Below are positions 1 to 38,558 of a DNA stretch of 38,558 nucleotides, in pieces (position 1 is the stretch's first letter; each line of letters begins with the position of its first letter). The stretch covers positions 1-38,558 of the forward strand of contig CACLXS010000010.1 of the NCBI GenBank assembly GCA_902610905.1. The letters run 5' to 3'. The notes below the pieces were generated by a model. The model ran no database searches. It worked only from the letters and a program-made list of their open reading frames with translations, and was not told where the DNA came from. Both the position numbers and the translations under genes were made by a program. This stretch comes from an uncultured SAR86 cluster bacterium. GTDB taxonomy: Bacteria; Pseudomonadota; Gammaproteobacteria; Magnimaribacterales; D2472.

Positions 1-432
1 GGCCCAGTTATAAAAGAGACAGAAAAAAATCTAAAACTCTTAGCCGACTCATGGAGAATGGCTCAAGAAGTTGATAAAGCAATACCGGTTTTAGAGAAAG
101 CGGCACAAATGTCTAAAGACGGAAAATCTTATGTTCTTCTAGGCAATCTTTATTTATCTGAGGATAGACTTGAGCTGGCTGTTGAATCAATTAAAAAAGG
201 TTTGAAAAAAGGAAAAATTGATAAGGTTTCTCAAGTTCATTTAACGCTTGGCCAAGCCTATTTTGAACTTCAAAAGTTTGATGATGCAAAAAAAGAATTT
301 AGAATTGCAGCTAGAGACAAAGATAAAAAGGTCAAATCAACTGCTAACAATTGGATAAAATATACTGAAAATGAAGAGGTTAGGGTAAAGAATCTTGCTC
401 TTAGAAGAGAGTACATTCAAAGTCAATCATAA
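1..432 (+). CDS. TPR-repeat protein, C-terminal part (5' end outside window)
   Basis: The frame is open from base 1 to the TAA at 430-432, so the gene begins before the window. The visible 143 residues form helix-turn-helix pairs typical of tetratricopeptide repeats (for example AYFELQKFDDAKKEFRIA near the end), followed by a Lys-rich NNWIKYTENEEVR tail. TPR repeats are protein-interaction scaffolds. The spacing of the last repeats and the W-I-x-Y ending resemble the periplasmic TPR protein that often follows exbB/exbD/tonB in marine gammaproteobacteria, but that link is inference because the upstream genes are not visible. It converges on folA with a 6-base overlap. Confidence 0.75.
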   Translation, partial: GPVIKETEKNLKLLADSWRMAQEVDKAIPVLEKAAQMSKDGKSYVLLGNLYLSEDRLELAVESIKKGLKKGKIDKVSQVHLTLGQAYFELQKFDDAKKEFRIAARDKDKKVKSTANNWIKYTENEEVRVKNLALRREYIQSQS

Positions 433-933
433 CTTTAAGTATTCCTCAATTTTAAAATTGTAATCATTGTTTTCGTCTTTTTCATATGATTTTGATGAAA
501 TTTTCTTCCAGTTAGACATATCAATTTTTGGATAATAGATATCTCCTTTAACATTGCAGTCAACCCTAGTAATGACAAGCTTATTTACAGAAGATGAGGT
601 CTGTTTGAAAAGATAACCACCACCAATAATTATTATTTCATTATTTTGATTTTCTTTCTTGTTATGCTTTTCGGCACTATTCATAGCATTTTCTAAATTA
701 TTAAATACATAAGCACCATCAATTTTTTTTAGAGTTCTAGATATTACATAATTTATTCGATTAGGAAGAGGTCTCCCAATTGACTCATATGTTTTTCTTC
801 CCATGATGATTATTTTATTGAGAGTATATTTTTTAAAATGAGCAATATCATCTTTCAAATTCCATGGCAGATCATTATCCACCCCAATCACAAGATCATT
901 TGAAACAGCAACAAGATGGGAGATAGTTTTCAT
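427..933 (-). CDS. folA: Dihydrofolate reductase
   Basis: 168 aa, normal for bacterial DHFR. It reduces dihydrofolate to tetrahydrofolate with NADPH in the cytoplasm, regenerating the folate that ThyA oxidises. Visible signatures: N-terminal HLVAVSNDLVIGVDNDLPW (substrate and Met20-loop region, with the catalytic acidic residue after the LPW turn), IIMGRKTYESIGRPLPNR (NADPH-binding), and IIIIGGGYLF (the conserved Gly-Gly loop). It is the last gene of the rppH-tauE-lgt-thyA-folA run and starts 2 bases after the thyA stop. A Lys/Asn-rich insertion around residues 88-97 is lineage-typical low-complexity sequence. The call is secure. Confidence 0.97.
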   Translation of the reverse strand: MKTISHLVAVSNDLVIGVDNDLPWNLKDDIAHFKKYTLNKIIIMGRKTYESIGRPLPNRINYVISRTLKKIDGAYVFNNLENAMNSAEKHNKKENQNNEIIIIGGGYLFKQTSSSVNKLVITRVDCNVKGDIYYPKIDMSNWKKISSKSYEKDENNDYNFKIEEYLKL

Positions 934-935
934 CT

Positions 936-1799
936 TTACACTGCCATTTTTGCTTTAATTGCTGGATGATGCTCATAGCCTTCAAGCTTAAAGTCATCTA
1001 TAGAATATGATGAAAGATCTTCAAGAGAATTTAATTTTGGTAAGATTAACTTAGGAGGACTAAATGGTTTTCTTGATATTTGTTCTTTGACTTGTTCAAC
1101 AGAATTCAAATAAATATGGGCATCACCAAAAGAATGAACGAATTTTTTTGGTTTGAGATTAAGTATTTCTGCAAAAATACTCAATAAAAGTGAGTAGCTT
1201 GCTATATTGAATGGCACGCCAAGAAACATATCAGCACTTCTTTGGTACATGTGACAACTTATTGTTCCATTGCTTATATAAAATTGCGACATAACATGAC
1301 ATGGAGGCAAAGCCATTTTTTCAATTTTTCCAACATTCCATGCTGATAGGATATGCCTTCTACTTTCAGGATTATTTTTTAGACTACTTATTAAGGCTTT
1401 AATCTGATCAATACCATCCCAGTCTCTCCATTGAACACCATATACAGGGCCAAGTTCTTTTCTTAATTCATTATTTTCATATCCTAAATCTTTTCCTTGA
1501 TTATCGGCATTATCTGTCCAAATAGTTGAATATTTTTTTAAGTCTGTAAGCTCTTCTCTATTTTTTCTAAACCTTATTTCAGCAAGTCTTCTTTCATCAC
1601 TAGAGCCTTCCAGAAACCAAATTAGCTCAGATACAACACCTTTCCATGCCAGTGATTTTGTTGTAACTGCAGGAAAACCTTTTTCTAGATCAAATGAGAG
1701 CTGATGACCAAAAGACGAAATAGTTCCTGTATTGGTTCTATCATTTCTTTTCTCACCATTCTCTAAAATATATTCCAGCAGATCTAAATAGGCTTTCAT
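936..1799 (-). CDS. thyA: Thymidylate synthase (ThyA type)
   Basis: 287 aa. It converts dUMP to dTMP using methylene-tetrahydrofolate. The catalytic cysteine lies in ALPPCH (C167). The dUMP-phosphate arginines are in RNDRTNTGT near the N-terminus and in SRRHILSAWN, and the C-terminal half holds MYQRSADMFLGVPFNIASY. The protein carries the roughly 50-residue small-domain insertion of longer ThyA proteins (around residues 70-115). The start codon overlaps the lgt stop as ATGA (1796-1799), indicating translational coupling. lgt-thyA is a classical gammaproteobacterial gene pair. Confidence 0.98.
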   Translation of the reverse strand: MKAYLDLLEYILENGEKRNDRTNTGTISSFGHQLSFDLEKGFPAVTTKSLAWKGVVSELIWFLEGSSDERRLAEIRFRKNREELTDLKKYSTIWTDNADNQGKDLGYENNELRKELGPVYGVQWRDWDGIDQIKALISSLKNNPESRRHILSAWNVGKIEKMALPPCHVMSQFYISNGTISCHMYQRSADMFLGVPFNIASYSLLLSIFAEILNLKPKKFVHSFGDAHIYLNSVEQVKEQISRKPFSPPKLILPKLNSLEDLSSYSIDDFKLEGYEHHPAIKAKMAV

Positions 1800-2593
1800 G
1801 AAGTTTTCCTTGAATAAAATAACATTATAAAACCAATTGCTATCATTGGAACACAGAGAATTTGTCCCATGCTTAATGATTCTAAAAATACATATCCTAT
1901 ATGAGAATCCGGCTGCCTAAAGAACTCAATAATAAATCGTATTAATCCGTATAGTATTAAAAAGCTTGAACAAACTACGCCATGAATTTTTGTAAGTTTA
2001 TTTATCCAATACAAAAGAATGAATAATAGAATACCTTCACCGAAACTTTCATATAACTGTGATGGATGTCTTAATAGGCCAAATGGATCTGTGGGAAAAA
2101 TAAATCCCCAATCACCATTTGTTTCTTTTCCGTATAACTCACCATTAAGGAAATTACCAATTCTTACGAGACCAAGGCCTATCGGCATAGCTAGAGCTGC
2201 TCCATCCATAAGCCTTAAAAAACTCAGATTATTTCTTTTAGAAAAAACTAAAAAACTTATTACTACTCCAACTAAACCTCCATGGAAACTAAGACCTCCT
2301 TGCCAAATATAAAACAGAGATAATGGATTGCTTATTAACTGCTCTGTTCCATAGAAGATCATATAACCAAATCTTCCTCCACACATAGATCCGATAAATA
2401 AACCATACATGAAAACTAAGTCATTTACTTTTTCATGATTCAAACCAAGCTCGATCATTATTTGATTAGATGTCAAGAAAAGGTATATAAAGATTGCGGA
2501 CAATAACCAAGTAACTGCGTAGTATTGAATTTTTAATGGACCAATTTCGATCAATGAGGGGTTATTAAAAAAATCTGATAATTCTACGATCAT
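1796..2593 (-). CDS. lgt: Prolipoprotein diacylglyceryl transferase
   Basis: 265 aa from the ATG at 2593, chosen because it forms an ATGA overlap with the preceding tauE stop; a longer reading from 2632 would add only 13 unconserved residues. Lgt is an inner-membrane enzyme that moves diacylglycerol from phosphatidylglycerol onto the lipobox cysteine of prolipoproteins. Seven or so hydrophobic segments are visible. Family motifs include GGRFGYM, WQGGLSFHGGLVG, GNFLNGELYGKET and HPSQLYESFGEG, with a late IRFIIEFFRQPD. It lies upstream of thyA, as in most gammaproteobacteria. Confidence 0.96.
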   Translation of the reverse strand: MIVELSDFFNNPSLIEIGPLKIQYYAVTWLLSAIFIYLFLTSNQIMIELGLNHEKVNDLVFMYGLFIGSMCGGRFGYMIFYGTEQLISNPLSLFYIWQGGLSFHGGLVGVVISFLVFSKRNNLSFLRLMDGAALAMPIGLGLVRIGNFLNGELYGKETNGDWGFIFPTDPFGLLRHPSQLYESFGEGILLFILLYWINKLTKIHGVVCSSFLILYGLIRFIIEFFRQPDSHIGYVFLESLSMGQILCVPMIAIGFIMLFYSRKTS

Positions 2594-3381
2594 GAAAAAA
2601 CCATATAAATAGATATAAGAAACATCATACATGCCATCATTCTCTTTAATATTTTTTCAGATACATGATGCGCAATATTAGCGCCATATTTGGCGGCAAG
2701 TATACTTGTTAAACTTATACCAATAACGGCTGGCAAATATATGTAGCCCAAAGCAAAAGGGGGTAAAAGTATATTGTCGACACCGGAAATAAGATAACCA
2801 AGGGCACCAAAAACAGCTATTGGAATTCCACATGCTGCAGAAGTTCCTACACTTGAAGTCATTGGTAGCCCAGAAGCTTTTAAATAGGGAACTGAAAATA
2901 TACCTCCACCGATACCTAAAATAGATGAGAAGAATCCAATTCCACTTCCAACAAAGTATGGTTCTTTGCTTGTTTGATTCCTTGGTTTTAGTTTTATATC
3001 TCTACTAACGCTCATCAGAATTGCAATAAGTAATGCAAAAATTCCTATAATTGTTTTCAGTAAATTTCCGTTAAGTTGTACTGCAAATAAAGCACCCAAG
3101 AATGCTCCTATTACTATTCCTGAAGCTAACGGTTTAAGAAAATTATAACTTATAGCATTTTTTTTACTATGAGCATGTGCTGATGATATCCCTGTAAAAA
3201 CAATGCAGCCTAAAGATGTACCTACTGCCATGTGAATAATAATTTCTTCTTCAAAACCAAATTGTATAAAAAAGGCTACAAAAAAAGGTACTGTAATAAT
3301 TCCTCCACCAACACCAAACAAACCAGCAACAAGCCCAGCAAAAATACCTAAAATTGCAAACAATGTGAGCGCTTCAATCAT
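2590..3381 (-). CDS. TauE/SafE-family membrane transporter (putative sulfite/anion exporter)
   Basis: 263 aa, almost entirely hydrophobic, with about eight predicted membrane helices. Two internally related halves each carry a glycine-rich start: LVAGLFGVGGGIITVPFF near residue 16 and SSILGIGGGIFSVPYL near residue 152. These duplicated GxGGG-x3-P signatures are diagnostic of the TauE/SafE (DUF81) family, whose members export sulfite, sulfoacetate and other anions; the substrate here cannot be told. It overlaps rppH by 8 bases and lgt by 4, so it is co-transcribed with housekeeping genes. Confidence 0.88.
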   Translation of the reverse strand: MIEALTLFAILGIFAGLVAGLFGVGGGIITVPFFVAFFIQFGFEEEIIIHMAVGTSLGCIVFTGISSAHAHSKKNAISYNFLKPLASGIVIGAFLGALFAVQLNGNLLKTIIGIFALLIAILMSVSRDIKLKPRNQTSKEPYFVGSGIGFFSSILGIGGGIFSVPYLKASGLPMTSSVGTSAACGIPIAVFGALGYLISGVDNILLPPFALGYIYLPAVIGISLTSILAAKYGANIAHHVSEKILKRMMACMMFLISIYMVFS

Positions 3382-3862
3382 TATTCATTTCTGTGCAAAA
3401 ATTATCTTTAAGTTCATTAAGGACTAACCGATATACTTCTCTTTTAAATTCAACGATAGCATACAATGGATACCAATAAGGAACCCATTGAAAATCAATA
3501 AACTCATTATCTGGATCATTTTCAAAATGAATTTTTACATCATGCATAAGCTTAAACATGAACCATTTTTGCTTTTGGCCTCTAAATCTTTTTTTTAGAA
3601 AATGATTCTTTCTTTTTTCATGTGGAACATCGTATTTAAACCACTTATCCGTTGAAGATATTAATTTTACATCTTTCTTTTTTATTCCAACTTCTTCATA
3701 TAATTCTCTTTTTGCAGCCTTTATAGGACTCTCACCGAAATCTATTCCTCCTTGAGGAAATTGCCAACTATCTATTTTTTTTCTTTTGCATAGCAACAAT
3801 TTGCCGTTATCATTGATAACAATAATACCAACGTTTAATCTATATCCAGGTTCATTTATCAT
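3374..3862 (-). CDS. rppH: RNA pyrophosphohydrolase (Nudix)
   Basis: 162 aa from the ATG at 3862; the reading could extend to 3922 but would then run into the divergent HAD gene, and family members begin MI(D/N)xxGYRxNVG as here. RppH removes pyrophosphate from the 5' end of mRNA (and diadenosine polyphosphates) and starts mRNA decay. The Nudix box GX5EX7REUXEEXGU is complete at residues 38-60 (G38, E44, R52, E53, E56, E57, G59), preceded by the RppH-type SWQFPQGGI. The C-terminal YWYPLYAIVEFKREVY also fits the family. It heads the minus-strand operon. Confidence 0.96.
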   Translation of the reverse strand: MINEPGYRLNVGIIVINDNGKLLLCKRKKIDSWQFPQGGIDFGESPIKAAKRELYEEVGIKKKDVKLISSTDKWFKYDVPHEKRKNHFLKKRFRGQKQKWFMFKLMHDVKIHFENDPDNEFIDFQWVPYWYPLYAIVEFKREVYRLVLNELKDNFCTEMNND

Positions 3863-3881
3863 TGTGTAAATTATTATTTTT

Positions 3882-4544
3882 ATGAAAAAAAATTTAGCAA
3901 TATTTGATTTAGATAATACCATTCTAAATGGAGATTCTGATTATTCATGGATCAATTTTTTGATTGATATCGGTTATGTTAATAAAGATGAATATGAGAA
4001 AAAAAATCAATATTTTTATGACAAGTATTATGAAGGGAAGCTAGATTATGATGAGTGGGCTGAGTTTGCTCTATCAACAATTAAAGGGAAAAGACCAGAA
4101 GAAATTGAAAATCTCCTGAATAAATTCCTTTCGTCAGTCATAGAGCCAATGATTAATATATACGCCTTAAGATTATTACATAATCATTATCACAATAACG
4201 ATGTAATGTTACTTGCCTCAGCTACAAACTCTGTAATAGTTAATCCAATTGCCAAGAGACTTGGTTTCGAAAATATTGTTGCAACAGAGGTTGAAATAGT
4301 TAATGGAGTATATTCTGGTAAGTTTCAAAACACTCCAGCATTGGGTGAGGGCAAACTTCAAAAGGTAAGAGAATGGATGCGTAGGAATGATTTTAGTGAT
4401 TTTAAGAATACTACATTTTATTCAGATTCAATAAATGACTTTCCATTACTTTCAGCAGTTAATAAAGCGGTAGCTGTAAACCCTGATAATAAATTGCGAG
4501 AGGAGTGTGAGAAAAGATCTTGGGAGATTGTGGAATTACCTTAA
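3882..4544 (+). CDS. HAD-IB family phosphatase (HisN/SerB-like; possible histidinol-phosphatase)
   Basis: 220 aa. The N-terminal FDLDNT (D9, D11) is HAD motif I with the nucleophile and acid/base aspartates; LLASATNS is motif II; the Lys of GEGKLQKV and the YSDSINDFPLL aspartates are motifs III/IV. The helical cap inserted after motif I marks subfamily IB. In Pseudomonas a related IB enzyme beside rppH serves as a histidinol-phosphatase, and the same rppH neighbourhood is seen here, so that role is plausible; phosphoserine phosphatase activity is the alternative. Only 19 bases separate its start from the divergent rppH start. Its stop shares TTAA with dadA. Confidence 0.85.
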   Translation: MKKNLAIFDLDNTILNGDSDYSWINFLIDIGYVNKDEYEKKNQYFYDKYYEGKLDYDEWAEFALSTIKGKRPEEIENLLNKFLSSVIEPMINIYALRLLHNHYHNNDVMLLASATNSVIVNPIAKRLGFENIVATEVEIVNGVYSGKFQNTPALGEGKLQKVREWMRRNDFSDFKNTTFYSDSINDFPLLSAVNKAVAVNPDNKLREECEKRSWEIVELP

Positions 4545-5776
4545 TTAGAATCTATATTATCTGCAACAATTTGTGCTGTATGTGCGCTAAGAGTCCAGCC
4601 TAGATGACCATGTCCTGCATGATAGAAAACCCCCTTCATTTTACTTTCTCTAGTTATAGGCATCATATTAGGAGTCATAGGTCTCAATCCAGCCCAAGGA
4701 GTATATGTCTCAGTGCTAACATTTGGAAAATATTTCTCTACCCATTTTAATAAAGGTTTAATTCTATCTTGTCTTATATCAGTATTTATTCCAGCAAGCT
4801 CTGCTGTCCCTGCAACCCTAAATCTATCGCCAAGTCTGCTAGCAACTATTTTTACGGGTTGATCGATTAAAGATACAGTTGGAGCACATTTTTTGGATAT
4901 TTCATCTTTAAGATCAATCGTTACGCTATATCCTTTAACAGGATATATATTCATCTTATCACCAAGTCGACTTGCAAAGCTTTGTGTGTTGACTCCTGCA
5001 CAAATGACAACATTATCAAATGAATCGTTAATTATTTCATTTTCATGTCTCATGGTAAGAACTAGCTTATCTTTTTGCCTGGTTATATATTCAACTGTTG
5101 TTTTAAGTTGAAGGATTGCTGAATATTTTTCTACAAGAATCCTCTCTAGATTCGTACAAAATTTATGAATATCACCACTTGCATCAGACTTGGTATATAT
5201 TCCGCCAAGAATTTTTTCATAATTTTTATTATTTTCGAAAGCTGGTTCAATTTCTTTAACTTCTTCAGTAGTTAATATATCCCACTCCATGCCCTCTTGA
5301 TGAAGCCATGAAACCTTTTCTTTATCTAGTTTGAATTCTTTTGCATTATCATAAAATCTTAGAATGCCTTTTTTAAGTAATTCAAATTCTATGCCTTCTT
5401 CATCGGCTATTTTGAAATAAATTTCCCTAGCTTTTTTCGCAAAATTAATTGTATCAAGAGTATTTTTTTTATGGTCACCCTTGAGAGTTGTCCAAAGAAA
5501 TCCGAGCATCCACCTATATTTTTGGATTTCAGGTGATGGATTAAATAATAATGGAGCATCGGGAGTAAACATCCATTTAATTCCGCTCACAACATTTTTA
5601 GTTGTATTCCATGTTTCTGCGTTACTTGCACTTAACTGTCCTCCATTGGCATAACTTGTTGCCATTGCAGGATATCTTCTGGAGTCAATAATAGTTACGT
5701 TATGACCTTTTTTTACAAGAGCATAAGCTGTAGTTGTACCAGCAATTCCAGCACCAATTACAGCTATTTTTTTCAT
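4541..5776 (-). CDS. dadA: D-amino-acid dehydrogenase (DadA-like FAD enzyme)
   Basis: 411 aa from the ATG at 5776 (six residues earlier a longer reading is possible but lacks conservation). It is a membrane-associated flavoprotein that oxidatively deaminates D-amino acids to 2-oxo acids, passing electrons to the respiratory chain. KIAVIGAGIAGTTTAYALV is the Rossmann FAD motif at the N-terminus; SYANGGQLSASNAETW follows as in DadA; the C-terminus has GLRPMTPNMMPI and the FAD-binding GHGHLGWTLS. The length is close to E. coli DadA (432). No alanine racemase gene is adjacent, so the physiological substrate is open. Confidence 0.9.
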   Translation of the reverse strand: MKKIAVIGAGIAGTTTAYALVKKGHNVTIIDSRRYPAMATSYANGGQLSASNAETWNTTKNVVSGIKWMFTPDAPLLFNPSPEIQKYRWMLGFLWTTLKGDHKKNTLDTINFAKKAREIYFKIADEEGIEFELLKKGILRFYDNAKEFKLDKEKVSWLHQEGMEWDILTTEEVKEIEPAFENNKNYEKILGGIYTKSDASGDIHKFCTNLERILVEKYSAILQLKTTVEYITRQKDKLVLTMRHENEIINDSFDNVVICAGVNTQSFASRLGDKMNIYPVKGYSVTIDLKDEISKKCAPTVSLIDQPVKIVASRLGDRFRVAGTAELAGINTDIRQDRIKPLLKWVEKYFPNVSTETYTPWAGLRPMTPNMMPITRESKMKGVFYHAGHGHLGWTLSAHTAQIVADNIDSN

Positions 5777-5864
5777 ATTGCATTGTCTCAACAAATATAA
5801 ATAAAAGCGACATAATAATATTAAAAACTTACTTTTTATTTGATAAAAATTTAGTTACAATCCA

Positions 5865-5883
5865 AATAAGAATGATTCTCATT
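5865..5883 (+). promoter_or_regulatory. Fur box upstream of the FTR1 permease
   Basis: AATAAGAATGATTCTCATT is one base from the perfect 19-bp palindrome AATGAGAATGATTCTCATT, a textbook Fur-binding sequence; its core AGAATGATTCT is exactly symmetrical. It lies 25 bases before the permease ATG, just downstream of a possible -10 (TACAAT, 5856-5861), where a bound repressor would block initiation. Repression by Fe2+-Fur is the expected behaviour (inference). Confidence 0.8.
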
Positions 5884-5907
5884 TAGAAAACCCATAAGGA
5901 CATAAGC

Positions 5908-6747
5908 ATGAGCGAATTTATAATTGTATTTAGAGAAGTTTTAGAAGCGTCTCTTGTTGTTGGTATCATTTATTTGATTTTAGAGAAATCGAATCAATTG
6001 AGCCACTTTTATAAATTATGGATGGGCGTCTTAGCTGCAATTGTTGCAAGCATTCTAGTCGGATATTTTGTTTTAGCCGCAAAGGAATCTCTTGGCAATG
6101 ATTCTATTACAGCTTTATTTGAGGGCATTTTCCTTTATTTAACAGCTATTTTGATTTGGTATGTAATATTTTGGTTATCAAAACATGTTAGTGATAGAAA
6201 AGAGCTTGAAGGCAAAACTTTAAATGCTATTAAATTATCTTCATGGGGAGTATTTTTTGTAGTTTTCTTTGCAATTCTAAGAGAGGGCTTTGAAACTGCT
6301 GTTTTCTTAATCTCAAGCTTTTCTATTACTGGATCATTCTCATATTTAGGATTTATAACTGGAGCAGCTCTTGCAATCCTAATAGGATATTTAATAGTAC
6401 TTCAAGGTAGAAAAATAAATTTAAGATATGTATTTAAATATACAACTTTACTATTAGTCTTTTTATCAGCAGGGATGGTTGCCTATGGTACTCATGAAGT
6501 CGAAGAGTATTTAGTAAAATCAGACCAAATTGAGAAAACAGAAATTTATAGACCTTGGGATATTTTACAACCACAGATGAATGAGCAAGGACAAAAGATT
6601 TATCATCCACTTCATGACAAAGGCTCTATAGGCGTTTTCTTAAAAGGGTTTTTTGGCTATAACAGCAATCCAAATATTCCTGAAGTTATTCTTTGGATTT
6701 GTGCTTTATTTTTTGGGTTAAATATGTGGAGAAGATTCTACTTTTAA
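5908..6747 (+). CDS. FTR1-family iron permease
   Basis: 279 aa with about seven membrane helices. FTR1/EfeU permeases move iron across the inner membrane and rely on paired REXXE motifs. Both are visible: REVLE at residues 9-13 and REGFE at 125-129. The C-terminal part, a soluble loop (EEYLVKSDQIEKTEIYRPWD) followed by a last helix ending NMWRRFYF, is typical of bacterial members. AAGGA at 5896-5900 is a good ribosome-binding site. No EfeO or EfeB partner gene is nearby, so it appears to act alone. The Fur box upstream supports an iron role; lead uptake has been proposed for relatives. The stop shares TTAA with rmuC. Confidence 0.92.
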   Translation: MSEFIIVFREVLEASLVVGIIYLILEKSNQLSHFYKLWMGVLAAIVASILVGYFVLAAKESLGNDSITALFEGIFLYLTAILIWYVIFWLSKHVSDRKELEGKTLNAIKLSSWGVFFVVFFAILREGFETAVFLISSFSITGSFSYLGFITGAALAILIGYLIVLQGRKINLRYVFKYTTLLLVFLSAGMVAYGTHEVEEYLVKSDQIEKTEIYRPWDILQPQMNEQGQKIYHPLHDKGSIGVFLKGFFGYNSNPNIPEVILWICALFFGLNMWRRFYF

Positions 6748-7640
6748 TTATCTAATTGATCCATATTATTAATAGCTTTATTCATTTGTCTTTCGCGAGT
6801 AGCATGTTCATTTACTGCCCTTAGCATTGCGTCTGCTTTTTTAAGCAATTCTTCAGTTGAGTTTCCAAATTTTTCAAATTCTTTTTTTAACTTACCAAAT
6901 TCTTCCATAATCTCTCCAGCTCTATTATTAAGAGCAAGAGTTCTAAAGCCCATATGAACACTAATCAAATATGCTGCTAAGGAGTTTGGCCCCATAATTA
7001 AAACTCTTGAATCTCTAAAAACAGATTCGCGAAGATTTTCAATAGAATCGATTAACTGCATTAAAGACTCACTGGGTATATACATAACTCCGAGGTCGAC
7101 AGTTATACCCGATTGAAGATATTTATCTTGGATATCTGATGCATCTTTTATTACATGTCTTTTTATATCGTCTATAGATTTTTTAATTAATCTTTCGTCT
7201 GTTTGATTAATTGAATCTAGATAAGTGTCGTAAAGTCCTGAAGGAAATTTGGCATCAATTGGCAACAAAAGCCCTTCTGGCATTTTTAAAACAAACTCTA
7301 CTCTCTTGCCAGTGCCTTTGATTACTTCTGCATTTTTTATATATTGATTTGGATTGAAAATATCTTGCATTATGGATTCAAGCGACCATTCACCAAATTT
7401 TCCTGCAAGAGTTCCACCAGACAAGTATCTTCGTAACTTATTTAATGGATCATGAAATGACTGTATATCTTTTGTTAGATCTAATAAGGTATCTTCTTGT
7501 TTTAATAATGCTCTGTCTAATTCCTTTATTGACTCTTGATCTTTGTCTTTATCGGACCTATTTTGAATCTGTAAGAAAATAATGATGATTAATAATGAAA
7601 TTATTATTATTGATATGATTGTTAGAATCCAGAAATTCAT
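6744..7640 (-). CDS. rmuC: RmuC-family protein (DNA recombination/inversion limiter)
   Basis: 298 aa. One N-terminal membrane helix (residues 4-24), a short helical linker, then the nuclease-like RmuC domain: LSGGTLAGKFGEWSLESIM, FVLKMPEGLLLPIDAKFP (the Asp-x-Lys pair of the PD-(D/E)XK-like fold) and GPNSLAAYLISVHMGFRTL. E. coli RmuC is about 475 aa with a long coiled coil; that coiled coil is largely missing here, consistent with genome reduction rather than truncation of the catalytic domain. Family members restrain recombination at inverted repeats; the biochemical activity is unproven. Confidence 0.9.
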   Translation of the reverse strand: MNFWILTIISIIIISLLIIIIFLQIQNRSDKDKDQESIKELDRALLKQEDTLLDLTKDIQSFHDPLNKLRRYLSGGTLAGKFGEWSLESIMQDIFNPNQYIKNAEVIKGTGKRVEFVLKMPEGLLLPIDAKFPSGLYDTYLDSINQTDERLIKKSIDDIKRHVIKDASDIQDKYLQSGITVDLGVMYIPSESLMQLIDSIENLRESVFRDSRVLIMGPNSLAAYLISVHMGFRTLALNNRAGEIMEEFGKLKKEFEKFGNSTEELLKKADAMLRAVNEHATRERQMNKAINNMDQLDN

Positions 7641-7712
7641 TTTTATCCAAGAAAGTTTTAAATTTTCTTATAATATATACCACTAATCATTTAATTCTAT
7701 AAAATAAGCGGT

Positions 7713-8915
7713 ATGTCAGAGAACATTTTAACTTATTTTGAGCAGATCAAGGCCCAAGGTCTTTCAATTGATATAACTAGAGGAAAACCAGATTCATATC
7801 AATTAGATTTAGCAAATGACTTATTAAGTATGAATGTCGAGCCATTTGACGGCAAAGTTGATTTAAGAAATTATGGAGAGCCTTTGGGCATTGAAGATGC
7901 TAGAGTTCTTGGCGCGGAACTTCTTTCAGCTCCTGCTGATCATGTTATCACAGGCGAGCAATCTAGCTTAATGCTTACTTATCAGATGATTCTTTCAAAA
8001 TACTTGTTTGCTAATCCTGTACCATGGAGAGATATCGAAACTCCAAAGTTTATATGTCCTGTACCTGGATTCGACAGACATTTTAGAATGCTAGAAGATT
8101 TTGGAATCGAAATGATAGCAATACCTTTGATAGAAGATGGTGTTGATCTAGATGCGCTGTTAGATGCGCTTCAAAATAACTCAAATGTCGTTGGAATAAT
8201 TTGTGTACCTCGGCATTCAAATCCATCTGGAGAAGTTTACAGTGACGATAATATAAATAAGCTTTTTGAAATTGGTAAAAAATATTCTGAAGATTTCCTT
8301 TTTCTTTTTGATCATGCCTACTTGGTTCATGACTTTCTTCCTACCAAGAATCAAATACCAGTCTGGAAGTTAGCAGAGCAAAACAAAACTACCAATCAAA
8401 CAGTAGTTGTAACTTCTTTCTCTAAAGTTACTTTTGGAGGCGGTGGTTTATCGTTTATGGCAGCAGCGGATGAAAATTTATCTCTAATTAAAAGAATAAG
8501 AGGTTCTATGGTAATTTGTCCTGATAAGGTTAATCAAAAAAGACATACAAAGTTCTTTAAAGATTCTAATGCTGTAAAAAATCATATGAAAAAACATGCT
8601 GATTTAGTAAGGCCTAAATTTGAAATAGCATATCAAGCATTAGAAAAACTTGATAAAGATATCGGTGAATATTCTCGACCAACTGGCGGCTATTTTATTA
8701 CTTTTACATCACATAAACCTATTGCCTCAAAAATTGTTGAGTTATGCAAAGAGGCTGGAGTACTTCTAACCCCAGCAGGTGCGACACATCCTTATGGAAA
8801 TGACCCTAAAAATAATACCTTAAGAATTGCACCAACATTTATTAATGAAAAAGAGTTAGAAATTGCAATGGACGTTTTTGTAACTGCCACACAGATAGCT
8901 CACAGCCAAGCTTAA
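7713..8915 (+). CDS. Class Ic aspartate aminotransferase (PLP enzyme)
   Basis: 400 aa. The opening DITRGKPDSYQLDLANDLL is the signature of the atypical aspartate aminotransferase group (class Ic) rather than AspC. The PLP lysine is in TSFSKVTFGGGG (around residue 237), with the pyridine-ring aspartate in FLFDHAYLVHDF and the C-terminal LRIAPTF arginine that binds the substrate carboxylate. It would interconvert aspartate/2-oxoglutarate with oxaloacetate/glutamate in the cytoplasm. A -10-like TATAAA lies 9 bases before the ATG with no clear Shine-Dalgarno sequence. It converges on hspQ with one base between the stops. Confidence 0.88.
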   Translation: MSENILTYFEQIKAQGLSIDITRGKPDSYQLDLANDLLSMNVEPFDGKVDLRNYGEPLGIEDARVLGAELLSAPADHVITGEQSSLMLTYQMILSKYLFANPVPWRDIETPKFICPVPGFDRHFRMLEDFGIEMIAIPLIEDGVDLDALLDALQNNSNVVGIICVPRHSNPSGEVYSDDNINKLFEIGKKYSEDFLFLFDHAYLVHDFLPTKNQIPVWKLAEQNKTTNQTVVVTSFSKVTFGGGGLSFMAAADENLSLIKRIRGSMVICPDKVNQKRHTKFFKDSNAVKNHMKKHADLVRPKFEIAYQALEKLDKDIGEYSRPTGGYFITFTSHKPIASKIVELCKEAGVLLTPAGATHPYGNDPKNNTLRIAPTFINEKELEIAMDVFVTATQIAHSQA

Positions 8916-8916
8916 T

Positions 8917-9249
8917 TTAGTTTTTTGCTTTACTATGAGGCAGATAGTTAAAACCATCAAATGATTCAAATATCTCCTTGATACCAGGATGATTACACTG
9001 TTTTTTTGACTTGTCTAACAATAAGTTTTGTTCTGATACATATGCTATGTAAAAAATTTCTTTATTTTCAGCAAATAAATGATAGAAAGGCTGTTCTTTT
9101 TTTGGTCTAATCTGCTCAGGTATAGCTTGATACCATTCTTCCGTATTATTAAATTCTGGATCTAAATCAAAAATAACACCTCTAAAGTTTAAAAACTTAT
9201 GCTTAACTATATTTCCAATAGAAAATTTTGCTTCAACTAATTTCTGCAT
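8917..9249 (-). CDS. hspQ: Heat shock protein HspQ (hemimethylated-DNA-binding fold)
   Basis: 110 aa. The sequence follows the HspQ/YccV pattern closely: AKFSIGNIVKHKFLNFRGVI, then DLDPEFNNTEEWYQAIPEQI, PFYHLFAENKEIFYIAYVS and EQNLL. HspQ was described as a heat-shock protein that speeds degradation of mutant DnaA and acts as a specificity factor for Lon protease. It is a single gene between convergent and divergent neighbours. The upstream region contains TATAAA a few bases before the ATG. Confidence 0.95.
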   Translation of the reverse strand: MQKLVEAKFSIGNIVKHKFLNFRGVIFDLDPEFNNTEEWYQAIPEQIRPKKEQPFYHLFAENKEIFYIAYVSEQNLLLDKSKKQCNHPGIKEIFESFDGFNYLPHSKAKN

Positions 9250-9285
9250 TATATTTATAAATTAAACTATTTAAGGAAAAAAGTC

Positions 9286-9642
9286 ATGATAGAAAATTTT
9301 AGAGAAGGTCATAAAAAAGAAGATTTTATGGTTGTTTCAACAAACAATATAGAGGGAGCCGAAATAACTGAGTATTTAGGGATAGTACAAGGAAGTACTG
9401 TAAGATCAAGAAATGTGGGCTCTGATATTTTTGCAAATTTAAAAAATTTAGTTGGCGGAGAGCTAGTTGGTTATTCTAAATTACTTCAATCTTCAAGAGA
9501 TCAGGCATACCAAAGAATGTTAGATGACGCTATTAAAAAAGGAGCCAATGCTATAATTTGCTTTAGATTTCAAACTTCTACCATAACTCAAGGCGCATCA
9601 GAAATTTTGGCATATGGCACTGGAATAAGAATTAAAAAATAA
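9286..9642 (+). CDS. YbjQ-family (UPF0145) protein
   Basis: 118 aa. The family pattern is clear: VVSTNNIEGAEITEYLGIVQ, GSTVRSRNVGSDIFANLKNL, VGGELVGYSKLLQSSRDQAY, then GANAIICFRFQTS. YbjQ proteins form small pentameric beta/alpha rings of unknown function, sometimes described as putative heavy-metal binding. An AAGGA 13 bases before the ATG supports this start, which gives about 14 residues before the usual family beginning. A two-helix membrane protein follows 7 bases downstream, probably in the same transcript. Confidence 0.88.
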   Translation: MIENFREGHKKEDFMVVSTNNIEGAEITEYLGIVQGSTVRSRNVGSDIFANLKNLVGGELVGYSKLLQSSRDQAYQRMLDDAIKKGANAIICFRFQTSTITQGASEILAYGTGIRIKK

Positions 9643-9649
9643 GGAAAAA

Positions 9650-9874
9650 ATGAATAAAACAGAAAAAGTTGCATTTAGAGAAGCAGTTATTGTTGTAATG
9701 ATGGGGGCAGTAATTAATTTTCCCCTTCAAACATTTTTATTATGGCTGACAATTGATAATTGGCAATGGTCAAACCCATTAACAATTTCATTATTTACGC
9801 AATCTATACTTACGCTGGTTGCATTAGTAAGAGTTTTCTCAATAAGAATGAGATTTCAAAGAGGAAAGTTTTAA
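9650..9874 (+). CDS. Small two-helix membrane protein, unknown
   Basis: 74 aa, preceded by AAGGA and only 7 bases behind the ybjQ-like gene, so probably its operon partner. There are two hydrophobic helices (residues about 11-34 and 44-61) joined by a short Trp/Asn-rich loop and closed by a basic tail, VRVFSIRMRFQRGKF. The second helix ending in a VR-x-(Y/F)-x-IR-type signature recalls small DUF7220-like two-helix proteins, but that resemblance is from memory and weak. Function unknown. Confidence 0.6.
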   Translation: MNKTEKVAFREAVIVVMMGAVINFPLQTFLLWLTIDNWQWSNPLTISLFTQSILTLVALVRVFSIRMRFQRGKF

Positions 9875-9877
9875 AAC

Positions 9878-10255
9878 TCAATCATTCTTCTTGGCATGTT
9901 CTTTTAAATGGTTTTTATAAGAATCTTTCATTCTCATTTTCATTCTATGCGAAATCATATCCTTACACCATACATCATAAACTGTTGAATAATTTGAGGC
10001 TAAGGTAGATAAAGCGATTGCTTCACCCCATTTTTCTTCATTCCAGGATTTATCTTTTAAATCTTCATGTTTTTTTATGTCATCAAAAACACTATCTGCA
10101 GCTCCAAGGAACCATCCAATACCAGACTTAGTTTCCATACACTCTTTTGCACTCATAAGCATGTTGGGGTGCTCTTTTTTTTCTTTTTTATGATCATCCG
10201 CATACAAGGAACCCACCATAGAAAAAGCAATTATTAAGGTAGTTATTTTTTTCAT
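9878..10255 (-). CDS. Small exported protein, unknown
   Basis: 125 aa from the ATG at 10255, chosen because GGAG sits 5 bases before it; the upstream ATG at 10279 lacks such a site. The N-terminus MKKITTLIIAFSMVGSLYA followed by DDHKK is a clear Sec signal peptide with an AxA-like cleavage site. The mature part is charged and helical, has two cysteines (in SAKECMET and VWCKDM) that could form a disulfide, and ends in a Lys/His-rich stretch. I recognise no family. It is convergent with the two-helix protein, 3 bases apart. Confidence 0.6.
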   Translation of the reverse strand: MKKITTLIIAFSMVGSLYADDHKKEKKEHPNMLMSAKECMETKSGIGWFLGAADSVFDDIKKHEDLKDKSWNEEKWGEAIALSTLASNYSTVYDVWCKDMISHRMKMRMKDSYKNHLKEHAKKND

Positions 10256-10394
10256 ATTTCTCCAAAAATTTTTATTCATATTAATAGAGTAAATTATTTA
10301 CAAAAAAGTTCAAAAAAATATTTACTTTTAAAAAAAAATATTCATAATTCTCAAATATTTATACTCATAGGCAAAATTCTTTTTGTCTATCAGT

Positions 10395-10646
10395 ATGACT
10401 ATCCTTGAAATCATTCAAATTATTAGCGTTATTTTTGGCACATTGATAGCCGCACCCCTTATTGTTTCAAAAAAGTATAACAAGAGATTGATAGGTCTTA
10501 TTGCAGTTGCAATGGGTAGCATCCTTGCGATGATAGTTCAGCTATATGCAGGTTTATATTACTTTTTCTTTGCTTCTGCTTTTTGGTTATTAAATTCAGC
10601 GCATGCAATTCGTAAAATGCTTAAGACAAATAGAGAAATTTTTTAG
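10395..10646 (+). CDS. Small three-helix membrane protein, unknown
   Basis: 83 aa from the ATG at 10395; a TTG four codons upstream is possible but less likely. Nearly the whole protein is hydrophobic: helices about 3-22, 31-52 and 54-68 with a short basic loop (KKYNKR) and a basic C-terminus (IRKMLKTNREIF). The design resembles small membrane proteins with two or three helices of unknown role. No good Shine-Dalgarno sequence is seen. The stop codon shares TTAG with the convergent NAD(P)-binding gene. Confidence 0.5.
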   Translation: MTILEIIQIISVIFGTLIAAPLIVSKKYNKRLIGLIAVAMGSILAMIVQLYAGLYYFFFASAFWLLNSAHAIRKMLKTNREIF

Positions 10647-11317
10647 ATATTAACAAAATCTTTATATCTTAGGACTGTAAGTCCACTTGAATCATCATTC
10701 ATTTTTTGCACCATTGCTTTTGCAACATCTCGCGCTTCTACAAATTTAAAATCTGAAAAAGGACCAAGCATCAAAGGTGCAAAAATTTTACCCCCTAACT
10801 CTATTAATGAAACATCAAGTTTGAATGATTCGTTTACTCTTTTACCAAGTAAGTGGCTTGGTTGAGCAAAGATAGTTTTTGAATATCCTATTTTTTTTAT
10901 AAGATTTTCCATATTGCCCTTTGTTTTAAGATACAAGTTATATGAATTTTTGTCTGCACCAATTGCAGAAACTATTGCTATTGATCTTGCGCCATTATCA
11001 AATGCTTTTTTAGCTATTTTTAAAACATATTCACAATCTACTCTAATGAAATTATCTCTATCAGATTTGCGAATATATAGTAGCTCACTTGAGCCTAACT
11101 TTTTTCCAATTGCAATATAAACGTGATCAATCCTTGGAAGGTTTATTTCATCTAGGTCATCAAATCCAGTAATGATTTCTTGAAATTTATTTTGATCTTT
11201 ATCTGAAGTTCTTCTGGATAATAAGAAAATATCTTGATTTTCTTTTGAAATGCATTTAAAAATTTCATTACCTACAAGTCCGGAGGCTCCAATTAGTAAT
11301 GTTCTTGTTTTTTCCAT
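10643..11317 (-). CDS. NAD(P)-binding Rossmann protein (TIP30/YbjT-like atypical SDR)
   Basis: 224 aa from the ATG at 11317, which overlaps the shikimate kinase stop as ATGA. LLIGASGLVGNEIF at the N-terminus is the GxxGxxG dinucleotide-binding loop of the extended/atypical SDR group, followed by LSRR as the strand-2 end. There is no strict YxxxK pair: YLKTKGNMENLIKK occupies that region, as in TIP30/HTATIP2-like and YbjT-like proteins. It is likely an oxidoreductase or NAD(P)-sensing protein with unknown substrate. Last gene of the malonyl-CoA decarboxylase operon. Confidence 0.75.
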   Translation of the reverse strand: MEKTRTLLIGASGLVGNEIFKCISKENQDIFLLSRRTSDKDQNKFQEIITGFDDLDEINLPRIDHVYIAIGKKLGSSELLYIRKSDRDNFIRVDCEYVLKIAKKAFDNGARSIAIVSAIGADKNSYNLYLKTKGNMENLIKKIGYSKTIFAQPSHLLGKRVNESFKLDVSLIELGGKIFAPLMLGPFSDFKFVEARDVAKAMVQKMNDDSSGLTVLRYKDFVNI

Positions 11318-11805
11318 CAAATTAAACTAATAATTTTTGATATTAGGTCTTCTATAGATTTATTGCCATTCAATGTAATATCGGCCCATTTATTGTAAAG
11401 AGGAACTCTTTCTTTGTATATATCATCAATACTTAGATCATCAGGAGCAGCCAAACCTCTTTCTTGACCATGTCCAATTCTTTGTTTAATCTCATCAAGA
11501 GGAGTATTGATATACATAATTTTAGAAAAAGAGCTTAGATATAACATTGATTTTTCAGAATAGACAGCACTACCTCCTGTAGATATAACTTTTATGTTTT
11601 CATCAAGTCTAAGTATTACCTCTTCTTCAGCTTGCCTTACAAATTCGTAACCCTTTTCCTTTTTTAGTTGTTCTAAGGATAATTTAAATTTTTCTTCAAT
11701 TAGTAAATCTGTGTCAACAAAACTAATGTCTAATTGTGATGACAAAATTCCACCAATTGTTGATTTTCCGCAGCCTGCCATGCCTATAAAACTTATGTTA
11801 TTCAT
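11317..11805 (-). CDS. aroK: Shikimate kinase
   Basis: 162 aa from the ATG at 11805. FIGMAGCGKSTIG near the N-terminus is the Walker A loop; FVDTDLLIE carries the DxD that binds Mg2+ and shikimate; STGGSAVYS is the shikimate-binding GG motif; GQERGLAAP is the lid with its arginine. It phosphorylates shikimate in the aromatic amino acid pathway. The gene overlaps pip by 8 bases and the NAD(P)-binding gene by 4. The neighbourhood is not the usual aroK-aroB, so a related P-loop sugar/acid kinase is a minor alternative. Confidence 0.85.
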   Translation of the reverse strand: MNNISFIGMAGCGKSTIGGILSSQLDISFVDTDLLIEEKFKLSLEQLKKEKGYEFVRQAEEEVILRLDENIKVISTGGSAVYSEKSMLYLSSFSKIMYINTPLDEIKQRIGHGQERGLAAPDDLSIDDIYKERVPLYNKWADITLNGNKSIEDLISKIISLI

Positions 11806-12757
11806 TTTTAGCAAATTCTTCAGTTGCTTTAATTAGTTCATGAGTGATCTCTTTTTCAAAAGCAGTATGTCCAGAGGAGGGCGAAACTATTAAGTTGGCT
11901 TCTGGCCAATTTTTGGATAATTCCCATGCAGTTGTCATCGGGCAAACAATATCATATCTACCTTGAACGATTGTAGTAGGAATATTTCTTATGATATCTA
12001 TGCCAGATTCTATTAGTTGATTTTCGTGCTCCAAGAATCCTTTATTAACAAAATAATGATTTTCAATAAGAGCGAAGGCTAATGCAAATCTAGGATCAGA
12101 GAAGCTATCTGCCATATCTGGGTTATAACTCAAGCTACTAGTTGAGCCTTCCCATCTGGACCAAGCTATAGCTGCAGTTAATTTTTTTTCTGTGTTATCG
12201 CTTTTAAATATTTCATGATACGCAGACATTAAATCATCTCTCTGACTTATATCAATTGGCTCTAAAAATTTTTCCCATGCCTCTGGAAAAATGTTGGAAG
12301 CTCCTTCTTGATAAAACCAATCAAGCTCTTTTTTCCTTAGCATAAAGATTCCTCTAAGAACCATTTCACTGACAGATTTTGGATAGGTTTGAGAGTATGC
12401 AAGAGATAATGTACTACCCCAAGAACCACCAAAAACTAGCCATTTTTTAAATCCAAGTTTATTTTTAAGAGTCTCTATATCTTCAACAAGATCCCATGTA
12501 GTATTTTGTTCTAGACAACCGTGAGGCTTGCTTCTTCCGCAACCTCTTTGGTCAAAAATAACAACATGATACTTTTCTGGATTAAAAAACCTTCTTACTG
12601 TTGTACTTCCACCACCGCCAGGACCGCCATGAAGGAAAACTGCTGGTTTACCATCCGGATTGCCACATTGCTCATAATAAATTTCATGACAGCCTCTTTC
12701 CATGTAACCAGTATTAAATGGCTCAATAGCTGGGAAGAGTTTAAGATTATCAGACAT
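11798..12757 (-). CDS. pip: Prolyl aminopeptidase (proline iminopeptidase, S33)
   Basis: 319 aa, the usual length. This cytoplasmic alpha/beta hydrolase removes N-terminal proline from peptides. HGGPGGGGSTTVRRFFNP is the oxyanion-hole signature; the nucleophile is S112 in FGGSWGSTLSLAY; the aspartate is in VQGRYDIVCP and the histidine in SSGHTAFE. DQRGCGRSKPHG is also diagnostic of the family. It starts 5 bases after the malonyl-CoA decarboxylase stop and is followed with overlap by the shikimate kinase gene. Confidence 0.96.
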   Translation of the reverse strand: MSDNLKLFPAIEPFNTGYMERGCHEIYYEQCGNPDGKPAVFLHGGPGGGGSTTVRRFFNPEKYHVVIFDQRGCGRSKPHGCLEQNTTWDLVEDIETLKNKLGFKKWLVFGGSWGSTLSLAYSQTYPKSVSEMVLRGIFMLRKKELDWFYQEGASNIFPEAWEKFLEPIDISQRDDLMSAYHEIFKSDNTEKKLTAAIAWSRWEGSTSSLSYNPDMADSFSDPRFALAFALIENHYFVNKGFLEHENQLIESGIDIIRNIPTTIVQGRYDIVCPMTTAWELSKNWPEANLIVSPSSGHTAFEKEITHELIKATEEFAKNE

Positions 12758-12762
12758 ACAAA

Positions 12763-14028
12763 CTAGCTATATTTTTTTTTAAGAGATTTAATTTCGTTTG
12801 AAATAATGACCGCTTTATCTTTAAAAAACTGCTCATGGTTTTTTTCAACAACATCCAAATCGTATAAGTAATTAACCATCGTTCCTTGAGATTGTTTTAA
12901 GCCTTTATCAGAGAGATCTGCATCAAGATTAATTTTATGAAGAATAGCTCCGTTGCCAAGATGAAATCTAGCCACTGGATCATTAGGGAGCCCATCTTCT
13001 CTATTGGATTCAGTTAAGTAAATTATTGAATTTTTAAGAAGCACCTCATTATTAACTTCATTTAAACAATTTTCATATGCCAAAGGTGCATTTTTTTCCA
13101 TCCACTTCATCAATCCAGGAACAGGAGATAGTGTTACAAATTTATCCAAACCTTGAATTTCTTGTTTAAGCTTATGAGCTACTTTCTTGATTAAAAAATT
13201 TCCAAATGAAATTCCAGAAAGACCATCCTGACAGTTAGATATAGAGTAAAAAACAGCAGTATTGATTTCATCAAAGCTTAACTCTTCTCTATCAATTTTA
13301 ATAATATTTTCAATTGATTCTGGTATTTCTTTTGTGAAAGCAACTTCAACAAATATTAGAGGATCTTCAGGCACAAGAGGGTGAAAAAAGGCAAAACATT
13401 GTCTGTCATTCGGTGCCAGTCTTGACCTTAAGTCTTTCCACGAATTTATTTCATGAACTGCCTCATACTCTATAATTTTTTCTAGAACATTTGCCGGTGT
13501 AGACCAATCTATTTTTTCCAAGACAAGAAATGATGGGTTAAACCAATACTTGAATAGTTTGAGCAAACTAGCATCAAGTGGCTTTAGTTGATCTTTATTT
13601 TGTTTTATAAGAGTCCTAATTCTTTCTCTTAATTTAATAAGTCTATGAGTTCCATTTGGAGTTGCATTTAGCCTTCTAAACAACTCTATCCATTTTGGTT
13701 CGGCAGTATTGCTAATTCCTTGTAAATTTTGCTGATTTTTATTTTTTAAATAATTTTGTGCAGCTTTAATAATTAATTCGGTATTTACATCATACTCCTT
13801 AAGGAGATGCTCAAGATATATTACTAAGTCTTCATCATTTTTTTCTTCGATTAAATCTAATAAATGCTCTCCAAACGCAATTGAAGAAACCTCGCCAGAC
13901 GCGTGCATCACAGAGTCAGTTGCTTGATTTAAGTCCGTATGCAGCGTGCCAAAGCCTTGTGAACGAAATCTTCTTAAGCTCAAGCCATTCTCCATAATGG
14001 AAGAAATCATATTTTGGAAAAAATTCAT
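12763..14028 (-). CDS. Malonyl-CoA decarboxylase
   Basis: 421 aa, the size of bacterial members. It converts malonyl-CoA to acetyl-CoA and CO2. The N-terminal helical oligomerisation domain covers roughly residues 1-145; the GNAT-like catalytic domain follows with FYSISNCQDGLSGISFGNFL (holding the catalytic serine region), LSPVPGLMKWM, and NDPVARFHLGNGA, whose histidine is the conserved catalytic one. No malonyl-CoA synthetase or malonate transporter gene is adjacent, so it may regulate malonyl-CoA levels rather than serve malonate catabolism (inference). First gene of a four-gene operon. Confidence 0.94.
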   Translation of the reverse strand: MNFFQNMISSIMENGLSLRRFRSQGFGTLHTDLNQATDSVMHASGEVSSIAFGEHLLDLIEEKNDEDLVIYLEHLLKEYDVNTELIIKAAQNYLKNKNQQNLQGISNTAEPKWIELFRRLNATPNGTHRLIKLRERIRTLIKQNKDQLKPLDASLLKLFKYWFNPSFLVLEKIDWSTPANVLEKIIEYEAVHEINSWKDLRSRLAPNDRQCFAFFHPLVPEDPLIFVEVAFTKEIPESIENIIKIDREELSFDEINTAVFYSISNCQDGLSGISFGNFLIKKVAHKLKQEIQGLDKFVTLSPVPGLMKWMEKNAPLAYENCLNEVNNEVLLKNSIIYLTESNREDGLPNDPVARFHLGNGAILHKINLDADLSDKGLKQSQGTMVNYLYDLDVVEKNHEQFFKDKAVIISNEIKSLKKKYS

Positions 14029-14034
14029 AGTTAA

Positions 14035-14064
14035 ACTATACTTTACAACTTTTATTTAAAGCAA
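14035..14064 (-). promoter_or_regulatory. Candidate promoter for the malonyl-CoA decarboxylase operon
   Basis: On the minus strand TTGCTT (14064-14059), an 18-bp spacer and TATAGT (14040-14035) resemble a sigma-70 promoter. The -10 hexamer ends only 6 bases before the ATG, so transcription would begin at or next to the start codon. Confidence 0.5.
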
Positions 14065-14118
14065 TTTTTAAAAATAAAGTAATTATCAATAATTCGATAA
14101 AAAATGAAAAATATAGAC

Positions 14119-15099
14119 TTAAAAACTAGATATCATTTTTTCAGTTTCTTCCCACAATCTTTTTGCTTCTTCTGTATCTATTGCATGATCAGCAACACCA
14201 AAATACCTGCGCATTGATTCATCTATATACTCTTTACGTTCTGCTACATCACAATTTTCACAAAATACTCCACCAATATCATTTAGCATTGAGCTTACAG
14301 CACACCAAATAGTTGTTGAAGCACCCTGTGAAGGGCTCTTAAAAAAGTTTTCTGCAAGATCTGATAGTGAGCCGTCTTCTTTTTTCCACCCTAGAGCAAC
14401 CATCTCCTCATGCTCTAAATGTCTTTGAAGAGGGGTTAAAATACCTCCGGGATGAACAGCAAAACTTCTTATACCTTTATCCTTCATTTTTCTGTCAAAC
14501 TCAATTGCCAAAAGAGATGCTGCTGTTTTTGATTGTCCATATGCAGTCCATTTATTATATGAGCTGTCTTCAAAATGAATATCATCCCATAGAATTTTTG
14601 AAATAGAATGAGCAGAAGAAGATAGGCTAATAAATCTCGATTGTCCGTCCGCACGAAATTTATTCATTAACTGTTTTAGAAGTAATTGATGCCCAATATG
14701 ATTAATGCCAAATTGGCTCTCCCAATTATTACCAACTCGCGTTTCTGGACATGCCATAATACCAGCGTTATTTATTAAAATATCAAGCTTTATATTTAGT
14801 TGAGAAAATAATTCTACAAAACTCATCACCGAGTTTAGATCAGCAAGATTTAATTCATAAATATCATTTTGAGGCACAATGCCATCAAGAATAGATTTTG
14901 CACGATTAAGCCTCTTTGCTGGAACTATTACTTTAGCATTAGCTTTTTTTAAAGCTTTAGTTGTTTCTAAACCAATTCCAGAATAACCCCCGGTAATAAT
15001 GATATTTTTATCAGATAGATCAAGTTCTTTGATAATTTCATATGGTTCAGTCTTTTGTCCAAATCCAGAATCAAGTGGTTTTTGTAAAGTAGAAATCAT
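14119..15099 (-). CDS. Short-chain dehydrogenase/reductase (retinol-dehydrogenase/WWOX-like)
   Basis: 326 aa. IIITGGYSGIGLETTKAL is the TGxxxGxG cofactor loop, ILINNAGIMACPE the NNAG motif, the serine is in FISLSSSAHSI, and YGQSK holds the catalytic Tyr and Lys. The length and the MACPE/HPGG features fit the retinol-dehydrogenase-like branch that acts on lipophilic alcohols and ketones. It is divergent from a cytochrome P450 gene 48 bases away, across a palindrome, which suggests joint control and perhaps successive oxidation steps on one lipid or terpenoid substrate (inference). Confidence 0.92.
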   Translation of the reverse strand: MISTLQKPLDSGFGQKTEPYEIIKELDLSDKNIIITGGYSGIGLETTKALKKANAKVIVPAKRLNRAKSILDGIVPQNDIYELNLADLNSVMSFVELFSQLNIKLDILINNAGIMACPETRVGNNWESQFGINHIGHQLLLKQLMNKFRADGQSRFISLSSSAHSISKILWDDIHFEDSSYNKWTAYGQSKTAASLLAIEFDRKMKDKGIRSFAVHPGGILTPLQRHLEHEEMVALGWKKEDGSLSDLAENFFKSPSQGASTTIWCAVSSMLNDIGGVFCENCDVAERKEYIDESMRRYFGVADHAIDTEEAKRLWEETEKMISSF

Positions 15100-15105
15100 A
15101 ATTTT

Positions 15106-15122
15106 TTCTCACAATATGAGAA
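15106..15122. promoter_or_regulatory. Palindromic candidate operator between SDR and P450 genes
   Basis: TTCTCACAATATGAGAA is a perfect 6-bp inverted repeat with a 5-bp spacer in the 48-bp divergent intergenic region. It lies 7 bases before the SDR start and just upstream of TATAGT (15129-15134) before the P450, so a bound regulator could affect both genes. The regulator is unknown. Confidence 0.45.
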
Positions 15123-15147
15123 TTTAATATAGTAAAGTATTTACATA

Positions 15148-16503
15148 ATGTCTAAAAATTTTGTTCTCTCATCTAAGGTTATAAAAAATAAAATTAATCA
15201 CCCAAGCTTTGAAAGAAGATATTCTTATAATCCCTCAAACTCATTAAATGATTTAGATCTCTTTAGAAAAGGTCAACCCTTTCATTTATATAAAGGACTT
15301 AGGGAAAATGCACCAGTGTTTTTTCATCAGCCAATGCATACTGATCCAGAACCAGGCTACTGGGTCCTTACAAAATATGCAGATATTAAGACTGTATCAA
15401 TGAATCCAAAGGTTTTTTCATCACAGTATTCAACTGGCAATTTATTAACACTTGGCTCCGAGGAAAACAGACATCCAAAGCTATTCAAATCAACTATAGA
15501 TCATATGTTAAATCTCGATGGAGAAATGCATTTAAATTTAAGAAAAGAACATATGCCTTTCTTCAAGCCTGGGTATGTAGATGAATTGCAAAAAAAAGTT
15601 TCCCTTAAAGTGAGTGATTTGTTGGACGAAGCAGAAAAACTAAATGAATTTAATTTAGTCAAAGAGATATCGCAACAACTTCCAATTTATACTCTTTCCC
15701 AAATTTTAGGAATTCCAGAATCGGATAGGCAAAAACTCACAGAGTGGATGGAGTTTTTGGAGCTAGCTCAGTATTTTACTCTTGAGCAAATAAAACAAAA
15801 TGAGGAAGGAATAACTGATACAACACCTGATCCCGCTCTTGTTGAGATGTTTAATAATATGATTGATGAAATGCTTGATTATGGAAGATTTATACTTAAC
15901 AAAAAGAAAGATAAGCCTGAGAATGATTTACTTAGCGCAATTGCAAATGCAAAAATTGAGGGAGAGGACTTATCGCAAGAATTTCTTGATGGTTCATGGC
16001 TTTTAATAGTTTTTGCAGGCAACGATACTACTAGAAATACTATGAGTGGCGGTATTAAATTATTGAATGAAAACCCACAACAAAAACAATTATTCCTAGA
16101 TAACTTTGAGAGAGTTACAGGACTAATAAATGAAACTGTAAGATGTGTATCTCCTGTAATTCATATGAGAAGAACTACTCTTGAAGAAACTATTATTGGC
16201 GATCAAAAAATAGGCTCCTTTGAAAAGATTGCACTATGGTATGGAGCTGCAAACAGGGACCCTGAAATTTTTGATGATCCAGATAAATTTAATATTATGA
16301 GAACCAATGCTGACCAACATCTTGCATTTGGAATTGGAAGACACACCTGTCTTGGTAAGCCTGTTGCTTTAATGCAATTGAGAGAGTTTTTTTCACAGTT
16401 TTTATCAAGATTTCCAGATTATCAGTTAACTGGAGATTGGAAAGTTGCACCAAATAATTTTGTACATGCAATTCAAGAGATACCAATAAGACTCAAAAAA
16501 TAG
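15148..16503 (+). CDS. Cytochrome P450
   Basis: 451 aa, a soluble bacterial P450. FAGNDTTRNTMSGG is the I-helix oxygen-activation motif; NETVR is the ExxR of the K helix; HLAFGIGRHTCLG carries the heme-ligating cysteine. The FAGNDTTRN form is common in bacterial P450 families acting on sterols, fatty acids or terpenoids (CYP125-like, CYP108-like), but the substrate cannot be assigned. It needs a ferredoxin partner; the only small redox protein in the window is the rubredoxin far downstream. Divergent SDR gene upstream. Confidence 0.95.
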   Translation: MSKNFVLSSKVIKNKINHPSFERRYSYNPSNSLNDLDLFRKGQPFHLYKGLRENAPVFFHQPMHTDPEPGYWVLTKYADIKTVSMNPKVFSSQYSTGNLLTLGSEENRHPKLFKSTIDHMLNLDGEMHLNLRKEHMPFFKPGYVDELQKKVSLKVSDLLDEAEKLNEFNLVKEISQQLPIYTLSQILGIPESDRQKLTEWMEFLELAQYFTLEQIKQNEEGITDTTPDPALVEMFNNMIDEMLDYGRFILNKKKDKPENDLLSAIANAKIEGEDLSQEFLDGSWLLIVFAGNDTTRNTMSGGIKLLNENPQQKQLFLDNFERVTGLINETVRCVSPVIHMRRTTLEETIIGDQKIGSFEKIALWYGAANRDPEIFDDPDKFNIMRTNADQHLAFGIGRHTCLGKPVALMQLREFFSQFLSRFPDYQLTGDWKVAPNNFVHAIQEIPIRLKK

Positions 16504-16520
16504 CTAAGTTTTTAAAAAAA

Positions 16521-16550
16521 TTTACAACTTATATAAAATAGTATTAATAT
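16521..16550 (+). promoter_or_regulatory. Promoter of the metal operon
   Basis: TTTACA (16521-16526), an 18-bp spacer and TAATAT (16545-16550) form a plausible sigma-70 promoter. Its -10 overlaps the left arm of the CsoR-like operator, and initiation would fall at about 16557, next to the first start codon. Confidence 0.55.
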
Positions 16551-16565
16551 ACCCCCTATGGGTAT
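16549..16565. promoter_or_regulatory. CsoR/RcnR-family type operator
   Basis: ATACCCCCTATGGGTAT is an inverted repeat, ATACCC and GGGTAT around CCTAT. It has the AT-flanked G/C-tract layout of operators bound by the CsoR/RcnR/FrmR (DUF156) repressors. A gene for such a repressor is the fourth gene of the operon (17967-18227), so autoregulation is likely. The site covers the predicted transcription start and both candidate start codons of the first gene (16558, 16564). Confidence 0.75.
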
Positions 16566-17160
16566 GCACCTTTATATTTTATTTTTCATTCTAGTTTCAA
16601 CCAATATTGAAGCAAGACCTATCTCATATTCTGGTGGATCAACATTAATGATGTTTTCAGATAATATGAAAGATTCTCTTTATTATCATTATTCTCCTTC
16701 GTATAAATATTCTGTAGGAATTGAAAATCTTAAAGACAAAAATTTAAGAGATGAGTATTCTTATTTGAGATTTACGTATTTAATAAACAGGAAGAATAGT
16801 CTTCATTCTCAAAGAAACTTATATTTTCAGTCAGGACTAAGCGCTAAAAGTGGTAATGATCTTTTCTATGGAATACATGGTGATTGGGAGACTAGGAGAT
16901 GGTTTCTGGGTTTTGATACTAAGAAAGTAGAAAACAGGCTAAAAAGCTATAATCAAAACCACGTACAAATAGGTTTTGCTCCGTATCTTGGAGAATATGG
17001 TGATATACATACTTGGTTAATGCTAAAGACTAAAAAAACTTCATTAAAAGATAAAAGGTCTTCATATCCAGTTTTAAAATTTTTTAAAGGCAATACGCTT
17101 TTAGAATTTGGTTACAATAATAAGACTGATTGGGATATACATCTCATGTATAGGTTTTAG
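16558..17160 (+). CDS. Putative outer-membrane/beta-rich exported protein of the metal operon
   Basis: 200 aa from 16558, or 198 aa from the ATG at 16564. Residues 3-19 (MHLYILFFILVSTNIEA) form a signal peptide, so the start cannot be much later. The rest alternates aromatic and polar residues and ends in IHLMYRF; a C-terminal Phe after an amphipathic strand is the usual signal of outer-membrane beta-barrels. I recognise no family. Position as first gene before a His-rich HMA protein, a MerT-like transporter and a CsoR-type regulator suggests a role in metal passage across the outer membrane (inference). AGGAG at its end serves the next gene. Confidence 0.65.
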   Translation: MGMHLYILFFILVSTNIEARPISYSGGSTLMMFSDNMKDSLYYHYSPSYKYSVGIENLKDKNLRDEYSYLRFTYLINRKNSLHSQRNLYFQSGLSAKSGNDLFYGIHGDWETRRWFLGFDTKKVENRLKSYNQNHVQIGFAPYLGEYGDIHTWLMLKTKKTSLKDKRSSYPVLKFFKGNTLLEFGYNNKTDWDIHLMYRF

Positions 17161-17171
17161 GAGAAAATATT

Positions 17172-17594
17172 ATGAAATTACTTATAACTACATTATTCAT
17201 TGTTTCATCATGGGCAATGGCCTCAGAGCCACATGATCACGATGGTCATTCAGATATGATGCATCACTCACATGAAGGGCATCTTCACAATGAATTGGTT
17301 GATGGAGAAAAACTTGAGGTAAATCCTGAAAGGTTTGATAAATTTGTCTTCAATCTAACTAATACTCAAGTTGCTGTTATTAGTGTAAAAGGAATGGTGT
17401 GCGACTTTTGCGCGAGAGGCATTGAAAAAACATTCCAAAAAGATAAGTTAGTAAAAAAAATAGATGTAGATTTAGCACAAGGCAAAGTTTTGCTCGCCTA
17501 TGATAAAGGTATTGAAATTGTGTTTGAGGATATACAAAATAAAATACTAGCTAATGGTATAAATGCTATAAAAATGCAAATTTTAGTTATATAA
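17172..17594 (+). CDS. Periplasmic His-rich protein with HMA (MerP/CopZ-like) domain
   Basis: 140 aa. Signal peptide at residues 1-17, then a histidine-rich segment (residues 21-39, eight or more His in HDHDG/HHSHEGHLH runs), then a heavy-metal-associated domain with the complete GMxCxxC loop: GMVCDFC at 74-80 (C77, C80). HMA domains bind Cu(I), Hg(II) or Zn(II) and hand them to a membrane transporter. Export and the following MerT-like gene suggest a MerP-like periplasmic scavenger; the His-rich arm is not found in classical MerP and favours copper, zinc or nickel buffering. AGGAG lies about 8 bases before the ATG. Confidence 0.85.
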   Translation: MKLLITTLFIVSSWAMASEPHDHDGHSDMMHHSHEGHLHNELVDGEKLEVNPERFDKFVFNLTNTQVAVISVKGMVCDFCARGIEKTFQKDKLVKKIDVDLAQGKVLLAYDKGIEIVFEDIQNKILANGINAIKMQILVI

Positions 17595-17604
17595 GTTTAA
17601 GTAA

Positions 17605-17970
17605 ATGGACGATAAAACTACAAATTTCATATCGCTCTTTGCCTCATCATCAACTTTAATATGTTGTGCATTGCCAGCATTATTTGTTGTGTTAGGAGCA
17701 GGAGCATCTTTTGCAAGTTTGATAACTGTATTTCCCTTTTTAATAACCCTATCCCAATATAAGCTATACATAACAGTGTTTGCTTTAATAATGCTAGTGT
17801 TAGCAGGTTATGTAAATTATAAAACCTATTACATGCCTTGCCCCGCTGATCCAGAGCTAGGTAAGCTTTGTATGAAAACAAGGAAAAAATCAAGATACAT
17901 ATATTATTTTTCCTTGTTACTATTCATATTTGCAACAATTTTTACATATATCATTCCGAGATTAATATGA
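17605..17970 (+). CDS. MerT-like metal transporter
   Basis: 121 aa with three hydrophobic helices. The first contains vicinal cysteines C20-C21 in STLICCALPALFVVLGAGAS, the defining feature of MerT/MerC-type mercuric transporters. A second cysteine pair, C79 and C89, lies in the segment after the second helix (PCPADPELGKLC), again as in MerT. Classical MerT receives Hg(II) from MerP and passes it inward to MerA, but no mercuric reductase gene is present here, so the metal and the direction are uncertain. It is 10 bases behind the HMA gene and overlaps the regulator gene as ATGA. Confidence 0.8.
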   Translation: MDDKTTNFISLFASSSTLICCALPALFVVLGAGASFASLITVFPFLITLSQYKLYITVFALIMLVLAGYVNYKTYYMPCPADPELGKLCMKTRKKSRYIYYFSLLLFIFATIFTYIIPRLI

Positions 17971-18227
17971 GTCACGCGTGTCATAAAGAACAAATTCCAA
18001 GCATTAAAAGAGTAGAAGGCCAGATACGAGGTATTTTAAAAATGATTGAAGATGAAAAATACTGTATCGATATACTTAATCAATTAAAAGCTGTAAAAAA
18101 TGCTATTTCAACCGTAGAAGGGAAGATACTTAAAAATCATCTTCAGGCATGTGTAAAGGATGCTCTTACAGACAGTAATAATTTTGATGATAAAGTTGAT
18201 GAACTCTTAAAAACTCTCAAGAGATAA
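17967..18227 (+). CDS. CsoR/RcnR-family metal-sensing repressor (DUF156)
   Basis: 86 aa from the ATG at 17967, which overlaps the transporter stop. All-helical DUF156 fold: SIKRVEGQIRGILKMIEDEK is the family's helix 1 with its DNA-contact arginines. Ligand residues are C33, H58 and C62, with spacings of 25 and 4 that match the Cu(I) triad C36-H61-C65 of CsoR; RcnR and FrmR have His at the last position. H3, C5 and H6 at the N-terminus could add ligands. Copper sensing is therefore the best guess despite the MerT/MerP-like partners. Likely represses its own operon through the site at 16549-16565. Confidence 0.88.
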   Translation: MSHACHKEQIPSIKRVEGQIRGILKMIEDEKYCIDILNQLKAVKNAISTVEGKILKNHLQACVKDALTDSNNFDDKVDELLKTLKR

Positions 18228-18243
18228 AAATTTTTTGAAGTTA

Positions 18244-18302
18244 ATGGTGCCCAGAGGAGGGATCGAACCACCGACACAAGGATTTTCAGTTCTTGGGTCT
18301 AG
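18244..18302 (-). repeat. Degenerate 3' fragment of tRNA-Phe (att-like repeat, left copy)
   Basis: It covers the CCA end, 3' acceptor strand, T arm and anticodon arm of tRNA-Phe. The acceptor 5' half and D arm are absent. Changes relative to the intact copy break one T-stem and one anticodon-stem pair, so it is not a functional tRNA. Beyond TCTA at 18299-18302 the similarity stops. Confidence 0.85.
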
Positions 18303-18336
18303 AATAAAAACCCTGTAAGAATAGATGTTTCAGCGG

Positions 18337-18360
18337 TTACTGTGCATATTACTGTGTATA
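18337..18360 (+). repeat. Tandem 12-bp direct repeat next to the left att-like copy
   Basis: TTACTGTGCATA is followed directly by TTACTGTGTATA (one difference), then by a partly inverted ACAGTGTAA (18364-18372). Short tandem sites close to an att core are often integrase arm or excisionase binding sites; that role is inference. The rest of the gene-free stretch 18303-18518 shows nothing further. Confidence 0.5.
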
Positions 18361-18518
18361 AGACAGTGTAATTTTAACAAAATTTTCACAAAAAATATGT
18401 AAAGTAATTATGAAACTTAGGTACTATTCTTTAAATTTTTACCAAATTACCTTCTCTTGATAACTGGACTAACTAAGTATTTGAGAAAGCAATTTCTAGA
18501 AGAAAAAATTGAAAAGCG

Positions 18519-18905
18519 ATGAAACAATATAAAACTATTTACTTTATTTATGATGCTGACGGCGGATTCTTTAATGAACTCAAATATTGGTACAACAAAC
18601 ATATTAAAAAACAAGGAAGTGAATGTGAGTTGTGCGGTATTTCGCACAGCAAATACTTTGTAAGACTTGAATGGTTAAGTTTTATCAGACGACTAAAAAA
18701 TGATTACAGAGTCAAAGTTCTTCATAGAGATGAGGTGCCACAAAAGATCAAAGATATGAATCGATATTATCCCTCTGTGATTGGTGAGACAACTGAAAAT
18801 GAATTAGTTGAGTTGATGGATAATATATCTTTTGTTGATTTTACAAAACCTTCTAACGTTGAAGAACTTGAACAACAAATCAGAGAATCAATTAAGAGAC
18901 AATAA
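18519..18905 (+). CDS. Uncharacterised CxxC protein in the tRNA-Phe islet
   Basis: 128 aa. It opens with a beta strand and acidic loop (YFIYDADGGFFNELKYWYN) and then has a CELCGISH segment with C36, C39 and H43, a possible metal or redox site. The middle contains FVRLEWLSFIRRL and the conserved-looking LHRDE. The arrangement recalls an unnamed family with an LYNADGG-type start, a CxLC-x3-H site and a later HRDE, loosely similar to thiol-oxidoreductase DUF393 proteins, but I cannot assign a function. The upstream ribosome-binding site is weak. First gene of the islet. Confidence 0.6.
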   Translation: MKQYKTIYFIYDADGGFFNELKYWYNKHIKKQGSECELCGISHSKYFVRLEWLSFIRRLKNDYRVKVLHRDEVPQKIKDMNRYYPSVIGETTENELVELMDNISFVDFTKPSNVEELEQQIRESIKRQ

Positions 18906-19026
18906 AATTAAAAGTAATCTGACAACTCAAAAAAATTTAAACAACTTTCTGTTTATTTGAGATGTATCTAAGTTGTTACATAACTGTTGTTTGACCAAAT
19001 CCTTAAAAATGTGTAGTTTGATATAT

Positions 19027-19437
19027 ATGAATAAACAAAAAATTAAAAAACCAAGTCTATTTAGAAGACTAATAATGAATATTGTTTATGGTTGGAGAAG
19101 GGTCATGGATGTAAGGTATAACCCTTTAAAGTATGTTCCTGACCCAAGTTTACAGACATACTTTATGTTAGTCTTGTTTACTGTATGGAGTATTTTTTTT
19201 GGTTTGGTGGCAGCAAATTATTTAGGGTTTTTTAATTTCAACATAGTGGCGAGTGTCATAATCCATATTGCAATAATATTGCCTTTAGCGTTCACAAATG
19301 CAGTTTTTGTTGATGCTGAAAGAGATGGTGATAAATGGTTGAAAGAGTGGAAGGAAGAGCAATCAAGATATAAGTTAGTTGTAAATAGACTTAAAACTAA
19401 AAACTTGGTTATATGGAATCCAAACAATGAGGCATGA
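19027..19437 (+). CDS. Uncharacterised membrane protein in the tRNA-Phe islet
   Basis: 136 aa from the ATG at 19027; an in-frame start at 18973 would add 18 poorly conserved-looking residues. A basic amphipathic N-terminus (KKPSLFRRLIMNIVYGWRR) is followed by two membrane helices at about residues 48-66 and 72-92. The soluble, charged C-terminus holds DAERDGDKWLKEWKEEQ and ends NLVIWNPNNEA. I recognise no family. It lies between the CxxC protein and the 39-aa Cys-rich protein and could be part of the same cargo unit. Confidence 0.55.
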   Translation: MNKQKIKKPSLFRRLIMNIVYGWRRVMDVRYNPLKYVPDPSLQTYFMLVLFTVWSIFFGLVAANYLGFFNFNIVASVIIHIAIILPLAFTNAVFVDAERDGDKWLKEWKEEQSRYKLVVNRLKTKNLVIWNPNNEA

Positions 19438-19520
19438 TTATTTTTGGTGCTTACGATAATGAAAACGACTATTTTATTTTCACTGCAGGTTGTTTAGGTC
19501 AAACTGAATAGGAGATAACT

Positions 19521-19640
19521 ATGGAATGCGGTTGCGGAAGAAGTCCAACAGGTAAATGTATCGGTTGGCATAAACTATCAGAAGAAGAGTATCAAGAAAA
19601 GTTAAAAGAATATAAAGATAAAGAAAAGGAAAAAGACTAG
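19521..19640 (+). CDS. 39-aa Cys-rich protein with a CDGSH-like motif
   Basis: Short gene with a good ribosome-binding site (GGAG, 19511-19514, 6 bases before the ATG). Residues 2-17, ECGCGRSPTGKCIGWH, show C-x-C-x2-S-x4-C-x-G-x-H. CDGSH iron-sulfur proteins use C-x-C-x2-S-x3-P-x-C-D-G-x-H with three Cys and one His binding a [2Fe-2S] cluster; here the same residues occur with the second half one residue closer and Ile in place of Asp. The rest is a highly charged helix (SEEEYQEKLKEYKDKEKEK). A cluster- or zinc-binding mini-protein is inferred. Located in the alternative-oxidase islet. Confidence 0.6.
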   Translation: MECGCGRSPTGKCIGWHKLSEEEYQEKLKEYKDKEKEKD

Positions 19641-20088
19641 AAGTTCTGGAAACTTCACATTGGGTGTAAAACACTATTCTTAAATAAAATGCGACAGCAG
19701 GTTAAAATCAGGGGGAAATTAAACCTGCTGTCATAGAAAGTTTATTCGGGGATAAAGCAAACTTTCGATTTTAATTAAACATGCATGATGTGATAAGAGA
19801 GTGACATTGATGAAATGCTTTGTTAATTAAGAGCAAATTACACGTCATATTTTAGAAAATAAATTTTAGAGTACTTGGCAACTGTTTTTAAATGTCTTCA
19901 TGATCATATTTTGAGAAATGGAGGGTATGAACCCTCCATGATTTCTACAGAGTCAGCATTACCCAATAGGGAGAGGAGTACTGACTTGTATTATTATATA
20001 TATTTATAATTGATTATCAATATAATTTATAATATAATTGAAACTATTGGTTGTTCTCATCAATTTTAACTCTTTAAAACAAAAACTA
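19641..20088 (+). other. Hairpin-rich non-coding block upstream of the alternative oxidase
   Basis: No convincing gene occurs in these 448 bases. Four inverted repeats are visible: an 11-bp stem GACAGCAGGTT/AACCTGCTGTC (19693-19732, 18-base loop), an 8-bp stem GAAAGTTT/AAACTTTC (19736-19766), a 9-bp stem ATGGAGGGT/ACCCTCCAT with a 4-base loop (19918-19939), and AGTCAG/CTGACT (19951-19986) enclosing CCCAATAGGG. None has a strong T tract. This could be a structured RNA, an att/arm region or a replication or transfer site; I cannot decide. A sigma-70 promoter follows at 20010-20038. Confidence 0.5.
20010..20038 (+). promoter_or_regulatory. Sigma-70 promoter of the alternative oxidase gene
   Basis: TTGATT (20010-20015), a 17-bp spacer and a consensus TATAAT (20033-20038). 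The -35 is part of a perfect palindrome TTGATTATCAA (20010-20020), a possible repressor site. The predicted start at about 20045 leaves a 44-base leader before the ATG at 20089. Confidence 0.7.
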
Positions 20089-20655
20089 ATGTCAAATTTT
20101 TTTGCTTTATCAATGACAAAATTCTTTCGCTTAATAGCAGACACATTTTTTGCAAAACGATATGGTCATAGAGCAATAGTACTAGAGACTATTGCAGGTG
20201 TGCCCGGTATGGTTGCTGGTATGTGGGTTCACTTAAAAAGTCTTCGTAAAATGGAAACAGGATACGGTCCAATGATAAGAGAACTACTTGCAGAGGCAGA
20301 AAATGAAAGAATGCATCTAATGTTCTTCATAGAAATTACAAAACCTAACTTGCTTGAAAGGTGTCTAGTATTATTCTCTCAAGGAGTTTTTTGGATATTT
20401 TATTTTTTACTATATGTGTTTTTTCCTAAAACTGCACATAGAATGATACATCACTTTGAAGAAGAAGCAGTTAAATCATATTCAGAATATCTTGAAATGG
20501 TAGAAAGTGGAGTAGTAGAAAATGTACCTGCACCAAAACTTGCCATTGATTATTATAGAATGTCTAAAGATGCCAGACTCTCTGATTTAATTATAAAAGT
20601 TCGTGAAGATGAACAGCATCATAGTGATATTAATTACAAATACTCAATCAAATAA
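20089..20655 (+). CDS. aox: Alternative oxidase (diiron ubiquinol oxidase)
   Basis: 188 aa from the ATG at 20089; the in-frame TTG at 20038 lies inside the promoter -10 and is rejected. All diiron ligand motifs are present: LETIAGVPGM (E33), NERMHLM (E73, H76), FEEEAVKSY (about E124-E126) and REDEQHH (E175, H178). Alternative oxidases sit on the membrane surface, take electrons from ubiquinol and reduce O2 to water without pumping protons, giving resistance to cyanide, sulfide or NO that block heme oxidases. It has its own promoter and is the best identified cargo of the tRNA-Phe islet, suggesting horizontal gain. Confidence 0.95.
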   Translation: MSNFFALSMTKFFRLIADTFFAKRYGHRAIVLETIAGVPGMVAGMWVHLKSLRKMETGYGPMIRELLAEAENERMHLMFFIEITKPNLLERCLVLFSQGVFWIFYFLLYVFFPKTAHRMIHHFEEEAVKSYSEYLEMVESGVVENVPAPKLAIDYYRMSKDARLSDLIIKVREDEQHHSDINYKYSIK

Positions 20656-20696
20656 CATCACATTTTTTTTTATCAATCGTTATTAAAGTTCTAAAC

Positions 20697-20726
20697 CTAG
20701 AAAATTTTTATATAATTTTTTTCTAG
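20697..20726. terminator. Possible bidirectional AT-rich terminator between aox and tRNA-Phe
   Basis: CTAGAAAA and TTTTCTAG form an 8-bp inverted repeat around an A/T-only loop, 41 bases after the aox stop and also downstream of the minus-strand tRNA. T runs occur on both strands. The stem is weak. Confidence 0.35.
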
Positions 20727-20787
20727 ATTGCTAAAAAGTTTTTTGAGTAAGGTAATGTCTTTCCTGATTTAATTTAGTGGATTTAAA

Positions 20788-20863
20788 TGGTGCCCAGAGG
20801 TGGGATCGAACCACCGACACAAGGATTTTCAGTCCTTTGCTCTACCAACTGAGCTATCTGGGC
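20788..20863 (-). tRNA. tRNA-Phe (GAA)
   Basis: 76 nt including an encoded CCA. The acceptor stem GCCCAGA/TCTGGGC (20857-20863 with 20792-20798) pairs perfectly. The D arm GCTCAGTTGGTAGAGC, the anticodon stem AAGGA/TCCTT with loop CTGAAAA (anticodon GAA at 20828-20830), and the T arm GGTGG-TTCGATC-CCACC are all complete. Its 3' end faces the islet. It lies 65 bases downstream of the dehydrogenase gene but has its own promoter. Confidence 0.98.
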
Positions 20864-20878
20864 AATAAATGAAAGAGG

Positions 20879-20907
20879 ATTATAGAAAAGATTCCATCCA
20901 ATGTCAT
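20879..20907 (-). promoter_or_regulatory. tRNA-Phe promoter
   Basis: On the minus strand ATGACA (20907-20902), a 17-bp spacer and a perfect TATAAT (20884-20879). Initiation about 7 bases later gives a short 5' leader of around 9 nt before the mature tRNA end at 20863. Confidence 0.75.
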
Positions 20908-20928
20908 TAAGATTAAATTTTTAATTAA

Positions 20929-23532
20929 TTAGCTTCGAACCTTTTTATTTTCTGGATCATAAAGCGACCCTTTGCCAACTATTTTAACCGTAATAGGATA
21001 AACACCATCACCATCTTCATTAAAGTATTCTATGGCTAGCTTTTGACCTTCCTTTGCAAGTTCAGCAGGCAAATAACCCATAACAACAAACTCTTTTATA
21101 GAAGGGCAATAAGACATACCGGTGGTATATGATCTCCTTCCTTTACTGTCCACTGGGACTTCTCCAGTACTAGGATTAATGATTGGAGAAATTCCAACAG
21201 GATACCTAGGAACTCCCGATACATTAAGGTCATCGACAGTCATAGTACACAAAATTGCGCATGGGTCTTCTTCTCTATGTTTTAAATGAGCGGCTTTTCC
21301 ATGAAAATCTGCTTCTTTGACAAGAGGTCTTTGAATAGCAGCTTCACATGCATTGTATTCAGTTTCTAAATCTGCACCTTGAAGCCTAAAACTTTTCTCA
21401 AGACGTCTGCTATTAGCATAGGTTTCTATTCCAACAGGAATTACTCCAACTTCAAGTAGTGAATCATATAATGCTAAGCCTTCGTCACTATTATTATTGA
21501 GGTAAATTTCCCAACCACTCTCACCAACATAAGATATTCTTGCAGCCCATACGTCAATAGTTTTTCCGCCTGATAAATTAAGAGTTAAATTTTTTGCTGT
21601 TACAAATGGAAAATTTTCTAAGCTAATTTCATCTGCATCAACAAAATTACTTAATGCCTCTTCAGCTTTTGGACCCCATAAACCAAGAGTAGCTATATCA
21701 TGAGTTCTAATTGTGATTTCAGCGTCAAAATCATTGTCATCTCTATAATTTCGCAATGTAACCCAATCTCTGTTTCCATCAGCACCACCAGTTACAACTC
21801 TATACTTGGTATCACCAAGTCTTGAGATTGTTAGATCAGCATGAACGCCACCATCTTCATCGAGGAAATTGGTGTATAAAACTTTTCCAATAGGAGTATT
21901 CCCACCGACTTTAGCAACTGAAAGATATTCGAGCATTTTCTCTGCATCTGGACCTTCAATATCCATAATTGGGAAATGAGAAAGGTTTATTATTCCTACA
22001 GAATCACTCATCGCAAGATGCTCAGCATTTGCAAGTTCATAGGGAACATGACGACTATCCCATTCATTTTCTCTAACTGGAATTTCTTTTAAATAATCTT
22101 GAAGTTTTTCTCTATTGCTTTCATATGCAAATGCTCGCTCCCAGCGTGCAACTTCATTATCAAAATATCCACCAAGCTCTTTTTCTCTTTTATAAAAAGG
22201 GCTTACAAACTTTTCTCTTTCAGAGATATAAGGTTCTCTAGGATGAACAGCAGGAGTATATATAGTCTGAGAGTTTTCAAAAGCCCTAGATTTAATAAAT
22301 TCTTTTTCTTTTTGCTCTGGATACAGTCGTGCAATATCAAATGAATGCATATCAACTTGCGTTTTGCCATTAACCATAAGTTCAGCACATAGTCTTGCGC
22401 ATCCAGGACCATCTTTGACCCAAACGGCTTCACATAACCAGAACCCTCTAACCTCAGGACTTTCTCCTATAAGAGATCCAGCATCAGTTGTAACAGACAA
22501 TAGACCATTAAATGAGCTTCTTTCATCCCAACCAAGTTCATTTAATATTGGGGTTGTTTCAAAAGCTTTTTCTAGAGGTTCAGCTATTTCTTCTAAATCT
22601 AGATATCGCATTGAATCTGAGCCCATTGTTTTTTCTGGATTGCCTATATCTTCAGGATCAACTAGGCGTGGTTCTTTATCTTCATAGAAACCCCATTCAA
22701 GCATTCCGCCATGAAGTCTCCCAGTATCTCTAACGTAAGCTGAGTTACCTTGATCGCGAAGAAGAGGATAAACAAGAAAATCTTCAGCGCCTTGAGCTTC
22801 TGGAAGTGGTCCAAAAAATAATAAGGGATGCTCTAGCGGCATTAATGGAACAGGAACTCCGGCTTTTTTACCCATTAAAGGTCCCCATATACCTGAACAA
22901 ATTACAACTTTATCTGTTTTTATAAACCCTTTGTCAGTTTTGACTCCAGTAACACGTCCATTCTCAACTTCAAAATCTATAGCTGGTGTGTCTGTAAATG
23001 TTTTCAAGGCACCTTTATCTTTTGCACTCTCAACAGCAAAACTCACAACATCTTGAGATCTAGGAATAACTAACCCTGCATCCGGATCCCACATTGCCCC
23101 CATTAGCGATTCTTCGTCTAAAAGTGGAAATTTTTCTTTAGCTTCAGATGCTGAAATAAGTCGTACGTTGGTTCCAAAGGCTTTTCCAGAGCCCACCTTT
23201 CTTTTTAATTCTTCCCATCTAGCATCGTCACCTTTTCGGCAAATCTCTAAGCCACCTTTCTTTAAGAAAAAGCCATTATCTTCATAAAACTTTCGGCTAT
23301 ATGCTGTTGTCCAACAGCCTAATTTGTCATGAGTAGTGTTATACACGAAATCAGAAGCATGAGCAGTTGAAGCAATATCCGATGGTATTACGCTGGATTT
23401 TTCTAATCCTACTATATTTTTTTGTCCTAATTCAGACAGCCAATAGGCTATCATTGAGCCAACAATGCCGCCAACACCTACGATGACCACATCAGCTTCT
23501 GATGGAAATTTTGAGTTTGTATTTTCTGTCAT
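20929..23532 (-). CDS. FAD-dependent dehydrogenase with GcvT domain (dimethylglycine/sarcosine dehydrogenase-like)
   Basis: 867 aa. An N-terminal DAO-type FAD domain starts at about residue 13 (DVVIVGVGGIVGSMIAYWL); STAHAS (near 56-61) holds the histidine that binds FAD covalently in dimethylglycine and sarcosine dehydrogenases, with Trp of the usual STWHAAG replaced by Ala. A central FAO-type linker precedes a C-terminal aminomethyltransferase (GcvT) fold from about residue 440, which in these enzymes passes the released methyl carbon to tetrahydrofolate. It would demethylate an N-methylated glycine-like compound, a common marine osmolyte product. The exact substrate is uncertain. A single gene, with tRNA-Phe after it. 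Confidence 0.88.
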   Translation of the reverse strand: MTENTNSKFPSEADVVIVGVGGIVGSMIAYWLSELGQKNIVGLEKSSVIPSDIASTAHASDFVYNTTHDKLGCWTTAYSRKFYEDNGFFLKKGGLEICRKGDDARWEELKRKVGSGKAFGTNVRLISASEAKEKFPLLDEESLMGAMWDPDAGLVIPRSQDVVSFAVESAKDKGALKTFTDTPAIDFEVENGRVTGVKTDKGFIKTDKVVICSGIWGPLMGKKAGVPVPLMPLEHPLLFFGPLPEAQGAEDFLVYPLLRDQGNSAYVRDTGRLHGGMLEWGFYEDKEPRLVDPEDIGNPEKTMGSDSMRYLDLEEIAEPLEKAFETTPILNELGWDERSSFNGLLSVTTDAGSLIGESPEVRGFWLCEAVWVKDGPGCARLCAELMVNGKTQVDMHSFDIARLYPEQKEKEFIKSRAFENSQTIYTPAVHPREPYISEREKFVSPFYKREKELGGYFDNEVARWERAFAYESNREKLQDYLKEIPVRENEWDSRHVPYELANAEHLAMSDSVGIINLSHFPIMDIEGPDAEKMLEYLSVAKVGGNTPIGKVLYTNFLDEDGGVHADLTISRLGDTKYRVVTGGADGNRDWVTLRNYRDDNDFDAEITIRTHDIATLGLWGPKAEEALSNFVDADEISLENFPFVTAKNLTLNLSGGKTIDVWAARISYVGESGWEIYLNNNSDEGLALYDSLLEVGVIPVGIETYANSRRLEKSFRLQGADLETEYNACEAAIQRPLVKEADFHGKAAHLKHREEDPCAILCTMTVDDLNVSGVPRYPVGISPIINPSTGEVPVDSKGRRSYTTGMSYCPSIKEFVVMGYLPAELAKEGQKLAIEYFNEDGDGVYPITVKIVGKGSLYDPENKKVRS

Positions 23533-23583
23533 ACTTAAATTTAACTCTAATTTTTTATTTTGTAAATTAGAATTTTTGTTACG

Positions 23584-23602
23584 AAAAAATCAAGATTTTG
23601 AT
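23584..23602 (-). terminator. Weak terminator after yggX
   Basis: On the minus strand ATCAA-AATC-TTGAT is followed at once by TTTTTT, 45 bases downstream of the yggX stop. The stem has only 5 bp. It would separate the gpmA-mutY-yggX unit from the dehydrogenase gene. Confidence 0.35.
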
Positions 23603-23646
23603 GCGTTTTTAGAGTCGTGTGAGGTGTATGTATAGATGCTTATATT

Positions 23647-23916
23647 CTAATCTAGTGCTTTAAAACCCGATGCTTTTTCATAATCTTCATTGTTAAAAAA
23701 TTTATCCATTTGTTCAATTAACCACTTTCTATTTTCAGGATCAGACATATCTAAGTGTTTTTCATTTATCAAAGTTGTTTGGTGAGACTTCCATTTATCC
23801 CAAGCTTCTTGAGAAACGTTATTTTGTATCTCTAGCCCCTTTGGTCCAGGCATAGGAGGTACAGACAAGGCAATCATTTCTTTTTGATATTTTTTACAAA
23901 AAACTTTCTTAATCAT
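23647..23916 (-). CDS. yggX: Oxidative damage protection protein YggX
   Basis: 89 aa, the usual size. The YggX pattern is clear: VFCKKYQKEM with its single conserved Cys, PPMPGPKGLEIQNNVSQEAW, DKWKSHQTTLINEKHLDMSD and RKWLIEQMDKFF. YggX takes part in protecting or repairing Fe-S clusters under oxidative stress and in iron trafficking in the cytoplasm. It overlaps the mutY stop as ATGA, the same mutY-yggX order as in E. coli, which fits because MutY carries a [4Fe-4S] cluster. Confidence 0.97.
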   Translation of the reverse strand: MIKKVFCKKYQKEMIALSVPPMPGPKGLEIQNNVSQEAWDKWKSHQTTLINEKHLDMSDPENRKWLIEQMDKFFNNEDYEKASGFKALD

Positions 23917-24932
23917 AACTTTTCTATTATAGACTTAATAGGTTTTGGCATACCGTATTTATCAATGTTACTTTTATTAACCCATTTATACTTTTTATTA
24001 GTTTTTACTTTAAAGGCTTTTTCGAAACTATAAATCTTTATCTTTATATCCAAATTAAGATGAGACAGCTTATGTTTCACAGCAATCTCTTCTTGAGTCT
24101 TAATACCATCTTTCCATGGAAAAGGATGGTAAGAATCTAATTCAAGAGGTGTCCATAACCCCTCCCAAAATGACTCTTCTAATTTTTTAAATAATAAAAA
24201 TGAATCATTACTTCTTGCCAGAACATAATTTATTTTTTTAGTTGGATTTTGTTTTTTTGTTTCTTTTTTACTTACTTTGATTTTGAAGGCGCTTTTACAA
24301 CCTTCTTGCAAAGGACAAATACCACAATTTGGTTTTGAGTTATGACAAACAGTTGCACCCAAATCCATTATTCCTTGGGTGTATGAAAAAATATTTTTAC
24401 TTGGAGTATGTTTACTAGACAAAGCCCATAACTTTTTATTTGATGTATTAGTTGAATCATTCTCAACTGATTCATATCTAGAAATAACTTTCTTCACATT
24501 AGCATCCAGTATGGGATATGGAATTTGATATGCTATAGACATTATTGCTCCAGCTGTAGATTCGCCAATTCCTGGAAGCCTGACAATATCATCAAATGAT
24601 TTTGGGAACCTATTTTTAAAATCAGTTAAGATGATTTCTTTTGCTTTGTATATATTAATTGCTCTTCTATAAAATCCTAATCCGGTCCATAAAGCTAAGA
24701 TTTCCTCTTCATTGGCTATGGAAAGTGATTTCAGGTTTGGGTATCTACTTACAAATTTTTTAAAGAAAGGGATAACAGTCTTTACTTGAGTCTGTTGTAA
24801 CATGATTTCTGAAATCCAAACTTTATAGGCAGTTATATTTTTTCTCCACGGAAGATTGCTTCTACCGTTTTTTATATACCACTGAACTATTTGTTTTGAA
24901 AATTGAGAATCTTTATCACAATTGTTTTTCAT
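23913..24932 (-). CDS. mutY: Adenine DNA glycosylase MutY
   Basis: 339 aa. It removes adenine mispaired with 8-oxoguanine. The catalytic glutamate is E42 in [10 protein letters not shown]; the helix-hairpin-helix is [12 protein letters not shown] (119-130); the catalytic aspartate is D143 in [10 protein letters not shown]; the [4Fe-4S] cysteines are C196, C203, C206 and C212 with the expected 6-2-5 spacing. A C-terminal Nudix-like 8-oxoG recognition domain follows from about residue 230. The start overlaps the gpmA end by 17 bases. Confidence 0.97.
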
Positions 24933-25548
24933 AAAGATTTGTTTTTTTATCTACAATGCCCTCTGCAGTAAATTCATATTGAATAGGAGCGCCGGTAGGA
25001 ATTTCAAGTTTAACAATATCTTCTGGTGAAATAGAATCCAGTTTCATTATTAAAGCTCTTAGAGAATTTCCATGAGCTGCAATTAATATGCATGAACCAC
25101 TTACAACCTTTGGCATAATTTCAGCTTCAAAATATGGGAGAACTCTATCGGCTGTATCTTTGAGACTTTCTCCATCGGGAGGCGGTATGTCAAATGACCT
25201 TCTCCATATATGAACCTGTTCCTCTCCCCATTTTTTTCTGGCATCATCTTTATTTAAGCCCGCTAGATTTCCATAATGTCTTTCGTTCAGAGCTTCATTT
25301 TTTATTATTGGTATTTCTTTATGATTTAAAATTCCAAGGATAATATCTCCAGTCTTTTGAGCTCTTGATAGCATGGATGTATACATAATATCAAATTCAA
25401 TGTTTTGTTCTGAGATTAATTTACCAGCATTTTTTGCTTCTGAAACTCCTTGATCAGTAAGTCCTGGATCTTTCCATCCTGTAAAAAGATTTTTTGCATT
25501 CCATTCGCTTTGACCATGCCTTACCAGTATTAAATTTCTAAATTTCAT
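24916..25548 (-). CDS. gpmA: 2,3-bisphosphoglycerate-dependent phosphoglycerate mutase
   Basis: 210 aa, the short form found in many proteobacteria (E. coli has 250). It interconverts 3- and 2-phosphoglycerate in glycolysis and gluconeogenesis through a phosphohistidine. [20 protein letters not shown] holds the phosphorylated H11; [16 protein letters not shown] follows; the second histidine is in [13 protein letters not shown]. The gene is divergent from the rhodanese gene, 47 bases apart, and heads the gpmA-mutY-yggX unit. Confidence 0.96.
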
Positions 25549-25595
25549 TTTTAATTTTGTAATACATTTACCTCATTTTAATAGATAATACACCC

Positions 25596-26006
25596 ATGGA
25601 TAGGTTTATTTTATTTCTTATTGAACATTATTATTATTCTGTTCCACTTCTTGTAGCCATAGTTTTATTAATCAGATCAATCGCTAAAAAGGGCGGAAAG
25701 AAAATTACCACCCAAGATTTAATAAATTTAACGAACCAGGACAAGGTAAAACTGATTGATTTAAGATCTACTGCCGATTTTGATGATGGTCATATTACTG
25801 GCTCTATCAATATCCCTTATGCAAATCTTGACGATAGAGTTCATGAAATAAAGAAATATGAGGGCATATCTTTGGTCTTAATTTGCGAGAACGGGAGCCA
25901 GTCAGCAAATGCTGGCGAGAAGCTTCAAAATTTAGGACACAAAGATACTTTAATTTTATCTGGGGGAATTAATAATTGGAGAATGGATAATCTGCCTCTA
26001 ATTTAG
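25596..26006 (+). CDS. Membrane-anchored rhodanese-like protein (YibN type)
   Basis: 136 aa. One N-terminal membrane helix (residues about 10-27) is followed by a single rhodanese domain: LIDLRSTADFDDGHITGSIN and the active-site loop ICENGSQSAN, whose cysteine carries persulfide sulfur. The CxxGxxS loop is complete, so it is probably active in sulfur transfer. The layout and its place divergent from gpmA match YibN of gammaproteobacteria, where grxC and secB usually follow; here the next gene is ntrC instead. GATAAT lies exactly 6 bases before the ATG. The stop shares TTAG with ntrC. Confidence 0.9.
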   Translation: MDRFILFLIEHYYYSVPLLVAIVLLIRSIAKKGGKKITTQDLINLTNQDKVKLIDLRSTADFDDGHITGSINIPYANLDDRVHEIKKYEGISLVLICENGSQSANAGEKLQNLGHKDTLILSGGINNWRMDNLPLI

Positions 26007-27379
26007 ATACCAAGTTCTTTCATTTTTTTTGCTAAAGTATTTCTTCCAAGACCTAAGAGAATAGCCGCCTCATTTTTTTTGCCATTACTTTTTTCTAAGG
26101 CCGCCTTAACTATAATTTTTTCTATTTTTGGATTCACAATATCTAGTAGATCTTTGTTTATAGAGGTTGCAACATTTGTAACCCAATTATTAAAACCTTC
26201 TTCCCAAGAAGAAGATGGAATCTCAGAGACTTCATGATCTTTAATTTCTTCAGGTAAGTCTTCCACTTTTACATTTTGCGTTGGCGTCATTAAAGCTAGC
26301 CAATAACAAGTATTTTCCAATTGTCTAACATTGCCGGGCCAGTCGTAATTTGTTATGGCATTCATAACCTCTTTAGATAAGACTCTTAAATCTTCACCCA
26401 AGGAATCTGAATGATTTTTTAAGAAATATTTGGTTAAGACATCTATATCTTCCTTTCTTTCTCTTAAAGGAGGAACATTAATTTTTATAACATTTAATCT
26501 ATAAAATAAATCTTCTCTAAATGATTTTTGAGAAACTAAGTTATTAAGATTTTGATGAGTAGCTGCAATAATTCTAACATCTACTTTTATTGGCTTGTCT
26601 CCGCCAACTCTATAAAATTCTTTATTAGACAATACTCTCAATAGCCTAGTCTGAGAATCCAATGGCATATCACCAATTTCATCAAGAAAAAGTGTTCCAC
26701 CATTTGCTTGCTCAAATCTACCTATGCGTCTATCTACAGCTCCAGTAAAAGCTCCTTTTTCATGACCAAATAATTCAGATTCAACAAGCTCCTTAGGAAT
26801 ATCAGCCATATTCAGAGCAATAAATGGCATGTCATGTCTTGGACTATTTTTATGTAGTGATTTTGCAATTAGCTCTTTGCCAGTTCCTGATTCACCTTGA
26901 ACTAAAACTGTTGCTGTTGTTGTTGATAGTTTACCTATTGCTCTAAAAACAGCCTGCATAGAAGCTGATTCTCCAATAATATCTGTTTTAGGCTTTGATT
27001 TAAGTCCTTTAGTCTTAGGCTTATCTTCTAGAGCTCTGTTTATAATCTGTATAGCATCATCAAGATCAAACGGCTTTGGCAAATATTCAAACGCACCTCC
27101 ACCATATGAATCAACAGCAGCTTGCATGTCTGTAAATGCAGTCATAATTATGACGGGGATATCTTCATAATTATCATTAACATGCTTTAGTAAATCATAA
27201 CCAAGCATGCCTGGCATCTGGACATCTGTAAGAATTAAATCAGGCTTATCATTCATTAATTCATTTACCACATCATCACCAGATGAAAAAGTTCTAACAT
27301 CAAAGCCTGCAGAACTAAGACTTTCTTCCAGGATTATCCTTATTGCGTTGTCATCGTCTGATACCCAAATTTTATGCAC
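26003..27379 (-). CDS. glnG: Nitrogen regulator NtrC (NR-I), sigma-54 activator
   Basis: 458 aa. The receiver domain (1-120) has the phosphorylated D52 in ILTDVQMPG and the acidic DDD at 8-10. The AAA+ domain carries Walker A GESGTGKE, the sigma-54 contact loop GAFTGA, and [11 protein letters not shown] as Walker B. The C-terminal Fis-type helix-turn-helix is [20 protein letters not shown]. NtrC-P activates nitrogen-scavenging promoters. The gene overlaps ntrB by 8 bases. Two candidate NtrC sites and a sigma-54 promoter lie upstream of the glutamine synthetase gene at the head of this unit. Confidence 0.96.
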
Positions 27380-28457
27380 TTTTAGCTTCCTCGCTTAGAG
27401 ATTCAATATTTATAGGAATCAAGATTGAGAAGGTTGTACCAGTTAATTCAGTTTTAAATGATATTGAACCACCATGTATCCTGATAATATCCTGAGATAT
27501 AGAAAGACCGAGTCCAGATCCGCTTTCTTTTGATGAAACCATGGGAAAGAAAATTTGTTCTTGAATGTCTTGAGGTATCCCAGGCCCGTTATCAATAATA
27601 CTAACTTCACAAAGAGTTGAATGAATAACTCCATTAATAGGCTGACTATATGTAACTCTTGATTTAATAGTTATTAGAGGGTTTTCAGTTAAAGTTAATG
27701 CTTGTTGAGCATTTTTAAAAATGTTGAGTATAGCTTGAATAAATAAATCCTCGTCCCCGTATACTTCAGGGATGCTTGGGTCATAATCTCTTTGTATTTT
27801 TAGATTTTTATACTCATCGGCTTCAGATAAAGCAAATACTTTTTCGAGTGCAGAATGAATATTAAATAATTCTAGTTTTGGTTTTTTAGGAGGAGTGAGA
27901 ATTTTTGTAACAATGTTATTTAATCTTTCTGTTTCGTTAACAATGATATCTAGAAACTTCTTTGAGAAGTCATCGTTTAATTTATTCATCAAAATTTGAG
28001 CACTACCTTTAATTCCTGATAATGGATTCTTGACTTCATGCGCTAATGTTCTAGCTAAGTTTGCTGCAATCTTTTGAGTCGAAAAAACTTTTGATGAATC
28101 AATAATTTTATGCAAATTATCGACGCATAAAACTTCTAAGATAATCAATTTATCTGATTCAGACCAATTTACGGTCAAATCTACAATTCTATATTTCTCA
28201 TTGTCTTTTTCTAATTTAAAATCTCTTTTGATGATAGTATTTCCAGTATCAATACAGTCATCTATTAATTGCTTTAATTCAGCATTGGTTTGAAATGAAA
28301 ATTGAGAATTTATATCAGAATACTCGTCTGATATTTTCCAGTTTTTTGTAATTGCTGAGTCATTAACCCAAACAACTTTTAGATCTTTATCAAGAACAAC
28401 AATCTCTGAGGTAATTTGATTTAATATGTTTTGATTAAATATTTCAGGATTGTTCAT
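27372..28457 (-). CDS. glnL: Nitrogen sensor histidine kinase NtrB (NR-II)
   Basis: 361 aa, without membrane segments, as expected for cytoplasmic NtrB. An N-terminal PAS domain (about 10-115), a dimerisation domain with the phosphorylated H140 in AHEVKNPLSGIKG, and a HATPase domain with N box (IFKNAQQAL), G1 box (DNGPGIP) and G2 box (SGSGLGLSI). It phosphorylates or dephosphorylates NtrC depending on the PII signal. No PII gene is in the window. Its start follows a strong hairpin after the glutamine synthetase gene. Confidence 0.95.
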   Translation of the reverse strand: MNNPEIFNQNILNQITSEIVVLDKDLKVVWVNDSAITKNWKISDEYSDINSQFSFQTNAELKQLIDDCIDTGNTIIKRDFKLEKDNEKYRIVDLTVNWSESDKLIILEVLCVDNLHKIIDSSKVFSTQKIAANLARTLAHEVKNPLSGIKGSAQILMNKLNDDFSKKFLDIIVNETERLNNIVTKILTPPKKPKLELFNIHSALEKVFALSEADEYKNLKIQRDYDPSIPEVYGDEDLFIQAILNIFKNAQQALTLTENPLITIKSRVTYSQPINGVIHSTLCEVSIIDNGPGIPQDIQEQIFFPMVSSKESGSGLGLSISQDIIRIHGGSISFKTELTGTTFSILIPINIESLSEEAKSA

Positions 28458-28464
28458 TAAGTGA

Positions 28465-28489
28465 ATCGACTCCTTTTACAGGAGTCGAT
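28465..28489 (-). promoter_or_regulatory. Hairpin between glutamine synthetase and ntrB genes, pairing the ntrB ribosome-binding site
   Basis: A perfect 10-bp stem ATCGACTCCT/AGGAGTCGAT with a 5-base loop, 8 bases before the ntrB ATG. There is no T tract on the minus strand. The 3' arm contains AGGAG, the only Shine-Dalgarno candidate for ntrB, paired with CTCCT of the 5' arm. It may lower ntrB translation or shape differential mRNA stability (inference). Confidence 0.6.
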
Positions 28490-28502
28490 ATTTTAAGTGA
28501 GA

Positions 28503-29486
28503 TTACTTGGTTAATGTTCCCACAATGTGTGCCAAAATTTTATAAGGATCAGCATTAGAAGCAGGCCTTCTATCTTCTAAATAACCGTTCCAATTATGTT
28601 CTACTGTGTATACAGGGATTCTAATGCTCGCTCCTCTATCACTAACACCGTATGAAAATGTATCAATACTTTGAGTCTCATGAAGACCTGTAAGTCTCAT
28701 ATCATTGTCTGAACCATAAGATGCTATACCTTCAGCATGAACTTCACCAAGCTTGTCACAGTATGAATTGAATAGCTCCTCAGAACCAGCAGATCTCATA
28801 GCTTCATTCGAAAAGTTTGTATGCATTCCAGAACCATTCCAATCACCTGTTTTAGGTTTAGGGTGGATGTTTACACCAACTCCAAATTCTTCAGCTATTT
28901 TAAATAATAAATATCTACTAACCCATAAATCATCAGCAGCTTTAACACCTTTACCAAAACACTGGTATTCCCATTGTCCAATAGCAACCTCTGCATTTGT
29001 ACCAGTAAGGGTGATACCTAGATCAAGACATGCATGAAGATGAGCATCTGATATTTCTCTTCCAACTACATTGCCTGCACCAACGCCACAATAATATTCA
29101 CCCTGTGGTTTACTTGGTGTTCCATTTTCCCATCCAAGAGGCTCGCCTGTTTCAGGGTCTGTAAAAAAGAATTCTTGTTCAAAACCAAACCACCACTCAT
29201 CAGTAACAACCTCAGCTGCTGCTGCTCTGTAATTAGATGGGTGAGTAGTGTGGTCAGCTGCTTGCACTTCAGTCATGACGATGTCATGTCCATTTGGGTT
29301 AGCATATGTCTGAACAGGTAAAAGTAAACAATCAGAGCTACCACCCTCTGCTTGTTGTGTAGATGATCCATCAAAAGACCAATCTGGCGGTGTATCAGCT
29401 TCTGTTGCCTTCACCTTACTTCTCATATTGGCTTCAGGTTGGTAACCATCTAACCATATGTATTCATAAGTTTTATATTCTGCCAT
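28503..29486 (-). CDS. glnII: Glutamine synthetase type II (GSII, eukaryote-like)
   Basis: 327 aa, far shorter than the ~470-aa GSI (GlnA) of most gammaproteobacteria. The N-terminus YEYIWLDGYQPEANMRSKVK and DWSFDGSSTQQAEG are GSII signatures; WWFGFEQEFFF holds metal-binding glutamates, GDWNGSGMHTNFS the central motif, and SDRGASIRIP the ATP/glutamate site. It makes glutamine from glutamate and ammonia. GSII lacks the adenylylation loop tyrosine of GSI, so control should be mainly transcriptional, which agrees with the sigma-54 promoter and NtrC sites upstream. AGGAG lies 5 bases before the ATG. ntrB-ntrC follow in the same direction. Confidence 0.95.
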   Translation of the reverse strand: MAEYKTYEYIWLDGYQPEANMRSKVKATEADTPPDWSFDGSSTQQAEGGSSDCLLLPVQTYANPNGHDIVMTEVQAADHTTHPSNYRAAAAEVVTDEWWFGFEQEFFFTDPETGEPLGWENGTPSKPQGEYYCGVGAGNVVGREISDAHLHACLDLGITLTGTNAEVAIGQWEYQCFGKGVKAADDLWVSRYLLFKIAEEFGVGVNIHPKPKTGDWNGSGMHTNFSNEAMRSAGSEELFNSYCDKLGEVHAEGIASYGSDNDMRLTGLHETQSIDTFSYGVSDRGASIRIPVYTVEHNWNGYLEDRRPASNADPYKILAHIVGTLTK

Positions 29487-29525
29487 TATTTCTCCTAATA
29501 AAATTTTATTTAGCGTTATTAATTA

Positions 29526-29541
29526 AGCAATTTACATGCCA
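29526..29541 (-). promoter_or_regulatory. Sigma-54 promoter of the glutamine synthetase gene
   Basis: On the minus strand TGGCATG-TAAA-TTGCT matches the -24/-12 consensus TGGCAYR-N4-TTGCW exactly, with GG and GC 12 bases apart. The predicted start at about 29515 leaves a 29-base leader containing AGGAG. Confidence 0.92.
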
Positions 29542-29580
29542 TTATTATTTGAGCTATATGCACAATATTTGAACTATTTA

Positions 29581-29597
29581 TGCGCTATTTTAGTGCA
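29581..29597. promoter_or_regulatory. NtrC enhancer site, proximal
   Basis: TGCGCTATTTTAGTGCA has the TGCRCY-N5-RGTGCA form of NtrC sites, with one imperfect pair. It is centred near -74 relative to the predicted sigma-54 start. Confidence 0.8.
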
Positions 29598-29610
29598 TAT
29601 ATATTGATAA

Positions 29611-29627
29611 TGCATTAAATTAATGCA
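29611..29627. promoter_or_regulatory. NtrC enhancer site, distal
   Basis: TGCATTAAATTAATGCA is a perfect 17-bp palindrome with the outer TGCA and spacing of NtrC sites, though the inner bases deviate. Its centre is 30 bp (about three helical turns) from the proximal site, close to the spacing of the paired glnA enhancers of enteric bacteria. It lies 2 bases after the yqiA stop. Confidence 0.7.
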
Positions 29628-29628
29628 A

Positions 29629-30204
29629 TTATTTCAGATCAAAAAAATCTTTAATTTTTGTAAATTTTTCTTTGATAGATGTATATGAGTGATTTCCACC
29701 ATAGAATATATCTATATATGAGCCTCTGAAATAAGAAGTAGATTGAGCATAGTTGAGAATCTCATCACCAGATTCTAGTAGTATTAAATTATTTTTTGGT
29801 TCTAAAATTTTCTTATGATGAAGACTTCTTATATAAGAAATATCATCTTTTGAAATAGTAAATTTATTTCCAGTAGCATAATTTTCATTTTTGCCAAGAT
29901 GAATCTCAAAATCATATAGAGGAGGTATCGCTGGATTAATTAATACTGACTTAGATTTATAAAGTTGCGCAAAATAAAGTGCATAGTAACCTCCTAACGA
30001 GCTACCCATATATAAAATATTTGTATTACTTTTATCAATTAGGGTTTTTATTTGTTTATGTGCTTCTTTAAAGTCGTCCTCTAAGTCGGGAACTATAATC
30101 TTTGTTTGAGATGTATTATTTTCTATAAATTTCTTAAACTCTTGAGCTTTACCAGAATCACTTGAAGACTTAAATCCATGGAAATAAAGAATAGTGTTAG
30201 ACAT
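29629..30204 (-). CDS. yqiA: YqiA-type esterase (UPF0227 alpha/beta hydrolase)
   Basis: 191 aa. ILYFHGFKSSSDSGKA is the YqiA-type start; the nucleophile is S69 in MGSSLGGYYALYFA; the acid is in LESGDEILNY and the histidine in GGNHSY. E. coli YqiA hydrolyses short-chain acyl esters and CoA thioesters; the physiological substrate is unknown. It overlaps yqiB by 8 bases, the same pair as in E. coli, and is the last gene of the ubiC operon. The glutamine synthetase enhancers begin directly after its stop. Confidence 0.92.
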   Translation of the reverse strand: MSNTILYFHGFKSSSDSGKAQEFKKFIENNTSQTKIIVPDLEDDFKEAHKQIKTLIDKSNTNILYMGSSLGGYYALYFAQLYKSKSVLINPAIPPLYDFEIHLGKNENYATGNKFTISKDDISYIRSLHHKKILEPKNNLILLESGDEILNYAQSTSYFRGSYIDIFYGGNHSYTSIKEKFTKIKDFFDLK

Positions 30205-30643
30205 TGTTTAATAAATTACTAATTTGCTCCTTACCTGAAATACCTGAAACAAAAATACTTTCCAACCATTCTGTTAAGAATTTATTTTGCTGAAGCTTTT
30301 CATCAAATGATTGTCTTTTTGATTGATTCATAAAAAAAGGAAGAGGCTTTTCGCCTTGATAAGACAAAACTTCTGCTAATTTTGCATCTAAACTAATTTG
30401 TATTCTAAGAATAAAATTACTATGGATATTTTTTTTATTTGCGCTTTGTTTGGCCTCAAGTATTATTGTGTGCTGAGTTTTCTTTAATATAAAAAAACTA
30501 ATCTTTAAAGAAGATTGATTTGGGTTAATAGATTCATAAAAAATTTTGTCTGATAGAAAATTATTTAATAACCTCTTAAGTCTAATGAAATTTGCCTCAC
30601 ACACTACTAGGTGATGAGAAGTTGTAGGCAAAGTTTTTAACAT
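30197..30643 (-). CDS. yqiB: YqiB family protein (DUF1249)
   Basis: 148 aa. The N-terminal VCEANFIRLKRLLNNFL is the DUF1249 signature (CEANYxRL), followed by beta strands ending in the LSYQGEKPLPFF loop. Function unknown; it is a conserved neighbour of yqiA across gammaproteobacteria, which supports both calls. It starts 2 bases after the upstream gene's stop. Confidence 0.85.
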   Translation of the reverse strand: MLKTLPTTSHHLVVCEANFIRLKRLLNNFLSDKIFYESINPNQSSLKISFFILKKTQHTIILEAKQSANKKNIHSNFILRIQISLDAKLAEVLSYQGEKPLPFFMNQSKRQSFDEKLQQNKFLTEWLESIFVSGISGKEQISNLLNNV

Positions 30644-30645
30644 AT

Positions 30646-31782
30646 TTAAATTCTATATTCTTTTTTTATAGGTGTATATTCACTACAAGCTGCTAAATAT
30701 TTTTCTATGCTAATTTTTTCTTCTTTACAAAAAGATTCAATTGCATTTCTAAAATCCTTTTTTAAAACATAATGATATGAAGTGGAGGCTCTTGGTTCAA
30801 AACCTCTCCTGATTTTATGTTCTCCTTGAACACCAGGATCAAAGAAGGCAATACTGTTTTTTATGCAGTATTCAATTCCCTGATAATAACAGCATTCAAA
30901 ATGTAAGCTATCTATATCTATTGAAGAGCCCCAATGCCTTCCATAAAGAGTGTCTTTACTTTGAAAGCAAAGCGATCCAGCAATTTTATTTCCATCAAGT
31001 TCAGCAAAAAAAATAACAGGACAAAGAATATTTTTGTACTTGTGAACCAATTTAAAAAAATCAAAGTTTAAATAGGGTGCTTGCATTCTTTCATGATAAG
31101 TAGATTGGTAAAATTGATAAAAAACAAGCCAATCATCCAATGTTATATTGCTATTATCTTTTATTGAGAAGTTGATTTCTGAATCATAAATTTTCCTTCT
31201 TTCGGATTTAATATTTTTTCTTTGTCTTGAAGTAAAAATTTTAAGAAAGTCATCAAAGTTTTTATATGCTTTGTTGTTCCAGACAAATCTATAACCACTT
31301 CGTTCAATAAAGTTATTTTCAATAAGTATTTCAGAGAGATCATTATTAGGAAAAAGAATGTGCCATGTTTCAACATTATTTTTTTTCATGTAATCAATTA
31401 CTGGTTCAGTAAAGCTCTCAATACCAATGGATTTAGGGGCTATGAATTTGCTTGTTTCACAGGGAGTAAAGGGGATTGCAGTTAGTAATTTTGGATAATA
31501 ATCTCTATTAGCTCTTCTTAATGCATAAGACCATTGATGGTCAAAAACGAATTCCCCATGACTATTATTCTTTTTATAAATCGGAAGAAAGCCTGATAGA
31601 TTCTCTTTTTCAGAGAGGGTCAAGTGAAATGTTTCCCAGCCATTATTTACATGAACGGATTTACTTTTTTCTAATGCATATAGATATTCATATGACATAA
31701 AGGGCATATCTGTTTCATTAATAATTTCATTAAGGTTAGCCGATGAAATTTCAGACAAACTTTTGATAAATGTACTTTTCAT
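30646..31782 (-). CDS. DUF482/PF04339 GNAT-like protein (FemAB-related)
   Basis: 378 aa. The sequence follows the DUF482 layout: MPFMSYEYLYALEKSKSV near the N-terminus, FTSRQRKNIKSERRKI with the conserved basic helix, FYQSTYHER, then GRHWGSSIDIDSLHFECCYY and FDPGVQGEHKIRRGFEP. These proteins have two GNAT-like folds related to FemAB/aminoacyl transferases and are annotated loosely as acyltransferases; no substrate is established. It lies between ubiA and yqiB in a single minus-strand run, with gaps of 10 and 2 bases. Confidence 0.85.
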   Translation of the reverse strand: MKSTFIKSLSEISSANLNEIINETDMPFMSYEYLYALEKSKSVHVNNGWETFHLTLSEKENLSGFLPIYKKNNSHGEFVFDHQWSYALRRANRDYYPKLLTAIPFTPCETSKFIAPKSIGIESFTEPVIDYMKKNNVETWHILFPNNDLSEILIENNFIERSGYRFVWNNKAYKNFDDFLKIFTSRQRKNIKSERRKIYDSEINFSIKDNSNITLDDWLVFYQFYQSTYHERMQAPYLNFDFFKLVHKYKNILCPVIFFAELDGNKIAGSLCFQSKDTLYGRHWGSSIDIDSLHFECCYYQGIEYCIKNSIAFFDPGVQGEHKIRRGFEPRASTSYHYVLKKDFRNAIESFCKEEKISIEKYLAACSEYTPIKKEYRI

Positions 31783-31792
31783 TTCAAGGCGT

Positions 31793-32647
31793 CTAGATTA
31801 GAAAAATCTCGACTGCAAAACCAATCGTCGCGAACATCCCAACCCAATGATTAATTTTGAATGCTTTTAAGTATTTTTCCTCATTTATAAGACTATATTG
31901 ATAAAGATAAATACATAGCAAAATGAATAATGTTGCCAGAAATAAAAGTGAGAATTGATTCACATAAAATATTAATAAAAGAGAGACATAAAATAACAGA
32001 TGAAGTATTTTGCTAATTAGTATTGCTTTATCTCCCCATAATATTGGTGTTGAATTAATTCCAATAATTCGATCATCATCTATATCTTCTAAAGCATAAA
32101 TGGTGTCAAAACTGATGATCCATAAAACTGTTCCTAAAAAAAGAATCATTACAGATATTGAGAAGTTTGCTGAAGCAAGACTATAAGATATGAGCGTTCC
32201 TGAGCCAAAAGTTATACCCAAAAAAAACTGAGGCGCTTTTAAAAATCTTTTTGTCAGCGGATATATTAAGATAAAAACGGCAATAACCATTGAAATATTA
32301 AAAGTTATTTTTGGAACAAACATTAACAGACTAATGCATGCACTCGCCATAATGAAAAAAAATATCCAAGCCTGTCTTAAATTAATTTCACCAGTAGCTA
32401 AGGGCCTTTCCTTTGTTCTTGATACCAATTTATCAAATTTATGATCACTAATATCATTAACCACACAGCCACATGACCTTACCAGGATTGCTCCAGTTAA
32501 TACAATAAGGTAATTTTTAAAACCGATATAACCTTCATTGAGAACCCCCAGCATAAGTCCCATTAGTGACGGCCAGAGTAAAAGATAAATGCCCACAGGC
32601 TTATCTAACCTAGCAAGCCTCAAATAAATCATTAATTTATTAATCAT
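31793..32647 (-). CDS. ubiA: 4-hydroxybenzoate polyprenyltransferase
   Basis: 284 aa, multi-helix inner-membrane enzyme that prenylates 4-hydroxybenzoate, the second step of ubiquinone synthesis. The first Asp-rich motif is NDISDHKFD (64-72), followed by SRTKERPLATGEI; the second is YALEDIDDDRIIG. RLDKPVGIYLLLWP at the N-terminus is also typical. The gene overlaps ubiC by 8 bases. Confidence 0.97.
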   Translation of the reverse strand: MINKLMIYLRLARLDKPVGIYLLLWPSLMGLMLGVLNEGYIGFKNYLIVLTGAILVRSCGCVVNDISDHKFDKLVSRTKERPLATGEINLRQAWIFFFIMASACISLLMFVPKITFNISMVIAVFILIYPLTKRFLKAPQFFLGITFGSGTLISYSLASANFSISVMILFLGTVLWIISFDTIYALEDIDDDRIIGINSTPILWGDKAILISKILHLLFYVSLLLIFYVNQFSLLFLATLFILLCIYLYQYSLINEEKYLKAFKINHWVGMFATIGFAVEIFLI

Positions 32648-33137
32648 TTGTATTTATTAAAAAAATTTCCATCACTGAGAATTTATAGCCTTTAACTAAA
32701 TATTTTGCCTTTCTGCCCCAATACATGCCTGAAGTATTTTCAAATAAAGCATAAACAACTTTGTCTTTAGTAAAAATATCTTTTTCAAAGAGAATGTCGC
32801 CAAGGGGTTTATTGCCAAGACTTCCTAGTTGCTTCAATCCCTTTGAAATGGTTTCTAAGGGGATTATTGTTTGAGCAAAAACTATCGGCACATCATTACA
32901 CAAAAGAATAACTTCTCTTAATTTTATTTCGTTAGATGTGGAGTTAATGAAGTCTTTATCTTCTTGTTTAATAAAAGATAATTCATCTTGTATAAGATGA
33001 AGCTTAAATGATCCATTTTTTTTTATTCTTTTTGTTATTGGACCACTTTCAAGCAACCAGGAACGTATTTCATTTTTTGATATTTTTGATTCAACAGATT
33101 CAAAATTTTTCCAAGATGATATTTTCTTTAGCTTCAT
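32640..33137 (-). CDS. ubiC: Chorismate lyase
   Basis: 165 aa. It converts chorismate to 4-hydroxybenzoate and pyruvate, supplying UbiA. Sequence identity in the family is low, but the expected features are present: RSWLLESGPITKRIKK, LREVILLCNDVPIVFAQTII with the substrate arginine, LGSLGNKPLGDILF, and a C-terminal VMEIFL with the conserved glutamate. TATAAT occurs at 33164-33159 on the minus strand and GAGTAA shortly before the ATG. First gene of the ubiC-ubiA-DUF482-yqiB-yqiA operon; divergent from rubredoxin. Confidence 0.93.
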   Translation of the reverse strand: MKLKKISSWKNFESVESKISKNEIRSWLLESGPITKRIKKNGSFKLHLIQDELSFIKQEDKDFINSTSNEIKLREVILLCNDVPIVFAQTIIPLETISKGLKQLGSLGNKPLGDILFEKDIFTKDKVVYALFENTSGMYWGRKAKYLVKGYKFSVMEIFLINTND

Positions 33138-33200
33138 TAATTACTCGATAAATCTGATATTATAACGTCCGTACTTTTAATCAAAGTAAAATTAAAAAAT

Positions 33201-33380
33201 ATGAGTATGAAATTAAAAAAGTATGAATGTATTGTTTGTGGTCTAATATATGACGAAGCAGAAGGGTGGCCTGATGATGGCATTGAACCTGGAACAAGAT
33301 GGGAGGATGTACCTGAAGATTGGCTATGTCCTGAGTGTGGTGTTGGCAAAGAAGATTTTGATATGATTGAGATAGAATGA
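33201..33380 (+). CDS. rubA: Rubredoxin
   Basis: 59 aa (57 if the ATG at 33207 is used). Two CxxC pairs bind one iron: C10-C13 in [12 protein letters not shown] and C43-C46 in [13 protein letters not shown]. The aromatic and acidic core ([21 protein letters not shown]) is standard. It transfers single electrons in the cytoplasm, for example to alkane-type hydroxylases or oxygen-detoxifying enzymes. Its stop overlaps the symporter start as ATGA. Rubredoxin next to ubiC is a common gammaproteobacterial arrangement. Confidence 0.96.
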
Positions 33381-34627
33381 TTGAGACTCCTAAAAATTTA
33401 ACAAGAAATATTTTGCTTGGAATGTTTTTAGGTTTTTTAGTTGGCTCTTTTTTATATTACTCAAATTTTATTCCAGACAATCTTTTAAATTTTATAAAAA
33501 TTTATGTTTTCAATCTTGGAAGCGGAATTTTCATTAATTTATTAAAACTACTTATTGTTCCATTAGTATTCTTTTCTCTTGTATCTGGTATCTCCTCCTT
33601 GACGAGCATGAAGAGTTTAGGAAATATAACAATTAAAACAATCGTTCTATACCTATCAACCACAGCTATTGCAGTTTCTCTTTCTTTATTAATCGGCTCA
33701 GTTTTTAAGCCGGGAGCTGGATATTCTTCAGAAGTAGCCCCTCCCGAAAAGCTTCCGCAAGGCCAGGGTATATACGAAACAATTTTAGATATTTTTCCTT
33801 CAAATATAATTGATGCCATGGCGCAAAATCAAATGCTCGCAGTTGTTTTCTTTAGTATTTTATTTGGCCTCGCTCTTAATAAAACAAATCATTTAACTAA
33901 CAACTTTAGCGAAAGTTTTGAGAAACTAAATACTGTTTTTATGCAATTAGTCATAATGGTCATATCTTTTGCACCCATTGGCGTTTTTTGTTTAATAGGT
34001 AAGTTTGTAATTACAGATGGCTTGGATATTTTTCAGGAAGCATTTAAGTATGTCATTTTGCTTATAATTGCTTTATTAATCCATGTGATTTTTACATACT
34101 CATTAATTTTAAAGATTTTTACAAATCTTAGCCTACTTACTTTTTATAAAAAAATGAAAGATGTTGCAATATTTGCATTTTCTACATCTTCAAGCGCGGC
34201 CACAATTCCTGTAACACTAAAAACTGTTCAAGATGATTTGGGAGTAAACAAAAACGTCTCATCTTTTGTAATACCGGTTGGAGCAACAATAAATATGGAC
34301 GGAACTGCAATAATGCAGGGCATGGCGACGGTCTTTATTGCTCAAATGTCTGGTATTGATCTAACTTTATTTCAATATATTCAAGTAGTAATCCTAGCAG
34401 TTGTTACTTCCATAGGAACTGCAGCGGTGCCATCTGCAGGAACAATAACGCTTGTAATCATATTGCAACAATTTGGACTGCCGCTTGAAGCTATTGGTAT
34501 AATTCTCGCCGTAGATAGAATTTTGGATATGCTACGAACCTCCGTAAACGTAACCGGTGATGCTGCAGTTGCATGTATAGTTGCTCATTCAGAAGGACTA
34601 ATTGATAAAAATTTATTCAATAAATAA
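33377..34627 (+). CDS. Na+(H+)/dicarboxylate-amino acid symporter (DAACS family)
   Basis: 416 aa with about eight membrane helices. The signature elements of the GltP/DctA/SstT fold are present: the serine-rich hairpin [27 protein letters not shown] (the NMDGT sodium/substrate site), [14 protein letters not shown], and [20 protein letters not shown] with the substrate-binding Asp and Asn. Substrate is probably glutamate/aspartate or a C4-dicarboxylate. Translationally coupled to rubredoxin by an ATGA overlap, an odd pairing that probably only reflects compaction. Confidence 0.93.
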
Positions 34628-34693
34628 TCAAAAACTACGTCTTTTTTATAATTATTTGCTAGAATGCTTCTTTTTAAAAATGGGGATCATTTA

Positions 34694-36688
34694 ATGAATA
34701 CTTTACTTATACCACCAGTTTTAGGCATTGTTGGAATGTTGGCAGCACTTGTTGTTTATATGCTTGTAATGAAATATCCAGATGGACAAGATAAGGTCAA
34801 AAAAATAGGTGATCAAATTCATAACGGAGCCTTGGCTTTCATGAAGACCGAGTATAAATATTTATTAATTTTTATAGCAGTCTTGGTTGTTTTAGTTTGG
34901 TATGCCTTGGGTATTCATTCTGCCATTGCAGTTGTAACGGGTGCAGCCTGTTCTTCATTAGCAGGATTTATTGGAATGTATGCTGCTACTAAAGCAAATG
35001 TAAGAACTGCAACCGCTGCACAAGAAGATGGAGCTGCTGCAGCTCTTTCGGTTTCTTTTTACGGTGGATCAGTAATGGGTTTATGTGTAGCTTCACTTGG
35101 TTTAATAGGTTTAGGAACGCTTTATTATTTTTTTAATGTTGATCATGTTCATGCCTTAGAAGGTTTTGGAATGGGTGCTTCAGTTGTAGCTTTATTTTCA
35201 AGAGTTGGTGGAGGTATTTTCACCAAAAGTGCTGATGTTGGAGCAGATCTTGTAGGTAAGGTTGAGGCTGGAATACCAGAGGACGATCCAAGAAATCCTG
35301 GCGTTATTGCTGATAATGTTGGTGATAATGTGGGTGATGTTGCTGGGATGGGTTCAGACATTTTTGAGTCATATTGTGGCTCAATGATTGCTTCTATTGC
35401 TATAGCTTACACATTAGTTTTAGCAGGTAATGACGGTGCAGTTGATATGATGAAGCTTCCTTTGTTACTTGCATCTTCTGGACTAGTTGCGTCAATATTG
35501 GGAATTATCATTGTAAAACTTCAATCTGCTAAAGCACCTGCAAGTGCTTTGAGATCAGGAACATTATTAGCACCAGTAATATTCGTTGGGTTTGCATGGT
35601 TCATAATCCAAGCTTTACCAGGTGTATCGAACGCTGTTTGGTGGTGTGTTATTGCTGGAGCAGTCGGTGGAGTATTAATTGGTTTAATAACAGAATATTA
35701 TACTGGTGGAAAACCAGTAAAAGACATTGCTGAATCAGGGGAAACAGGTTCAGCAACAGTTATGATTTCAGGATTAGCAGTTGGAATGGAGTCTGTAGTG
35801 ATTCCAATCATAGTGCTAGCATCTATCATTTTTGTATCAACTGGTTTATCAGGAGTCTATGGAGTAGGTATAGCTGCAGTTGGCATGCTTTCGACTGTTG
35901 GCATAACAATGGCTATTGATGCTTATGGACCAGTTGCTGATAACGCAGGCGGGATCGCGGAGATGTCAGGAATGGGTAAAGAAGTTAGAGATATAACAGA
36001 CTCGCTTGATGAATTGGGTAATACCACCGCAGCAATTGGTAAAGGATTTGCTATTGGAGCTGCAGCATTAGCTGCTCTTGCAATTATTTCTGCCTATTCA
36101 GCAGTTGTTACAGTCAACAATCCAGAATTTTCACTAGCACTTACAGATCCAATTGTACTTGTTGGTATGTTTATAGGTGCGTGCATTCCTTTTTATATTG
36201 CATCAATAACAATGAAAGCTGTTGGTGATGCTGCTTTTGAAATGATTAATGAAATTAGAAGACAATTCAAAGAAATAGTCGGCCTAATGGAAGGAACGGC
36301 TGACCCTGATTCAGAGAAATGTGTAGAGATAGCAACCAGAGCCTCATTGAAAAAAATGATGTTGCCTGGTGTTATTGCGGTTTCAATGCCTGCAGTTGTT
36401 GGTTTTGGTCTTGGCGCAGAAGCGCTTGGTGGAATGCTGGCTGGTGGTTTATTGGGATGTGTTTCTTTGGCATTGATGATGGCTAATGCAGGTGGAGCAT
36501 GGGATAACGCTAAAAAATATGTTGAAAAGGGTAATCTTGGTGGTAAGGGGTCTGATACTCATGCTGCTACAGTTGTTGGCGATACAGTTGGAGATCCTTT
36601 TAAAGATACATCTGGTCCGTCCATGAATATATTGATAAATGTTATGGCAATTGTCAGCTTAGTAATAGCGCCGCTTTTAAGCATATAA
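34694..36688 (+). CDS. hppA: Membrane-bound ion-pumping pyrophosphatase, K+-dependent type
   Basis: 664 aa from the ATG at 34694 (GGGGA about 9 bases before it); a longer reading from 34664 is unlikely. About 16 helices. It hydrolyses pyrophosphate and pumps H+ or Na+ across the inner membrane. [19 protein letters not shown] and [18 protein letters not shown] are the PPi/Mg sites; [16 protein letters not shown] is the C-terminal site. [10 protein letters not shown] has Ala and Gly where K+-independent pumps have Lys and Thr, so K+ stimulation is expected. The pumped ion cannot be settled by eye. TATAAT at 34647-34652 may be its promoter. Confidence 0.95.
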
Positions 36689-36706
36689 TTTTTTTCTAAA
36701 TAAACA

Positions 36707-36734
36707 ATGATCCAGAGATTCTTCTCTGGATCAT
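36707..36734. terminator. Strong hairpin after hppA (no T tract)
   Basis: A perfect 12-bp stem ATGATCCAGAGA/TCTCTGGATCAT with a TTCT loop, 18 bases after the hppA stop and 16 before the next ATG. No run of T follows on the plus strand, so it may be an mRNA-end stabiliser or a non-canonical terminator. Confidence 0.6.
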
Positions 36735-36749
36735 GTGTAAAATTAACTC

Positions 36750-37418
36750 ATGCAAAAAAATATCCTAATAATAGGTTATGGAGATATTGCCAAAAGGTTA
36801 GTTAAGAGACTTGCAAGCCAACCTATAAATATTTATGCAATCTCAAGAAATGATTCTGATGATTTGCGTATCAAGAAATTTAATTGGGATTGGCTTTCTT
36901 ATAAAAAAATTGATCTTAAAGTTAAAACCTTTGATTCTGTAATTATAATTCCAAAGCCAAGCAACCTTGATGAGCAAGGATATAAAGATGGTTTTATTAT
37001 TGCTACTCAAAATATCATAAATCTTCTATCAAATTTAAATATTAAAAAGGTGATTGCAATATCCTCTACAAGAGTTTATGGCGGCGAGCATAAAGGTCTC
37101 GTTGACGAAACATCGGTAGAAGCACCTTCAGAATTTAGAGGTAAGTTAATCATGAAATATGAGTATGCTTTATCAAGCGTGTTTGATTCAAAGCTAATAA
37201 TTCTTAGGTTTTCTGGTCTCTATGACAATCAATCAAAAAAGATATTTCACAACAAACTTCATAGAGATCAAGCGGCAAATATAATATCCCACTTTATTGA
37301 GTATAAATCCGAAACTAAGCAAGCAAATATTTTTAACTGCACAGAAGACTCGGAGATTCTTTCTTCAAAAAAATCAATTGGAAACACAAAGTTAAAACAA
37401 ACAGGATTTAAATTTTAA
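36750..37418 (+). CDS. NAD(P)-binding epimerase-like protein (YeeZ-like)
   Basis: 222 aa. ILIIGYGDIAKRLVKRL is a Rossmann GxGxxA loop; AISSTRVYGGEHKGLVDETS contains the serine and tyrosine region of extended SDRs; LRFSGLYD follows. The length and the short C-terminus fit the YeeZ-like group of NAD-dependent epimerase/dehydratase homologues, whose substrate is unknown. A -10-like TAAAAT lies exactly 6 bases before the ATG, after a strong hairpin, so the gene probably has its own promoter. Confidence 0.75.
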   Translation: MQKNILIIGYGDIAKRLVKRLASQPINIYAISRNDSDDLRIKKFNWDWLSYKKIDLKVKTFDSVIIIPKPSNLDEQGYKDGFIIATQNIINLLSNLNIKKVIAISSTRVYGGEHKGLVDETSVEAPSEFRGKLIMKYEYALSSVFDSKLIILRFSGLYDNQSKKIFHNKLHRDQAANIISHFIEYKSETKQANIFNCTEDSEILSSKKSIGNTKLKQTGFKF

Positions 37419-37465
37419 AAAAAATTAAACTAGAACAAAAACTCTAGGCAAAATACAATAAGGTT

Positions 37466-38317
37466 ATGACATCAAGTATGACAGGCTTTGGTCTTGCAAA
37501 GCATATCAATAACGAGACGGAAATTTACTGTGAAATTAAATCAGTTAACCATAGGTTTCTAGATATCACTATTAAGCCTCATGACATAAACAATGAATTA
37601 GACCTTTTTATAAGGGACACAGTCTCTAAAAAAGTTAAAAGAGGAACATTAGACATAAGGCTTAAATTAAAATTTCCATCAAGCAATTTATACATAATTA
37701 ATAAGGAATCTATAAAAAACCTTCGCCAAACAATAGATCAAATTGAATCAATACAAATAAAAAGACTGTCATTTTCAGACATTAAAGACGTTCCTGGAAT
37801 AATTAAAACGGAGCAAAAAATTCAAGTTAATCAAAATTTAATAAAAAAAGTTTTTAAAGAAGCTTTGAAAAATTTTATTATAAATAGAGCATTCGAAGGG
37901 GCAAAGATAAATAAATTGTTCCTATCTAAAATTGATAAAATTAATAAATCTATTTCCAGACTATCAAATTCTAATAAAAAATTATTAAAAATAAGATCAG
38001 AATCACTTATAAAGAAAGTTCATAATTTATGTGAAACTGTTGATCAAGACAGACTTGCTCAAGAAATTGCTTTGCTTGCACTTAAACATGACGTTGCCGA
38101 AGAAATAGAAAGAATTAACTTTCATACCGGGTCTTTAAAAAAGGAATTAATGTCTAAGAGTTGTAGCGGAAAAAAAATAGATTTTATCTTGCAGGAATTA
38201 TTTAGAGAAACTAGCACCTTATCGGTAAAACTAGATGCTCCTAGATATAAACAAATAGCACTAGATATGAAGCTTTTAGTAGAGGAAATGCGTGAGCAGG
38301 CTCAGAATATTGAATAA
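37466..38317 (+). CDS. yicC: YicC family endoribonuclease
   Basis: 283 aa. SSMTGFGLAKH and CEIKSVNHRFLDI at the N-terminus and EEIERINFHTGSL plus KKIDFILQELFRE near the C-terminus are YicC/YloC signatures. Family members are RNA endonucleases involved in sRNA and mRNA turnover. The gene is followed, with overlap, by gmk, the common order. TACAAT occurs exactly 6 bases before the ATG, though AAGG in that gap could also act as a Shine-Dalgarno sequence. Confidence 0.93.
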   Translation: MTSSMTGFGLAKHINNETEIYCEIKSVNHRFLDITIKPHDINNELDLFIRDTVSKKVKRGTLDIRLKLKFPSSNLYIINKESIKNLRQTIDQIESIQIKRLSFSDIKDVPGIIKTEQKIQVNQNLIKKVFKEALKNFIINRAFEGAKINKLFLSKIDKINKSISRLSNSNKKLLKIRSESLIKKVHNLCETVDQDRLAQEIALLALKHDVAEEIERINFHTGSLKKELMSKSCSGKKIDFILQELFRETSTLSVKLDAPRYKQIALDMKLLVEEMREQAQNIE

Positions 38318-38558
38318 CAGAAAGGGCAAGTTATTCGTTGTTGCTGCTCCATCTGGTGCAGGCAAATCTTCTTTAATTCAGTCAGTCCTTGCCAACTTTG
38401 AAAATATTGAACTTTCAATATCAGCCACCACAAGATCACCAAGAGAAGGAGAGGAAGAGGGTAAGCATTATTTTTTTGTTACCGAAAATGAGTTTAATTC
38501 ATTGAAGGAAGAAGGTGCTTTTATTGAATCTGCAGTTGTACATAACTATCAATACGGT
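38292..38558 (+). CDS. gmk: Guanylate kinase, N-terminal part (3' end outside window)
   Basis: 89 codons are visible and the frame stays open to the end of the window. KLFVVAAPSGAGKSSLI is the Walker A loop and LSISATTRSPREGEEEGKHY the GMP-binding region. It phosphorylates GMP to GDP. The start is taken as GTG at 38292 because AGAGGA lies 5 bases before it, giving a 26-base overlap with yicC; TTG at 38310 is the alternative. There is no ATG in frame. Confidence 0.9.
   Translation, partial: MSRLRILNNRKGKLFVVAAPSGAGKSSLIQSVLANFENIELSISATTRSPREGEEEGKHYFFVTENEFNSLKEEGAFIESAVVHNYQYG

Follow-up and report, generated by a model that had tools for sequence, protein, structure and literature searches.

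The CsoR repressor of Streptomyces lividans has a type-2 operator in which positions 3-8 and 14-19 of ATATACCCCTNAGGGGTATAT are conserved (PMC3902906). In CsoR proteins, a Cys-His-Cys triad forms the Cu(I) site and a Tyr and a Glu form its second shell, roles that are taken from the M. tuberculosis CsoR. Classical MerT, encoded in merR-merT-merP-merA operons, imports its metal. Some bacteria do without the copper ATPase gene copA: SAR11 has been reported to lack it (PMC4771312).

The operon described here, from a SAR86 cluster bacterium, places a MerT-like gene under the control of a predicted CsoR repressor. The operon is real and its reading as a copper system is well supported and likely, with repressor binding and metal response inferred. 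It appears to be a new CsoR copper operon: it has new parts, its operator is unusually placed, it and CopA nearly exclude each other, and it is probably mobile, the mobility again being inferred. No description of such an operon was found in the open-access literature searched (CsoR with MerT; SAR86 with copper or mercury; MerT in copper transport).

Gene organization and encoded proteins

The window (the whole 38,558-nt stretch of DNA analysed) is contig C10 of a SAR86 cluster genome (1.02 Mb, 27 contigs, 79% complete). The operon lies on the + strand at 16558-18227 and encodes, in order, an outer-membrane barrel (OMP), an HMA protein, a MerT-like protein and CsoR (Table 1). The closest named relatives are SAR86 single-cell genomes (93-94% identity in gene 3). 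A mechanically called TTG start for csoR at 17868 was rejected, as this frame overlaps merT and the relatives align from the ATG at 17967. Upstream, a cytochrome P450 gene (15148-16503) ends 45 nt before the operator; this neighbour was found only in the close relatives L034, L035, L037 and L038.

Table 1. Features of the operon and the adjacent tRNA-Phe sequences (window coordinates)
Feature	Position	Strand	Remarks
-35-like element, TTTACA	16521..16526	+	18-nt spacer to the -10 element
-10 element, TAATAT	16545..16550	+	last two bases are operator bases 1-2
CsoR type-2 operator, ATACCC-CCTAT-GGGTAT	16549..16565	+	covers the end of the -10 element, the predicted transcription start and codons 1-3; no binding data
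Predicted transcription start	16557..16558	+	coincides with or adjoins the A of the ATG; an inference from where the -10 element lies and from the missing Shine-Dalgarno sequence
Gene 1, OMP	16558..17160	+	200 aa; predicted 12-stranded beta-barrel; no Pfam family
Gene 2, HMA	17172..17594	+	140 aa; signal-peptide-like start, His-rich arm, HMA domain (GMVCDFC); PF00403, 27 bits
Gene 3, MerT-like inner-membrane protein	17605..17970	+	121 aa; PF02411 weak in the window copy
Gene 4, CsoR	17967..18227	+	86 aa; PF02583, 94 bits; ATG overlaps the gene 3 stop (ATGA)
tRNA-Phe 3'-end fragment	18245..18301	-	57 nt at 93%; resembles an attachment site; csoR ends 17 nt before it
Intact tRNA-Phe	20788..20863	-	3' end faces the operon; element with an alternative-oxidase gene lies between

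The regulator matches PF02583 (DUF156; 94.3 bits, cut-off 22.8) and is the only DUF156 protein of its own genome. It can be aligned with solved CsoR proteins, and residues Y32, C33, H58, C62 and E79 are invariant in 28 CsoR copies, as is an N-terminal histidine, H6. InrS is also among the proteins matched by this CsoR and has a Pro at the place of the Tyr in the alignment.

The HMA protein has six residues that are invariant in 27 copies: H34, H37 and H39 of the arm, and M75, C77 and C80. It does not meet the cut-off of the MerP equivalog TIGR02052 (22 bits, cut-off 92.55). CopZ models outscore the MerP model yet also remain below their cut-off, so that the domain reaches the thresholds of neither the copper nor the mercury families.

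Gene 3 of the window does not meet the PF02411 (MerT) cut-off (18 bits against 32.9), and all 27 of its relatives match this family weakly, with E-values as low as 1.1e-7. Comparison with MerT using hhalign gives a probability of 92% (E-value: 6.8e-7). C20 and C21 (a pair in TM1) and C79 and C89 (a pair in the loop) are invariant; the TM1 pair and the second loop Cys align with those of classical MerT. Gene 3 is homologous to MerT but diverged below the family cut-off, and it is not called MerT here. Its structure model is of low confidence (pLDDT 67) and too poor for a fold search.

The model of the gene 1 product has 12 strands, a mean pLDDT of 81 and a C-terminus of Tyr-Arg-Phe. A PDB fold search with it identified no family, only general barrel matches (KdgM- and VhGalP-like, TM about 0.5-0.6). 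If the copper reading is correct, a beta-barrel family without a Pfam model would gain a function.

Operator and promoter

The palindrome ATACCCCCTATGGGTAT occurs without mismatch at 16549-16565, and nowhere else in the 1.02-Mb genome does a site have fewer than 2 mismatches. By window statistics alone this operator is weak (0.66 chance matches expected at <=2 mismatches), and so conservation is the real test. Using loci chosen by gene 3 (MerT-like) and not by the motif, ATACCC-N5-GGGTAT was found to be perfect at 26/27 SAR86-order loci and at 76/77 named loci covering the region; the sole imperfect operator in both sets comes from one cell lineage and has a 4-nt spacer. A chance palindrome is rejected, as the site is conserved at all loci that can be read there. 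The window operator also meets the published type-2 form, TAC-N9-GTA with G/C tracts (compared with PMC3902906).

Of the 75 non-redundant loci, 68 have the start codon at operator position 10; in the remainder it is at position 16 (five SAR92-type loci) or at 9 and 18 (once each). Because the start codon is fixed relative to the operator, the protein start is dictated by it, as Met-Gly-Ile or Met-Gly-Met. All 68 loci have GGT as codon 2, whereas other Gly codons of the same genes are GGT in only 35% of cases.

A column logo of the 68 loci places the -10 element at operator positions -4 to +2 (T 0.90, A 0.99, then a fixed AT) and the -35 element at -26 to -21, 16 nt above the -10. The TA of the -10 element is present in 60 of the 68 non-redundant loci (shuffle mean 8, maximum 18), and a Shine-Dalgarno-like sequence in 3/68. 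As the -10 element ends 7 nt before the ATG, the mRNA is expected to start at or next to this codon. In the SAR92-type loci the ATG is 6 nt later, and a TTGACA and a possible -10 element (TACCCT, within the operator) are displaced by about 5 nt in the same direction. This retention of the -10-to-ATG distance is the main argument for a leaderless start. The mRNA is thus likely to be leaderless, although this is inferred and the start has not been mapped. A 17-bp stretch would then serve as operator, probable transcription start and protein start, a very compact promoter.

The initial annotation, made from the sequence alone, had described a DUF156 repressor with a Cys-His-Cys triad at the end of the operon, a gene for an outer-membrane-like protein at its beginning and a His-rich arm on the HMA protein, all of which held in the family matches and conservation. 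Its proposal of CsoR-type control is supported by the triad, the type-2 operator and their conservation, with binding and metal response inferred. The claim that the operator lies over the predicted transcription start and first ATG also held in the cross-genome comparison and against the published type-2 operator; the start itself is inferred and there are no binding data.

Distribution and possible transfer

Gene 3 was the only query in a search of 61 SAR86-order genomes, chosen mostly from the genus, family and order of the window's own genome, and it was found in 27. The four-gene order is present at 27/27 complete SAR86-order loci. When GTDB genomes were scanned using an alignment of gene 3, 151 loci were returned, of which 80 were kept, and nearly all of these 80 named loci have the same order. 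Their gammaproteobacterial sources include SAR86, SAR92/Porticoccaceae, OM182, K189A and AqS3; their alphaproteobacterial sources are IMCC14465, Rhodobiaceae and others. Some locus labels derive from metagenome bins and may reflect misbinning (L048, L059); the IMCC14465 and SAR92 H231 genomes are firmer. In a four-protein tree, alpha and gamma lineages are intermixed at several points, a pattern suggestive of joint transfer of the genes.

Variations on the gene set were also seen. In 17 loci of one branch, csoR is followed by a fifth gene that has a 4-nt overlap with its stop (for example, L055:4626-5285). This gene, absent from the window, matches PepSY_TM where scanned and could possibly encode a membrane metal reductase. 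In many gammaproteobacteria, HMA and MerT-like genes form pairs that are accompanied by neither CsoR nor the barrel (a wider family, seen at L128-L149, L192, L193, L198 and L199), and most of the host genomes also have CopA. Plasmid searches with the window OMP, the L194 MerT and the L194 OMP gave no matches. With the window MerT, the only matches were distant: a Variovorax soil megaplasmid (without helpful neighbours) and Vibrio HMA fusions.

Association with tRNA ends

Besides the two tRNA-Phe sequences of the window (Table 1), intact tRNA-Phe genes were found 13-17 nt after csoR in L034, L035 and L041. In L042, the operator is preceded at 38 nt by an intact tRNA-Phe, and csoR is followed at about 130 nt by a 3' fragment; in L045 and L051 tRNA-Phe fragments flank the operon on both sides. 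The bracketing repeat of the alphaproteobacterial locus L088 is a tRNA-Arg end (51 nt, 98%). All 20 intact tRNAs near the operon (20/20) have their 3' end toward it, representing about nine independent contexts since close relatives are included. Brackets of tRNA 3' ends were seen in L042, L045, L051 and L088; the window has one side only and most loci have none. In L042 and L051, only the four genes are located between the repeats, and the 1.9-kb interval contains no recombinase.

This frequent position beside a tRNA 3' end, with bracketing in a few loci, gives the operon the appearance of a mobile cassette of ~1.9 kb. The pattern is read here as insertion of such a cassette at tRNA ends, the mobility being inferred; insertion by a recombinase acting in trans is possible but a guess. 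The tRNA-bounded form illustrates a route by which a resistance trait could travel between streamlined genomes.

Several other elements are present at these sites. The 2.5-kb insert at 18245-20863 of the window contains an alternative oxidase gene (20038-20655; PF01786, 225 bits) together with two small genes that match no Pfam family, and L036 has a C5-cytosine methylase gene at the same tRNA-Phe site. This site may be a hotspot for small exchangeable cargo. In L052, a 71-nt direct repeat (86%; 2880-2946 and 4715-4785) with no tRNA match brackets the operon and may represent a second kind of insertion site. GCACACAG-type repeats are found directly before the distal tRNA fragment in L042 and L051 (about 4690-4720), and the similar CTGTGCATATTACTGTGT at about 18340-18357 of the window. 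Conceivably, GCACACAG-type repeats are recombinase arm sites.

Metal specificity

MerA (TIGR02053) was over its curated cut-off in none of 57 genomes, nearly all of them carriers of the operon. Hidden MerA reductases were considered and rejected, every match being below the cut-off. No MerR is encoded in the operon loci, where CsoR is the sole regulator. At the diverged locus L194 (genome G145), genes for an outer-membrane efflux protein, a multicopper oxidase, CusF (84 bits), OMP, HMA and MerT are contiguous. The lack of MerA, the Cu(I)-class regulator and operator, and the copper-related neighbours at L194 make copper by far the likeliest metal. The metal is therefore likely to be copper and not mercury, an inference in which Cu(I) binding and release are untested.

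Near-absence of CopA in carriers

CopA (TIGR01511 with PF00122) was found in 0/61 SAR86-order genomes, with 14/14 controls positive; SAR86-order genomes without the operon lack it too. As a separate observation, no P-type ATPase of any kind (PF00122) was detected in these 61 genomes (G000-G060), an unusual gap for bacteria. Of a set of 48 genomes, which were almost all carriers and came mainly from outside SAR86, three have CopA. Carriers that do have CopA include IMCC14465 and two Porticoccaceae. In a class sample of 274 genomes, CopA was over the cut-off in 211, distributed as 0/9 barrel-gene carriers (from 8 families) against 211/265 non-carriers (Fisher p 1e-6). Within Porticoccaceae, CopA is encoded by 2/31 carriers and 44/81 non-carriers; the contrast remains in genomes of 1.7-2.95 Mb (2/28 against 30/52), while CopA is absent below 1.7 Mb. 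The p-values overstate the case as relatedness was not corrected for. The loss of CopA in streamlined plankton is already known; the link to the operon is new. Replacement of CopA by the operon is an inference and is not proven, as the loss also tracks small genomes and shared ancestry.

The initial annotation had been silent on both this near-absence of CopA in carriers and the tRNA-bounded layout. Its statement that there is no reductase held at the MerA cut-off in the 57 genomes. The four-gene order, for which it had proposed a search in marine gammaproteobacteria, was found there and in alphaproteobacteria as well. It had further suggested a distinct copper (or mixed metal) system rather than mercury resistance; copper is supported by the genome comparison, the type-2 operator and the CusF/multicopper-oxidase context, with the metal response inferred.

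Proposed model

The gene set, operator, promoter layout, residue conservation, MerA and CopA absence and tRNA repeats are supported by comparison. From these, a self-regulated copper-handling operon is likely as a whole; copper binding, derepression, the leaderless start, the direction of transport and mobility are inferred. The model proposed is the following. When cytosolic copper is low, CsoR would occupy the operator, covering the -10 element, the start and the first three codons, and RNA polymerase would be blocked. As cytosolic Cu(I) rises, it would be bound via Cys33-His58-Cys62 and CsoR would leave the DNA. A probably leaderless mRNA would then direct synthesis of the barrel, the periplasmic His-rich HMA protein, the MerT-like protein and more CsoR, closing the loop. 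The Cys pairs of the MerT-like protein would pass Cu(I) from the cytosol to the HMA protein, and the barrel would provide the outer-membrane step. In carrier lineages the gene set would do the work of CopA and spread as a small tRNA-targeted cassette.

Induction by excess copper makes export or sequestration more likely than import. That the MerT-like protein works outward is nevertheless inferred and is the least certain step; no precedent for export by a MerT-like protein was found in the open-access literature searched. If the model is correct, a MerT-type protein can serve copper and can perhaps be run outward. Both SAR86 and SAR92 are abundant surface-ocean bacteria, and copper handling without CopA by them, if true, would be by a route undescribed in the open-access literature searched. 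A bolder reading is possible but less likely than not: marine planktonic proteobacteria may have exchanged a near-universal Cu+ ATPase for an ATP-independent thiol relay (outward MerT-like protein, His-rich periplasmic HMA protein and new barrel), with the CsoR switch and a leaderless start codon combined in one site. The whole would pass between alpha- and gammaproteobacteria as a cassette of 1.9 kb that lacks a recombinase and sits at tRNA 3' ends.

Alternative explanations

The most serious alternative is compatible with the copper reading: the near-absence of CopA may be a by-product of lifestyle and ancestry that is unrelated to the operon. All searched SAR86-order genomes are without CopA whether or not they have the operon, as are Porticoccaceae below 1.7 Mb. 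Against this, the contrast between carriers (2/28) and non-carriers (30/52) is found among Porticoccaceae of 1.7-2.95 Mb, and no class-sample carrier, from 8 families, has CopA. The balance tips slightly against a by-product. The presence of wider HMA-MerT pairs without CsoR or OMP in genomes with CopA counts against a copper system that replaces CopA. A further alternative retains copper and reverses the transport, such that the MerT-like protein imports, redistributes or stores the metal for supply and not for tolerance. The known direction of MerT is inward and the TM1 and loop Cys pairs are kept; oligotrophs, moreover, may be copper-limited. However, CsoR would switch the genes on at high cytosolic Cu(I), so that an importer would feed its own induction, and the diverged L194 set adjoins detoxification genes. 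Import is considered unlikely.

Two other proposals change the metal or signal and are both very unlikely. The operon could serve uptake of, or resistance to, mercury or soft metals in general, with CsoR replacing MerR; this has in its favour the homology to MerT and MerP, which in their classical forms serve Hg(II). It is opposed by the lack of MerA over the cut-off in 57 genomes and by the canonical CsoR operator and triad, and Hg import without a reductase would be harmful. Alternatively, the regulator could be a sensor for Ni(II) (InrS-like), persulfide or formaldehyde. InrS, a member of the same DUF156 family and one of the matches, also uses Cys-His-Cys, and H6 of the operon CsoR is invariant. 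The second-shell Tyr and Glu of CsoR are invariant as well, however, where InrS has Pro at the Tyr place, and the operator is of type 2, as in known CsoRs, and not type 1 as for RcnR/NreA. A Cu(I)-responsive CsoR controlling a copper-handling operon remains the preferred reading.

Comparison with known systems

The tRNA-linked form of the operon is similar to tycheposons and additive tRNA-linked islands (PMC10872708) in having cargo at tRNA genes, repeats of tRNA ends (as in the additive islands) and streamlined aquatic hosts. Tycheposons have a described size of 4-200 kb and their identification involved a tyrosine recombinase, whereas the putative operon cassette is only about 1.9 kb and has no recombinase. 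A leaderless mRNA under a CsoR/RcnR-family repressor, inferred for the SAR86 operon, is shared with nreAXY of Mesorhizobium, where it was shown by 5'-RACE (PMC12724321). NreA is Ni-responsive, however, and its type-1 operator lies between the -35 and -10 elements, not over the start codon. In regulation, the closest system is CsoR-copZA of S. lividans (PMC3902906), with a CsoR repressor and the operator ATACCC-N5-GGGTAT. The targets differ, being the CopZ chaperone and CopA ATPase in S. lividans and the barrel, periplasmic HMA protein and MerT-like protein, without CopA, in SAR86. As in the merR-merT-merP-merA operon, MerT-like and HMA genes adjoin and the MerT Cys pairs are kept; the SAR86 operon differs in having CsoR in place of MerR, no MerA, the barrel gene first and a His-rich arm on the HMA protein. 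Finally, the diverged OMP-HMA-MerT set of L194 is located inside a Cus/Cop-type cluster (CusF, multicopper oxidase and outer-membrane efflux protein), whereas the SAR86 operon is free-standing and has a CsoR of its own.
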